A DNA stretch of 52,259 nt from Chromobacterium haemolyticum (lineage in GTDB: Bacteria > Pseudomonadota > Gammaproteobacteria > Burkholderiales > Chromobacteriaceae): contig NZ_MUKU01000036.1 of assembly GCF_002081825.1 (NCBI RefSeq), positions 1 to 52,259 on the forward strand, in the 5' to 3' direction. Below are positions 1-52,259 of the stretch, one piece after another; the stretch's first letter is position 1, and every line of letters starts with the position of its first letter. A program made the position numbers and the translations under genes. The notes under the pieces are model-generated. The model ran no database searches and was not told the origin of the DNA. It was given only the letters and a program-made list of their open reading frames with translations.

Positions 1-223
1 AGCCGCCCAGCACCTGGCAGTGGAAAGGCCGGACGCCCTCGTCGCCCAGGTCGATGTCCACCGTCAGTTGCGAGCCGAGCAGGCTGTCCAGATCCAGCGC
101 CGGATCGGCGCAGGCGATGTCGAGCTGATAGCTGGGTTCCTGCGACAGACGCTCGTCCGCCTTGAAGCTCAGCGCGACGCTGTCCGCGTCCAATAAAGGG
201 CTGTGCAGTTCGATCAAGCGCAT
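1..223 (-). CDS. vgrG: VgrG, N-terminal fragment (runs off left edge)
   Basis: Only the first 74 codons are inside the window; the gene continues beyond base 1. The start is the ATG whose first base is 223, preceded by a GAAAGGGG ribosome site. The protein begins MRLIELHSPLLDADSVALSF and is nearly identical to the N-terminus of the complete VgrG just upstream in the same transcript: about 5 mismatches over 223 bases by eye. VgrG trimers form the spike of the type VI secretion tail; this part belongs to the gp27-like base. It is the last gene of the visible T6SS operon and lies 40 bases after the stop of the first vgrG. The tip or effector specificity of this second copy cannot be judged. Confidence 0.9.
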   Translation of the reverse strand, partial: MRLIELHSPLLDADSVALSFKADERLSQEPSYQLDIACADPALDLDSLLGSQLTVDIDLGDEGVRPFHCQVLGG

Positions 224-263
224 GTCTGCACCCCTTTCCCGTGAACAAACCTTGGGCACGTCA

Positions 264-2675
264 TTAGCTCTTCACCTGCATGCCCAGCTTTTTCAGATCC
301 ACTCCGGTGTCCGAGTAGGACGCGCCGGTATAGGAGTAGCTGACCCCTGTGGTAGAGCAACTGGAGCCGGTGCTAGACACGCTGGAGCCGGTGCTGCTGA
401 CCGAGGAACCGGTGGTGGACATGCTGGAACCGGTGACGCCGGTGGACGAGCCGGTGACCGAGATCGACGAACCGGTGACGCTGGCGGAGGCGCCGGTGGT
501 GGACACCGAGCAACCGGTGACGCTGGCGGACGAGCCGGTGGTGGACATCGAGCAGCCGGTGACGCTGGTGGACGAGCCGGTGGTGGACATCGAGGTGCCG
601 GTGATGCTGGTGGACGAGCCCGTGTCCGACATCGAGGTGCCGGTCACACTCTTGGAGGTGCCGGTGATCGAGCAGCTATTGCCGGTGACGCTGCTGGAGG
701 TGCCGGTATAGGACGAGGACACTCCGGTCATGCTTTGCGACATGCCGGTGGCCGACACGCTGGTGCCCGTCATCGAGGTGGACACGCCGGTCATGCTCTG
801 CGAGGTGCCGGTCACCGAGGTGCTGGTGCCGGTCAGGCTGGTGGACACCCCGGTAAAGCTGGTGGACACCCCGGTGAACCCTGTCGAGATTCCGGTAAAG
901 CTGGTGGACACGCCGGTAAAGCCGGTGGACACCCCGGTGAAACCGGTGGAGACGCCGGTGAAGCTGGTGGACACCCCGGTGAAACTGGTGGACAGGCCGG
1001 TGAAGCTGGTCGATACCCCGGTGAAGCTGACCGACAGGCCGGTGAAGGACACCGACACCCCGGTGTAGCTGATCGAGGCGCCGGTGACCGAGGTAGACGT
1101 GCCCTTGACCGAGATGTTCTTGTCCTGGCCCACCGCTTCCGAGCTGTTGCGCTCGGTGGTCTGCTGCATGTCGCGCTCGGCGTGCACCATCACTCGCTCA
1201 GCGCCGCGCTGATCATCGAAGGTGATCTGACTGGCGTTGCTGTAGCGGCCCTGCTTCAAGGAACGCGTAACCAGGCCGGTATAGCGGATGTCTTTCGGCA
1301 AGTCGTAAGGCGTTGGGTTGTCGCCGTTGTAGACGATGCCGGTGACCATGGGCCGGTCCAGATCGCCGTCCACATAGGTGACCAGCACTTCCTGGCCCAC
1401 CCGCGGCATTGCCAGCACGCCCCAGCCCTTGCCGGCCCAGGCTTGCGACACCCGAATCCAGCATGAGGCGTCTTCTTCCTGGGTCTTGTAGCGATCCCAG
1501 TGGAAGTGGACGCGGATGCGGCCCAGCTTATCGGTATGCACTTCCGCGTTCACCGGCCCCACCACCGTCGCGCTCTGGATACCCGGCAGAATCGGCTTGG
1601 GCGTCAGCCTCAGTGGCCGGAACGGACGGTCGTCCGCCATCGCGCGGAACACGCACATCACATTGCGGCCCTGGCCGCTGCTGTCCGGTCCGTCTTGCAG
1701 AAAGGTCAGCTCGCTGGCCGCCACGTAGTAGCGGCGGTTGCGCGCCGCGTCCGGGTGGCCGTCCAGCGTGAAGGCCCCGCCGGTAGCCAGGCCGCGAGCG
1801 TTGGCGGTGCCGGTGAGCTGGTGGGAGTCCGCCTGCAAGGCCTCCAGCCGCAGCCGCGCCAGCCGGTCGCCGCCGGCCTGGTCGCTATAGCCGGCGCCGT
1901 AGTCGTAGTGTTCCAGACGGATGCCGTCCAGGCTGGTCTGAGCCTCCTGAGCGTCGCTGTCCAAGCGGTTGGACGGCGCGTGGTAGTCGAAATCGCGCAG
2001 CGCGACATTGGTCGGCCGCACCCGCCGCCCGCGTTGCAGCCGCTGCACGCCTTCCCGGCCCGGCACCGGACGGAATTCGTCGCCGTCCGGCAGGAAGCGC
2101 AGCCGACCGTAGCCGGCGGCCAGGTCGTCGAAGCGCTGGGTGTCGGACAGCACCACCACATGACGCTCCGGCTGGTGCTCGACCCAGAAGTAAATGCCCT
2201 CGTCCTCCAGCAGCCGTTTGACGAAGTTGAGGTCGGACTCCAGGAACTGCACGCAGTATTCGCGCGGCTCGTAGGCGTGTTCCAGTTCAAAGCGGAAGTC
2301 AAGCCGCTGATGCTCGCCGAACACCTGCTCGACGATCTGCGGCACCGTCAGTTGCTGGAACACGCGGCAGTTCTGGTTCTCGGCCAGGAAGGACAACCAG
2401 CTGCCCAGTTCCAGCGTGTAGGTGTAGCTGTCCTGGGTCTGGCCGCTGTCGTAGCCGCCCAGCACCTGGCAGTGGAAAGGCCGGACGCCCTCGTCGCCCA
2501 GGTCGATGTCCACCGTCAGTTGCGAGCCGAGCAGGCTGTCCAGATCCAGCGCCGGATCGGCGCAGGCGATGTCGAGCTGGTAGCTGGGTTCCTGCGACAG
2601 GCGCTCGTCCGCCTTGAAGCTCAGCGCGACGCTGTCCGCGTCCAGCAAGGGGCTGTGCAGTTCGATCAAACGCAT
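264..2675 (-). CDS. vgrG: Type VI secretion spike protein VgrG (TssI) with a 7-residue-repeat C-terminal needle
   Basis: 803 residues. The gp27/gp5-like spike trimer sits on the Hcp tube and is fired into target cells. The gp27-like region fills roughly residues 1-370, and an OB-fold gp5-like region follows with the typical IRVHFHWDRY and GWGVLAMPRVGQEVLV motifs. From residue 531 to 789 there are 37 consecutive seven-residue units of the form TGxSxSx, replacing the usual gp5 beta-helix, and the protein ends KKLGMQVKS. The reading frame stays open upstream into clpV. I chose the ATG at 2675 because MRLIELHS matches the second vgrG copy and overlaps the clpV stop by 10 bases, as the other genes here do. 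No separate effector domain follows the repeats. Confidence 0.95.
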   Translation of the reverse strand: MRLIELHSPLLDADSVALSFKADERLSQEPSYQLDIACADPALDLDSLLGSQLTVDIDLGDEGVRPFHCQVLGGYDSGQTQDSYTYTLELGSWLSFLAENQNCRVFQQLTVPQIVEQVFGEHQRLDFRFELEHAYEPREYCVQFLESDLNFVKRLLEDEGIYFWVEHQPERHVVVLSDTQRFDDLAAGYGRLRFLPDGDEFRPVPGREGVQRLQRGRRVRPTNVALRDFDYHAPSNRLDSDAQEAQTSLDGIRLEHYDYGAGYSDQAGGDRLARLRLEALQADSHQLTGTANARGLATGGAFTLDGHPDAARNRRYYVAASELTFLQDGPDSSGQGRNVMCVFRAMADDRPFRPLRLTPKPILPGIQSATVVGPVNAEVHTDKLGRIRVHFHWDRYKTQEEDASCWIRVSQAWAGKGWGVLAMPRVGQEVLVTYVDGDLDRPMVTGIVYNGDNPTPYDLPKDIRYTGLVTRSLKQGRYSNASQITFDDQRGAERVMVHAERDMQQTTERNSSEAVGQDKNISVKGTSTSVTGASISYTGVSVSFTGLSVSFTGVSTSFTGLSTSFTGVSTSFTGVSTGFTGVSTGFTGVSTSFTGISTGFTGVSTSFTGVSTSLTGTSTSVTGTSQSMTGVSTSMTGTSVSATGMSQSMTGVSSSYTGTSSSVTGNSCSITGTSKSVTGTSMSDTGSSTSITGTSMSTTGSSTSVTGCSMSTTGSSASVTGCSVSTTGASASVTGSSISVTGSSTGVTGSSMSTTGSSVSSTGSSVSSTGSSCSTTGVSYSYTGASYSDTGVDLKKLGMQVKS
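309..1085 (-). repeat. 37 tandem 21-bp units inside vgrG
   Basis: In-frame array of 21-base units, each coding TG-x-S-x-S-x. The CCGGT core, read on the plus strand, recurs every 21 bases. Units near the C-terminal end use more Ser, Thr and Cys (TGSSMST, TGCSVST). Units nearer the OB fold are TGVSTSF-like. The 21-base period creates long open frames on the other strand that are not genes. Confidence 0.95.
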
Positions 2676-5296
2676 GCGGTTTCTCCCGGTATGGCGGATT
2701 CGGCCGGCGCGGGCGGCGGCAACGGCACGCCCTCTCCGTCGTCGAAAATCAATTCCAGTTTGTCGGCGGCGCTCAAGCGCACGCTGCGCAAAGCGCGGTC
2801 GGCGGCGCGCGCTTCCAGCACGCCGCGGGCGATGGCCGGCATCACTCGCTGGCGCAGCAAGTCGCCCACCGCGCGGCCGCTGGCCGGGTGCCTGGCCACC
2901 GCACGGGCGATCCAGTCCGCGGCCTCGGCGTCGGCGCGCCAGTCCAGGCCGTTGGCGCTCAGGCGCAGGCCGATGTCGTCCAGAGCCTGGCGCGCGATGC
3001 CGGCCAGGGCCGGTTCGCCCAGCGGCCGGAAGGCCACCACCCTCATCCGAGCCAACAAGGCAGGCGCGAAGCGGCGCTGCAAGCGTTCGCGCGCCAGCGC
3101 ATCCAGCCGGGACTGAGAGACTTCGGGCTCGGCCGCGCAGGCGGCCTCGATCTCGGCGTCGCCCAGATTGCTGGTCAGCAGAATCAGGCAGTTGCGGAAG
3201 TTGATGTGCCGCCCCTCTCCGTCCTCCATCCAGCCCTGATCGAACACTTGGTAGAACATTTCGTGCACATCCGGGTGAGCGCGGTCGAACTCGTCCAGCA
3301 AGAGCACGCTGTAGGGCTTCTTGCGCACCGCCTCGGTCAAGCGGCCTCCGCGGCCGTAGCCGACATAGCCCGGCGGCGCGCCTTTCAGCGTGGACACGGT
3401 GTGGGCTTCCTGAAATTCGTTCATATTGAAGCGCAAGAGATTGCGCTCGCCGCCGAACAGCGCCTGCGCCAGTTCGGCCGCGGTCTGGCTCTTGCCGGTG
3501 CCGGTGGGGCCGGCCAGCAGCATCACCGCCAGCGGCCGGCGTGGATCGCCCAGGCCGGAGTGCGCCACTTGCAGCGCCTCCACGATGGCGTCCAAGCCGC
3601 TTTCCTGGCCCTGGATCCGCAGGTTCAGCCCCTCGCGCAGAGCCATCAGCCGCCGCGCCTCGTCCTGGGCCATCTGGGTGACCGGCACCTGGGTCCATTC
3701 CGACAGCACTTCAGCGATGGCGTGGGCGTCCACCCAGGGCCGCACCAGCCGATCGGCTCCGCTCAGGGTCTCCGCCCGCTCTGGATCGCCGGGGCCCGCT
3801 TCCAAATCGCCCAGCCAAGCGCCCACCTCGGCGCGCTGCTCGTTCAGGGCCGCGTCCAGTTCGTCGGCGCGCGCGGCGGTGTCGGCCCGCTCCCGCTCCA
3901 GTTCCGCCGCGTCTTCCGGCGCGGCCAGCCCCAGCTCCGCGTCGCTGGCGCGCCAGTTCAGCGCCTGTTCCAGCGTCATGGCGCGATGGCGCAGCCGGTC
4001 CAGCGCCGCCGGCTGGCAGCTCTGGCTCATCGCCACCCGCGCGCAAGCGGTGTCCAGCAAGCTGATGGCCTTGTCCGGCAGTTGCCGCGACGGCAGATAG
4101 CGGCGCGACAGCGTTACCGCCGAGCGCAAGGCGGCGTCGGCGATGCGTACGCCGTGATGGCCGGCGAAGCGCGGCGCGATCATGCGCAACATGTCCACTG
4201 CGGTGTCGTCGTCCGGCTCGTCCACCGCCACGGTCTGGAAGCGGCGCACCAGGGCGGCGTCCGGCTCGATGAACTGCTTGTACTCCGCCCAAGTGGTGGC
4301 GGCCACCATGCGCAGCTGGCCGCGCGCCAGCATCGGTTTGATCAGGTTGGCCGCATCGCCGGTGCCGGCGTTGCCGCCTGCGCCGATCAGGGTGTGTGTT
4401 TCGTCGCAGAACAAGATCACGGGCGCCGGCGCGGCGATCACCGCGTCTATCACCGAGCGCAGCCGCTGCTCGAACTCGCCCCGCGCGCCGGCGCCGGCTT
4501 GCAGCCTGGCAACGTCCAAGGCCCAGATCTGCGCGCCGCGCAGGCCCGGCGGCACTTCGCCGCGATGGATGCGCTGAGCCAGCGCCTCGGCCACCGCGGT
4601 CTTGCCGACGCCGGCCTCGCCCACCAGGATGGGGTTGTTCTGCCGACGCCGCGACAGCACGTCGATCACCGCGCGCAATTCGGCGTCGCGGCCTATCACT
4701 GGATCCAGCTCGCCGGTCGCCGCCTGCTCGCTCAGGCTCACCGCCCATTGCCGCAGCACCGCGCCCGGACCGGCGGCCTCGCCGGCGGCGGCCTGGCCAA
4801 CGCTCCCGGCAGGCGCGTCGGCCGCTTCCGGCCAAGAACCGGCCAGCGCCTCGTATCGCTCGACGATGTCGTCCAGCGACAACTTCGCCAGCGCCTGGCC
4901 CACTCTATGCTGCAGCCAGCGCCGCGTCGGCTCTTCGTCCAGCCAGGCCAACAAGAGATGGCCGCTGCGCACCTTGGCGGCCGGCACGGCCACCTGGCTC
5001 CAACTGATGGCCGGCGCCACGCTGCGTTCCAGCGCCGGCGAGATGTCGCGCAAGGATTCGCCGCCGGCCTCGGCGGCCTCCAGCGCCTTGCCCACGCGTT
5101 GCAGCGCGGCGGCAGGATCGCAATCCAGCGCCTCCAGCAAGAGCGCGACGTCGCCGCCGCCTCGGCGCAGCAGGCAAAGCAGCCAATGATCTAAATCCAC
5201 CAACGCGTGCCGGCGCGAGCGCCCCAGCGCGGTGGCTTCCACCAAGGTGTCGTATGCGGTTGGGCCTAAGCGGCCGAAGATGCGTTCTCGGTTCAC
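2666..5296 (-). CDS. clpV: T6SS AAA+ ATPase ClpV (TssH)
   Basis: 876 residues. ClpV is the hexameric unfoldase that disassembles contracted TssB/TssC sheaths so they can be reused. It has an N-terminal Clp repeat domain (about 1-150). The first AAA+ module has Walker A GEAGVGKT near residue 226 and a Walker B reading ILFCDETHTLIG. A middle coiled-coil region follows, then a second AAA+ module with GPTGTGKS and LLLDEFDRAHPDV. The first Walker B reads DETHT where ClpB-type proteins usually have DEAHT. The stop overlaps the vgrG start, and the start overlaps the tssG stop by 4 bases, so translation is probably coupled. Length is typical of ClpV. The T6SS location separates it from the ClpB chaperone. 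Confidence 0.96.
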   Translation of the reverse strand: MNRERIFGRLGPTAYDTLVEATALGRSRRHALVDLDHWLLCLLRRGGGDVALLLEALDCDPAAALQRVGKALEAAEAGGESLRDISPALERSVAPAISWSQVAVPAAKVRSGHLLLAWLDEEPTRRWLQHRVGQALAKLSLDDIVERYEALAGSWPEAADAPAGSVGQAAAGEAAGPGAVLRQWAVSLSEQAATGELDPVIGRDAELRAVIDVLSRRRQNNPILVGEAGVGKTAVAEALAQRIHRGEVPPGLRGAQIWALDVARLQAGAGARGEFEQRLRSVIDAVIAAPAPVILFCDETHTLIGAGGNAGTGDAANLIKPMLARGQLRMVAATTWAEYKQFIEPDAALVRRFQTVAVDEPDDDTAVDMLRMIAPRFAGHHGVRIADAALRSAVTLSRRYLPSRQLPDKAISLLDTACARVAMSQSCQPAALDRLRHRAMTLEQALNWRASDAELGLAAPEDAAELERERADTAARADELDAALNEQRAEVGAWLGDLEAGPGDPERAETLSGADRLVRPWVDAHAIAEVLSEWTQVPVTQMAQDEARRLMALREGLNLRIQGQESGLDAIVEALQVAHSGLGDPRRPLAVMLLAGPTGTGKSQTAAELAQALFGGERNLLRFNMNEFQEAHTVSTLKGAPPGYVGYGRGGRLTEAVRKKPYSVLLLDEFDRAHPDVHEMFYQVFDQGWMEDGEGRHINFRNCLILLTSNLGDAEIEAACAAEPEVSQSRLDALARERLQRRFAPALLARMRVVAFRPLGEPALAGIARQALDDIGLRLSANGLDWRADAEAADWIARAVARHPASGRAVGDLLRQRVMPAIARGVLEARAADRALRSVRLSAADKLELIFDDGEGVPLPPPAPAESAIPGETACV

Positions 5297-6270
5297 AGCG
5301 GATCCTGGAATGATTCATACACGGTGAGAGTCCGGAGCGAGACGCCGGGGCGGGACCATGCGTCCACCCCCAGGCGCATGCGCCCCACCTTGCCTGCCAG
5401 TTCCGGCCGGGTGCGGACCTGGACCTTGATGACCGGAGCGGCCCGGCCATCGGCGAAATCAGCGGCGACGGCGAACATCGCCAGCACCGCGGGCGAGCCG
5501 CGCCGCCAGCGGGCAAACTCGGAGGCGTCGATCGGCCCTATGGTGATGTCCAGCGCGTGCTGGGCGTCCCAGATACGGCTGCCGACGCGCCAGTTTCCCA
5601 GCCGGCGCGGCCCGCCGACGCCGCGCAGCGGTATCCAGCGCCCCTGGCGCGGGGACAGCCGCACCGGCGCGCCGAAATAGCCGGCCAGGATTTTTCGCAA
5701 GTCCGCCAACGAGCGGCGCGGCGCGTGATAAGCGCCGGGATGGCTGCGACGGCAGGCGGCGGCGTGCGGGTCCAGCTGCGGCTCCGCCTCCGGCGCGGCG
5801 CCGGCCAGCGCGGCGACGCGTTCGGCGAAGGGATGACGACCCCGCTCGTAGCCCAACGCCGGGTGCATCGCCGCGCGGGCGGCGTAATGCAACCAGGCCA
5901 GATCCCCGCAGGCCAGATTGACGAAGCGTTCGAAAGCGGCGTTGCGCTCCAGCCGGCGCTCGTGCAGCGCGTGTTCGGTGATGTGCAGCGGCAAGGGGCC
6001 GTAGGGCGCGAACAAGCCGAAATGGCGGCATACCACGCTGACGCGCGGCGCGGCGTCGTCCTCCGCCTCCTCCACCCTTACCCCGCTGATTTCGCTGCTG
6101 GCGAAGTGCATGTCGGCGGCCTGTTCCAGGCCCAGCCAGTCCGGCCGGCGGCGCAGCCGGCTTGCCGCGGCCGCGTCCGGCAAGCGCCATTGCCAGGTTT
6201 CGACGCGGCGCATCAGTTCGAAGAAGGTTCGCTGCGAGTTCAGCTCCCGGATCATCTGCTGCCGTTTCAT
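5293..6270 (-). CDS. tssG: T6SS baseplate protein TssG
   Basis: 325 residues, starting MKRQQMIRELNSQRTFFELM. This is the TssG/ImpH/VasB family, part of the TssEFGK wedge of the T6SS baseplate on which the tail is built. Typical family features are the N-terminal FFELMRRVE, a central FGLFAPYGPLPLHITEHA and a C-terminal LGVDAWSRPG-like region. The frame is open further upstream, through tssF. The ATG at 6270 is chosen because it overlaps the tssF stop by 4 bases and gives the usual family length. The 3' end overlaps clpV by 4 bases. Expression should follow the rest of the operon. Confidence 0.95.
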   Translation of the reverse strand: MKRQQMIRELNSQRTFFELMRRVETWQWRLPDAAAASRLRRRPDWLGLEQAADMHFASSEISGVRVEEAEDDAAPRVSVVCRHFGLFAPYGPLPLHITEHALHERRLERNAAFERFVNLACGDLAWLHYAARAAMHPALGYERGRHPFAERVAALAGAAPEAEPQLDPHAAACRRSHPGAYHAPRRSLADLRKILAGYFGAPVRLSPRQGRWIPLRGVGGPRRLGNWRVGSRIWDAQHALDITIGPIDASEFARWRRGSPAVLAMFAVAADFADGRAAPVIKVQVRTRPELAGKVGRMRLGVDAWSRPGVSLRTLTVYESFQDPL

Positions 6271-8129
6271 TGCAGTTCTCCGTCGGCGCGCAGGGTATTG
6301 CCGTGCCGGCTGACCAGCTCGCCGTCCAGCCGCAAGCTGACCTCGATGCCGTCGTTGAGAGTGACTGCCTGTGCCAGCGCCTGCGCCAGCAGCCGGCCGA
6401 ACAACCAGCTGCCGCGGTCCGCGTGCATGACGGCGGCGATGTCGATGTCCACCAAGGCGGCGCGCACCAGGGCTTGTGGCGAGCCCCGGCCGGCGGGCAA
6501 AAAGCCGGCTTGCAGATGCGCCGCCTTCAGGCTGTCTATGCGCTGCCGGTCCAGCGCCAGTTCCGGCTGCGCCGCCAGCCGCAGCTGTTCCGCCAGCCGC
6601 GCGGCGATGTCTTGGCGGCCGGCGCCGCGCAGACTCAGCGGGTTCAAGCCGATATGGGCCACCGCTTGCCAGCAGCGCTCCAGGTCCGGGATCGGCCGCG
6701 GCGCGCTGGCAGGCCACAAGCATTCCAGCCGCGCCACCGCGCCGCCCTCGGCCCGCAGCTCCGCCGCAGGCAAATCCTCGGGCCGCCAACCGCGATCCGC
6801 CACCAGCGCGCGTCCGGTCAGGGTGGCGATGTCGTCCAGGCCGATGTCTCCGGCGCTGGCGGAAATAGTGATCAGATCGTGGCTGCCCAGCGTGTCGGGG
6901 CGCGCCTGGCGCGGCCCCTCGCTTTGAAGCGCCGGTTCGCGGCGCAGCGAGTAACGCGCCGCCGCCGGGCCGCTCTGGTAGCCACCGGCGTCCAGAGCCG
7001 GCCGCGCTTCGCGAGAGCGGCCGTTGCTGTCGCAAACATTGATTTCCAACAAGCGCCATAGGTGGTGCTCGGCCGGCCGCATCCGGTCCACCGGAATCCA
7101 TTGCTCGGTCTGGTTCGGGTCGTAAGGCACCGGGTCCAGCCGCTTGGGGTAGAGATTGATCGCCGGGGTGGCGAACAGACGGAACTGGCCGGCGTCGACT
7201 TCGCCTATCAGATCCAGCGGCGCCTGGCGCAAGGCCAGGATCAGTTCGAAGCCGCGCGCCGACGGCGCCCGCGCCGCCAAGGCCGCCAGCGCGTCCAATT
7301 CCACGCTGAGCAGCCGCGCCGGCTGGGCGAAGTATTCGCGCAACAGCCGCAAGCCCGGCAAACCGCCTGCGTCGGCGGGCAGCAGGGCCTCGCCCTCGTC
7401 GGCGGCGGACAGGCGCAGACCGCTGAGCGGCAACTCCAGCAAGACTTCGCCGCCACGCCCGTCGTCCGCAGTGGCGTACCAGGCGCCGACGTCGGCCAAC
7501 ATGGCGCGGTGCAGCGCGTAAGCGCGCGGCAGATCGCCGGCCAAGCTCAGTTGCAAGGGCTTGGCGCCTCCTTCGATGGCGGCCAGATCGCCCAGCGCCA
7601 CCGTGCCTTCCAGCTTGAAACTCAGGCGCAAGGCGGCCTGGGACGAGGCCAGCCGCCGCGCCAGTTCAGCGGACAGCCGGGTAAGGCCGCGGCCGCACTC
7701 CGCCCGTTCCAGCCTAAGCGGCAACAGAGTCACTTCGCGCCCGGTGGAGAAAGTGACCGGCCGGGCCGAACCCGGCAGCGTCGCCTGGATCAGCGTGCCG
7801 CGCGGCATGCTGCGGCCGCGGAAGGCTTCAGGAGAAGCGAAGTCCGGATGGAAGGCGAAGCTGCTGATCGCCGGCGTGGCGCTCAGATAGAGTGGGCAGA
7901 CCTGGGCCAGCGCCTGACGCGCGAATTCCGCGCACTCCAAGTCCAGCCGGGTCTGCACCCGGGCCGACAGAAAGGCCACGCCTTCCAGCAGGCGCTCGAC
8001 AAAGGGGTCTGCGACCGAATTCGGGCGCAAGCCGAGCGCCGGAGCGATCTGCGGATGCTCGCGAGCGAAACGCGCGCCGGCTTCGCGCAGATGGCGCAAT
8101 TCATTATTGTAGTGATCGAGGAAATTCAT
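6267..8129 (-). CDS. tssF: T6SS baseplate protein TssF
   Basis: 620 residues, TssF/ImpG/VasA family, the largest cytoplasmic wedge subunit of the T6SS baseplate. The N-terminus (MNFLDHYNNELRHLREAGA, then FAREHPQIAPALGL and DPFVERLLEGVAFL) is the family signature. Family-typical central and C-terminal strings such as PLDLIGEVDAGQFRLFATPA and NLYPKRLDPV are also present. It overlaps tssE upstream and tssG downstream by 4 bases each. Full length, no frameshift seen. Confidence 0.96.
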   Translation of the reverse strand: MNFLDHYNNELRHLREAGARFAREHPQIAPALGLRPNSVADPFVERLLEGVAFLSARVQTRLDLECAEFARQALAQVCPLYLSATPAISSFAFHPDFASPEAFRGRSMPRGTLIQATLPGSARPVTFSTGREVTLLPLRLERAECGRGLTRLSAELARRLASSQAALRLSFKLEGTVALGDLAAIEGGAKPLQLSLAGDLPRAYALHRAMLADVGAWYATADDGRGGEVLLELPLSGLRLSAADEGEALLPADAGGLPGLRLLREYFAQPARLLSVELDALAALAARAPSARGFELILALRQAPLDLIGEVDAGQFRLFATPAINLYPKRLDPVPYDPNQTEQWIPVDRMRPAEHHLWRLLEINVCDSNGRSREARPALDAGGYQSGPAAARYSLRREPALQSEGPRQARPDTLGSHDLITISASAGDIGLDDIATLTGRALVADRGWRPEDLPAAELRAEGGAVARLECLWPASAPRPIPDLERCWQAVAHIGLNPLSLRGAGRQDIAARLAEQLRLAAQPELALDRQRIDSLKAAHLQAGFLPAGRGSPQALVRAALVDIDIAAVMHADRGSWLFGRLLAQALAQAVTLNDGIEVSLRLDGELVSRHGNTLRADGELQ

Positions 8130-8572
8130 CCGGCAACCCCCGCCTCCGCCGTGCTCGGCAGGCCGAAATAGCCGTCCAGATAGTTAAGCGTCAGGTAGAG
8201 CCTCAGCGTTTCTCCGCCTTCGCGGGCAACCGCGGCCACGTCGAAATACAGCAGTTGCCGCGCAAGCGGCCCGCTGCCGACGCGCGCGCTCACTTCCACG
8301 CGCTCCGGGTCCAATCTCGGCTCGAAGCGGCGGATCGCATCGCGAATGTGGGCGCAGACGCGCGCCGGGTCGATCAGGCTAGACTTCCTCTCCGCCAGCG
8401 GCGGCCGCCCGTAGTTCCACACTGAGGTCTCCAGCTGACTGCCCGGCGCCAGCGGCAGGCGCGCGCCGCGCAGCGCGGCGTTCATCAAGTGCGCCAGGTC
8501 GCGCGCGATGCTGACGGCGAGCGTCTCGCGCCCGGCGCGGGCGGACAGTTGGTCGAATAGTCGTGGCGTCAT
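8126..8572 (-). CDS. tssE: T6SS baseplate protein TssE (gp25-like)
   Basis: 148 residues from the ATG at 8572 (MTPRLFDQLSA). Homologue of phage T4 gp25, which bridges baseplate wedges and starts sheath assembly. The gp25 core can be read from SIARDLAHLMNAALRGARL to the FEPRLDPERVEV stretch, the region of the conserved wedge-contacting residues. An in-frame upstream start at 8644 would add 24 residues, but those codons contain a perfect 8-bp-stem hairpin (8581-8600) and the added residues do not look like the family. I therefore prefer 8572. Neither start has a strong Shine-Dalgarno. The stop overlaps the tssF start by 4 bases. Confidence 0.9.
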   Translation of the reverse strand: MTPRLFDQLSARAGRETLAVSIARDLAHLMNAALRGARLPLAPGSQLETSVWNYGRPPLAERKSSLIDPARVCAHIRDAIRRFEPRLDPERVEVSARVGSGPLARQLLYFDVAAVAREGGETLRLYLTLNYLDGYFGLPSTAEAGVAG

Positions 8573-8580
8573 GGCTGCCC

Positions 8581-8600
8581 GGCGCCGCCTGAGCGGCGCC
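8581..8600 (-). other. Perfect hairpin between hcp and tssE
   Basis: GGCGCCGC, 4-base loop CTGA, GCGGCGCC. It lies 49 bases after the hcp stop and just upstream of the tssE start. No T-run follows, so a full terminator is unlikely. Hairpins after hcp are commonly thought to stabilise or partly terminate the transcript, so that Hcp is made in excess over baseplate proteins; that role here is inference. Confidence 0.6.
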
Positions 8601-8649
8601 GTCCCGATAGTGATAGAGAAGATGGCCGGAAAGACCCGGCTCATAGTGC

Positions 8650-9177
8650 TTAAACCGCGGCGTTCAGCTTCAGGTCGTAACCGGCCTTGATCACCGCGCC
8701 CATGGTTCCGTCGTTACGCTGTTCGCGGTATTCGAACTCGATCTTGGCGAAGTTGATCTTGATCTCGTCGGTGGGCAGCACGCTTTCCACGTCGCCACTG
8801 CCGTGGCCCATGATGGCGTAGGGCATATTGCCCAGGGTGCGGAACGAGGACACCAGGCCGCTGGCGAAGGTGATGATCATGAAGTCCTGCTGGCCGTTGC
8901 CGGATTTGCGGCAGATCAGCTTGGCGCGCGGGATGTGTTCGCCGGTGGCGCACATCAGGAACAGCTTGGGCGAGGCCTTGTTCGAGACCATGCGGAACTC
9001 GAAGTCCTTCATTTCCACCTTGCCGGCGCCGCCGCCGCTGCCGAAGCCCCATTTGCCCGAGTTCTCCTCGGCCCATTGCCAGCTCTGGATCTGGATCAAG
9101 CCCGTGTACTGCTTGTCAGTTGATTCCCCTTCGACTCCTTCGATCTGTAGAAAGTAGTCAACCAATGCATTTGCCAT
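8650..9177 (-). CDS. hcp: T6SS tail-tube protein Hcp
   Basis: 175 residues from MANALVDYFLQIEGVEGEST. Hcp hexameric rings stack into the inner tube of the T6SS tail, carry small effectors and are secreted. The sequence shows the family pattern: SWQWAEENSGKWGFG, then GKVEMKDFEFRM, LFLMCATGEHIPRAKLICRK and a C-terminal KINFAKIEFEYREQ. The longer frame begins 11 codons upstream. The ATG at 9177 is preferred because a GGAG site lies about 10 bases before it and it matches family N-termini. It sits between tssC and tssE, with 248 bases of untranslated DNA in front, so it probably has its own promoter or processing site. Confidence 0.96.
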   Translation of the reverse strand: MANALVDYFLQIEGVEGESTDKQYTGLIQIQSWQWAEENSGKWGFGSGGGAGKVEMKDFEFRMVSNKASPKLFLMCATGEHIPRAKLICRKSGNGQQDFMIITFASGLVSSFRTLGNMPYAIMGHGSGDVESVLPTDEIKINFAKIEFEYREQRNDGTMGAVIKAGYDLKLNAAV

Positions 9178-9425
9178 GTTGCGATACTCCGAAAAAAAAG
9201 TGATGGACATGCCAGACCTGAAACGGAATGCAAGCGCCGGGGCGACTCAGGTCGTTCCCGCCCCGCGCCAAACCGGCCGCTGTCAAACCCCGCTCACAGC
9301 CTCGCAAGCCGGGGAAAGACAAGCCGAAAACGCTTGAGAAAACGCAATGCGCGAGTAGTGCTTGAGCCTTTGGAAACGGTTTCCAAGGCCGTTTCGCCAA
9401 CGCGCGGCGAACGTGGAGCGGGTTC
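9178..9425 (-). promoter_or_regulatory. tssC-hcp intergenic region with a 17-bp palindrome
   Basis: This 248-base leader precedes hcp. Bases 9370-9386 form an odd-length palindrome, TTGGAAAC-G-GTTTCCAA, resembling an operator more than a terminator because no T-run follows. The 11-mer AAACGCTTGAG at 9328-9338 and the 10-mer GCTTGAGCCT at 9360-9369 both recur upstream of tssA (12540-12553). No sigma-54 site with correct spacing was found. Confidence 0.5.
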
Positions 9426-10937
9426 TCAGCGGGCGACCTCCTGCTTGGCCGACGGCAGCTTGGAAACCAGCCGCAGCGACACGGTCAAGCCCTCCAGCTG
9501 GAAATGCGGGCGCAGGAAAAACTGGGCGCGGTAATAGCCGGGGTTGTCCGGCAACTCGTCCACCAACACCTCGGCCGCGGACAGCGGGCGCTTGGATTTG
9601 GTGATCTCGCTGGAAATGCTCGGGTCGCCGTCCACGTAGTTCATCAGCCAGTCGTTGAGCCAGCGCTGGGTGTCTTCCCGCGATTTGAAGGAGCCGATCT
9701 TGTCGCGGACGATGCATTTGAGGTAATGGGCGAAGCGGCAGGTGGCGAAGATATAGGGCAGCCGCGACGACAGATTGGCGTTGGCGGTGGCGTCGTCGTC
9801 CTCGTACACCGCCGGCCGGTGCACGGTCTTGGCGCCGATGAAGGCCGCCATGTCCGAATTCTTGCGGTAAACCAGCGGCATCAGGCCGGATTCGGACAAC
9901 TCGTGCTCGCGGCGGTCGGAGATGGCGATCTCGGTGGGGCAATGCAACTCCACTTCCTTGTCCTGGGACGGCAGCACGAACTTGGGCAGCACTTCCACCG
10001 CGCCACCGGACTCCACGCCGCGGATCTTGGTGCACCAGCCGTAGGTGCTGAAGGCTCGGGTGATGTTGGCCGCCATTGCGTAAGCAGAGTTGGCCCAGCA
10101 AAAATCGCTGGCGCGGTTGGGGTCCACCTTCTCCTCGAAGCCAAACTCCTCTATCGGCTGGGTTTTGGGCCCGTAAGGCACCCGCGCCAGGAAGCGCGGC
10201 AGCGTCAACGCCAAGTAGCGCGAATCATTGCTTTCACGCAGCCGGCGCCAGAAGGCGTATTCGGTGGCGGTGAATATCTTGGACACGTCGCGCGGGTTGC
10301 CCAACTCGCTCCAGTCGTCCATCTGCAACAGGCTGGGCGCCGCGGCGGAGATAAAGGGCGAGTGCGCGGCGGCGGCGATCTTGGACATCTCGGTCAGCAA
10401 GGCCACGTCCTGGGCGCTGTGATCAAAGTGATAATCGCCGATCAAGCAGCCGAAGGGCTCGCCGCCGAACTGGCCGTACTCCTGCTCGTAGATCATCTTG
10501 AAGATCGGGCTTTGGTCCCACACCACGCCCTTGTAGCGGCGCAGGGTCTTGCCCAGCTCTTTCTTCGACACGTTCAGGTAGCGGATTTTCAGGTTCTCGG
10601 TGGTGTCGGTGTTGGACACCAGGTAGTGCAGGCCGCGCCAGGCGCCTTCCAGCTTCTGGAAATGCTCGTTGTGCAAGACCAGGGTCAGTTGTTCCGAGAT
10701 TTTCCGGTCCAGCTCGGCCACCAGTTGCTCCACCGTCTGCGCCACGTCCTCGCGCACCACCACCCGGCTGCGGCGCGCATAGGCCAGCAAGGTCTGCACC
10801 GCGCTTTGCACCGCCTCGGCGGCTTCATTGGTGCGCGGTCGGAAGGAACGACGCAGGATATCCTTCAGTCCGTCGTCTACCGTCGTTTCAGTCTGGCTGG
10901 CCGCGGCCGGCGCCAGCATCTCGGCATGAGTGCTCAT
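9426..10937 (-). CDS. tssC: T6SS contractile sheath large subunit TssC
   Basis: 503 residues. TssC (VipB/ImpC) pairs with TssB to form the contractile sheath around the Hcp tube. Recognisable family blocks are FQKLEGAWRGLHYLVSNT, the central YGQFGGEPFGCLIGDYHFDH, FLARVPYG and the C-terminal DGDPSISSEITKSKRPLSAA. It begins 4 bases inside the end of tssB. Length and motifs are normal. Confidence 0.97.
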   Translation of the reverse strand: MSTHAEMLAPAAASQTETTVDDGLKDILRRSFRPRTNEAAEAVQSAVQTLLAYARRSRVVVREDVAQTVEQLVAELDRKISEQLTLVLHNEHFQKLEGAWRGLHYLVSNTDTTENLKIRYLNVSKKELGKTLRRYKGVVWDQSPIFKMIYEQEYGQFGGEPFGCLIGDYHFDHSAQDVALLTEMSKIAAAAHSPFISAAAPSLLQMDDWSELGNPRDVSKIFTATEYAFWRRLRESNDSRYLALTLPRFLARVPYGPKTQPIEEFGFEEKVDPNRASDFCWANSAYAMAANITRAFSTYGWCTKIRGVESGGAVEVLPKFVLPSQDKEVELHCPTEIAISDRREHELSESGLMPLVYRKNSDMAAFIGAKTVHRPAVYEDDDATANANLSSRLPYIFATCRFAHYLKCIVRDKIGSFKSREDTQRWLNDWLMNYVDGDPSISSEITKSKRPLSAAEVLVDELPDNPGYYRAQFFLRPHFQLEGLTVSLRLVSKLPSAKQEVAR

Positions 10938-11461
10938 CTTGCCTCCCCGTCGGCTTGGGCCGCCTCGCCCGGCGCGGCGGCGTCGTCCGCGGGCAAATGC
11001 AGGTCTTTCAGCAGCTGCTCGATCAACTCCTCGGCCGCCACCTTGCCGTCCATATAGGTCAACAATTCCTTCAACTGGCTACGCGCGTCCAACAGCACCG
11101 CCAGTTCGGGGATCTTTTTCACCACCGCGGCCGGCTCGAAAGACTCCATGGAGTCGAAGCTCAAGTCGATCGGGATCAAGGTTCCGTCGTCGGTGATCAC
11201 GTTCTTCACGTGGTAGCTGAGTTCCGGCGCGATCTGCGCCATCCTCAGGTCGAAGTTCTCCACGTCGATTTCGGTGAAACGACGGTCTTCCACCGCGCCC
11301 AGCGGCTCGGTGTTGTCGCCGGACAAATCCGCCAACACCCCAGCCACAAAGGGCAGCTCTACCTTTTTCTGCGAACCGTAAACTTCCACGTCGTATTCGA
11401 TCTGCACGCGGGGCGCACGGCTTTCCCCGATGAACTTCTGCGCATCCTTCTGTCGCGCCAT
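10934..11461 (-). CDS. tssB: T6SS contractile sheath small subunit TssB
   Basis: 175 residues. TssB (VipA/ImpB) forms the sheath with TssC; its C-terminal region is what ClpV recognises after contraction in studied systems. Family motifs are RAPRVQIEYDVEVYGSQKKV near the start, ELPFVAGVLADLSG, and IDLSFDSMESFEP in the centre. A GGAAAGGA-type ribosome site lies just before the ATG. It is the second gene of the visible operon, 30 bases after tssA. Confidence 0.97.
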   Translation of the reverse strand: MARQKDAQKFIGESRAPRVQIEYDVEVYGSQKKVELPFVAGVLADLSGDNTEPLGAVEDRRFTEIDVENFDLRMAQIAPELSYHVKNVITDDGTLIPIDLSFDSMESFEPAAVVKKIPELAVLLDARSQLKELLTYMDGKVAAEELIEQLLKDLHLPADDAAAPGEAAQADGEAR

Positions 11462-11491
11462 GGCATATGTCCTTTCCCTAATGTTGCTTGA

Positions 11492-12427
11492 CTACCCTTG
11501 TGAAGACCGGGGGCGATCCAATTTCGCCACCAGCGCATCCGATTCGGCGAACAACTCCGCCATCAACTCTTCAAAACCCGCGCCCAACATCCGCTTGGCG
11601 CGCAGCAGAAAGATCGGCGCCGGGTGTCCCGGCTCGTGCTCGCGGAAATACGCGACAATCAAGTCCAGCGCCGCCGCCACCTCCTCTCGGCTCTTCAAGG
11701 CGCCGGCCGGCAGCGCGCGCGCCGCCGGGGCGGCCTCGCGCAAAACGGGCGCCTCTACGGGGACCGCGGCAAGCGTCGGCGTCAGCGCCGCTTCCAGCTC
11801 ATCCAGCAAGGCGATCAGACCGGCGCAGTCAAACTGCTCGGCAAAGCCTTCGCTCTCGCTCAAATCCGTCAAGCCGGCCAGGCCGGCGCGCAGCCGGGAC
11901 AAGTCCCCCAACGCCCGCTCCCGCGCCGCCGGCCCCGCAGCGGCCGGGTTCTTGGTCAAGTGGCCCACGCTGACCTCGCTGTCCGCGCTTAGCCGGCTAT
12001 GCGTCAGTTGATGCAGGAAGGCCGGCCCGCACAGCCAGGCCAGATGCAAGGCATGGGTTTCGCCCGCCGGCGCGTCCGGCTGGCCGGCCGGCCGGATCTT
12101 TTCCAACGGCTGCGCCGCGATCGCGCCCAACGCCGTCAACCCCTCCGCCGCACCGGCCAGCCCCCTCTGAGCCACCGCGGCGCGCAGCAGCCAAACCCCT
12201 ACCCGCACATCCGCCGCCTTGCTCAACAAGGCGCGGCACGCGCTCTCCACGCTGGTCCAGTGGAAGGGTTCCGCGCCCTTGCGCAGAGGAACGTGGCCCA
12301 CCGCGTCGTATTCGCAGATCGCGGCGTCGACGCGGGCAAAATCGGCGTCGAAATCCAGCTCGTCCAAGACCGGACTTTCCGGCAAGACGATATCGGCGAT
12401 GGCGTAGCTCATGGTTTCAGCGTTCAT
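11492..12427 (-). CDS. tssA: T6SS assembly protein TssA (ImpA family)
   Basis: 311 residues from the ATG at 12427. TssA primes and caps sheath polymerisation at the baseplate. The N-terminal ImpA pattern (residues about 8-70, VLPESPVLDELDFDADFARV and later FHWTSVESACRALLS) is recognisable. The C-terminal part has a TssA-like helical repeat ending in ILLRAKRMLGAG-like text. Alternative starts are GTG at 12460 and ATG at 12412; none has a strong ribosome site, so the exact start is uncertain by up to 11 codons upstream or 5 downstream. It is the first gene of the visible operon. The promoter must lie upstream of 12427. Confidence 0.88.
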   Translation of the reverse strand: MNAETMSYAIADIVLPESPVLDELDFDADFARVDAAICEYDAVGHVPLRKGAEPFHWTSVESACRALLSKAADVRVGVWLLRAAVAQRGLAGAAEGLTALGAIAAQPLEKIRPAGQPDAPAGETHALHLAWLCGPAFLHQLTHSRLSADSEVSVGHLTKNPAAAGPAARERALGDLSRLRAGLAGLTDLSESEGFAEQFDCAGLIALLDELEAALTPTLAAVPVEAPVLREAAPAARALPAGALKSREEVAAALDLIVAYFREHEPGHPAPIFLLRAKRMLGAGFEELMAELFAESDALVAKLDRPRSSQG

Positions 12428-13375
12428 GGCGAAAGTTCGATCCCGGCTGCTGCCCTGCACAGGACAGTCTCAATGTTTTGAATAAGGCGCCGATAAATGC
12501 CTAGCCCTTTCACAAAAACTCGAGAACAAAGTTATAAGCAAACGCTTGAGCCTGTCCAAATAAACGGCCGATGTCGGGTTTACCGGTAAACAAAGGGGAA
12601 ATGGGGGAAAATAGCACGACAATACAAATGCATAATCCGTTTTTCATGACGGACATTCATGCAAGCAATCACCGAATTGCGTAACGGAGCCGTTGGAGGA
12701 AAGGCTTGGCTGAGAGGGGACGGCAGACAAAAGACATGGCAGGAACGCGGCGAAAAACTTAATCGGAGTCGATTTTCAATCAGGCTTTAAAAACATGCGC
12801 CTCGTTCACAAGCTTCAGATTTTATTTGTATTTTCTATGGATATCGACAGAGGTGTGCAAGCGCTGTGCGGGTGCGCTTGCGTGCTTGCACACATTGCCT
12901 CGCTCTAGTGTTCATCAGCGTTCCCGGCTTCCTCAGAAAATGGGGGGTGTCGTTGTGCAATGTGTAAAATACATACTTATTAGGATAATTTTGAGAAAAG
13001 TTTTTTATATTGTGATTTGCTTAGTGTAAATTGGCATAAACAGCACACTCGCTGAAACCTTGTCTCGTATTTCAGTTTTATTAAGTCAATACTTAAAAAA
13101 TCGATGCGCGTCAGCTTGTGATCCGCTCAAAAGCGCAAGGTGCAAATTCACATTTCGGTCAAACCTTGTTGCATTTGATACACAAAGCGTATCCATTGGG
13201 AATGACGCTGTTTTTGCACGTTAGCATATTTAGATGATTGCGCACCTCTCAACGCCTCATTCGCATAAATTAAAAACAAGATTAGGGTTATCCCTAATCT
13301 CAAGCAACAAAATAAACGATTGTTTAACTTGGTAAGTGTTGAGTAATTTTTATTAAAATTTTGACTTACGATAAA
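12428..13375. other. Long AT-rich region without a convincing gene
   Basis: About 950 bases, visibly less GC-rich than both sides. The part next to tssA should hold the T6SS promoter (reading left), including the AAACGCTTGAG copy at 12540-12550. Two short open frames (12826-13029 plus, 13148-13393 minus) have unusual composition and no recognisable domain, and the second starts inside a terminator. I do not call them genes. The region resembles an old insertion or deletion junction beside the Tn3-family fragment. Confidence 0.5.
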
Positions 13376-13410
13376 AATAATAAACCCCGCCATTGACGGG
13401 GTTTATTATT
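13376..13410. terminator. Strong bidirectional terminator
   Basis: Perfect 14-bp stem (AATAATAAACCCCG / CGGGGTTTATTATT) with a 7-base loop and AT-rich flanks that serve as T-runs in both directions. It lies 58 bases after the stop of the transposase fragment and would end its transcript. Confidence 0.85.
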
Positions 13411-13468
13411 GACTGGATCGCCTATTAGATTTGCGTCCAGGTCAAATTCGGTGCTCGATCAAGTCTAC

Positions 13469-14605
13469 TCAAGCAAACTCGTTGGTCTCCAAGGACTTGC
13501 CCACCAGACGCTCTCGCAGATCGAGGATTTCCTTGACCAAAGCGGCGCGTAATTCCAAAACCAAAGCCAGCAAAGTGGCCATGCGCCGGCGAGGCTCCAG
13601 CTTGGCCAGATCTTTGGGCTTCATTTGCCGCCCTTCCGCCGCCAGCTTGCCCATTCGCTGTTGCGACACCAGATTCTGCAAGCCCGCAGGCAACGACAAA
13701 GCATCAATCGCCTTCAATTTTTCCAAATTCTGCAGCATCCGCAGCAAAGCGGCTCGCGCCTGCAACACAATGGCCACCAACGTGGCCATGCGCCGCTGCG
13801 GCTCAAGTTCGGCCAGGTCATGGCAACTCATGCCGTCGCCCGAGCGGGCCAACTCCAGCATCCGCCCCGGCCCCACCAACTGAGTCAAGTGCGTCGGCAA
13901 AGCCAAGGCTTCCACCACCCTCAAGCGCTCCAGCTGCGGCGCCGCGCCGCGCGCCCGATCCGAGTTCAAACGCAGCCAAGCCAAGGTCGTCAGTTTTCCA
14001 CCCTCCCTCAACTCCAGCAAAGCATCCAGCCGTTCGCGCTGGCAGGCGTTCAAAGCGTCGTTGAGCCGAGCGTAGACTTGGCGCGAACCCAAAGTCAGCG
14101 CCGCCGCGCAACTGCGGTCTATCACGCCTATGCTCGGCAGAACGATGCGACGCTGGCGCAACCAGGACACCATCGCTTGCGCCAAGGTCAACGCTTGGTC
14201 GGTTTGATTGGCCAGCCTGGTCAGATGGCGCAATACCGCCTGGCCGTCTTCGGCTCGGTACGGCCTCACCCCCAGATAAGAGTAGAGCTTGACCAAGTGT
14301 TCGCGCCGTGTCTGATCGCGGGTGGCGTAGCGCTCCCAGTCCGACTCCTTCACCCCCAACGCGGTCGCTACCCGCCGCAACAGCCGTGGGGCAGGCTGGC
14401 AGCCCTCGTCCAAAGCGATGCCCGGATGGCGCAAATAGCACAGCAACACGGCCACCCCCAGCCGATTCGCGCTGCCGCGGTGCTGCTGGATCAAAGCGAA
14501 ATCCTGTTCGCTGAAAGCGGTTAACTGATCTAGCTCGTATTCGTCTTCGGGAGGCTCCAGCAAGCTGGCGCGCTCCAATGGCGAGAGCAACGGACGTCTT
14601 GGCAT
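13469..14605 (-). CDS. Truncated Tn3-family transposase, N-terminal domain only, with an internal duplication
   Basis: 378 residues from an ATG at 14605 with a good GGGGAAGAG ribosome site. The first 220 residues (starting MPRRPLLSPLERASLLEPP, with FALIQQHRGSANRLGVAVLL) match the DUF4158 N-terminal domain of Tn3-family transposases, which normally run near 1000 residues. The catalytic DDE domain is absent; the frame stops at NEFA. Residues about 233-288 and 302-357 are two copies of one helical module (LEPQRRMATL / LEPRRRMATL), about 57% identical and aligned without gaps. Complete Tn3 transposases have one such module before the catalytic domain, as far as I recall. It cannot transpose DNA. 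It may be a relic, or a DNA-end-binding fragment that interferes with a full transposase. Confidence 0.75.
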   Translation of the reverse strand: MPRRPLLSPLERASLLEPPEDEYELDQLTAFSEQDFALIQQHRGSANRLGVAVLLCYLRHPGIALDEGCQPAPRLLRRVATALGVKESDWERYATRDQTRREHLVKLYSYLGVRPYRAEDGQAVLRHLTRLANQTDQALTLAQAMVSWLRQRRIVLPSIGVIDRSCAAALTLGSRQVYARLNDALNACQRERLDALLELREGGKLTTLAWLRLNSDRARGAAPQLERLRVVEALALPTHLTQLVGPGRMLELARSGDGMSCHDLAELEPQRRMATLVAIVLQARAALLRMLQNLEKLKAIDALSLPAGLQNLVSQQRMGKLAAEGRQMKPKDLAKLEPRRRMATLLALVLELRAALVKEILDLRERLVGKSLETNEFA

Positions 14606-15121
14606 GATTCTCTTCCCCTGGCCTTGGCCAATGTGCGAAGCGCCGGCGTTTCTGTGGACCAACTGCTTCGCGTCGGCTCCACCGCTCTGAATGGCGGGGT
14701 TGGAGCCGGTGAGGCCCTCTGTCGACGAGATGCCCGCCGGCGAAAGGGCTAACTAAAACATTGTGAAGACTAACTTGCTTCTATAGTAAGCAATACTTTG
14801 TGATTGAGTACCTTTGAGGTAGTTCCCGGAAATATGCCGATTTCTTAATTTCAACGATAAATTAATCGCACGACAAAGAATTTTGCCCCTAAAAAATGCC
14901 TTTGTATTTATTTTGAATGTACCGAGAGATCAAAAACGGCAGGCTTAGATGGGCGTTCCCCAACGTGAGAGCGAGCGGTGGACGCTCTTTGCGGAAAAAG
15001 TTGGGAACTTCTGTCATTCCAAACGAATCCCATGTTTCCATAAAGTGCTTAATATTGTCAGTTTCGCCCGCGGCGACGGCGCTGCCTCCAACGCCGCCCG
15101 CGCTTTGCAAGGGAGACGCCG
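14606..15121. other. Gene-free stretch upstream of the transposase fragment
   Basis: About 515 bases. The part next to 14605 should hold the fragment's promoter. From about 14755 to 14900 the DNA is AT-rich. No 38-bp Tn3-type terminal inverted repeat was recognised. The small minus-strand frame at 14889-15110 has no ribosome site and looks like chance. Confidence 0.4.
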
Positions 15122-15538
15122 ATGTTCGAGTCCTGGATCCGTTTTTCCGTACTCCTGTCTATAGGAGTAACCGTGCTGTCGCTGGCCATCACCGGTTTTC
15201 TGCTGTTTCGCTCTTTCGACTGGACCTCGCAGCTACGCGGCCTGCCCGGTCCCTGGCAGCGCGAAAGCGTGAAAGACGGTATCCGGCTCAACGCCGACGT
15301 GCTGTCAATCCGGCAAACCGGCTTGCTGGTGAACCAAGTGCCGATGATGCGTCTGGAGTTGAAGGTATGGCAGGACGGCTTCAGCCGGGAACTGACGATT
15401 GAAAAACTGATAGACCTGGGCAATATGCCGCGTGCCGGCGAGAAGGTGGAAGTCATGGTGGACCGCCACGATCCATCGCGCGCTTCCTATCTGCGCTTGG
15501 CGCCGGCGGGAGACGCGGCCGCAACGCGTTTCCCCTGA
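15122..15538 (+). CDS. Small membrane-anchored protein of unknown function
   Basis: 138 residues, ATG preceded by GGGAG at the right distance. Residues about 8-30 form one membrane helix (FSVLLSIGVTVLSLAITGFL). The rest is a soluble domain with the pattern 'novel-VLSIRQTGLLVNQVPMMRLEL' followed by GEKVEVMVDRHDPS. That alternation resembles small beta-barrel domains of DUF3592-like proteins, in which a value is passed as 'VN.P...L.L.V'; this is a weak structural analogy, not an assignment. The gene stands alone between the transposon debris and a convergent small gene. No function can be given. Confidence 0.7.
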   Translation: MFESWIRFSVLLSIGVTVLSLAITGFLLFRSFDWTSQLRGLPGPWQRESVKDGIRLNADVLSIRQTGLLVNQVPMMRLELKVWQDGFSRELTIEKLIDLGNMPRAGEKVEVMVDRHDPSRASYLRLAPAGDAAATRFP

Positions 15539-15620
15539 GAGCCGTTTCGAAAGTCCGCTCTGTTTCGCCTGGCGGGACGCGGCGAGTACTCTAACTTCGG
15601 CTCTCAAGTTTGACGCGGCG

Positions 15621-16019
15621 CTAGGCCCGGGTGGGTTTTCGCGGCCGTCTTGCCCGCCGCTGCAACAGCTCTTCCAGTTGGGCGCTGATTTCCAACGACG
15701 CCTTCACACCCAACCCCTGCTGCAATGCGTCGCGCTGCGGCGGCGCGGCCTGAGCGAACAGCATGGTCTCCCGCAACAAGGCGTTCATCGAATCCAGCCC
15801 GCCCTGCGCGTGCGTTTGCAAGCGCGCGTTGATGCGGCGCAGGCTGTCGGCCACGTCGATGGAGTCCGTGACCGCGCTGTTCAGCCGCATCAGCTGCCCT
15901 ATCTTCAGATAGTCCTGCAACTTGATGGCACCGCTTTGGCTCATGGTGAGCACCAGGCCTTCGATGATTCTCTCCAGCGCGGCTTGCCGCGCAACCAGCA
16001 TCTCCAGAATGTCATCCAT
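15621..16019 (-). CDS. Small helical protein of unknown function
   Basis: 132 residues. The ATG at 16019 is preferred over the GTG two codons upstream because GAGGAG lies 5 bases before it. The protein is almost entirely predicted helix (MDDILEMLVARQAALERIIE..., LRRINARLQTHAQGGLDSM), has no membrane segment, and ends with a basic tail RRARRPRKPTRA that could contact nucleic acid. No family was recognised. It is convergent with the small membrane protein gene at 15122 and separated from purF by the purF terminator, so it is probably transcribed alone. Confidence 0.65.
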   Translation of the reverse strand: MDDILEMLVARQAALERIIEGLVLTMSQSGAIKLQDYLKIGQLMRLNSAVTDSIDVADSLRRINARLQTHAQGGLDSMNALLRETMLFAQAAPPQRDALQQGLGVKASLEISAQLEELLQRRARRPRKPTRA

Positions 16020-16247
16020 ATCCACTCCTCAATATCAGGCGCGTCAAAGGCAGACTAACAAGTAAACAGTTTTAAATACATATTAATTTAGACCAGTTTA
16101 CGCATCCGCTTTATCACGCCGGGTTTTTATCGGCTTATGGCATCAAATATTCAATATGGGAAACGGGTTTGGCAAGCGAAATACCGCAAGACTCAGGCAT
16201 TGTCAGTGTGTCTGTCGCCAAATTGCGTCGCGACGACAGACAAAAAA

Positions 16248-16268
16248 GCGGCGGGCAATGCCCGCCGC
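16248..16268 (-). terminator. purF terminator
   Basis: GCGGCGGGC, loop AAT, GCCCGCCGC, then TTTTTTG on the minus strand. It lies 22 bases after the purF stop. Confidence 0.85.
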
Positions 16269-16289
16269 CGTTCGGAAGTTAAATCACTA

Positions 16290-17825
16290 TCACATTAAAT
16301 TCTGCTCGGCCACGTTCAGATTCAAGTCAATCATCTGCTCGCTGCCGCTATGCTCCGCCCCCGCCTTGCCATCCAGCCGCTCGGCCTCGATCGCGTCCAA
16401 ATAGGCCGGCGTGATGTCGCCAGTAATGTACTCGCCGTTGAAGCAGGAGGTTTCGTAGCTGCTTAGCTTGGGGTTGACGCTGCTAACCGCCTCTTCCAAC
16501 GCGGACAGATCCTGATAGATCACCGCGTCGGCGCCGATCTCTTCCGCGATCTCGGCTTCGTTGCGACCGGTGGCCAGCAGTTCCGCGCGAGTCGGCATAT
16601 CGATGCCGTAGACGTTGGGGAAACGCACAGCCGGGGCGGCCGAGGCGAAATACACCTTCTTGGCGCCGGCGTCGCGCGCCATCTGCACGATTTCCTTGGA
16701 GGTGGTGCCGCGCACGATGGAATCATCCACCAGCAGCACGTTGCGGCCCTTGAATTCGCAAGCCACCGGATTGAGCTTTTGGCGCACCGATTTCTTGCGC
16801 ACCGCCTGGCCCGGCATGATGAAGGTGCGGCCGATATAGCGATTTTTGATGAAGCCTTCGCGATAAGGCAGGCCCAGGTGGTTGGCCAATTGCAAAGCGC
16901 TGGGGCGACTGGTGTCCGGGATGGGCATGACCACGTCGATGTCCAGTTCCGGCAAGGCGCGGCGGATTTTCTCCGCCAGCTTCTCGCCCATCACGATGCG
17001 CGCCTGGTAGACCGAGGCGCCGTCAATCACCGAATCCGGGCGCGCGAAGTAGACATACTCGAACAGGCAGGGCGCGTGGCGGGTTTCGCTGGCACAGCTG
17101 CGGGCGTGGAATTCTCCGTCGAAGCCGACAAACACCCCCTCGCCCGGCTGCACGTCGCGCAGCAGGTTGAAACCGGAACAGTCCAGCGCCACGGACTCGG
17201 ACGCGAACATGTATTCGGTCTTGCCGCTGTTGACGCAAGTGCCTATCACCAGCGGGCGGATGCCGTTGGGGTCGCGGAAGGCCACCAGACCGTACCCGGC
17301 GATCATCGCCACCACCGCGTAGGCGCCGCGTACGCGACGATGCACCGCCTCGACGGCGCCGAATACCGCGTCCACGTTCAGCTCGTTGCCGCTGAGCCGC
17401 TGGGTCAACTCATGGGCGAACACATTCAACAGCACCTCGGAGTCGGAGTTGGTGTTGATGTGGCGCAGGTCGTGGCGGAACATGTCCGCTTTGAGTTCTT
17501 CGGTATTGGTCAGGTTGCCGTTGTGCGCCAGCACAATGCCAAACGGCGAATTGACGTAGAACGGCTGCGCCTCGGCCAAGCAGGAGGCGGAGCCGGCTGT
17601 GGGATAGCGCACGTGGGCGATGCCGGCGGTGCCCAGCAGGGAGCGCATATTGCGGGTGCGAAACACATCTCGCACCATGCCGCTGCCCTTGTGCATGTGA
17701 AAGGTCTTGCCATTGGTGGTCACGATGCCGGCGGCGTCCTGACCTCGATGTTGCAGCACCTGCAAACCGTCATACAGCAACTGGTTGACCGGAGCCTGAC
17801 CGACCACGCCTAGAATTCCACACAT
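16290..17825 (-). CDS. purF: Amidophosphoribosyltransferase PurF
   Basis: 511 residues. PurF commits PRPP to purine synthesis by transferring the glutamine amide nitrogen, giving phosphoribosylamine. After Met1 comes the catalytic Cys2 (MCGILGVVGQ), the N-terminal nucleophile glutamine amidotransferase domain with LAHNGNLTN and RDPNGIRPLVIG. The C-terminal phosphoribosyltransferase domain carries the PRPP loop VLLVDDSIVRGTTSKEIV. Length is close to the E. coli enzyme (505). It lies downstream of cvpA, as in many proteobacteria, but a strong hairpin with a T-rich tail separates them, so purF may be expressed partly by readthrough or from a promoter in 17826-17880. Confidence 0.98.
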   Translation of the reverse strand: MCGILGVVGQAPVNQLLYDGLQVLQHRGQDAAGIVTTNGKTFHMHKGSGMVRDVFRTRNMRSLLGTAGIAHVRYPTAGSASCLAEAQPFYVNSPFGIVLAHNGNLTNTEELKADMFRHDLRHINTNSDSEVLLNVFAHELTQRLSGNELNVDAVFGAVEAVHRRVRGAYAVVAMIAGYGLVAFRDPNGIRPLVIGTCVNSGKTEYMFASESVALDCSGFNLLRDVQPGEGVFVGFDGEFHARSCASETRHAPCLFEYVYFARPDSVIDGASVYQARIVMGEKLAEKIRRALPELDIDVVMPIPDTSRPSALQLANHLGLPYREGFIKNRYIGRTFIMPGQAVRKKSVRQKLNPVACEFKGRNVLLVDDSIVRGTTSKEIVQMARDAGAKKVYFASAAPAVRFPNVYGIDMPTRAELLATGRNEAEIAEEIGADAVIYQDLSALEEAVSSVNPKLSSYETSCFNGEYITGDITPAYLDAIEAERLDGKAGAEHSGSEQMIDLNLNVAEQNLM

Positions 17826-17880
17826 CTTTTGCTCTCTTCCCTACAACTAAAGAAACGGACAAAAAAACAAGACAAAGAAA

Positions 17881-17922
17881 AAGGCGGAATCTTGAAGTGA
17901 AGATATCAAGATATTCCGCCTT
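17881..17922 (-). terminator. Hairpin terminator between cvpA and purF
   Basis: AAGGCGGAAT pairs with ATTCCGCCTT, and the stem continues as CTTGA/TCAAG after a 2-base bulge. On the minus strand it is followed by TTTTTCTTTG. It begins 10 bases after the cvpA stop and ends about 55 bases before the purF start. Confidence 0.7.
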
Positions 17923-17931
17923 GTTCACTAG

Positions 17932-18426
17932 CTACCCGGTGTAGTGGAGGTTATCGGCCAGCATCGCCGGTAACCAGGGCCTTAATGATAAGGCCACTGA
18001 TTCAAATGGCGCCGAGAGCACGGCATTCCTCCACATGGGTTGTCGCGGCAGATCGCTCAAGCCGCTCACCAAAACCAGGGCCGTCACCAGCACCAGCCCG
18101 CGAGCCAGGCCGAACACCGCCCCAAACAATCGATTGACCCCACCCAGGCCCACGCTGTCCAGCATGCCTGTCAGCGTGACCCGCAGCAAGGCCGTGGCCA
18201 GCCAGGCCAGGAAAAACACCGCCACGAAACCAGCCACCAGCCGCAAGCCTTCCGAACTGAGCTCGCCGGGCAAAAACGCCGACACCACCGGCGAAAACTG
18301 CTTGGCGCACCAGAAAGCGATCAGCCAGGAGCCCAGCGACAGCACTTCGGCCACCAGGCCGCGCATCATCGCCACCAGTATGGAGCCGGCGATGATGGCG
18401 ATGGCAATATAGTCGAAGATGGTCAT
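17932..18426 (-). CDS. cvpA: CvpA family inner-membrane protein
   Basis: 164 residues with four hydrophobic segments: IFDYIAIAIIAGSILVAMM, SLGSWLIAFWCAKQF, LVAGFVAVFFLAWLATALL and LFGAVFGLARGLVLVTALVL. This is the CvpA/colicin V production family, a conserved membrane protein encoded before purF and linked to envelope function in Enterobacteria. The molecular role is not settled. It starts 5 bases after the dedD stop, in the folC-dedD-cvpA-purF order known from E. coli. Confidence 0.93.
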   Translation of the reverse strand: MTIFDYIAIAIIAGSILVAMMRGLVAEVLSLGSWLIAFWCAKQFSPVVSAFLPGELSSEGLRLVAGFVAVFFLAWLATALLRVTLTGMLDSVGLGGVNRLFGAVFGLARGLVLVTALVLVSGLSDLPRQPMWRNAVLSAPFESVALSLRPWLPAMLADNLHYTG

Positions 18427-18431
18427 GACGG

Positions 18432-19253
18432 CTACTTGGTCACGATAATGCCGTTAACACCGGCCTTGGCCAGCTTCTGCAAAGTGGCTTGCGCCTCGGC
18501 GCGGCTGTTGAACGGCCCTACTCGCACCCGAGTCACCTCGCCCTTGCTGGTTTGCACCTTGCTGAAATGGGCGGACACGCCTATCGACGACAACTTGGAC
18601 TTCAAGGCGTCGGCCTTTTCCGGGTCCGACAGCGCCGCCAGCTGGATCACCGATTTGCCCTCGCTCTTGGCGGCGGGCTCCTCTTTCTTCGCCGCGGGCT
18701 TGTCCAGTGAGTCGAAGCGACCCTCAAGGATAGCCGCCGGGTCCGGCTTGCGCGCCGGCTTTTCATCCAGCTTGATCTCAGGCTTTTTATGCTCGGGCTT
18801 GGCTTCAGGCTTGGCCGGTTTGGGCTCCGACTTGTGTTCGGGTTTGGGCTTGGCTTCCGCTTTCGGCTCGGGTTTGACTTCCGGCTTGGGCTCCGGTTTG
18901 AGCGCGGGGGCCGGTTGCGCCGCCGGCACGGCCGGCGTCATGGAAGACAGATTGGCCGCCAGTTCGGTGACGCCGGGTTTGGACGCGGGCGAGACTTCAG
19001 CCAGAGCCGCGGAAGCCGGCTGGGCCGGCGGCGGCACGGTGCCCGCCGGCGCTTCGGCGTGATTGGCCGTCGGCGCGGAGGCCCCGGCTCCCAGCACTTC
19101 TATGGATTCCGGCTTCATCTGCTGCTCGGGCAGGCGGCCCACGACATTCCACAAAACGACGGTGGCGACGGTAACCAATACCACAGCGCCCACCAGACGG
19201 CGTCTGGCGCGCTTACGCAACAGGATCAACTCCTCGTGGGTGGATAAAGCCAT
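18432..19253 (-). CDS. dedD: SPOR-domain cell-division protein, DedD-like
   Basis: 273 residues. One N-terminal membrane helix (about 20-37, RLVGAVVLVTVATVVLWNVV) is followed by a long Pro/Lys/Glu-rich periplasmic linker (repeated KPE and KPEPK) and a C-terminal SPOR domain of about 75 residues (SVIQLAALSDPEKADALKSK to the end). SPOR domains bind denuded peptidoglycan glycan strands at the division septum. Position between folC and cvpA supports DedD. The linker is of low complexity and probably varies in length between strains. Confidence 0.92.
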   Translation of the reverse strand: MALSTHEELILLRKRARRRLVGAVVLVTVATVVLWNVVGRLPEQQMKPESIEVLGAGASAPTANHAEAPAGTVPPPAQPASAALAEVSPASKPGVTELAANLSSMTPAVPAAQPAPALKPEPKPEVKPEPKAEAKPKPEHKSEPKPAKPEAKPEHKKPEIKLDEKPARKPDPAAILEGRFDSLDKPAAKKEEPAAKSEGKSVIQLAALSDPEKADALKSKLSSIGVSAHFSKVQTSKGEVTRVRVGPFNSRAEAQATLQKLAKAGVNGIIVTK

Positions 19254-19260
19254 GCTTTCC

Positions 19261-20529
19261 TCAAGCCGGGTGTTGCCGAGCTTCCATCACCTCGGCAACG
19301 GTGTGGAAGGAACCAAAGACGACAATTCTATCACTCTCCTCCGCCTGCGATAAGGCCGCCGACCAAGCTTGCGCCACGGTGGTGAAGGATTGCACCCGCG
19401 CGATGCCCATTTCCGCCAGCCTGGCGGCGATGCGCTCGCCGCTCTGCCCGCGCGGCATGTCGAGGCCGCCGACGAACCAAACGTCGAATTCCTCCCGCGC
19501 CAAAGACGCCACCTGCTCCAGATCCTTGTCCTCCAGCATGGAGAATACCGCCAGCCGGTTGCGGGCGAAGGGCAGCTGTTTCAGGCTGGCCGTCATCGCC
19601 TTGACCGCGTGCGGATTGTGGCCCACGTCCAGCACCACCGCCGGGCGGCCCGGCAGCACCTGGAAGCGCCCCGGCCACTCCACCTCCAGCAGCCCGCGTT
19701 TAACCGCGCCCAGGCTCACCGGCAAACGAGGCTTCAAGCATTCCAGCGCCGCCAGCGCGGCGGAGGCGTTGATCATCTGATAACCGCCGCGCAAGGCCGG
19801 CAGAGGCAAGGCGTGGCGGTGGGCCTCGCCCATCTGGAAGGACCACTGGTTGTCCATGCGCTGATAGCCGAAATCCGGCCCGTACAGTTTCAGGTCCGCG
19901 CCGATGGCTCGCGCGTGCTCGATCAGCCGCCGCGGCGGATTCGGGTCCGCGCACAAGGCCGGCTTGTCGGCGCGGTAGATGCCGGCCTTCTCGAAACCGA
20001 TATCCTCGCGGTTGTCGCCCAGGATGGCCTGGTGGTCGATGTCCACGCTGACCACCACCGACACGTCCGGCTCGAAAATATTGACCGCGTCCAGACGTCC
20101 GCCCAGGCCCACTTCCAGCACGATCACGTCCACCTTTTCAGCGACGAAGCTGTGCACCGCCGCCAAGGTGCCGAATTCGAAATACGTCAAAGAAGTGTCG
20201 CCGCGCGCGGCGTCTATCGCCTCGAAACTGGCAACGATACGTTCATCGCTGGCTGGAACCATGTCAATCGCGATGCGCTCGTTGTAGCGCAGGATATGGG
20301 GAGAGGTGTAAGTCCCCACCTTGAAGCCGGCGCAACGCAATATCGCGGACAGCATCGCGCAGACCGAGCCCTTGCCGTTGGTGCCGGCCACCATCACCAC
20401 AGGGCAAGACGGTTGCAGTTTCATCGCGGCGCGTACCCGCTCCACGCGGGCCAGGCCCATATCGATGGCGGTGACGTGCAGGCTTTCCTGCCAGCTCAGC
20501 CACTCCGCCAGAGTCTTGTGTCCAGTCAT
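19261..20529 (-). CDS. folC: Folylpolyglutamate synthase / dihydrofolate synthase FolC
   Basis: 422 residues. The enzyme joins glutamate to dihydropteroate and then extends the polyglutamate tail of folates using ATP. Mur-ligase-like features are the P-loop VAGTNGKGSV near residue 48, YTSPHILRYNERI, the second-metal region VLEVGLGGRLDAVNIFEPD, and DIDHQAILG with the conserved His. The C-terminal domain contains VLDVGHNPHAVKAM. The start overlaps the ygfX stop by 4 bases; the stop lies 7 bases before dedD. Bifunctionality is inferred from the family. Confidence 0.97.
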   Translation of the reverse strand: MTGHKTLAEWLSWQESLHVTAIDMGLARVERVRAAMKLQPSCPVVMVAGTNGKGSVCAMLSAILRCAGFKVGTYTSPHILRYNERIAIDMVPASDERIVASFEAIDAARGDTSLTYFEFGTLAAVHSFVAEKVDVIVLEVGLGGRLDAVNIFEPDVSVVVSVDIDHQAILGDNREDIGFEKAGIYRADKPALCADPNPPRRLIEHARAIGADLKLYGPDFGYQRMDNQWSFQMGEAHRHALPLPALRGGYQMINASAALAALECLKPRLPVSLGAVKRGLLEVEWPGRFQVLPGRPAVVLDVGHNPHAVKAMTASLKQLPFARNRLAVFSMLEDKDLEQVASLAREEFDVWFVGGLDMPRGQSGERIAARLAEMGIARVQSFTTVAQAWSAALSQAEESDRIVVFGSFHTVAEVMEARQHPA

Positions 20530-20969
20530 TTCGTCTCAGTATCGTCCGCGGCTTGAAACCACAGCAAATAAGTCCGCAAACGGCGACGGCCGTCCGCCGG
20601 CGCCGAATCCGGCCACAACATCAATGCGCGCCGGCGGCCGCCGATGCGCACACTCAACACCGTCAGCCACGGGGTGACGAAGCAGTCGTCCAGCGGGCTC
20701 GCCGGCAGCGCGGACTCGCGCCACAAAGTCAAACGCCCCAGGCCGTCCACTTCCAGCCGCCTGAAACGGCCGGCGTCGCCCCAGCCGTCGGCGCGCAAGG
20801 CCCGCCAGAGCAAGAAAGCCGCCACCGGCAGCAAGGCCAGCCAGGGCGGCGGCAGATAACGGATCACCCCCCAGGCCAGCAGCGCGCCGGCGGCGGCGGC
20901 CAGCAACAGCCAAAGGCGGGAGGGCCTCAACTCGAAGCCGAAAGGCTCCAGCCGCTGCCGCCGGCTCAT
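20526..20969 (-). CDS. YgfX (CptA)-like inner-membrane protein
   Basis: 147 residues with a helical hairpin of two membrane segments (about 18-55, LWLLLAAAAGALLAWGVI and WLALLPVAAFLLWRAL). A small soluble domain follows with LTLWRESALPASPLDD and LMLWPDSAPADGRRRLRTYL. The architecture and the WPDS...RRLR.YL ending match the YgfX/CptA family, whose E. coli member is encoded beside sdhE and was described as a toxin-like inhibitor of cytoskeletal proteins; a role in flavinylation has also been proposed. No sdhE is next to it here. It overlaps folC by 4 bases and follows the upstream gene by 3 bases, so the three are one unit. Confidence 0.75.
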   Translation of the reverse strand: MSRRQRLEPFGFELRPSRLWLLLAAAAGALLAWGVIRYLPPPWLALLPVAAFLLWRALRADGWGDAGRFRRLEVDGLGRLTLWRESALPASPLDDCFVTPWLTVLSVRIGGRRRALMLWPDSAPADGRRRLRTYLLWFQAADDTETK

Positions 20970-20972
20970 GGC

Positions 20973-21326
20973 TTAGAGATCCAGCGCCGGGTTGTTGCTG
21001 ATGTCGGCGTCCACGCTGTCTATCACCGTGGAATGGATCTCCACGTCGAACCATTCCCAGAAGGCTTTCAAGGACAGATCCTTGGGCCATGTTTCTTCGT
21101 CCTCGTACCAGGACGCCAGTTCCATCTTGAACAATTGTTCATAGATCTCGTCGATGTAGGCGACGCCCTCTTCCGGCTCGTCGAACTCCGGCAGCAGGAT
21201 CACGGTGCAGTCGGCGCGCAGGCTGTCCAGCGCCAGATCCATGTCGTTGTCCGGGGCCTGGTTCAGCCAATCCAGGAACGGTTGTTTCGGTTTGATCACG
21301 GCCACCGAGCGGTCAACGAAGTACAT
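20973..21326 (-). CDS. Acidic conserved-type protein of unknown function, first gene of the folC operon
   Basis: 117 residues from the ATG at 21326, preceded by AAAGG. A longer frame with 14 more codons is open but lacks a ribosome site. The protein is rich in Asp, Glu and Trp (EFDEPEEGVAYIDEIYEQLF, YEDEETWPKD, FWEWFDVEIHSTVIDS), with no membrane segment and no recognised domain. Direct contact with the ygfX-like gene and folC suggests a housekeeping role, but nothing in the sequence defines it. Confidence 0.75.
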   Translation of the reverse strand: MYFVDRSVAVIKPKQPFLDWLNQAPDNDMDLALDSLRADCTVILLPEFDEPEEGVAYIDEIYEQLFKMELASWYEDEETWPKDLSLKAFWEWFDVEIHSTVIDSVDADISNNPALDL

Positions 21327-21449
21327 AGCATGCCTTTCATTCAAGTTTGGCCGGCATTGTAACAGCACAAACCGCGCGGCGCTAAGCGTGGAAGCGTGAC
21401 CGGCATGTTACAATCCGTGCATTTTTCCATACAGAAAACAACACGCACC
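21327..21449. promoter_or_regulatory. Divergent promoter region between the folC operon and uup
   Basis: Both directions contain a TGTTACAAT block that could serve as a -10 element: plus strand around 21407-21414, minus strand around 21352-21363. The two blocks form an inverted repeat (CCGGCATTGTAACA and CGGCATGTTACAAT). No good -35 is obvious. The arrangement could also be a shared operator. Confidence 0.4.
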
Positions 21450-23360
21450 ATGGCTCTGATTACCGTCGAAAAAGCCTGCCTGGCTTTTGGTCACCACGCA
21501 TTGCTGGATAACGTCGATTTCGCGCTGGAACCGGGAGAAGTGGTCGGCTTGATCGGCCGCAACGGCGCCGGCAAGTCTTCGCTGCTCAAAAGCGTGGCCG
21601 GCGCGGTGGCGCTGGACGACGGTCGCGTCAACATCAAGGGCGACGTCAGCGTCGCCTATGTACCGCAAGAGCCGGAGCTAGCCCCGGAGCACACGGTGTT
21701 CGAAGCCGTGGCCGAAGGATTGGGCGATTTGAAAATCCTGCTCACCGAATACCATCAGGTCACCCATCAACTGACCCAGGCGGACGCGGACCACGAACAG
21801 GCGCTGGCGCGGATGGAGCATATCCAGCACGAGCTGGAAACCCGCGACGGCTGGCAGTTCGACGCGCTGATCTCCTCCACACTGTCCCATCTGGACCTGA
21901 ACCCGGACGCGTTGATCAGCGAACTGTCCGGCGGCTGGAAAAAACGCGTGGCGCTGGCGCGAGCGCTGGCGTCCAAGCCGGACGTGCTGCTGCTGGACGA
22001 GCCCACCAACCACCTAGACGTGTCCGCCATAGAGTGGCTGGAAAACCTGCTTAAGAGCTATGGCGGCAGCGTGCTCTTGATCACCCACGACCGCCGCTTC
22101 CTGGACAACGTCGCCACCCGTATTGTGGAGCTGGACCGCGGCATTCTGCGCAGCTATCCGGGCAGCTTCTCCAGCTACCATGTGCGCAAGGCGGAAGAAC
22201 TGGCCATCGAGGAAGAGCAAAACCGCATTTTCGACAAATTCCATGCCCAGGAAGAAGTGTGGATCCGCAAGGGCATTGAGGCGCGCCGCACTCGTAACGA
22301 AGGCCGCGTGCGCCGGCTGGAAGCCATTCGCCGCGAGCGTTCGGCGCGGCGGGAGCGCGTGGGCCAGGTCAACTTCCAGCTTAACGCCGGCGAGCGCTCC
22401 GGCAAGCTGGTGGCGGAACTGGAGCACGTCAGCAAGGGCTTTGAGGGCAAAACCCTGATCCGCGACTTTACCACCCGCATCCTGCGCGGCGACAAGATCG
22501 GCCTGATCGGCCCCAACGGGGCCGGCAAAACCACGCTGCTCAAACTGATCCTGGGCCAGCTGGACGCGGACAGCGGCAGCGTCAAGCAAGGCAGCAAGCT
22601 GGAAATCGCCTATTTCGACCAGTTCCGCGAGCAGCTGGACGAAGACAGCAGCGTGGCCGACATCATCAGCCAGGGCAACGACTTCGTGGAAGTCGGCGGC
22701 GTGAAGAAACACGTAATGAGCTATCTGGAAGACTTCCTGTTCTCGCCGCAGCGCGCGCGCAGCCCGGTGCGCTCTCTGTCCGGCGGCGAGCGCAACCGCC
22801 TGCTGCTGGCCCGGCTGTTCACCCGCCCGGCCAATGTGCTGGTGCTGGACGAACCCACCAACGATCTGGACATCGACACGCTGGAACTTCTGGAAGACGT
22901 GATCGCTCAATATTCGGGAACCGTGTTCCTGGTCAGCCACGACCGGGCCTTCCTCGACAACGTGGTTACCCAGGTGATCGCCTTCGAAGGCAACGGCCGG
23001 CTGGAAGAGTATCCAGGCGGTTACCAGGACTGGATCGACACCAAGGCGCGCATGGCGGCAATGAAACCGGTGGAAAAACCGAAGGAAACCGCCGCTCCGC
23101 AGGAAAAGGCCAAGGACAAGCCCAAATCCGCGCGTAATAAACTGTCCTACAATGAGACGCGAGAGCTCGCCGCGCTGCCGGACGAGATCGCCGCGCTGGA
23201 AACCGAGCAAGCCAACCTGAATCAGCAATTGCTGGACCCCAACTGCTACCGCGACACGCCCAAGGAGGCCATCGCCTGGCAGCACCGGGTGCAGGAAATC
23301 GACGAATTGCTGATGGACAAGCTGGCGCGCTGGGAAGAACTGGAGTCAAAGCAACAATGA
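21450..23360 (+). CDS. uup: ABC-F ATPase Uup
   Basis: 636 residues, almost the E. coli Uup length (635). Two ABC modules are present: Walker A GLIGRNGAGKSS and GLIGPNGAGKTT, signatures LSGGWKKR and LSGGERNR, Walker B VLLLDEPTNHLD and VLVLDEPTNDLD. Between them is the ABC-F linker with its charged arm (EARRTRNEGRVRRLEAIRRE). The C-terminal coiled coil (about 560-636) is characteristic of Uup and binds branched DNA in E. coli; ABC-F proteins also act on ribosomes. There are no membrane segments. The start at 21450 gives MALITVEK, as in the family; the 18 codons upstream are not family-like. It overlaps the next gene by 4 bases. Confidence 0.95.
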   Translation: MALITVEKACLAFGHHALLDNVDFALEPGEVVGLIGRNGAGKSSLLKSVAGAVALDDGRVNIKGDVSVAYVPQEPELAPEHTVFEAVAEGLGDLKILLTEYHQVTHQLTQADADHEQALARMEHIQHELETRDGWQFDALISSTLSHLDLNPDALISELSGGWKKRVALARALASKPDVLLLDEPTNHLDVSAIEWLENLLKSYGGSVLLITHDRRFLDNVATRIVELDRGILRSYPGSFSSYHVRKAEELAIEEEQNRIFDKFHAQEEVWIRKGIEARRTRNEGRVRRLEAIRRERSARRERVGQVNFQLNAGERSGKLVAELEHVSKGFEGKTLIRDFTTRILRGDKIGLIGPNGAGKTTLLKLILGQLDADSGSVKQGSKLEIAYFDQFREQLDEDSSVADIISQGNDFVEVGGVKKHVMSYLEDFLFSPQRARSPVRSLSGGERNRLLLARLFTRPANVLVLDEPTNDLDIDTLELLEDVIAQYSGTVFLVSHDRAFLDNVVTQVIAFEGNGRLEEYPGGYQDWIDTKARMAAMKPVEKPKETAAPQEKAKDKPKSARNKLSYNETRELAALPDEIAALETEQANLNQQLLDPNCYRDTPKEAIAWQHRVQEIDELLMDKLARWEELESKQQ

Positions 23361-23917
23361 GCAAAACCTTGCCGCCTTCGCCTTCTTCGCCGTTGGACCG
23401 GCGCGCGCTGCTGCGCGGCGCCGCGCTGCTGTCGCTGGCCGGCCTGCTGGCCGCTTGCGGCACCACCCCCTCCAAGGTGGCGGGCGGCCGAAAACCCCGC
23501 CCCTCCGGCGACCTCAGCCTCTCCGGATTGAAGGCCGACGGCGCCAGCCGGGAAATCCTGATCTACACGCTGGGCCTGCTAGGCCTGGACTACAAGTTCG
23601 GCGGCACCAATCCCGAGGCCGGCCTGGATTGCAGCGGCATGGTCGGCTACATCTACCAGAACGCCGTCGGCGTCACCCTGCCGCGCACCGCCGCCGAAAT
23701 CGCCGGCGTGGCGCGGCCCATCCCGGATAGCCGGATGCGGGTAGGAGACCTGGTGTTCTTCAACACCATGAACCGCCCCTTCTCCCATATGGGCATCTTC
23801 ATAGGCGACGGCAAGTTCGTGCACGCGCCGCGCACCAATAGCTCCATCCGCGTGGCGCGGCTGGACAACAGTTATTTCGCCGCCCGTTACGAGGGCGCGC
23901 GCACGCTGTTCAGCTAA
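23357..23917 (+). CDS. NlpC/P60-family lipoprotein (cell-wall endopeptidase)
   Basis: 186 residues. The N-terminal signal (RRALLRGAALLSLAGLLAAC) ends in a lipobox LAAC-G, so the protein should be lipid-anchored at Cys34; the RR before the hydrophobic core could also allow Tat export. The catalytic domain shows the NlpC/P60 triad: Cys in GLDCSGMVGYIY, His in FSHMGIFIGDG, and a third polar residue at VHAPRTNSSI. Members cut the stem peptide of peptidoglycan. The start overlaps uup by ATGA, so the two are co-translated. The stop codon TAA is also the first triplet of the palindromic repeat element that follows. Confidence 0.93.
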   Translation: MSKTLPPSPSSPLDRRALLRGAALLSLAGLLAACGTTPSKVAGGRKPRPSGDLSLSGLKADGASREILIYTLGLLGLDYKFGGTNPEAGLDCSGMVGYIYQNAVGVTLPRTAAEIAGVARPIPDSRMRVGDLVFFNTMNRPFSHMGIFIGDGKFVHAPRTNSSIRVARLDNSYFAARYEGARTLFS

Positions 23918-24050
23918 GAACCTGTTTACGATCTGCTGCGCGCGTGGAGCGTTACACGGTGAGTACGCCTTCGAAATGCTCAAGTACCGTGTGTACACTC
24001 CGCTTTCTCAGCCGCAACGCCTTGTTCGCGAGATCGTAAACACCTTCTAA
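23917..24050. repeat. Palindromic intergenic element, copy A (inverted orientation)
   Basis: Begins AGAACCTGTTTACGATCT and ends AGATCGTAAACACCTTCTAA, so the ends are inverted repeats with few mismatches. The interior carries the reverse complement of the family core (GTACACTCCGCTTTCTC). It starts at the stop codon of the NlpC/P60 gene and probably forms one long hairpin in RNA. Confidence 0.85.
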
Positions 24051-24068
24051 GCACCTCCCAAGCGCTCG

Positions 24069-25427
24069 CTAGCCCGGCGCCAGCGCCGGCGTCGCGCCGG
24101 CGCTTTCCGCCCCGCGCGCAGCCTGTCCCAACAAAGCCTCCTCCACGCCGTCCAACAGCGCCCGCGTCGCTTCCGCGCCGGCCGCCATCCGCAAGGCCAG
24201 CTCGCGGCAGGCCGGACCCGGGCCCGGCTCGGCCAGCAAACGCGCCAACAAACGCCCCATTCTCCCCGCGGACACGCGCTGCGCGTGCAAGACCTCGGCC
24301 ACGCCCAGGCGCTTGGCGCGCTGGCCGTTGTCGAACTGATCGTAGGCGTAAGGCACGATCAATTGCGGGATCCCGGCGCGCATCGCGTCCGCCATCGTGC
24401 TGACGCCGCCGTGATGCGTCAGCGCCGCCGCCCGCGGCAACAGCGTGGCGAAAGGCGCGTACGCCTGCCACAGCACATCGGCCGGCAAAGCCGGCGGCAA
24501 CTGCGCCGCGTGCGGCGTGACGAAAATTCCGCGCCGGCCCAGCCGCCGCAAGGCCCGCAGCGCGGCGTCGAAGAAGGCCGCCGCGTGCCGATGACCGGTG
24601 CCCGGCGTGAACACGACAGGCGCATCGCCGGCGGCCAGAAAGGCCTCCAGCTCGGCCGACAGCCCCGCGCCCTGCCGCGCGGCGGGCAGCAGGAAATCCC
24701 CTTCGAAGAACGGCCGCGGCCAATCCGGCTGCAAGGCGGCGAACCAGCGGGGAAACAGGCCTATCGAGGCGTTGGGGGCTCTCAGCATATGCTCGAAAAA
24801 ATGCGGCTCCGCCGACAGGCCGCGCTTTGCGCGCGCCGCGTTCAGACTGGGCAAGGTCTGGGCGTTGAACCAGCGATGCAGCGCCCACCACAGCAGGCCG
24901 GCTCCGGCCGGCGGCAAGCAACCGGGAATCCGCAAGGAGCCCAGGGTGAGCAGGTCGTGGCGGCTGCACAGATTGGACGGCGCGAGATAGGCCGTCACAA
25001 TGCGCAAATCCGGCCGCGCCGCGCGCGCCAGCGCCGCCATCGGCACCAGGACGGGGTGGCACAAGACCACGCAGTCCTCATCCGCCGGCAGATCCCTCAC
25101 CCGCTCCCGCAAGGCGTCCAGATCCGGCGCCAGGCTATCCCAGAGCACGCCCCAGCTCTTGCGCTCATGCCATAGATCGGGGTTGTCCAACGCCGCCTGT
25201 TCCCGCTCGACGCTGCCGAACAGCCAGTACGGCAGGCCGGCTGCCCGCGCAGCTTCCTCCTGCAAGGCCGGGGCCAGCATCCGCACCCGGTGGCCGCGCT
25301 CGCTCAAGCCGCGCGCCAGCGCGACGAAGGGCTGCATGTCCCCGCCGGTGCCGCTGGATGCCACGATGATCAAAGGACCGCGCGCCGGGTCCGCGCCGGC
25401 ATGCGACAACGACAGCTCCCGCTCCAT
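24069..25427 (-). CDS. GT1/MGT-type glycosyltransferase (RhlB-like fold)
   Basis: 452 residues from the ATG at 25427 with an ideal AAGGAGG site; the 11 upstream in-frame codons are not needed. It is a GT-B fold enzyme that would transfer a sugar from a nucleotide donor to a small acceptor. The N-terminal acceptor half starts with IIVASSGTGGDMQPFVALA and RGHRVRMLA. The C-terminal donor half has VVFTPGTGHRH and the donor-binding block LTHHGGVSTMADAMRAGIPQ with PYAYDQFDNG. That pattern is typical of macrolide/rhamnosyl/UDP-glucosyl transferases of family GT1. The acceptor cannot be predicted: no lipid or polyketide genes are adjacent. It lies convergent to uup-nlpC, with copy A of the repeat between them. 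Confidence 0.88.
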   Translation of the reverse strand: MERELSLSHAGADPARGPLIIVASSGTGGDMQPFVALARGLSERGHRVRMLAPALQEEAARAAGLPYWLFGSVEREQAALDNPDLWHERKSWGVLWDSLAPDLDALRERVRDLPADEDCVVLCHPVLVPMAALARAARPDLRIVTAYLAPSNLCSRHDLLTLGSLRIPGCLPPAGAGLLWWALHRWFNAQTLPSLNAARAKRGLSAEPHFFEHMLRAPNASIGLFPRWFAALQPDWPRPFFEGDFLLPAARQGAGLSAELEAFLAAGDAPVVFTPGTGHRHAAAFFDAALRALRRLGRRGIFVTPHAAQLPPALPADVLWQAYAPFATLLPRAAALTHHGGVSTMADAMRAGIPQLIVPYAYDQFDNGQRAKRLGVAEVLHAQRVSAGRMGRLLARLLAEPGPGPACRELALRMAAGAEATRALLDGVEEALLGQAARGAESAGATPALAPG

Positions 25428-25493
25428 GACCCGCCTCCTTCCTTTAGGATGACAAGCCACTTTACGCCAATGTCATTTATCTGGCAAAAAGAA

Positions 25494-25511
25494 AACCGCC
25501 CGAGGGCGGTT
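25494..25511 (-). terminator. Terminator of the chemoreceptor gene at 25546
   Basis: AACCGCC(C)GA(G)GGCGGTT stem followed on the minus strand by TTCTTTTTGCC. It lies about 35 bases after the MCP stop and just before the glycosyltransferase gene. Confidence 0.75.
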
Positions 25512-25545
25512 GCGTGCGCATGGCGACCCTGCGCCGCGCCATGGC

Positions 25546-27183
25546 TTAGAGCGTGAACTGCTGCACCACGCCGCGCAAAGACACCCCGCGCTCCAGCAGA
25601 TTGACCACGCCCTGCTGCGCCTCTTCCGCCGCCAGCCGGTTTTCCTCGGCCGAGCTGCTGACCGACTCCACGCTGCCGGCCAGGTGCTGGGAGGCGTTGG
25701 CCTGCTCGCGCACCGCCGCGGAGATATCGCCCATGCCGCGCGACACACCCTGAATCTGCACCGAAAAGCCCTGCAAGGTGTCCTGGGCCTCGCCGGCGTG
25801 ATTGACGCTGGCGTCCACGCGGTTCACCGCCGCGCGCATGCCTGAGATGGCGGAAGCGGAATCCTGCTGCACGGAATCAATCATCGAACCTATCTCCACC
25901 GTGGCGTTGGCGGTGCGCTCGGACAGCTTGCGCACCTCGTCCGCCACCACCGCGAAACCGCGGCCCTGTTCGCCGGCACGCGCCGCCTCGATCGCCGCGT
26001 TCAAGGCCAAGAGATTGGTCTGATCGGCGATATCCTTGATCACCGCCACAATCATATTGATCTCATTGGTGCGCGAATCCAGTTGATCCAGCTTGCCGGC
26101 CAACTGAGTCACTTCCTGCTGCACCGTCCGCATGCCCTCCACCGCGTTCTGAATGTATTGCACCGTGGTCTGGGTCTGCCCTTCAAACGAAGACATCAAT
26201 TTGGCCGCGTCCTCGGCGATTTCCGAGACATGGGCGATGCTCACCGCCAGTTCCTCCACCGCCGCCGCGCTGCCGCGCACGTCTTCCGCCTGCTGGCCGG
26301 AGCGAGCGGCCACGCCGCCCACCAGTTGGTCGATATGCTGGGATTCGCTCTGCACCGCGTCGGATTCGCCGCGGATATCCAGCAGGCGTTGACGCAGCGC
26401 CTCCATGAAGGTGTTGAAGGAGGACGCGATGCGGCCCACTTCGTCTCGGCTGCGCACCGGCATGCTGCGCGCCAGGTTCCAGTCGCCGCCGGCCAGTTGC
26501 TGCAAAGCCACGTTCAACTCGTTCACCGGCTGCACCATGCGATTGGCCAACAGCAAGGCCACCAGCTGGGACATCAGCAACAGGCCCAGGCCCACCGCCC
26601 CGCTTTGCCATAACACCTGAGTGCGCAAGGCCTCCACTTTTTGCAAGGAGGTGTCCACCCCCACCACGTAGCGCATCCCGCTGGCCGAGGTAAACGGCAC
26701 GAACACCGAGCGGAACAGGCCGAACTCGCCCTGGTATTCCTCAAACTGGGTGGAACCGCTGCGCAAGGCCGCGGCGAGGCCGGCCGGCACATCCTTGTAC
26801 TCGGCCAGGAACCACTGCTGGTACTGGCCGGACTTCACCTCGTTCGGGCTGGCGGAAGAACTGGTGTACAACACGCGACCGCCGCGCTGAATGGTGGAAT
26901 ACGCGTAAGCCAAGCCGCTGTCCCTTGCAAAATCAGTCAGCTGTTTGGTGGTGACCTGGCTATTGGGATTGCTGTCCGGCAATTGATCGTGGAAATTCTC
27001 GCCCACCATCTGGCGCGCCGCGTAGGCGGCGGTCAGCAAGGTCTGATCCACGCCTTTCATTTCGGAGTCCACGGTGCTGCGATAGGCGTAGATCGAATAA
27101 ACCGCCACGATCAGCAGGCTCACCAGAGTAAAAGCGGCGGATAGTTTGGCCCGCAAGCCCCAGTCCTTGTTCAAGACACTCAT
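25546..27183 (-). CDS. Methyl-accepting chemotaxis protein 1, Cache-type sensor
   Basis: 545 residues from the ATG at 27183 ([10 protein letters not shown]), with AAGGA 10 bases upstream; an ATG 7 codons earlier is possible. A first membrane helix (about 15-33) is followed by a periplasmic domain of about 170 residues that looks like a single Cache domain ([43 protein letters not shown]). The second helix is [19 protein letters not shown], then a HAMP region and a 40-heptad-type signalling hairpin with tip [20 protein letters not shown]. Receptors of this kind signal through CheW/CheA to the flagellum. There is no C-terminal NWETF-type pentapeptide. It reads toward the glycosyltransferase and has its own terminator. 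Confidence 0.95.
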
Positions 27184-27611
27184 ACGGATGCATTCCTTCG
27201 ACATTCATTCCAAAAACGACTCCCCGCCGCCGGCGGCGCATCCGGAGCGCGCCGGACCAGCGCCGCAGGTCCAGGCAGTGGATCATTCAGTAATCGACAA
27301 GAGGCGATGACGACGCCGCGAAGTGATGCGGAGCGAGCGGGGAAAGATAGACAGGCGGCGGCGCGCCGGGACATGCGGCCCGGTGCGGCGGCGAGCGCTG
27401 AATATGGAAAGTGATGATAACGCTAATTAAACGCGAATCAATGCGGCTGGCTTTGGTAGTTTGCACATAGCAAGTGCATAATCGCTTTTTCTTCAGACGA
27501 AGCAATCCGCCTCGCTTTGTTTTTAAAGGTTTTTTTATAAATAAGCGGGGATAAGCATGAGTGTTTACGTAAAAACACCTATCGTCGCTGTATCTATCTT
27601 GAGCGCCCTGC
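27184..27611. promoter_or_regulatory. Upstream region of MCP 1
   Basis: About 430 bases without a gene. It must contain the leftward promoter of the MCP at 27183. A run of Ts at 27517-27540 could terminate rightward or leftward transcripts but has no stem. No convincing sigma-28 site (TAAA-N15-GCCGATAA) was found on either strand. Confidence 0.35.
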
Positions 27612-27855
27612 CTATCCCAGACGCGAGGCGGCTTGCAAACAGATCACCTTGTCCAGCCCGCCGCGGGCGATGGCCGCCTGCGGCATGCCGAACACCACGC
27701 AAGAGGCCTCGCCCTGAGCCAGCGTGCGCGCGCCGGCGCTCACCGCCACCGAACGAAACAGCACGTCCACCGGCGGCCCGCCCTTGACTCGGCCACAAAC
27801 TGCTTCTGCCGACGGTGCAGCAACAAATGCTGCCTCCCGGCACAATAACGCGCTC
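27612..27855 (-). pseudogene. cheB: cheB remnant (C-terminal part, frameshifted and internally deleted)
   Basis: The minus strand encodes [12 protein letters not shown], then [20 protein letters not shown] and GGLDKVICL before a stop at 27612. These are consecutive landmarks of the catalytic domain of CheB, the chemoreceptor methylesterase (in the family: PSVDVLFRS, then about 25 residues with GMGADGA, then TIAQDE..CVVFGMPKAAI). The segment with the active-site Asp loop GMGADG is deleted. Upstream, PGG and QHLLLHRR can be read only by changing frame, matching the family's APGG.H.... The gene is therefore broken and inactive. Confidence 0.75.
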
Positions 27856-27876
27856 CATGCCCTGCACCGGCCGCAG

Positions 27877-28045
27877 CTATCGCCCAAACGCCGCGCAGCC
27901 GTCTACCTCCGTCATCCCGGCAAAGCTCAGCGACACCGCCTCGTGCGCCAGTAGCGGCGGCAGCTGGTTTTTCAGCTGCTCCGCCGTGTAAATGCTCAAT
28001 TCGCCGCTCAGGCTGGTCCTGCCCCAACCGCATGCAAAATCATTC
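27877..28045 (-). pseudogene. STAS-domain protein remnant (chemotaxis-type)
   Basis: The minus-strand frame reads SLSGELSIYTAEQLKNQLPP, then [20 protein letters not shown], and stops shortly after at 27877. This is the first half of a STAS (anti-anti-sigma-like) domain of the kind encoded at the start of many chemotaxis operons. The second half is missing, and about 20 bases later the cheB remnant begins. No ribosome site or complete domain remains. Confidence 0.7.
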
Positions 28046-28202
28046 CGCCGCACAAGCAAACGCCAAGCCGCTGTTAACTCAATGTTTTTACTTGAGTATC
28101 CACACTAGAACTAGTAAAGAAACAGATTGTTTTATAAAAAAGAGTAACCAGGCCTAGCGCGCGGCGGCGCGGACACGGCAACTGCAGCATGGCGGGAGGT
28201 CT

Positions 28203-29891
28203 ATGAAACTGAGCATCAAATCCCTGTTGACGGCCAGCGCCGGCGTCTTCGCCCTGCTCTTGCTGCTGCTTCTGCTGTGCACTCTGCGTTTAAGGCATGA
28301 ACTGGACTTGCAAGCCCAGGCGGAATCTCAGCGCAATCAAAGCTATCTCCTCGCCAACGAGCTACGACAAAGCTCGGACGACCTCACCCGCCTGGTTCGC
28401 ACCTACGCGGAAACCGCGGACCCGCGCTACGAACGGCAATACTGGGCCGTGCTGGCCATCCGCAACGGCCAGCAGCCGCGCCCTCAGCACTACAACCGCA
28501 TCTATTGGGACTTCATGGCCGCGAACGACAGCAAACCGCAGCCGGACGGCCCGGCGGTCCCGCTGCAACAACTGATGCGGCAGGCCGGCTTCACTCAACA
28601 GGAATTCGACAAACTCGGGCTGGCTCAAGCCAATTCAGACCGCCTGGTCAATACCGAAACCGTGGCGATGAACGCGATGAAGGGGCGCTTCGCCGACGGC
28701 CAGGGCGGCTTCACCCGGCAAGGGCCGCCCGATCCGGAGCTGGCCCGACGCATCCTGCACGACCGCCAATACCATCTGGACAAAGCCGCCATCATGCAGC
28801 CGGTGGACGCGTTCTATCAGCTGATGGAACAGCGCACCAACCAAGCCGTCGCCCAGTCTCGAACCCAGGCCGGCTTATGGATGGCTATCGTCATCGGGCT
28901 GATGCTGGCCTTCTGCGCGCTCGGCCTGCTGATGTTCTGGACCATTTACCGCCGCCTATTCGCCATGCTGGGCGACGAACCGCTACGCGTTACCCACCTG
29001 ATGCGGGCCGTGGCCGCCGGCGATCTAGCCGCCGCCGCCCCGCCTGGCGGCTACCCGGCGGACAGCTTGGCGGAAGCCATGCTCCAAACCGTCACCACGC
29101 TCAGCCGCGCGATAGCGGATTCCCAGCGCGGCGCCGGCCATCTGTCGATGATGTCGGCCCAGATCAGCCACAGCTCCCAGCAACTCTCTCTCAATACCAG
29201 CGGACAGGCGGCCAGCCTGGCCGAGGCCGCCTGCTCGCTGGAACAGATTTCCTCCGCCATCAACCAGAGCAGCGACAACGCCAAGCTCACCGAAACCATG
29301 GCCGCCCAGGCCGCGGACGACGCTCGCCAGGGCGGCGAAATCGTCGACCACACCGTGCGCAGCATGGAGCGCATCGCCGAACACATCTTGGTGATCGACG
29401 ACATCGCCTATCAAACCAATCTGCTGGCGCTCAACGCCGCCATCGAGGCCGCCCGCGCCGGCGCGCAAGGCAGCGGCTTCACCGTCGTGGCCCAGGAAGT
29501 GCGCAAGCTGGCGGAACGCAGCCAGGTGGCCGCCCGCGAAATCAGCGGCATGACCGCCAGCGGCGTTCAGCTTGCCGGCCAGGCCGGCGCGCAACTCGCC
29601 GCCATCGTCGCCTCCAGCGGCAAAACCGCCAGCCTGATCCAGGAAATCGCCATCGCCGCCAATGAGCAAGCACTAGGCGTCGGCCAAATCAACGCCACCA
29701 TCCAGCAACTGAGCGCCGCCACCCAGCAAAACGCCAGCCTGGTGGAAGAACTCGCCGCCATCTCGGCGGACAGCCGCAGCCACGCAGACCAAGTACATGG
29801 CCAGATGCGGCACTTCCACGCTCCCGCTCCCCAAAGAGGAGAAACCAGCGCCGCCGGCCGCGTCCCCGCGGGCCATGGACCCCGTCATTGA
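28203..29891 (+). CDS. Methyl-accepting chemotaxis protein 2, with a Tar/Tsr-class signalling tip
   Basis: 562 residues, ATG preceded by GGGAGG. Helix 1 is [19 protein letters not shown]. The periplasmic domain (about 40-215) contains [20 protein letters not shown] and [15 protein letters not shown]. Helix 2 is about 221-248, followed by a degenerate HAMP region. The signalling hairpin tip is [20 protein letters not shown], then [19 protein letters not shown], resembling the 36-heptad Tar/Tsr class; the other five MCPs here have [24 protein letters not shown] tips. GSGFTVVAQ departs from the usual GRGFAVVA. The tail is Pro/Arg-rich, without a methylation-enzyme pentapeptide. The next gene has a homologous sensor but a different signalling class. 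Confidence 0.94.
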
Positions 29892-29937
29892 CCGGCCACC
29901 ACCACATCGTTCAGCTGCTCTGTGAGGACATCTCCAC

Positions 29938-31683
29938 ATGAAAAACCTACGCGCCAACCAGGCCATCACTGGTCTGCTGCTTCTCATCGCGCTCACCTTC
30001 ATCGGCGTGATCTACACCTTCGTTTCCATGCGCCAGGCGGTGGATGTGATGAGCGCCGCCAGCGAAAGCCGCTACCACTCCTACTTGCTAGCCTCCGAAC
30101 TGCGACAAAGCTCGGACGACCTGACCCGTCTGGGCCGCACCTACGTCGTCACCGGCGACCCCGGCTATGAGCAGCAATACAACCGCGTGCTGGACATCCG
30201 CAACGGCAAAGCGCCTCGCCCGCAGGAGTACAACCGCATCTACTGGGATTTCGTCGCCGCCGGCCAGGAAAAGCCCAGGCCGGACAGCGAAACCGTGCCC
30301 TTGCAAACCCTGATGCAACAAGCCGGCTTTACCGACGGCGAGTTCGCCAAGCTCAAGGAGGCTCAAGCCAACTCCGACGGCCTGGTCAAGCTGGAAGTAC
30401 GGGCGATGAACGCGGTTAAAGGCAAGTTCGCCGACGCCCAAGGGCAGTACACCGTCAGCGGCCAGCCGGACATGGAACTGGCGCGCAAACTGGTGCACAG
30501 CAAGGAATACCATCAGTTCAAAGCCCAGATCATGAAGCCCATCGACGACTTCTTCGTGCTGCTGGACCAGCGCACCAACGCCGCGCTGGCGCAGGCCAAG
30601 GACAGGCTGTCCAACGCCCAGCTGCAGTTCCTCACCGCCATCGTGCTGCTGGTGGGCGAAATCCTGCTGCTGATCCTGCTGGGCCGCCGCCAGATCCACA
30701 CCCAGCTGGGCGGCTCCGTCACCGACATCGAGAGCGTGCTGCAGGAAATTGCCTCCGGCAATCTGGCGGTGGAGGTGCCCAAAGCGCCGGAAGCCAGCGC
30801 GCTGGGGCAAATCGGCGTCATGAACCAGCGGCTGCGCCGCCTGATAGGCGAAGTCAACAACAACGCCGGAGAACTGGTCAGCGCCGTCGGCTCTTTGCAC
30901 CAGACCACCAACCGCATCAGCGAAGACGCGGACCAGGTCAACCAAGCCATCAGCTCCAGCGCCGCCACCATTGAGCAAATCACCGTCAGCGTCACCCATG
31001 TGGCCGACACCACCGCCGACGCCAACGCCATCATCTCTCAAGCCAACAACAGCGCGGAACGCGGCCGCCATGCCATGCACCAAGTGTCCGCCGAAGTGGG
31101 CAAGCTCTCCCAGGCCATGTCCACCCTCAGCGACACCCTGCATTCGCTGGGCACCCGCTCCGAGGAAATCAGCTCCATCGTCAACGTGATCAAAGACATC
31201 GCCGATCAAACCAACCTGCTGGCGCTCAACGCCGCCATCGAAGCCGCCCGCGCCGGGGAAATGGGCCGCGGCTTCGCCGTGGTGGCCGACGAAGTGCGCA
31301 AGCTGGCCGAACGCACCGCCCAGGCCACCACCGAAATCACCAATATGACCCAAGGCATGCGCCAGCAAACCGCCGGCACCGTCGCCAGCATGCAGCAGGC
31401 CCGTTCCACCGTGGACCAGAGCGTGGACCTGGCTCAGGGCGCGGCCAGCGAGATCGAAAACATCGGCGGCCTGATGCGGCAAGTGGTGGATACCTTTACC
31501 CAGATCACCCACGCCACCCGCGAGCAATCCACCGCCGTCGGCAACATCGCCCACACCACCGAACACATCAACGGCATGACCCGCAGCACCTCGGAAGTGG
31601 CGCAAGGCGCCAGCGCCACCCTCAGCGAACTGAACGACCACGCCAGCAAGCTCAAACACGTGGTGGAACGCTTCCACCTCTAA
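29938..31683 (+). CDS. Methyl-accepting chemotaxis protein 3 (paralogue of MCP 2 in the sensor domain)
   Basis: 581 residues. Helix 1 is about 10-30 ([20 protein letters not shown]). The periplasmic domain is clearly homologous to MCP 2 ([58 protein letters not shown]). Helix 2 is [19 protein letters not shown], then a HAMP-like linker and a hairpin with the tip [39 protein letters not shown]. It begins 46 bases after MCP 2 and ends at a strong terminator, so the pair is probably one transcript. The ligand is unknown. The long sensor with two conserved halves suggests a two-part helical bundle. Confidence 0.95.
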
Positions 31684-31706
31684 AGCCGCGCGTTGGCGAT
31701 ACAAAA

Positions 31707-31737
31707 CAACAGGGCTCCGCCATGCGGAGCCCTGTTG
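31707..31737 (+). terminator. Terminator after MCP 3
   Basis: 14-bp perfect stem CAACAGGGCTCCGC / GCGGAGCCCTGTTG with a 3-base loop, 24 bases after the stop. It is followed by CTTACTTGG, a weak T tract. The convergent gene at 31792 may share it. Confidence 0.75.
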
Positions 31738-31791
31738 CTTACTTGGACGCTCAAAGCCCGTTAAAAGGCTCTGGGAAAATCACGCCTACCG

Positions 31792-32541
31792 TCAGATAGG
31801 CACCAGGCTGGCGGACAGCGGCAAATGATCGGACAAGCGCGACCACGGCGCGCCCCTCAGCACCTCCGCCTCCAAGGGCTTCAGCCCGCGCACATAAATC
31901 CGGTCCAAGGGCAGCATCGGCATCCGCGCCGGAAAACTGCGCGCATGGCGGCCAAACAACTGATCGAACACCTCCACCAAACCCAAGCTGTCCATCAGAT
32001 GGTCGGTGGCTTCCTCCCGCCAATCGTTGAAATCGCCGGCCAAAATCAGCGGCGCGTCCTCCGGCACGTTCTCGCGCACATAACGCGCCAGGTCCAGGAA
32101 CTGCTTGCGCCGGTCCCGCGCCAACAAATTGAAATGGCCGCACAAGGTCACCACCGGGCGCTTCCAGCCCGCCGGCGTCAGCTGACAATGCAGCAGGCCG
32201 CGGCTTTCGAAGCGGTTGACCGAAATATCGCGGTTGCACCAGGTATTGATGGGGAAACGCGTCAGCAAGGCATTGCCGTGATGGCCGTGCTCATACGCCG
32301 CGTTCAGGCCGTAAGCCGCCTTGTGATCCAAGCGGCGCGCCAGGAAATGATGCTGCGGCAGCTTGGGCCAGCTGGCGTGCTGCAAGGCGCGCTCGATATT
32401 CTTGCCCTGCACCTCCTGCAAGAACAGCACATCGGCGTCGATGGACTCCAGCGCGGAGGCCATATCGCCCAGCCGCACATGGCGGTTCAGCGGCGACATG
32501 CCCTTGTGGATGTTGTAAGTGGCTACGGTAATGGCTTTCAT
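31792..32541 (-). CDS. Endonuclease/exonuclease/phosphatase (EEP) family protein
   Basis: 249 residues from MKAITVATYNIHKGMSPLNR; 10 upstream in-frame codons are ignored. The EEP fold uses a divalent metal to cut phosphodiester bonds in nucleic acids or lipids. All landmarks are present: ATYNIHKG, the metal-binding Glu in LFLQEVQGKN, HGHHGNALLTRFPI, LCGHFNLLARDRRKQ, the catalytic Asp/Asn in LILAGDFNDWRE, LDRIYVRGL and the final SDHLPLSASL with catalytic Asp-His. There is no signal peptide, so it is probably cytoplasmic. Close relatives are often annotated as EEP-domain proteins next to cardiolipin synthase; none is here. The substrate is unknown. Confidence 0.93.
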   Translation of the reverse strand: MKAITVATYNIHKGMSPLNRHVRLGDMASALESIDADVLFLQEVQGKNIERALQHASWPKLPQHHFLARRLDHKAAYGLNAAYEHGHHGNALLTRFPINTWCNRDISVNRFESRGLLHCQLTPAGWKRPVVTLCGHFNLLARDRRKQFLDLARYVRENVPEDAPLILAGDFNDWREEATDHLMDSLGLVEVFDQLFGRHARSFPARMPMLPLDRIYVRGLKPLEAEVLRGAPWSRLSDHLPLSASLVPI

Positions 32542-32583
32542 GCAATACGCTTCTTTATCGGGCGGACGCACGGCCCGCCGCTT

Positions 32584-32730
32584 CTAGGAGCCTGTTCACG
32601 ATCTCGCGAGCAAGAGCGAGACAAGGCGAAAACAAGCGAAAAAGCGGAATGTACACGTGGTACATGAGCATTTTGAGCTGGTTTTTAACGCCGTATCGCC
32701 GCAGCGCAGCAGATCGTGAACAGGTTCTAA
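32584..32730. repeat. Palindromic intergenic element, copy B
   Basis: 147 bases. The 5' end is TAGGAGCCTGTTCACGATCT and the 3' end is AGATCGTGAACAGGTTCTAA. The interior has GAGACAAGGCGAAAAC, the core GCGGAATGTAC...GTACATGAGCATT and the complementary GGTTTTTAACGCCGTATCGCC. This is one of the best-conserved copies and serves as the reference. Confidence 0.9.
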
Positions 32731-33005
32731 CTGCCCCGTGAACAAGCTAACTCAGACCGCCGGCCGCCGGCCCCGTTCCCGCGCCCATTGTCCGCCGCCT
32801 CAGTTTCAAAGATAAGCGCTGGAGGCGCAATTTCAATCTCCGCGCCCAGGCAAACAGGGAATTGAAAATCATTCTCCTAACGCGCATTGCCCGTCTGCAA
32901 AATATCCAACAACCGGCATTGCAAGATGAATACAGCTGCACTACACACTTATAACAGTAGCTAGAAAACAATACGTGATTATCGGCGGAAGTTAGGGAGC
33001 GAGCG
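32731..33005. promoter_or_regulatory. Upstream region of MCP 4
   Basis: About 275 bases, becoming AT-rich from 32860. A promoter for the MCP at 33006 is expected here. On the minus strand GCCGATAATC (around 32978-32987) resembles a flagellar sigma-28 -10 element, but no TAAA box lies at the right distance and it points the wrong way. Nothing else is seen. Confidence 0.35.
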
Positions 33006-34652
33006 ATGGGAAACTTTCTTGCGCAGTTCAGCATCAAGGTCAAGATCTTGGGGCTGATACTGCTTGGCGTGCTGGCCAGCGTGGTCATTGGCACGGTTGG
33101 CATCAAGAGCACCGCGGAGATGAACAATCTCACCATTGACATGCATGACAATCTGCTGATGTCAGTCAATTGGGTGGCCAGCGCCAACCAGTACGCCATC
33201 TACGTCAGCCGCTCCGACTATCGCTTCATTGCCGAAAGCGACAAAAAACAGATGGATCAGATTACCGCCAACCGCGCCAAATACGTGTCGGAGATGAACC
33301 GGCTGATGGATCTCTATCGCAAAACCGTACTCACCCCGCCGGAAGTAGAAGCGCTCAAACGCTTTGACGCGGCCTGGCCGGTAATGGAAGAAATATGCAA
33401 AAAAGTCCGTGACCTCAGCTACAGCGACACTGGCGACGGGGTCAATAACAAGAAAGCGCTGGAACTGATGTCCAAGGAGTGCCGGCCCAAATTCCAAGTC
33501 GTCGACGACATCATGAGCCAGATCGTCGACATCAACATCAAAGTGGCCGATAAAGCAAAAGAGACCGCGGATCAGGAATACCAAAGGGCTCGCAATACCA
33601 CCATCGTCGTGCTAGTAGCAGCCGTAGTCGTATTACTAATGCTGGGCTTGATGATACAGAACGGCATCATCGGCAGCCTGAAAAAAGGCATGGCGGCGCT
33701 GTTCCAGCTGGGCAGCGGCGACCTGAGCGGCGAGATTGAAGTACAGGGCAAGGACGAAGTGGCCCTGATGATGCAATCGCTGTCCGACACCCAGAAAAAA
33801 CTGCGCGTTACCGTGGGCGACATTATCAACTCCGCCTCCAGCGTGGCCGCCACCGCGGAGGAGCTGGCCGCCTCCACCGAGCAAGTCAGCGCCAGCATCG
33901 GCCAGCAGGTCAACGCTACCTCCAGCGCCGCCGCGTCGATCGAAGAGCTGACCGTCAGCATCGACCAATGCTCCAACAACGCCTCGCTGGCGGACTCCCA
34001 GGCCAGCGAAGCCGGCAGCCAGGCCAAGATAGGCAATAAGGAAGTGCAGGACTCCACTCAGCAAGTGCGCAAGGTCAACGACAGCGTGGCCGCCTCCGCC
34101 AACAACCTGGAATCCTTGTCCGAACAAGCGCAGATGATCAGCAGCATTGCCACCGTGATCAAGGAAGTGGCGGATCAGACCAATCTCTTGGCGCTCAACG
34201 CCGCCATTGAGGCCGCGCGCGCCGGCGAACAGGGCCGCGGTTTCGCCGTGGTGGCCGACGAAGTGCGCAAGCTGGCCGAGCGCACCACCGGCTCCGCCAC
34301 CGAAATCACCCAGATGATCGCCAAGATCCAGGCCGGGGCCAAGGAGGCGGTGGACAGCATGCGCAGCAGCCGCCACATCGTCAGCCAAGTAGTGGAATCC
34401 TCGGAACACGTATCCACCACCATCAGCTCGGTGGAAGAAAGCGCGGAAGGCGTGGTAGGCGCCATCAGCGACATCGCCATGGCGATGCAGGAACAGCGTC
34501 AGGCCAGCACCGAACTGGCCACCCGCGTGGAAGCCATCGCCCAGATGTCCAAGGAAAACGGCATTGCAGTGGATGTGTTCTCTCAAGCCACCCGCGAACT
34601 GGCGGTGGTGGCGGAGAGGTTGCAGCAGACCACGCTGGCCTTCAAGCTCTAA
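33006..34652 (+). CDS. Methyl-accepting chemotaxis protein 4, four-helix-bundle sensor
   Basis: 548 residues. Helix 1 is about 10-32 ([20 protein letters not shown]). The periplasmic part (about 33-195) is all helix and contains Tar-like 4HB features ([20 protein letters not shown]). Helix 2 is [19 protein letters not shown], followed by HAMP and the signalling hairpin with the tip [20 protein letters not shown]. It is flanked by its own promoter region and a strong terminator, so it is monocistronic. No pentapeptide tether is present. The methylation-helix residues are Ala/Ser/Glu-rich as expected. Confidence 0.95.
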
Positions 34653-34678
34653 GCTAGCGATTCAACGGCTTCATCCCC

Positions 34679-34713
34679 CGCCCCGCCGGCCTGGTCCGCG
34701 GGGCGGTTTTTTC
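34679..34713 (+). terminator. Terminator after MCP 4
   Basis: CCGCCCCGC / GCGGGGCGG stem with an 11-base loop, followed by six Ts; 27 bases after the MCP stop. A textbook rho-independent terminator. Confidence 0.9.
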
Positions 34714-34995
34714 ATCCTTGCCGTCCCTGCATTGACAGCCAACACCCGCCTCGCCAACAATAGCCCCGCGCCGCTGCAACTGCGGCGCTCGGGCTTGGAC
34801 TCCCGATTACGGTATCCCGGCAGACCGCGGCCTTTCCGCGCTCTGCCTCGCTATTGCTTTGCCCATTCGGGCGGGCCATGGCGAGGGCACCTCGCGGTGC
34901 GCCGGTTTTGGGAAATCGTCCGGTAGTCCAACCTTGTCATGCGCCCGCCTAGCCGCGCCCCGCGGCCAGGCCGGCATCCGCTTGAGGAGGTAGCA

Positions 34996-35091
34996 ATGTC
35001 GACATCCATTAGGCGCGTATCCCGCCCTGTTTCCCCGTTTTCCCCCATATCGGCGCTTGCCTGTTTCAATAAGGAGGCCCGCCATGAGTAA
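34996..35091 (+). CDS. 31-residue small ORF, translationally coupled to the next gene
   Basis: ATG preceded by GAGGAGG at an ideal distance of 5 bases. The frame runs 31 codons (MSTSIRRVSRPVSPFSPISA..., ending FNKEARHE) and its TAA overlaps the start of the next gene (ATGAGTAA). The product is basic and Pro/Ser-rich with no known motif. The strong ribosome site and the overlap suggest a leader peptide or a small partner protein. It could also be a chance frame. Confidence 0.45.
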   Translation: MSTSIRRVSRPVSPFSPISALACFNKEARHE

Positions 35092-35455
35092 ATCCAAAGA
35101 AGAACTGTGCGCCTTCTACCGCCTGCTGGAGGCCCGTGAAGCCAAACTGCCCTTTGTCGGCCCCTCGCCGGACCGCAGCCTTCCGCATTACTGGCGGGTG
35201 CCTCAGTGCCGGGACTTCTCGGAGGCCTACGCGCTGGGCGAACGCCATGGCCAAGCGCTGGTTGATCTATTTCGCCAACACCCGGACCACGCCGGCCACG
35301 GCCTGATCTCCCGCATCGCCCATGATATGAACTTGTTCGATTTCAGCCCGCAACGCGGCACATGGGCCGGCTTCTTCGACCATCTGGAAGTGCTGATCGC
35401 CGTCAGCATCCACATGCACGAGAGTGACGCAGAGGCGCAAGCCCAACGGCCCTAG
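35084..35455 (+). CDS. Small soluble protein of unknown function
   Basis: 123 residues, ATG preceded by AAGGAGG at 35071-35077. The sequence is compact and globular-looking (ELCAFYRLLEAREAKLPFVG, HYWRVPQCRDFSEAYALGER, HGLISRIAHDMNLFDF, GFFDHLEVLIAVSIHMHESD), rich in His, Phe and Trp, with no signal peptide. Several His residues in the C-terminal half could bind metal or haem, but that is speculation. It overlaps the 31-codon ORF upstream. Its TAG stop is also the first triplet of repeat copy C. Confidence 0.8.
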   Translation: MSKSKEELCAFYRLLEAREAKLPFVGPSPDRSLPHYWRVPQCRDFSEAYALGERHGQALVDLFRQHPDHAGHGLISRIAHDMNLFDFSPQRGTWAGFFDHLEVLIAVSIHMHESDAEAQAQRP

Positions 35456-35600
35456 AACGTGTTTACGCTCTAGCGAGCGCAGGCGAAAACGGCTGAGAAA
35501 TCCGGATGAACAGGCGGTAAATGAATATTTCGAAGCCGTTTTCAACGCCCTTGTCTAAACAATCCCGCCGACGCGCAGCGGATCGTAAACAGGCGCTTAG
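35453..35600. repeat. Palindromic intergenic element, copy C
   Basis: About 148 bases, from TAGAACGTGTTTACGCTCT to GGATCGTAAACAGGCGCTTA, more diverged than copy B. The interior has GGCGAAAACGGCTGAGAAAT and AAGCCGTTTTCAACGCC. The first triplet is the stop codon of the gene before it. Confidence 0.85.
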
Positions 35601-35851
35601 CGCCCGGACTTTCCTTGTCCGGGCCGCTCAGCCGCGCCACAATGGGGAATGTGACAATAGCTGGCGTGGGCAATCTATGGTAAAAAGCCTGCAATCCTTG
35701 TCTGTGCAACGTGGGCAAGGCGGCTGCGCGAGTCACCTGTTTGATCCATTCACCCTCCCTCTTGGTGCCGGATAAAAACCACAGGCGGGTGACTCGCCCA
35801 GCCGAAATGCTTGTCACTTTCACCTATTCCTCCCCTGGTTTCCCGCGCCCC
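35601..35851. other. Gene-free spacer with two hairpins, between two repeat elements
   Basis: Bases 35602-35624 form GCCCGGAC-7-GTCCGGGC. Bases around 35737-35795 contain the long-range inverted repeat GCGAGTCACC...GGTGACTCGC with about 40 bases between the arms. No ribosome site with an open frame of useful length was found on the plus strand. A 93-codon minus-strand frame spans the element boundary and is not convincing. A structured RNA is possible. Confidence 0.4.
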
Positions 35852-35989
35852 TAAAAACGTGTTTACGATCACGCAAGACAAGGCGAAAACGGCTGAGAAA
35901 GCGGAATGCACATGTGATACATGAGCATTTTTATGACGTACTCACCGTGAACGCGTCACGGCGCACAGCAGATCGTAAACAGGTTCTAA
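35852..35989. repeat. Palindromic intergenic element, copy D
   Basis: About 138 bases, from TAAAAACGTGTTTACGATC to AGATCGTAAACAGGTTCTAA. The interior has GACAAGGCGAAAACGGCTGA and GCGGAATGCACATG..ATACATGAGCATT. It lies only about 250 bases after copy C, in the same orientation. Confidence 0.88.
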
Positions 35990-36100
35990 CGGCATTCGCG
36001 TTCATTCCCCCGCTGTCAACGACCTGAAAGGCCCGGTGTTTATTCTCCGCCAGGCCGTACCATGGGGGTTCGATTCATCAATCCGTAAAGGAGAGTCTGA

Positions 36101-36295
36101 ATGGCCAAAATCAAACGCGCCGCAAAAAAACTGGCGGCGTTGGCGGACAAGGTACGCGGGCAGAAGAAGGCCACTAAATCGGCTAGAAAGCTGGCCGCCA
36201 AGGTGCTGAAGCATCCGATGACCGACAAGCCAACCAAGAAGAAGGAGCAAAAACGCGCCAAGCGGGACAAGGCCGAAAAGCAGCAAGCTGAATAA
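36101..36295 (+). CDS. Very basic 64-residue protein, histone-H1-like composition
   Basis: ATG preceded by AAAGGAGAG at a good distance. About one third of the residues are Lys or Arg (KIKRAAKKLAALADKVRGQK, then KKEQKRAKRDKAEKQQAE), with Ala making up much of the rest and no aromatic residues. Such proteins resemble bacterial histone-H1-like (KAP-rich) DNA- or RNA-binding proteins, but there is no defined domain, so binding is an inference from charge. It is preceded by repeat copy D and followed by a convergent MCP gene, so it is transcribed alone. Confidence 0.7.
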   Translation: MAKIKRAAKKLAALADKVRGQKKATKSARKLAAKVLKHPMTDKPTKKKEQKRAKRDKAEKQQAE

Positions 36296-36405
36296 GCCTT
36301 ACGCGCAACTCCGCCAAGGCCTTGAATAGGCCTGCGGCTTCGTCCAAGGGCGGTGCCGGCGTTTCCGCCGCGCCGCCCTTGGAACGTGTTGACGGCGGGG
36401 CGCCC

Positions 36406-38025
36406 TTACACCTGATAAGCCGACACCGTTTGCAAAATTACCCGCGCTTGCTGGCTCAACTGGCCGGCGGCATCCGCCGAGCCGCTGGACGCCGAAGAGT
36501 TTTCCTCCGCCATCTGGGCAATCTGCTCCACACGCTGAGCAATGGTATTGCTGGCCACGCTCTGCTCCGCAATGCTGTTGGAAATATCGCGCACCAATTC
36601 CATCGCCTTCCCGCTACTATCCCGAATTCCGTCAATGGCGTCGTTGGCGGCGCGGGTGTTGGCGGTTTCCTGATGCACTTGTTCCACCACTTTTTCCATG
36701 CTCTGCACCGCTTCCATCGTGCTGCTCTGCATCTTGTTGATGATGGCGGCAATCTCGGTGGTGGAACTGGCGGTGCGTTCCGCCAATTTGCGCACCTCGT
36801 CCGCCACTACGGCGAAACCACGCCCCATCTCCCCGGCGCGCGCCGCCTCGATCGCCGCGTTCAAGGCCAAGAGGTTGGTCTGATCCGCAATGTCCTTGAT
36901 CACCCCCATCACCGAGGCGATGGTGGCGCTGTCTTCTTTCAATTGCCCAATGCGCTGCGCGGCGTCGGTGATCGCGCCGGCTACCTGGGTGATGCCGCGC
37001 ACCGTGGCGGAAATCACTTGGCCGCCTTCGGTCGCCATCTCGCCGGCCTGCTGCGACTGACCCCGCGCCTCCTGCGCACTGGAAGCGACATGGTTGATGC
37101 TCACCGTCATCTGTTCCACCGCCGCCGCCATCGCCGCCGCGGATTCGCTTTGCATTTCCGAACTGCGGGCAATCTCATGGGTGTTGTTGGCCAGGCCGGA
37201 CATCGCGCCGTCAATGGCGCCGATGCTGTCGCGGATTTCACGGAAGCTACGTTGCAGGTTCTCCAACAATTGGTTGAAGGCGGACGCTGTTTCTCCCACC
37301 TCATCCATGCGGCCCACCGGCGCACGCAAGGTGAAGTCTTTTTGTTGGTTCACCGTGAACATAGTGGAGCGGATCTGATGCAGGCTGGTCCGGATATGAC
37401 TGAACAGCAACCAGCCCAAGCCGCCGCTCAATAATAAACAAGCCGAGATGACCGCCACCGAACTGCCGAAGGCCATGCTGTAAGCGGCGGCGTTGTCCTT
37501 GGATAAGCTGTCCGCCAACGCGTAGTTGAAATCGATGTGATCGTTGAGGTCCTTGGCCAGCGCCTTGGCGGCGTCAGGGAGCGGTCCCGCCACCAGCATC
37601 GCTTGCGCCACCGCGCCCGGATGCTCGCGCGAAGCTTTCAGAAAGCTCTCGCGATTGTTGCGGTAGGCTTGCAGATCTGCCCTATCCTGCTGCAACAGCT
37701 TGCGGTCTGCGTCATTGGACAGCAGATCTTTTTCGTAAGTGGCCAACACCTGATCCAGCATTTTGTCGCCTTCGGCGATCTGCGCCTCGGCGTCTGCCTT
37801 GCTCTTGGCGTCGGCGGCGATGCCGTGGCGATAAGCCGCCACGCGCATCTTGGTCAAAGCCAGCAAACCCTGATCTAGCACCTTGATGCTGGGAAAGGTA
37901 TTGACCTTCAAATAATCAAACCTCTCATTGGCGCTGTGCAATTGCCACAGCCCGTAACTGCCGACGCCGATCAAGGCCAACATGGCCACCATCAAGGTCA
38001 GCATAAGCCGTTGTGAGATATTCAT
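36406..38025 (-). CDS. Methyl-accepting chemotaxis protein 5
   Basis: 539 residues from [20 protein letters not shown] at 38025 with GGAGAATAAGG just before it; 11 in-frame upstream codons are ignored. Helix 1 is about 8-26. The periplasmic four-helix-type sensor (about 27-185) includes [20 protein letters not shown] and [20 protein letters not shown]. Helix 2 is [20 protein letters not shown], followed by HAMP and the signalling hairpin with the tip [20 protein letters not shown]. It is a close paralogue of the next MCP, with long nearly identical DNA runs in the signalling part. The tail is [11 protein letters not shown], without a pentapeptide. Confidence 0.95.
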
Positions 38026-38147
38026 CCTTATTCTCCGTTTCTTCGCCCGATACAACATGTAGCTTTGTTATAGGCATAGCGAGAAAACAGAGGAAAGTAC
38101 TAAATAAGAATGTCCAATAAACGCATATATTCAGCGGCGACGAGACC

Positions 38148-39767
38148 TTACACTTGGTACTGGGTCACGGTGTTAAGAATACTCTTGGCTTGCTGCTGCA
38201 ATTGCTCCGCCGCGTCCGCCGAGGCGCTGGAGGCGGACGCGTTCTCTTCCGCCATCTGCGCAATTTGCTCCACTTTCTGGGCAATGGTGTTGCTGGCGCT
38301 GCTTTGCTCGTTGATGCTGCCGGAGATGTCCTTGACCAGCTCCATCGCCTGGCCGCTGCTGTCCTGGATCTTCTCTATCACACTGCTGGCTTCGCGGGCG
38401 TTGTCGGTTTCCTGATGCACCTGCTCCACCACTTTTTCCATGCTCTGCACCGCTTCCATCGTGCTGCTTTGCATCTTGTTGATGATGGTGCCGATTTCCG
38501 TGGTGGAGCTGGCGGTGCGCTCGGCCAGTTTGCGTACTTCGTCTGCCACCACCGCGAAACCGCGGCCGGTTTCACCGGCGCGCGCCGCCTCGATCGCCGC
38601 GTTCAGGGCCAAGAGGTTGGTCTGATCCGCAATGTCCTTGATCACCCCCATCACCGAGGCGATGGTGGCGCTGTCCTCCTTCAATTGCCCAATACGATGC
38701 GAGGCGTCGCTGATTGCGCCTGCCACCTCAGAAATGCCCAGCACGGTGGCTGAGATTACCTGCCCGCCCTCGTTGGCCATGCTGCCCGCCTGCTGCGCCT
38801 GGGTACGCGCCTCCACCGCGTTGCTGGCCACGTGGTTGATGCTCACCGTCATCTGCTCCACCGCCGCCGCCATCGCTCCGGCGGATTCGCTCTGCACCTC
38901 CGAGCTGCGGGCAATCTGATTGGTGTTGGCCGCCAGGCCGGAGGTGGCTTTGTCGATTTCCGAGATGTTGTCGCGTATGCCCCGGAAGCTGTGTTGCAGA
39001 TCTTCCAGCAAGCGGTTGAAGGCGGCGGCAGTGCGGCCAATCTCGTCCTTGCGCAAGATCTTGGCGCGCAGACGGAAGTCCTTGCTGGCGCTGACCTGGT
39101 CCAGGATTTCGCCTATCTGACTGAGGCTGCTGCGGATGCTGCGAAACAAGGCGATGCCCAGCGCGCCGCTGAGGGCCAAGGCGGCCGCGATGGCCACCAG
39201 CGAGGAGACGAAGGCCTGCTCATAGGCAACCGCGTTGTCCGCGGACAGTTGCTTGGCTAGCTTGTAGTTGTACTCAATGTGGTCTTTTATGTCCTTGACC
39301 ACGGCCTTGGCCACGGGCAGCAGCGGCCCGTTCACTAGTTCCTTGCGGGTGGTTTCCGGCGGCTGTTCGCGCGAAATCTTGAATACGGCGTCGCGCTGCT
39401 GTCGGTAAACCCGGATGTCCGCGCGGTCCTTTTCTATCAGCCGCCGGTCCTCGTCGTCGGACACCAGTTCCTTCTGATAACGATCCAACGCGGTGTCCAT
39501 CTGCTTGTCCAGCTCGGCGATGCTGGCTTCGATGTCCGCCTTGACCTTGGCGTCCTCGCTAATGCCGTGGCGATAGGTCAGTACCCGCATATCGGTTTGC
39601 GCTTGCAGCGCCTGATCCAGAGTTTGGATGCTGGGAAAGGAGTTGATCTGCAGATAATCGAAGCGTTCGTTGGCACGATGCAGTTGAAGCAGCCCGAAGC
39701 CGCCCACAATGAACAAGCCGAGCAAGGCAACCGCCAAGGTCAGCAGCAAGCGCTGGGATATGCTCAT
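38148..39767 (-). CDS. Methyl-accepting chemotaxis protein 6 (tandem paralogue of MCP 5)
   Basis: 539 residues, the same length as MCP 5 and aligned with it almost without gaps ([60 protein letters not shown]). The ribosome site is GGGGG just before the ATG. Domain order is helix 1, a four-helix-type periplasmic sensor, helix 2 ([20 protein letters not shown]), HAMP and a signalling hairpin with the tip [20 protein letters not shown]. The sensors differ more than the signalling domains, which suggests different ligands. It is transcribed leftward before MCP 5, 122 bases apart, and the two could be co-transcribed. Confidence 0.95.
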
Positions 39768-39939
39768 GGTAACCCCCTAGATTCATCACTTATGAAGCTC
39801 GATTCTTTATAGGCTTGCTTCCTTGAAGTTTTCAAATCATTTGGCATGAAAAGTCAGGCTTTTGCGACTTGCGCCGGCACCGTAGAATGTTCTCGCAATC
39901 ACAACATTCATAAAACGCAAACAACAAAGGAGAATCACC

Positions 39940-41697
39940 ATGACGCCATTCCGTCCCCGCCCAAGACTGTTGCTAAGCGCGCTGGCTCTGAGCCTGAGCC
40001 TGGGCTTCAACGCCCCGGCCCTGGCGCTGAGCCCGCCGGCGGCGCCGCAGGTCAAATACGATTACGACTACGATGTCTTCCACCCGGTTTACGCCCGCAA
40101 CGGCATGGTGGCCACCGAGCAAGGCCTGGCCACCCAGGTGGGGCTGGACATCCTGCGCCAGGGAGGCAACGCGGTAGATGCCGCGGTGGCCGTGGGCTTT
40201 GCGCTGGCGGTGACGCTACCCAACGCCGGCAACTTGGGCGGCGGCGGCTTCATGGTGCTGCACGACGCCAAGAGAGGCCGCAACATTGCGCTGGATTTCC
40301 GCGAGATCGCACCGGCCAAGGCTAGCCGCGACATGTATCTGGATGCTCAGGGCAAGGTGGTTGACGGCCGGTCGCTGTACACCCACCTGGCGGTGGGCGT
40401 GCCCGGCACCGTGGCCGGCCTGGCCCACGCCCAGCAGCGCTGGGGCAGCCTGCCGCTGGCCAAGGTAATCGCGCCGGCGGTGAAGTTGGCGGAGCAAGGC
40501 TTCGCGGTGTCGCAGACACTGGCGGAAATGCTGGAGGTGGAAAAGGACAATCTGGGACGCTGGGACAGCAGCCGCGCGGTGTTTTTCCGCGACGGCCGCC
40601 CGCTGCGCGCCGGCGAGAAGCTGGTGCAACGCGATTTGGGACAATCTCTGCGCCTGATCGCGCAACAAGGCCCTAAAGCCTTTTATCAGGGCAGCATCGC
40701 CGACAAGATCGTGGCGGAAATGGCGCGCCACGGCGGCCTGATCAACAAGGCGGACCTGGCCGGCTACAAGGTGGAGGAGCGCGCGCCGGTCAGCGGCAGC
40801 TACCGCGGCTACCAAGTGGTGTCCATGCCGCCTCCGAGCTCCGGCGGCATTCACATCGTCCAGATCCTGAACCTGTTGGAACGCTATCCGCTGGCCGATT
40901 ACGGCCCCAACAGCGCGCAAACCATCCACTATCTGGCCGAGGCGATGAAACTGGCTTACGCCGACCGCTCCGAATACCTGGGCGACCCGGCCTTCGTCAA
41001 AGTGCCGCAGGCCGGGCTGACTTCCAAGCGCTACGCCGACCAATTGGCGACGACGATAGACCCGGTCAAAGCCCGGCCCGCCGCCGAGATCAAGCCCGGC
41101 AAGCCGCAGCCCTATGAAAGCGACCAGACCACTCACTATTCCATTGTGGACAAGCAAGGCAACGCGGTGGCGGTGACTTATACGCTGAACCTGAACTTCG
41201 GCAGCGGCATCATCGCCGGCGGCACCGGCATTCTGCTCAATAACGAGATGGACGACTTTTCCGTCAAGCCCGGCGTGCCCAACGCCTTCGGCCTGATCGG
41301 CGGCGATGCCAACGCGGTGGCGGCCGGCAAGCGGCCCTTGTCGTCGATGTCGCCGACGCTGGTGCTGAAAAACGGCAAACCCTGGCTGGTTACCGGCAGC
41401 CCGGGCGGCGCGCGCATCATCACCACCACCTTGCAAACCATCGTCAACGCCATCGATTTCGGCATGAACCCGGCCGAAGCCGCGTCCACGCCGCGGGTTC
41501 ACCATCAGTGGCTGCCGGATGAGCTGCGGGTGGAAAAAGGTCTGAGCCCGGACACGCTGCGGCTGTTGCGCGAGCAAGGCTACAAAATCGCACTCAAGCC
41601 CAGCATGGGCCGGACCCAGACCATACAACTGCGCGACGGCGGCTTGTACGGCTATTCCGACCCGCGCAACCCGGACGGCGCCACGATGGGCTACTAA
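39940..41697 (+). CDS. ggt: Gamma-glutamyltranspeptidase
   Basis: 585 residues, ATG preceded by AAAGGAGAA. An N-terminal signal peptide (LLLSALALSLSLGFNAPALA) directs export to the periplasm. The enzyme cleaves gamma-glutamyl bonds of glutathione and can transfer the glutamyl group. The precursor cuts itself before the catalytic Thr, seen here in the motif DQTTHYSIVDKQGNAVAVTY; the start of the small subunit is the second Thr of QTTHYS. The large-subunit landmarks GLATQVGLDILRQGGNAVDA and MPPPSSGGIHIVQILNLLE, and the GSPGGARIITTTLQ loop of the small subunit, are all present. The length equals E. coli Ggt (580). The stop TAA is shared with the start of a truncated repeat element. Confidence 0.97.
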   Translation: MTPFRPRPRLLLSALALSLSLGFNAPALALSPPAAPQVKYDYDYDVFHPVYARNGMVATEQGLATQVGLDILRQGGNAVDAAVAVGFALAVTLPNAGNLGGGGFMVLHDAKRGRNIALDFREIAPAKASRDMYLDAQGKVVDGRSLYTHLAVGVPGTVAGLAHAQQRWGSLPLAKVIAPAVKLAEQGFAVSQTLAEMLEVEKDNLGRWDSSRAVFFRDGRPLRAGEKLVQRDLGQSLRLIAQQGPKAFYQGSIADKIVAEMARHGGLINKADLAGYKVEERAPVSGSYRGYQVVSMPPPSSGGIHIVQILNLLERYPLADYGPNSAQTIHYLAEAMKLAYADRSEYLGDPAFVKVPQAGLTSKRYADQLATTIDPVKARPAAEIKPGKPQPYESDQTTHYSIVDKQGNAVAVTYTLNLNFGSGIIAGGTGILLNNEMDDFSVKPGVPNAFGLIGGDANAVAAGKRPLSSMSPTLVLKNGKPWLVTGSPGGARIITTTLQTIVNAIDFGMNPAEAASTPRVHHQWLPDELRVEKGLSPDTLRLLREQGYKIALKPSMGRTQTIQLRDGGLYGYSDPRNPDGATMGY

Positions 41698-41717
41698 GAA
41701 CCTGTTCACGATCTTTT
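41695..41717. repeat. Truncated palindromic element, copy E (left end only)
   Basis: TAAGAACCTGTTCACGATCT plus TTT, identical over 23 bases to the left end of copy F at 44455, then unrelated sequence. The TAA is the ggt stop codon. Confidence 0.75.
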
Positions 41718-42053
41718 GTCTGTGCTTTGAAACACGGTTTGCTGCATAGGAAGCCGCGTATCCGACGCGCCCCGGGTCCCTTCAAGCCTGCCGTCGGGTG
41801 GCAGGTCCGAGGTCTTAAGCGGCTGCCTGTTCGAGCAGCGCGACGATAGCGCGCTGCGAGTTCAGCCGCGCCTCGGGCCTGACGGGAACCGGCGGGAAGC
41901 CGTAGGCCTGGCTTGCAGGGTGGCCTTTAGGTGTGGAGAGGATATTTGGCCAAGCAAATATCCTTTCCCTGCTCACCGGGCAGCCCCGGCAATTAAAATC
42001 ATCATCCGCGCAGCGGATTCAATGCCTTGCCTTGAGCGACATCCTCGGTCTGA
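41718..42053. other. Degraded intergenic region with a gene remnant and a strong hairpin
   Basis: On the minus strand a frame ending at 41815 reads RLNSQRAIVALLEQAAA before a stop. It looks like the C-terminal end of a lost protein, preceded by a Pro-rich stretch, with no start. Bases 41935-41968 form a 14-bp hairpin (one wobble pair) GGAGAGGATATTTG / CAAATATCCTTTCC with a 6-base loop. Neither strand has a good T-run after it. Confidence 0.45.
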
Positions 42054-42092
42054 TTAGAGCCTGCTCCCGATCCGTTGCGCTTCGGCGATACC
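42054..42092. repeat. Degenerate end of the palindromic element, copy H
   Basis: TTAGAGCCTGCTCCCGATC followed by CGTTGCGCTTCGGCGATACCG matches the reverse complement of the right end of copies B and G (TTAGAACCTGTTCACGATCT, then GCTGCGCGTCGGCGATACGG), with several substitutions, then stops. Confidence 0.55.
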
Positions 42093-42258
42093 GCATTCCA
42101 AATCACCCCGGCCAGGCCGCCTCCCCGCTTTCAGCGTCTAAAGAAGCGCCTGGCCGGCCGATAAAGCGTTAAACCGGCATGGAAACTCAACCATAATGTA
42201 ACAACGCATCCGAATCTGGCCGCCGGTCCTACGCCGTCCATTGGGGAGAAGCCCGCAC

Positions 42259-43020
42259 ATGCTGAAATCGCTGAGCAGCGCCGCGCTGGCCTTGTCGCTG
42301 TCGCTCCATGTCGACGCGGCCACCCTGCACTTTGTCACCCAGGATTTCCCGCCCTTCATCGAAGTGACCGAAAAACCCCTGCCGCAGGGCCTGATGGTGG
42401 ACACGCTGGTGGCCGTATGCAAACGGCTAAACTGGAGTTGCGAAGTTCAGGCCATGGTGTGGCGCCGCGCCTTGCTGCTGGCCGAGGAAGGCAAGGTGGA
42501 CGGCATCTTTCCGGTGCAGGACACGCCGGAGCGCAGGATATCCCTGGTCTTGAGCGCGCCGGTGTACAACAGCAGCTACGGCCTGTTCGCCACCGCCAGT
42601 TCCACCTTCCGCTACCAGCAAGCGCAGGATCTGCTCAATCACCGCATCGCGGTCTACGGCCCGTCGGTGACGCAGAACGCCTTGGACAAATTGATTGCCG
42701 GCCTGCCCAATATGAACATCACCGTGGAAAACAATCAGGAAACGGTGTTAAAGAAATTGGCCGCCATGCGTTACGGCTCGGACGCGGTGGTTTTCGCCAA
42801 CGAAGACGTCACTCGCTACATCATCCGGCGCGAAGCGCTGAGCGGCCTTCGCCCGCTGGCCACCATCCAGCCGCTGACCTATCTCTACGGTTTCCCTTTA
42901 AAATCAGTCAAACCGGGCATGGTGGCGGACTTCAACCAAGCCTTGAACGCGCTGTGCCACGACGGCACGCTGCCCCGTCTGGCGCGCCGCTACAACGTTC
43001 GGCTGGCAGCTTGCAGATAG
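42259..43020 (+). CDS. Periplasmic solute-binding protein, family 3 (amino-acid type)
   Basis: 253 residues from the ATG at 42259 (GGGGAGA site 9 bases upstream); 6 in-frame upstream codons are ignored. The signal peptide is MLKSLSSAALALSLSLHVDA, then TLHFVTQDFPPFIEV, the standard first strand of PBPb/HisJ-like proteins. Typical blocks follow: GLMVDTLVAVCKRLNWSCEV, EEGKVDGIFPVQDTPERRIS, LLNHRIAVYGPS, and MVADFNQALNALCHDGTLPR. No permease or ATPase gene is adjacent, so it may serve a distant transporter or act as a ligand sensor for a chemoreceptor, which would suit the MCP-rich neighbourhood. The ligand is unknown; a polar amino acid is the usual one. Confidence 0.9.
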   Translation: MLKSLSSAALALSLSLHVDAATLHFVTQDFPPFIEVTEKPLPQGLMVDTLVAVCKRLNWSCEVQAMVWRRALLLAEEGKVDGIFPVQDTPERRISLVLSAPVYNSSYGLFATASSTFRYQQAQDLLNHRIAVYGPSVTQNALDKLIAGLPNMNITVENNQETVLKKLAAMRYGSDAVVFANEDVTRYIIRREALSGLRPLATIQPLTYLYGFPLKSVKPGMVADFNQALNALCHDGTLPRLARRYNVRLAACR

Positions 43021-43292
43021 CATTTGAAAGTTTTTGCTATCAATTAAATTGAACATTCATTAGCGATGTGTTATATTTGTTCAAAATTTCAAACAGCCAC
43101 CATAAGCGCCACGCCATTTTGGCGCTTATCTTGCGCTTCAATGCGATAAACAACCCTTCTGCCCCAAACGGTTTTACGGGGCGGTCTAAGCGACCGACTG
43201 TCTTTGCTGACGGCGTCATCCGCGCTTTTTGCGGAGCGTTGTTGCGCCTCTAGCGCATGTGGCTTCCGGATTTCCAATCACAGGAGCGTAGC
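43021..43292 (+). promoter_or_regulatory. Long structured leader before the SMR exporter pair
   Basis: 272 bases between two plus-strand genes. Bases 43102-43129 form a 10-bp stem ATAAGCGCCA / TGGCGCTTAT, possibly the terminator of the binding-protein gene. Bases 43161-43182 can pair GCCCC with GGGGC around an ACGG-containing loop. Bases 43220-43260 contain GCGC/CCGC elements that could form another stem near the ribosome site AGGAG. It does not match the guanidine-I, -II or -III riboswitch consensus as I know them. Confidence 0.4.
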
Positions 43293-43667
43293 ATGCAAAC
43301 TCAATCTTCTCCCCAACCCTGGCTGGGCTGGGCTTTTCTGCTGGTGGCCATCGCTACCGAAATCTTGGGCACGTCCTTCATGGCTTACGCCGCCCGCACC
43401 GAAAGCTACTGGGGCTACGGCGTGATGGCGGCGGCGCTGGCGCTGTCCTATTACTTCCTGTCTCTCGCCATCCGCACTATCTCCGTGGGCGTGGCTTACG
43501 CCGCCTGGGAAGCCTTGGGCCTGGCCGGTCTGGCGCTGATCGGCGTCTATCTGTTTGGCGAAACCTTGCTGACTCAGGAAATCATCGGGCTGGGCTTGTC
43601 CGTGGTGGGCATTGCCTGCGTAGTGTCCGGCGAAGCCGATGAACAAACCCAGGAGCAAAGCGCATGA
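43293..43667 (+). CDS. SMR-family exporter subunit, MdtJ-like
   Basis: 124 residues from MQTQSSPQPWLGWAFLLVAI; AGGAG lies 6 bases before the ATG at 43293. Four membrane helices are present. Helix 1 carries the essential Glu in LVAIATEILGTSFMAYAA. ISVGVAYAAWEALGLAG matches the MdtJ pattern (LGVAYALWEGIG). SMR proteins act as dual-topology dimers; MdtJ works only together with MdtI as a spermidine exporter in E. coli. The start of the partner gene overlaps the stop by 4 bases. Substrate is inferred from the pair type; quaternary ammonium compounds or guanidine derivatives are alternatives. Confidence 0.88.
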   Translation: MQTQSSPQPWLGWAFLLVAIATEILGTSFMAYAARTESYWGYGVMAAALALSYYFLSLAIRTISVGVAYAAWEALGLAGLALIGVYLFGETLLTQEIIGLGLSVVGIACVVSGEADEQTQEQSA

Positions 43668-43984
43668 AAACCGTATTCTATTTATTCGTAGTGTCCTCGG
43701 CCCTGATCGAAGTGGCCGCCAACCTGATGCTGGAAAAGTCCAACGGCTTCCGCAACAAGGCTTGGGGCTTCGGCGCCATCGCCATGGTTTGGGTGGCTTT
43801 CACCCTTCTGGGCCAGGCGGTGCGCGGCATCGACCTTGCCGTGGCTTACGCGCTGTGGGGCGCGCTGGGCATCATTGGCACCGCCATCGGCGCGCGCGTC
43901 TTTTTTGGCCAGCGGCTCAAGCCGCTGGGCTGGGTGGGCATGGCGGTGGTGATTTCCTCGGTAGTGGTGCTGACCACCGCCTGA
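43664..43984 (+). CDS. SMR-family exporter subunit, MdtI-like
   Basis: 106 residues, four membrane helices. Helix 1 holds the essential Glu in SSALIEVAANLMLEKSNGFR, very like MdtI (LEIVANVFLKFSDGFR). RGIDLAVAYALWGALGIIGT and FFGQRLKPLGWVGM also follow MdtI closely. It should form a heterodimer with the product of the overlapping upstream gene. A weak hairpin TATGGCG/CGCCATA at 44051-44069 lies downstream and may mark the end of the transcript. Confidence 0.9.
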   Translation: MKTVFYLFVVSSALIEVAANLMLEKSNGFRNKAWGFGAIAMVWVAFTLLGQAVRGIDLAVAYALWGALGIIGTAIGARVFFGQRLKPLGWVGMAVVISSVVVLTTA

Positions 43985-44114
43985 TAAACCTCGGCGGCGT
44001 TCAGTGACGCTTTTATGACGCGCCGCCGCCTACGACCTGTCCTATCTGAGTATGGCGACCCGCGCCATAACGGTTTAGGGTACGGGCTCCATCCAAGCAA
44101 TGAAAGGCTGAGAC

Positions 44115-44273
44115 ATGCAACAGTATCAAGTCTTGAGCAGCATGAGCCAAGAGTCCTTGGAAAACACCCAAGCCTTGCTCACCCTCTGCGAGCACTGCGC
44201 CAGCGATGTCGGCATCCTGGCCATCCACGGCGAAACAGATCAACCTTGCGAGCTGTGCGGCGAAGTCGATTGA
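44115..44273 (+). CDS. 52-residue protein with two CxxC motifs
   Basis: The ATG at 44115 follows AAAGG, and the frame ends at TGA 44273. The product begins MQQYQVLSSMSQESLENTQA and contains CEHC near residue 28 and CELC near residue 46, spaced about 18 residues apart, as in a small zinc ribbon or rubredoxin-like knuckle. The remaining residues are acidic. No family was recognised. A strong terminator follows 24 bases after the stop, which supports a genuine short transcript. It may be co-transcribed with the SMR pair, 130 bases upstream. Confidence 0.65.
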   Translation: MQQYQVLSSMSQESLENTQALLTLCEHCASDVGILAIHGETDQPCELCGEVD

Positions 44274-44296
44274 CGCGCCCCCTTCGACCACACACC

Positions 44297-44324
44297 GGGC
44301 CGGCCATGCCGGCCCTTTGTTTTT
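44297..44324 (+). terminator. Terminator after the CxxC small protein
   Basis: GGGCCGGC, loop CAT, GCCGGCCC, then TTTGTTTTT. A strong rho-independent terminator on the plus strand. Confidence 0.9.
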
Positions 44325-44454
44325 CCCGGCGCCGCCGCGCCGGCAGCCGCTTTCCTGGAGGGCATTTTCGTATTGCCCAATGTCGATTCGCAGCGCACGC
44401 ACGGCTGGGCTTCGAGGAAACCGAGAGAGTGTTTTTTTCAGGAAAGCGCTTTCC

Positions 44455-44600
44455 TAAGAACCTGTTCACGATCTTTTCTGATCGGAAGTCTTGTTCAAAG
44501 CAACGCTTTCAGAATGCTCATCTACCACCTGCACATTCCGCTTCTTCAACCGTTTTCGCCTGGTCTCGCCTTAGCTCGCGAGATCGTGAACACGTTCTAA
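44455..44600. repeat. Palindromic intergenic element, copy F (inverted orientation)
   Basis: About 146 bases, from TAAGAACCTGTTCACGATCT to AGATCGTGAACACGTTCTAA. The interior carries the reverse complement of the core (AATGCTCAT...CACATTCCGC, then CCGTTTTCGCCTGGTCTCGCC). It lies just after a 16-base perfect palindrome AGGAAAGCGCTTTCCT at 44440-44455. Confidence 0.88.
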
Positions 44601-44839
44601 AGCCAATTTGCTTCGGCCGCGCATCGAAGAGGCAATATTGAAAACGGTCGACCTTCCACGCCGTCTTCAAGGCGCCACCCAGTCCTTGATGATGCGATGG
44701 CGAAAAAACTACATAAGTTAATCAAATTGCTTGCACCCTACAATCTCATCTTCTAGTATCCGCCTCAGACAGTACAAGAACAATCCATTTTAAATGTACT
44801 TGACCTATTGCATAAGCAATATGACTGAATCACCCCATC
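44601..44839 (+). promoter_or_regulatory. AT-rich region upstream of the biosynthetic cassette
   Basis: About 240 bases between two repeat elements, no gene. TTGACC at 44800-44805 resembles a -35 box and is followed by the dyad TATTGC-ATAA-GCAATA (44806-44821), but a good -10 at 17 bases is lacking. Promoter or operator function for the cassette at 45055 is plausible, although repeat copy G would then lie inside the transcribed leader. Confidence 0.35.
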
Positions 44840-44986
44840 TTAGAATCTGTTCACGGTCTTGCGAGCTAAGGCGAGACAAGGCGAAAACGAGCGAGAAAGC
44901 GGAATGTACTCGTGGCACATGAGCATTTTGAGCTTGGTTTCAACGCCGTATCGCCGACGCGCAGCAGATCATAATACAGCTTCTTA
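44840..44986. repeat. Palindromic intergenic element, copy G
   Basis: About 147 bases, from TTAGAATCTGTTCACGGTCT to AGATCATAATACAGCTTCTTA. The interior is nearly identical to copy B (GGCGAGACAAGGCGAAAACG, GCGGAATGTACTCGTGGCAC, ATGAGCATTTTGAGC, CAACGCCGTATCGCC). It stands 68 bases before the ATP-grasp gene. Confidence 0.9.
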
Positions 44987-45054
44987 GGGATGGCATTGAC
45001 TCGGCCTGAGGCTTAGCGACGGAAAGATCGGTCAAGAGCGACTGCAGGGAGGAA

Positions 45055-46413
45055 ATGGCCTTGACCCCTCATTCATCCTCATATCCTACCGTCTGCATCG
45101 CCAATGCAATCGACACCCTGCGCCCCATCATTCAGCGCGCGCCAACCGCGCCCGAAAAAACGCGGATAACCAAGTCGCTCTTCCCGCAGCAGGATCAGGC
45201 GGTCTTCTGGCGACCATTGGACAAACTAATCATATCCGAGCAGCCAATAGAAGGATTCCAGTGGCTCGGCGCCTTCCTTGGCGCCTCTCACGCGCAAAAC
45301 ATCAGCCCCAAACACCCCAGCGGCAACCTCTTTCGAGACGTGGTGCTCGACTCTGCATTGCAGGCCGCCATCGTGCAGTGGAGCGGCGCGGCGCGCTGCA
45401 TCCAGCTCATCGTGCACACCACGACCCAAGAGCTGTGGCCTATGGTGCAGTTTCTGCGACAGCAGCTGAAACTAACCGTGTTGCTTCCTGAAAGCTGTTC
45501 CGATCAGGCCTTTAGGGATCGCCTGGATTCCAAATCCGGCTTTCGCCAATTCGCCTCGGATCATGGCTTCAGCGTCGGCAGAGCCAGAATCGCCAACGGC
45601 CGGTGTTGCGCTACGCGCGCAGAAGCCGCCATCGCCATTGCCGATCTGCTGGCGACGGACAGGCCGGCGATTGCCAAACCGGACCGCGGCGAGGCCAGCG
45701 TTGGCCTGAATGTGTTCCAACCCGGCACTAGCGGGTCCATCCTGCGCGATACGCTGGGCGCCAATTCTTATTTTGGCGACGAACCCATTGTCATTGAGGA
45801 ATACATACAAGGCGACGAACTTACTTTTCCCTCGGTGGAATACTTTGTTCCCATGGAGAGCGGCCAAGCGCCCTATCTGACTTATGCCTGCTCCATGCTA
45901 TTCAGCGACATGCTGGAGCTATGCGGCAACTTCGTGTCTCCTGAACACCGCCATACTCCTTGGCACGAGCCGCTGTGCAATGCCGGCCTCCGCCTTGCGC
46001 AAGCGATGCAAGACGCCGGTTTCGTCGGTTATTTCGATATCGATGCGGTCGCCCTGCCCAATGGGGACAGCATCATGCTGGACCTGAACCCACGCCGCAC
46101 CGGCGCAACGCATGTGCACGAGTTTGCCTCGGCCACGCTGGGCGCAGGCTACCAGCGCACCCACACGGTTGGCGCCATCGATTTATACGGACAGCGCCCA
46201 GTTCAATTCGAAGAAGTTCTCTCCAAGCTGGGCTCATCTATTCGCAGCCCGCTGACCGCAACCGCAGCTTGCATGCCCTGCGAGCTCACCGGACTTCAAG
46301 AAGGCCGCATCAGTCTCATGCTTTGGGGTCCCACTGCCGAATCGGTCTTGTCTTTGCAACAAACCGCTCAGAAAGCGCTGCAACCACTGGGTTTTCCACT
46401 CGACGGCACGTAG
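45055..46413 (+). CDS. ATP-grasp ligase, first gene of the biosynthetic cassette
   Basis: 452 residues. ATP-grasp enzymes activate a carboxylate as acyl phosphate and couple it to an amine, often forming a peptide-like bond. The C-terminal two thirds carry the fold: a conserved Lys in IAKPDRGEASVGLNVF (Lys208), the adenine-contacting acidic pair in PIVIEEYIQGDELTF (residues 248-249), and the metal-binding DIDAVALPNGD and IMLDLNPRRTGATHV (Asp343, Asn345, Arg347). The first 150 residues resemble the pre-ATP-grasp domain of stand-alone ligases. The start is the ATG two bases after GGGAGGAA; a TTG two codons later has better spacing. The substrates are unknown. Gene order suggests the amino partner may be the product of the KamA-like enzyme. 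Confidence 0.88.
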   Translation: MALTPHSSSYPTVCIANAIDTLRPIIQRAPTAPEKTRITKSLFPQQDQAVFWRPLDKLIISEQPIEGFQWLGAFLGASHAQNISPKHPSGNLFRDVVLDSALQAAIVQWSGAARCIQLIVHTTTQELWPMVQFLRQQLKLTVLLPESCSDQAFRDRLDSKSGFRQFASDHGFSVGRARIANGRCCATRAEAAIAIADLLATDRPAIAKPDRGEASVGLNVFQPGTSGSILRDTLGANSYFGDEPIVIEEYIQGDELTFPSVEYFVPMESGQAPYLTYACSMLFSDMLELCGNFVSPEHRHTPWHEPLCNAGLRLAQAMQDAGFVGYFDIDAVALPNGDSIMLDLNPRRTGATHVHEFASATLGAGYQRTHTVGAIDLYGQRPVQFEEVLSKLGSSIRSPLTATAACMPCELTGLQEGRISLMLWGPTAESVLSLQQTAQKALQPLGFPLDGT

Positions 46414-46526
46414 CGTTTCAGCTACGGCAGTCATCGTGCAAGGACTCACGACGCGCAGCCGACTTTGAACGAGCCCCAAGCTCGGCAAGGCGCGCGATCA
46501 CGACAATACATTAGAAGGAAATTCTC

Positions 46527-47426
46527 ATGGCTGCTTATCAAGTCTGTGGCCTGCCACTGCTATCTCCTTTGATTGTCGGTTCTGGTCCCATCACCGACAA
46601 CGAGCGCAATATCCGGCGCTTCCTGCGCGCCGGCGCGGGCGCCGTCGTCACCAAGACCATTCACCCCAAGCCGCCCAAAGACAACGATGAAAAAGTGATT
46701 GCCATTCCAAGCGGCTGGTTGAATAGCACGACTTATTCCCAGCGCCCCGTCGGCGGCTGGATGGCCATACTCTCCCGCCTGGCAGCGGATAATGCGCCAG
46801 TCATGGCTTCCATCCATGCCGACTCGCCTGGCGAACTCGCGTCATTGGCCGCGGCGATTGCGACAACCGGTTGCCGGGCTCTGGAGCTGGGCATTTCCTG
46901 TCTTAACGAGGCCGAGAAGTTCATGGACACCCCCAAGCGGGTTTTCGACTATGCGCTAGCGGTAAAAAGAGCCGTCAACCTGCCCTTCAGCGTAAAACTA
47001 GGCATCAGCAGCACGCTGCGGCAGCGCGTCGACGCCGCCATTAGCGCGGGGGCGCATGCGATTACCTTGAGCGACACGATTCTTGGACTCGTCGTGGATC
47101 CCCGCACATCGCAAATCCGCCTGGGAGGCGCATACGGTTACTCGGGGCCAGGCATCCGCCCACTGGTGCAAGCTGCCATCTACGAGTTGCGTAGAACCGG
47201 AGTCTCGATACCCATCTTTGGGTCGGGCGGCGTGATGTCGTCAAGCGACGCCATCGAGTACTTATGCATAGGCGCGAATGCGGTCCAGATTTACTCTGTG
47301 CTGCAGACCAAAAACCATTCTGTCGCGCAAATATCGGCAGGCATCACCAAGCTGTTGGCCGAACGGCAGATCCCACTCTCTCAATTGATAGGCAGCAGCT
47401 TGTATTTGGAGGAGCAGACATGCTGA
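46527..47426 (+). CDS. Dihydroorotate dehydrogenase-like FMN enzyme
   Basis: 299 residues, ATG preceded by AGAAGGAAA. This TIM-barrel flavoprotein belongs to the PyrD / dihydropyrimidine dehydrogenase (PreA) group, which oxidises or reduces the 5,6-bond of pyrimidine-type rings. Visible landmarks are LLSPLIVGSGPITDNERNIR, AVVTKTIHPKPP, the active-loop region LGISCLNEAEKF (Cys where class 1 enzymes have NLSCPN), the FMN-contacting PFSVKLG and TLSDT, and the phosphate-binding FGSGGVMSSSDA with GANAVQIYSVL. It has neither the N-terminal membrane helix of class 2 PyrD nor a second domain. A biosynthetic rather than housekeeping role is inferred from its position in the cassette. Confidence 0.88.
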   Translation: MAAYQVCGLPLLSPLIVGSGPITDNERNIRRFLRAGAGAVVTKTIHPKPPKDNDEKVIAIPSGWLNSTTYSQRPVGGWMAILSRLAADNAPVMASIHADSPGELASLAAAIATTGCRALELGISCLNEAEKFMDTPKRVFDYALAVKRAVNLPFSVKLGISSTLRQRVDAAISAGAHAITLSDTILGLVVDPRTSQIRLGGAYGYSGPGIRPLVQAAIYELRRTGVSIPIFGSGGVMSSSDAIEYLCIGANAVQIYSVLQTKNHSVAQISAGITKLLAERQIPLSQLIGSSLYLEEQTC

Positions 47427-48181
47427 CTAACGCTCGCCACTTGGCAGACCTGACCAGCGCTGAACTCCCGGTCATGGTGAAACATTCCACCGTGGTCTGG
47501 GGGGTGGGCAGCATAGAACAACATGGGCCACACCTGCCTTTATCCGTCGATCTAGACATCGCGGCGGCTCTCTGCGAGGCCGTCGCCGCGCGCCTTGACA
47601 ATGCTTACCTTGCTCCGGCGCAGACTTTTGGCGCCCGGTCATTGCCACAAAGCGGCGGCGGCCTGTTCTATCCGGGAACGCTGTACCTGACCGGCGCCAC
47701 CCTCATCGACTATCTGCAGGAACTCATCAGCGGCCTGGCCCAACTGGAGTGCGCGCATCTGCTGATAATCAATGGGCACTACGAGAACGAGGCTTTCCTA
47801 TTCGAGGCGATAGACCACTGTCGTCAGGCTGGCCAGTTAACACATACCCGAGTTTCCGCCTTCAGTTGGTGGAGCCTGGTGCAGACTGATTGGATCAGCC
47901 AACACATTGGCCCCCGTTTCCCCGGCTGGCATGCCGAACATGCCGGGCTGACAGAAACGAGCCTGATGCTGTATCTGCGTCCCGATGTCGTCAGGGTAGA
48001 ACGGCCCGTCCATGACACCCCTCCGCTCTCCGGCCTCTACTCCCACCCCGCGGACCCTGATTTGACCAGCAACAACGGGGTCTTGTCTTCCACTCTGGGC
48101 TCCTCAATGGAGCTGGGCAAAGCCTTGTTCGAGCACGTGGTAGAGCAAGTGCTCGAGCACGCAAGCCATCAAACGGCATAA
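47420..48181 (+). CDS. Creatininase-family metallohydrolase
   Basis: 253 residues from the ATG at 47420, with GGAGGAG upstream, overlapping the preceding gene by 7 bases. Creatininase hydrolyses a cyclic amide using two metal ions. The known ligands Glu34, His36, Asp45, His120 and Glu122 of Pseudomonas creatininase have matches at Glu33, His35, Asp44, His120 and Glu122 (EQHGPHLPLSVD and NGHYENE). HAEHAGLTETS (171-181) is the usual third motif. Relatives include creatinine amidohydrolase, the formamide hydrolase of riboflavin/F420 metabolism and MftE, the peptidase of the mycofactocin pathway. Hydrolysis of a ring amide or a small peptide is possible. No precursor peptide gene was seen nearby. 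Confidence 0.9.
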   Translation: MLTNARHLADLTSAELPVMVKHSTVVWGVGSIEQHGPHLPLSVDLDIAAALCEAVAARLDNAYLAPAQTFGARSLPQSGGGLFYPGTLYLTGATLIDYLQELISGLAQLECAHLLIINGHYENEAFLFEAIDHCRQAGQLTHTRVSAFSWWSLVQTDWISQHIGPRFPGWHAEHAGLTETSLMLYLRPDVVRVERPVHDTPPLSGLYSHPADPDLTSNNGVLSSTLGSSMELGKALFEHVVEQVLEHASHQTA

Positions 48182-48195
48182 CCATGGAGACTGTG

Positions 48196-48765
48196 ATGAA
48201 CCACTCGATAGCACCGCATATTCCACCCGCCAGGATGGAGGACGTTTCTGTCTTCGTTGGCGGGCCCATACAACATGCGCTGAAAAAAGAGGGAATGACG
48301 ACGGAAGCGGCATCGCCGATCAAGGCCGTCCATGACGTCATTCATGGGATGAGGCTGCACTTGCTTTCCGCTCACCTTGCCGAGCGCTTTGGACAAGATA
48401 GCCACAACTACTCGCCCACCGAGGTGGTGCTGCGCGACTATGACTGGATGCTGCAATGTTCGCTCTTCATCGCCATCTTGCCTTGCGACAGTCAGAGCCA
48501 ACTGATCCGGACCGATGGCACCCATATCGAGCTTGGCTGGGCCTCCTCCCTCAAGAAACCGATATTGGTTCTTGCCCAGTCACACAGCCATGCCCAGCTG
48601 TCCCATCTCGTCAAAGGGCTGGCATGCGTCAGCCAAGTCAAGATCCTTGACCTGGGCAGCGTCTTGCAAAAACCGCAAATCCTGCAGCAGGCGATCCAGG
48701 CACAACTTCCGCCGGCAGGTCAGGACATTGGCCCCAGCCACTTGATGAAAAATCCCGCCCGGTGA
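48196..48765 (+). CDS. Nucleoside 2-deoxyribosyltransferase-like protein
   Basis: 189 residues from the ATG at 48196 (GGAG 6 bases upstream); an ATG at 48184 is also in frame. The fold pattern of the NDT/N-glycosidase superfamily is seen: DVSVFVGGPIQHALKKE at the start, DWMLQCSLFIAILP in the middle, and DGTHIELGWASSLKKPILVL with Glu112 as probable nucleophile. Family members move or remove a base from a nucleoside or nucleotide. MilB and BlsM of mildiomycin and blasticidin S pathways are CMP hydrolases of this fold. Whether this one hydrolyses a nucleotide or a cyclic nucleotide cannot be read from the sequence. It lies between the creatininase-like and KamA-like genes. Confidence 0.8.
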   Translation: MNHSIAPHIPPARMEDVSVFVGGPIQHALKKEGMTTEAASPIKAVHDVIHGMRLHLLSAHLAERFGQDSHNYSPTEVVLRDYDWMLQCSLFIAILPCDSQSQLIRTDGTHIELGWASSLKKPILVLAQSHSHAQLSHLVKGLACVSQVKILDLGSVLQKPQILQQAIQAQLPPAGQDIGPSHLMKNPAR

Positions 48766-48817
48766 GCGAAACGGCCGGCCAGGTTTTTCCTTCATTGCCA
48801 TCGGAGGCGACCCTACC

Positions 48818-50077
48818 ATGCGTCTACATCAATTAGTCAAGGACATGCAGTTCGATGATCCACTCTGGCAGGAGCGCCACACCATTACCCGGCCAGAACA
48901 GCTGCGGGAGGTGCTGGATGAGATCTTGCGCCCGTCGGCGCTGGACGACATGATTGCCGGCCTGCAAAAAGCATCGATGTCGGTTCGCATCAATCCCTAT
49001 CTGCTCGATCTGATTAATTGGCAAGATATGGAGCATGATCCTATCCGTCGGCAGTTTCTACCCCTCGCCTCGGAAATGACGGCATCACACCCCTTGCAGT
49101 CGCTTGACGCCTTGGACGAAACAGCAGACTCACCGGTGGAAGGCTTGGTCCATCGTTATCCGGACCGGGCCTTGTTGCTGGTGACGGATCGCTGTCCGGT
49201 TTACTGTCGCTTCTGCACCCGTAGCTACAGCGTCGGCGTTGATACCAGTTCAGTCATCAAGGTGCGCGCCCAATCCATATCGCATCGATGGCAGTCTATC
49301 CTGTCTCATCTGCGCATGACGCCGGGCATTGTGGATGTCGTCGTATCGGGAGGAGATTGCGCTCGGCTCAAAGCCAGCCAAATACTAGAAATAGGACGAG
49401 GCCTCATCGCGATCCCATCCATTCGGCGCATCCGCTTCGCTTCAAAAGGGCTCTCGGTATTGCCAATGAAGATCACCCGGGATGATGCCTGGACCGATGC
49501 CTTGACCGTGGTAAGCGATGAAGGCAGGCGCCAAGGCGTGGAGGTCTCCCTGCAGACCCACTTCAATCACCCTATTGAAATCACGCCTTCCGTGTTGTCC
49601 GCGGCCAATCTGCTGTTTGCCAAAGGCGTGATGGTGCGAAATCAATCCGTTCTTCTGCGCGGAGTCAATGACAATGCAAACGTGCTTGGTCGTCTCATCA
49701 AACACCTGGGGGACTTGCACATCCATCCATATTATGTGTACCTATGCGACCCGGCTCCCGGCATTGAGGACATGCGAGTCGACTTGGCAACGGCCTGCCG
49801 GCTGGAAAAAGCAGTGAGGGGCGTGACTGCGGGTTACAATATGCCCGCATTTGTCATCGACGCTCCCGGCGGTGGCGGCAAGCGCCTTATCCATAGTTAC
49901 GAGCGCTATGATCGTTACTCGGGCCTATCCACCTTTACCGCTCCTGCGGTCAAAGCCGGCCGCCTCTTCCTGTATCCGGACCCGCTGCACGCGCTCAGCC
50001 CGGATGCGCGTCGGGATTGGCTCGATCCGCAACGGGCGCAAGCGATGGTGGCCGAGATGCAGCGCCAAAGTGCTTAA
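48818..50077 (+). CDS. KamA-family radical SAM aminomutase (lysine 2,3-aminomutase-like)
   Basis: 419 residues, close to Clostridium lysine 2,3-aminomutase (416). The 4Fe-4S cluster motif is CPVYCRFC (Cys126, 130, 133). Arg135 two residues later corresponds to the carboxylate-binding Arg134. The PLP-binding Lys lies in DAPGGGGK (Lys355). Asp311 (LCDPAPG) and Asp348 (VIDAP) are 37 residues apart, exactly the spacing of Asp293 and Asp330 that hold the epsilon-amino group of lysine; glutamate-type mutases replace these. This predicts a basic substrate such as lysine or arginine and a beta-amino acid product. It is not EpmB: that is shorter, and no efp or epmA gene is near. The gene has its own GGAGG site about 10 bases upstream. 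Confidence 0.9.
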   Translation: MRLHQLVKDMQFDDPLWQERHTITRPEQLREVLDEILRPSALDDMIAGLQKASMSVRINPYLLDLINWQDMEHDPIRRQFLPLASEMTASHPLQSLDALDETADSPVEGLVHRYPDRALLLVTDRCPVYCRFCTRSYSVGVDTSSVIKVRAQSISHRWQSILSHLRMTPGIVDVVVSGGDCARLKASQILEIGRGLIAIPSIRRIRFASKGLSVLPMKITRDDAWTDALTVVSDEGRRQGVEVSLQTHFNHPIEITPSVLSAANLLFAKGVMVRNQSVLLRGVNDNANVLGRLIKHLGDLHIHPYYVYLCDPAPGIEDMRVDLATACRLEKAVRGVTAGYNMPAFVIDAPGGGGKRLIHSYERYDRYSGLSTFTAPAVKAGRLFLYPDPLHALSPDARRDWLDPQRAQAMVAEMQRQSA

Positions 50078-50088
50078 CCGCACAGCCA

Positions 50089-51477
50089 ATGCCCAGTCTC
50101 CCTCCCTCGTCAGCCCGCCATTTGCGGCGATACCTGCTTTTGCAGCGGCGCTTGCTCAAGGGCTCGCTGCCGGTGATCAGCTTCTACCTGGCCGAAGTGG
50201 CGATGACGCTTACCGACGCGGCCTTCGTCGGCCACCTCGGCGCGACGGAACTGGCGGCGATCGGCCTTTCCATCGGCGCGCTGTTTCCATTGATATTTGG
50301 CGGCATGGCCTTGGTCTCGACCGGGTGCATCTTCGTTTCCGAGGCCCATGCGCGCAGTGATCATGCCGGCGCCCAGGCGGCGCTCGATCTCAGCCTATGG
50401 ACCTGCCTCGCCCTGTCCCCAGCGCTGATCGCCGCCGCCTTGCTGCTGCCGGCGGCGTTCCGCCTGGCCGACCAGGACCCGGCCGTGGTCGCCTTGTGCG
50501 CGCAATACCTTGCCATCGTCGGCTGGAGCATTCCTGCCATGCTGGGTTTCAGCGTCTACCGCGCCTACGTTTCGGCGCTGGACGCGAATCGGGTGATCTT
50601 TTTCGTCAGCCTGGGCGGCGTGCTGCTGAATGCCGCGCTCAATTATGTGCTGGTGTTCGGCGCGCTCGGCCTGCCCGCCCTTGGGCTGGCCGGCGCGGCG
50701 GTGGGAACCGCCTTGTCCAACTGGGCGATGGTGTTCGCCATCGCTCGCCACTGCCGGCATCGACTCGGCTACCGCTTTCGCTGGCGCTCGCTCTCGGGAC
50801 TGGACGGACAAACCTGCCGCGAGCTGCTCCGCATCGGCCTACCCTCCTTCGCTGTTGGCTTGTTCGAAAGCAGCTTGTTCGGCGTGGTGACGCTGCTGGC
50901 GGGCTACTTCGGCGTCGCCTTCATGGCCGCCACCACCATAGCCATCTACGTGGGCGATCTTTTCATCATCCTGGCGTTGGGAATAGGCGACTTGCTGACC
51001 GTGCAACTGGCCGCCAAGGCGGCGCGCGGCGATGTGCGCGGCGGCCGCCGGCTGGCCTGGAGCGCCCTGCTCTTAATCAGCGCGCTGACCGCGCCCCTGG
51101 CCGCGCTTTGCTGGTGGCTGCCGGACTGGATCGCCGGCATCTTCATCGACACCGCCAAGGCCGAGGCGGCCGAGGTGTTGCGATACGCCCAAATCCTGCT
51201 GGGCATACTTGCCTGGTTCTTGCTGGCGGATGCCGCTCAAATCATCTTGTCGCGCAGTCTGAAAGGCATGCGCGACACATTGGCGCCAATGTGGATCGCC
51301 AGCATCGGCTATTGGCTGATAGGCATAGGCGGCGGCTGGATGCTGGCCACCCAGGGCGGGCTGGGTGGCGTCGGCCTCTGGTATGGGCTGGCCGCGGGGC
51401 TTAGCCTGGCGGCGCTTGCGCTGGCGTGTCGGCTAGGCGCATGGACTCCGCCCAAGGCCTTATCCGCGCGTAGATAA
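50089..51477 (+). CDS. MATE-family exporter
   Basis: 462 residues with about 12 membrane helices, beginning at the ATG at 50089, 11 bases after the KamA-like stop. Family patterns are AEVAMTLTDAAFVGHLGATE, FVSEAHARSDHAGA, the LLNAALNYVLVFG repeat between halves, and ILSRSLKGMRDTLAPMW in the second half. MATE proteins expel cationic or aromatic compounds in exchange for protons or sodium. As the last gene of the cassette it most simply exports the product or protects the producer. Start uncertainty: no strong ribosome site, so it is possibly translated by coupling. Its DNA is more GC-rich than the five genes before it. Confidence 0.93.
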   Translation: MPSLPPSSARHLRRYLLLQRRLLKGSLPVISFYLAEVAMTLTDAAFVGHLGATELAAIGLSIGALFPLIFGGMALVSTGCIFVSEAHARSDHAGAQAALDLSLWTCLALSPALIAAALLLPAAFRLADQDPAVVALCAQYLAIVGWSIPAMLGFSVYRAYVSALDANRVIFFVSLGGVLLNAALNYVLVFGALGLPALGLAGAAVGTALSNWAMVFAIARHCRHRLGYRFRWRSLSGLDGQTCRELLRIGLPSFAVGLFESSLFGVVTLLAGYFGVAFMAATTIAIYVGDLFIILALGIGDLLTVQLAAKAARGDVRGGRRLAWSALLLISALTAPLAALCWWLPDWIAGIFIDTAKAEAAEVLRYAQILLGILAWFLLADAAQIILSRSLKGMRDTLAPMWIASIGYWLIGIGGGWMLATQGGLGGVGLWYGLAAGLSLAALALACRLGAWTPPKALSARR

Positions 51478-51500
51478 AGGCGGCGCGCAAACATCCGCGC

Positions 51501-51707
51501 TTATTGATCTTTCTGCGGCGCATTCATTTCCCGCGGCCATTGGGAGAAGGCCATAAACCAAAGCGCGACGATGCCGAAGAAGGGAAACGCGAACAGTAGG
51601 CCGGCCCATCTCGAATACCCCATCCTCGACATCACGATCCCGGACAGCACCACCGACAAAATCGTGATCGCCGCGATCAAGAGCAGAATGATCCCGATGA
51701 TCGCCAT
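51501..51707 (-). CDS. Small two-helix membrane protein
   Basis: 68 residues from the ATG at 51707, which shares its A with the TGA stop of the upstream gene (TGATG). Two hydrophobic segments are present (AIIGIILLLIAAITILSVVL and WAGLLFAFPFFGIVALWFMA), followed by a polar tail with QWPREMNAPQKDQ. The FPFFGIVALWFMAFSQWP ending parallels the end of the upstream gene (VPVLGMLAALWILARSKWP), so the two are probably paralogues. Family unknown. Confidence 0.7.
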   Translation of the reverse strand: MAIIGIILLLIAAITILSVVLSGIVMSRMGYSRWAGLLFAFPFFGIVALWFMAFSQWPREMNAPQKDQ

Positions 51708-51892
51708 CACTTGGCGCCTTCAAACGCCGGCCATTTCGACCTGGCCAGAATCCACAGCGCCGCCAGCATGCCAAGCACCGGCACGAGCACCAGCAGCGCA
51801 TAATAAGGCGGTAAGCCGACCCGCTTGAAGATGCGCCACAAGGGATAAGCCGTCACCAGAACGGCGATGACCAGGTTCACCAGAAATTCCAC
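51707..51892 (-). CDS. Small two-helix membrane protein, paralogue of its neighbour
   Basis: 61 residues from a GTG at 51892, chosen because AGGAGG lies 6 bases upstream; the ATG at 51913 would place that site inside the coding sequence. Two membrane helices are present (FLVNLVIAVLVTAYPLW and YYALLVLVPVLGMLAALWIL) with a basic loop RIFKRVGLPP between them, ending RSKWPAFEGAK. It overlaps the next gene by one base. Such pairs sometimes form small membrane complexes, but nothing defines the function. Confidence 0.65.
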   Translation of the reverse strand: MEFLVNLVIAVLVTAYPLWRIFKRVGLPPYYALLVLVPVLGMLAALWILARSKWPAFEGAK

Positions 51893-51913
51893 CAAACGCC
51901 TCCTCAAAAGCAT

Positions 51914-52078
51914 GCCGCCGTCGGATCAAGGGCGGCATTTTAGCACGCTCGGCCGGCAGCCATTTCAGGCCATGCCGCGCCAAAATCACGATCTTGCTGC
52001 CCCCTCCGCCTAGACGGCGGGCGGCTTGAAGCGCCCGCGTGGATGGCTGCCGCCCAAAAAATACCCCGCTGGCGCGGT
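51914..52078. other. Spacer upstream of the small membrane protein pair
   Basis: About 165 bases, GC-rich, without a gene. It should hold the leftward promoter of the pair. GGGCGGC-type repeats occur around 52010-52055 but make no clear site. Confidence 0.3.
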
Positions 52079-52110
52079 AATGCCGTTCACTTAAGCAAGT
52101 GAACGGCATT
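52079..52110. terminator. Perfect dyad, terminator-like, possibly an insertion-sequence end
   Basis: 14-bp perfect stem AATGCCGTTCACTT / AAGTGAACGGCATT with a 4-base loop AAGC, followed by TTTC. TTCACTTAAG-type sequence resembles ends of IS4-family elements, and an IS4-type transposase begins 60 bases later, so this may mark the element's left end rather than a host terminator. Confidence 0.6.
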
Positions 52111-52169
52111 TTTCATGGTGCGAATCTTGCTCATACTTCGCTCATGTTGACTCACTCATTTCCGTCCCT

Positions 52170-52259
52170 ATGGTTGGCAAGGCTCACAAACACCCTGATT
52201 TCTCTGCTCTTTCTCAGAAAATTGATCCTCAATGGATCGTCCACGCCCTTGCAGTGACC
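52170..52259 (+). CDS. IS4-family transposase, N-terminal fragment (runs off right edge)
   Basis: The last 30 codons of the window read MVGKAHKHPDFSALSQKIDP then QWIVHALAVT and remain open. The LDPxWIxxALxxTGT-type start is characteristic of IS4-family DDE transposases, which continue with a RRRKLPAE-like stretch. The rest of the gene is outside the window. The ATG at 52170 has no strong ribosome site visible. Confidence 0.6.
   Translation, partial: MVGKAHKHPDFSALSQKIDPQWIVHALAVT

Follow-up and report, generated by a model that had tools for sequence, protein, structure and literature searches.

A six-gene cassette in the window (the whole 52,259-nucleotide stretch of Chromobacterium haemolyticum DNA analyzed here) is probably a compact operon that makes and exports an amidine-ended beta-amino-acid amide. 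In the pathway that we propose, the nucleoside-deoxyribosyltransferase (NDT)-fold protein would act as a CMP N-glycosidase and release cytosine from CMP, the dihydroorotate dehydrogenase (DHODH)-like flavoprotein would convert cytosine to 5,6-dihydrocytosine, and the creatininase-like enzyme would open the dihydrocytosine ring at C2, with the carbamate losing CO2 to give 3-aminopropionamidine. The KamA-family aminomutase would convert lysine to beta-lysine (3,6-diaminohexanoate), and the ATP-grasp ligase would link 3-aminopropionamidine, through its amine, to the carboxyl group of beta-lysine. The predicted product, N-(2-amidinoethyl)-beta-lysinamide (C9H21N5O; [M+H]+ 216.182 [216.1819]), would then be exported by the MATE protein. 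Each reaction, the use of lysine, the sequence in which the parts are coupled and the antibiotic-like nature of the product's role are predictions. The proposal puts forward a concrete structure for an uncharacterized operon and would explain why the flavoprotein, the creatininase-like enzyme and the CMP-hydrolase-like protein travel together.

Gene order, neighborhood and distribution

All six open reading frames (ORFs) were on the plus strand, and the ORF list, the Pfam and TIGR matches and the ATP-grasp profile bore out the families named in an earlier, sequence-only reading. That reading also described gaps of 113 bases or less with some overlaps. The gaps held, but the large overlaps did not: the creatininase-like gene probably starts at ATG 47420 rather than at 47264, and the MATE gene probably at ATG 50089 rather than at TTG 50017, so that the large overlaps were start-codon artefacts and a 7-base overlap between the DHODH-like and creatininase-like genes is left (gaps after correction, in gene order, 113, -7, 2, 52 and 11 bases).

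Table 1. Cassette genes and leader, with positions in the window
Feature	Position	Strand	Basis or remark
Non-coding leader, presumed promoter region of operon	44642..45054	+	no listed ORF of at least 80 aa
ATP-grasp ligase	45055..46413	+	profile match to PGM1/8ynd
DHODH-like flavoprotein	46527..47426	+	PF01180
Creatininase-like metal amidohydrolase	47420..48181	+	PF02633
NDT-fold protein	48184..48765	+	best solved relatives are CMP hydrolases
KamA-family radical SAM aminomutase	48818..50077	+	TIGR00238
MATE exporter	50089..51477	+	PF01554, TIGR00797

A sister species carried all six genes in identical order, with protein identities of 88.5 to 95.5% to the window, and four of the genes recurred together in unrelated bacteria; the association thus exceeds chance. 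Among everything searched, the complete set was found in the window and in this one sister species only. Within the genus, 2 of 19 genomes carried the cassette, its site was without the cassette in two sister genomes, and in sister genome G002 the MATE gene stood alone at the site with the other five genes absent. Within the genus, one site has either acquired or lost the cassette.

The leader held no promoter-like site on its plus strand and no CviR-type box, and the promoter, terminator and Rfam scans returned nothing useful. Quorum-sensing control in the window was considered and rejected, a CviR-type box being found at about chance frequency (48 sites versus 45 expected); the interval from the SMR genes to the start of the operon had a single listed site, a weak one (44350, 2 mismatches). 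At locus L008, the box gave 22 sites versus 16 expected, and 14 of 200 shuffles reached 22. In Agrobacterium, the trio described below and the ligase lay on conjugative plasmids, and neighboring genes there were annotated as a LuxI/LuxR-type pair. A phage or viral origin was likewise rejected: the ATP-grasp protein had no match in phages, and no DHODH relative was confirmed in viral contigs.

Predicted functions of the enzymes and recurrence of the trio

The CMP-hydrolase-like NDT protein, the DHODH-like flavoprotein and the creatininase-like hydrolase are referred to here as the trio. The NDT protein matched PF05014 at 1.2e-5, under Pfam's cut-off; its six best solved relatives were Blasticidin M, CMP N-glycosidase and CMP/hydroxymethyl CMP hydrolase entries (1.7e-18 to 1.8e-14), and these support the CMP-hydrolase role suggested for it earlier. 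The protein also contained the GTHxE(I/L)GWA motif of CMP N-glycosidases of the MilB/BlsM type, whose Glu is presumably catalytic. The flavoprotein matched PF01180 at 8.4e-24, its solved relatives were DHODH B and dihydropyrimidine dehydrogenase, and the Cys that matches Cys135, the presumed catalytic residue of DHODH B, in the alignment was invariant in 4 of 4 sequences. None of the six genes encoded a PyrK-like electron-transfer partner, which counts against the proposed pathway. The creatininase-like protein matched PF02633 at 1e-50 and creatininase structures at 1e-55, and it retained the E/H/D/H/E metal ligands of the family at what we take to be their places. True creatininase opens a cyclic acyl-guanidine.

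The trio recurred as a unit both with and without the ligase. In the actinomycete order of genome G826, the three genes lay side by side on the same strand and kept a single order at all 14 loci (14 of 14 marker-bearing genomes). The order was NDT-DHODH-creatininase in locus L024 versus DHODH-creatininase-NDT in the window, and the window proteins were 54% (DHODH), 59% (creatininase-like) and 45% (NDT) identical to those of L024 over the aligned stretch. Two of the 14 loci, L024 and L040, held a standalone condensation domain and UDP-sugar genes, and the stretch after L024 encoded an Amidohydro_2 protein, a methyltransferase, a second standalone condensation domain and an A-PCP-C module. Both loci look like pyrrolamide (congocidine/distamycin-type) clusters by gene content; this content fits the published congocidine cluster features Cgc14, Cgc2 and Cgc16, and 3-aminopropionamidine is a shared precursor in congocidine-type pathways (PMC4047045). 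A DHODH profile built from four trio proteins, none of them pyrrolamide, scored all trio loci at 3.5e-128 or better and gave no match at 1e-45 in any other genome drawn, among the candidates scored (in most draws, the 5, 8 or 19 top-ranked first-look candidates from each genome). By this measure the flavoprotein is related more closely to its counterparts in the pyrrolamide-like clusters than to housekeeping DHODH. Our reading of the trio as a source of 3-aminopropionamidine builds on the roles that we take its counterparts, Cgc4 to Cgc6, to have in the congocidine pathway; we know of no in vitro proof of these roles. CTP synthase was encoded near the trio in three of the eight loci of another class, which points to a cytidine nucleotide as the source.

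The earlier proposal to look for co-occurrence across genomes was borne out for four genes: the trio and the ATP-grasp ligase recurred together across phyla in varying gene orders, accompanied by MATE or MFS exporters. The ligase occurred with the trio in eight loci, with seven different sequences. It accompanied the trio in the window, in the sister species, on Agrobacterium plasmids, in Longimycelium, in a symbiotic Paraburkholderia and in two other actinomycetes; a scan of genome contigs with the ATP-grasp protein alone gave three loci. The trees of the three trio proteins agreed in joining the window, the sister species and Agrobacterium, a grouping subject to a long-branch warning.

The ATP-grasp protein itself matched no Pfam family up to an E value of 0.1, and a profile built from this protein plus three relatives matched the solved ligases PGM1 (7.6e-10) and 8ynd (2e-9). 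PGM1 is the pheganomycin ATP-grasp ligase that joins amino acids (PMC8939145). PGM1 and BesA are distant relatives that both join amino acids, but their matches to the window ligase are only short or weak and their substrates differ; because matches to ligases of known function are weak or short, the two substrates are not readable from this protein. The MATE protein matched PF01554 at 7e-33 and also TIGR00797.

The KamA protein scored 211.6 bits against TIGR00238 (cut-off, 199.2) and matched the lysine 2,3-aminomutase structure 2a5h at 1.3e-62. Its C126/C130/C133, R135, D311, D348 and K355 correspond to C125/C129/C132, R134, D293, D330 and K337 of 2a5h, which we take to be the radical SAM CxxxCxxC cysteines, the carboxylate-binding arginine, the two aspartates that bind the side-chain amine of lysine, and the PLP lysine. 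Although these key residues are shared with lysine 2,3-aminomutase (KamA/AblA), the protein fell below the cut-off of the AblA equivalog TIGR03820 (244.4 versus 525.4 bits) and had insertions and a differing C-terminal part. It was 34.8 to 37.9% identical to plasmid-borne proteins annotated as ablA; within the plasmid collection, the proteins nearest to it were rhizobial (58 to 60%), and the two surrounding stretches that were read contained neither trio nor ligase. The Agrobacterium, Longimycelium and Paraburkholderia stretches examined yielded no KamA, which is thus no obligatory partner; the acyl-side genes in Agrobacterium were a LysA-like decarboxylase and a 2OG oxygenase, versus KamA in the window. 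That a KamA-derived beta-amino acid is joined by the ligase and exported, as the sequence-only reading had it, is supported as a prediction by these assignments, and a beta-amino-acid amide is probably right.

Alternative readings of the cassette

Should KamA act on ornithine, arginine or a modified lysine, the amidine could be made as proposed and the acyl part would differ. The protein reaches the cut-off of none of the aminomutase equivalog models that it matched, and its insertions relative to lysine 2,3-aminomutase point the same way. We nonetheless regard another substrate as unlikely, with both presumed amine-binding aspartates and the carboxylate arginine retained and with lower scores for the arginine (TIGR04468; 190 bits, cut-off 600) and glutamate (188 bits, cut-off 650) models than for the lysine model. 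The arginine aminomutase cue in the earlier reading accordingly fits worse than a lysine aminomutase. It is distinctly unlikely that the trio acts on uracil instead, taking UMP through uracil and dihydrouracil to N-carbamoyl-beta-alanine (or beta-alanine), so that the ligase would form a dipeptide of the beta-lysyl/beta-alanine type. Dihydropyrimidine dehydrogenase, a solved relative of the flavoprotein, does reduce uracil. Against this stand the CMP hydrolases nearest to the NDT protein, the CTP synthase genes near the trio, the ready availability of beta-alanine without a dedicated pathway, and the presence of the trio in pyrrolamide-like clusters, whose products contain 3-aminopropionamidine (PMC4047045).

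A peptidyl nucleoside like blasticidin or mildiomycin would retain cytosine. An arginine aminomutase serves blasticidin S synthesis. The CMP hydrolase MilB serves mildiomycin (PMC11784345). However, the six proteins lack a cytosylglucuronate-synthase-like member, neither a second radical SAM enzyme nor a methyltransferase is among them, and a base reductase with an amidohydrolase would destroy cytosine; we rejected this reading as extremely improbable. The pyrimidine ring that had earlier been suggested as a possible part of the product is instead probably consumed, the flavoprotein and amidohydrolase belonging to a trio also found in pyrrolamide-like clusters. A loose gene run, partly catabolic (pyrimidine and lysine breakdown) and without a common product, would suit the catabolic members known in each enzyme family and the restriction of the run to two genomes of the genus. 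It is very improbable when four of the genes stay together across phyla in differing orders, accompanied by the ligase and by exporters.

Comparison with known systems

The proposed pathway differs from that of blasticidin S, which uses an arginine 2,3-aminomutase and cytosylglucuronate synthase; both features are missing from the cassette (TIGR04468 score as above; no glycosyltransferase among the six proteins). The predicted product resembles the core of the sperabillins of Pseudomonas, in which a 5-hydroxy-beta-lysine amide of 3-aminopropionamidine is acylated at N6. The predicted product would have the same beta-lysine/amidine skeleton, but no hydroxylase or acyltransferase gene for 5-hydroxylation or N6-acylation lies within the cassette. 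Amidinomycin and noformicin are also small amides of 3-aminopropionamidine; they share this feature with the predicted product, whereas their acyl part differs, being a cyclopentane amino acid or a cyclic imino acid. The literature searched, thin on subscription journals and available in part, gave no sperabillin gene cluster among the matches listed, where mentions were in reference lists, and none for amidinomycin or noformicin; of these two names noformicin alone turned up among the matches, again as a reference-list mention. It likewise held no report of this gene set among the matches listed, and absence in print is weakly supported by such sparse coverage of subscription journals. These comparisons point to the cassette product as one not yet reported within a small family of simple compounds of antibiotic-like character, and a search rule of trio plus ATP-grasp ligase could serve to find producers of such amidine antibiotics (sperabillins, amidinomycin and noformicin).

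The combination had been called undescribed. As a full set of six, which among the genomes searched was confined to the window and one sister species, it looks new, but half of the pathway is of an already described type: the same three families that form the 3-aminopropionamidine module of congocidine (netropsin) and distamycin are encoded together in the window. We see about an even chance that the trio with an ATP-grasp ligase defines an undescribed NRPS-free operon class for amidine pseudopeptides in actinomycetes, Agrobacterium conjugative plasmids, a Paraburkholderia symbiont and the genus of the window, with a lineage-specific acyl supplier and, in the window's version, a new beta-lysine amidine. 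In pyrrolamide clusters, NRPS condensation domains are believed to attach the amine to pyrrole units (PMC4047045), whereas the cassette has an ATP-grasp ligase and KamA instead and no NRPS gene; if the proposal is true, a nucleotide base is recycled into a building block without an NRPS.

The cassette and its site in the genus

The sequence-only reading had described six same-strand genes for an ATP-grasp ligase, a DHODH-like flavoprotein, a creatininase-like hydrolase, an NDT-like protein, a KamA protein, and a MATE exporter; six open reading frames were found accordingly, and family membership agreed. The coordinates stood apart from two starts, as the creatininase-like gene and the MATE gene probably begin further downstream; the new start of the former lies close to the N termini of relatives. 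The window is an entire contig (C30, 52,259 bases) of an 88-contig assembly, and the G+C content is 57 to 60% in the enzyme genes and about 65% in the MATE gene. An inverted repeat pair (83% identity) looks like a MITE-type element, with at least 43 genomic matches (40 of 294 first-look candidates scored). L008, the locus used as the coordinate reference for the cassette site, is without either repeat copy at the site matching window positions 44509 to 44931.

Coordinates of the cassette and of related features
Feature	Sequence	Position	Strand	Status
Six-gene cassette	Window	45055-51477	+	
Creatininase-like gene, start	Window	47420	+	Probable
MATE gene, start	Window	50089	+	Probable
Inverted repeat, copy 1	Window	44509-44600		
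Inverted repeat, copy 2	Window	44840-44931		
Broken ATP-grasp and KamA pieces, then MATE gene	L012 (Solimicrobium silvestre)	9950-12463		
PreATP-grasp protein	L056	2944-4290		

The KamA protein was present in 3 of 101 relatives, namely, the window's genome, sister species G005 (same genus, 95% identity), and G075, where the match is distant (29%), and the DHODH marker was present in 2 of the 19 genomes of the genus. G005 carries the full cassette at 88.5 to 95.5% protein identity, with upstream neighbors as in the window. At the cassette site of G014 no cassette was found, and the sequence joins L008 position 3195 directly to 9895 with a 4-base overlap; the site of G001 likewise had no cassette, with 3127 joined to 12256, a wider difference than that in G014. 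In G002, the flank extends to L008 position 3140 and is followed by about 120 bases and then the MATE gene only (L051). The MATE genes of G002 and G005 are 97% identical in DNA, and the G002 upstream flank is 89% identical. Together, these comparisons mark the cassette as a self-contained segment of about 6.7 kb, gained or lost as a block; the other five genes may have been lost from G002 or never present there.

Distribution of the trio and the ligase outside the genus

ATP-grasp relatives accompanied by the NDT-like, DHODH-like, and creatininase-like genes (the trio) were found on two Agrobacterium plasmids (53%), in Longimycelium tulufanense (44%), in two genomes in the order of G826 (41 to 42%; termed actinomycete here because G826 belongs to the Longimycelium class), and in a Paraburkholderia metagenome-assembled genome labeled Vsou symbiont (32%), a label that presumably refers to a Vangueria plant host. 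When 369 genomes belonging to the same class as the window were searched with the ATP-grasp query, four matched, its own and three distant ones. A DHODH profile (E value, 1e-45) matched 4 of the 394 Longimycelium-class genomes sampled, 14 of 293 in the order of G826 (three shared with the former set), 1 of 399 in the window's order and 1 of 274 in the phylum (the own genome in each case), and 1 of 118 around Paraburkholderia (Paraburkholderia itself), all at 3.5e-128 or better. The rarity is approximate, given that genomes were sampled and several searches limited scoring to the top few first-look candidates in each genome. The pieces in Solimicrobium silvestre are a decayed cassette; the DHODH marker was not found in that genome at 1e-20. 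In the Paraburkholderia locus (L011), transposase genes surround the trio, MATE, and ATP-grasp genes, and a LuxR-type regulator is encoded about 4 kb away.

In trees of 20 rows each, the window, its sister, and Agrobacterium formed one group, with supports of 100/99 (DHODH), 95/90 (creatininase-like), and 100/100 (NDT), and the same group recurred in the 8-row ATP-grasp tree (100/100), with a long-branch warning for Agrobacterium and Paraburkholderia. In the trio trees, the Paraburkholderia row stands among those of actinomycetes.

The trio genes formed a contiguous unit on one strand, with the gene order NDT, DHODH, creatininase-like, in all 14 loci from the order of G826, the neighborhoods of which sort into four classes. 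Two loci are pyrrolamide-like (L024 and L040), and in two others (L049 and L050) the trio is accompanied by the ATP-grasp ligase as well as an MFS transporter. Two have an 836-residue neighbor, penicillin-amidase-like in L048 and of the same size only in L042. The remaining eight (L025, L026, L041, and L043 to L047) have an FMN monooxygenase, assigned to the NtaA/DmoA group by NCBIfam for L025 and by similarity to L025 for the other seven, together with flavin reductase and MFS transporter genes; CTP synthase is also present in three of the eight. Gene absences in L025, L041, L044, and L046 are not firm, as these loci stop at contig ends near 13 kb. The eight loci with the FMN monooxygenase may put the amidine module to yet another use.

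A putative route to 3-aminopropionamidine

Congocidine proteins Cgc4 to Cgc6 reportedly make 3-aminopropionamidine from cytosine, and the congocidine sugar genes are said to make the pyrrole unit. Around the trio in L024 are ABC transporters, a standalone condensation domain, a UDP-sugar dehydrogenase, an epimerase, a nucleotidyltransferase, and a GH42-type protein; another condensation domain that stands alone is encoded in the following stretch (L054), along with an A-PCP-C module, an amidohydrolase, and a methyltransferase. In the congocidine study, the pyrrolamides share 3-aminopropionamidine as a precursor, Cgc2 and Cgc16 are described as standalone condensation domains, and Cgc14 is described as an amidohydrolase (PMC4047045). 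The gene content of L024 suggests a pyrrolamide product. In the proposed mechanism, the trio would yield 3-aminopropionamidine by way of cytosine and dihydrocytosine, and the mass balance (C4H7N3O + H2O -> C3H9N3 + CO2) fits this proposal. The closest solved relative of the creatininase-like protein is creatininase, which opens a cyclic acyl-guanidine comparable to dihydrocytosine. Near the pyrrolamide-like cluster of G1103, the PreATP-grasp protein of L056 has 24.6% identity to the window ligase over 321 residues.

The acyl side and the predicted product

KamA aligned with lysine 2,3-aminomutase (2a5h) over 354 residues, with conservation of R134, D293, D330, K337, and three cysteines; its score was above the KamA-family cutoff and below that of every equivalog matched. 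KamA is an inconstant partner of the trio and ligase (together, the core), which counts against the proposed product. In Agrobacterium, its place is taken by a 2OG-Fe oxygenase and a LysA-like decarboxylase (261.8 bits; cutoff, 297.9), a pair that likewise suggests an acid derived from lysine. On these conjugative plasmids (L013 and L014), a LuxR gene also adjoins the core, and a neighbor is annotated as an acyl-homoserine-lactone synthase in L013 and as GNAT in L014, with NCBIfam scores far below the cutoff. Divergent genes in L050 encode an aminotransferase, a FabA-like protein, a ketosynthase, and an AMP-ligase, and L049 has similar-sized open reading frames in the same arrangement; these genes could suit an amidinomycin-like acid, making both loci candidate amidinomycin-type clusters. 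In Longimycelium, an MFS transporter follows the four core genes, and there was no obvious acyl gene among the 10 neighboring open reading frames scanned (three without a family match).

Within the plasmid collection, KamA is most similar to proteins on Rhizobium plasmids (58 to 60%), and a Klebsiella plasmid relative (41%) adjoins a class I tRNA-ligase-like gene and an MFS gene; neither trio nor ligase was found in the stretches read (L057 to L059, two of them rhizobial). Two loci have no trio and pair KamA with an ATP-grasp ligase that is distant in sequence, L009 (beside a deoxyhypusine-synthase-like gene) and L015 (beside genes annotated for diaminopropionate), where other beta-amino-acid amides are possible products.

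Among the genomes searched, the window and G005 were alone in having all six genes together, and the combination was not found in the literature searched. We rate the parts of the cassette as of known kinds and the six-gene combination as what looks new. With the putative ligase substrates, the predicted product is N-(2-amidinoethyl)-beta-lysinamide (C9H21N5O; [M+H]+ 216.1819). This compound, the sperabillin core minus the hydroxyl and acyl groups, may be antibacterial, by its likeness to sperabillin-type compounds.
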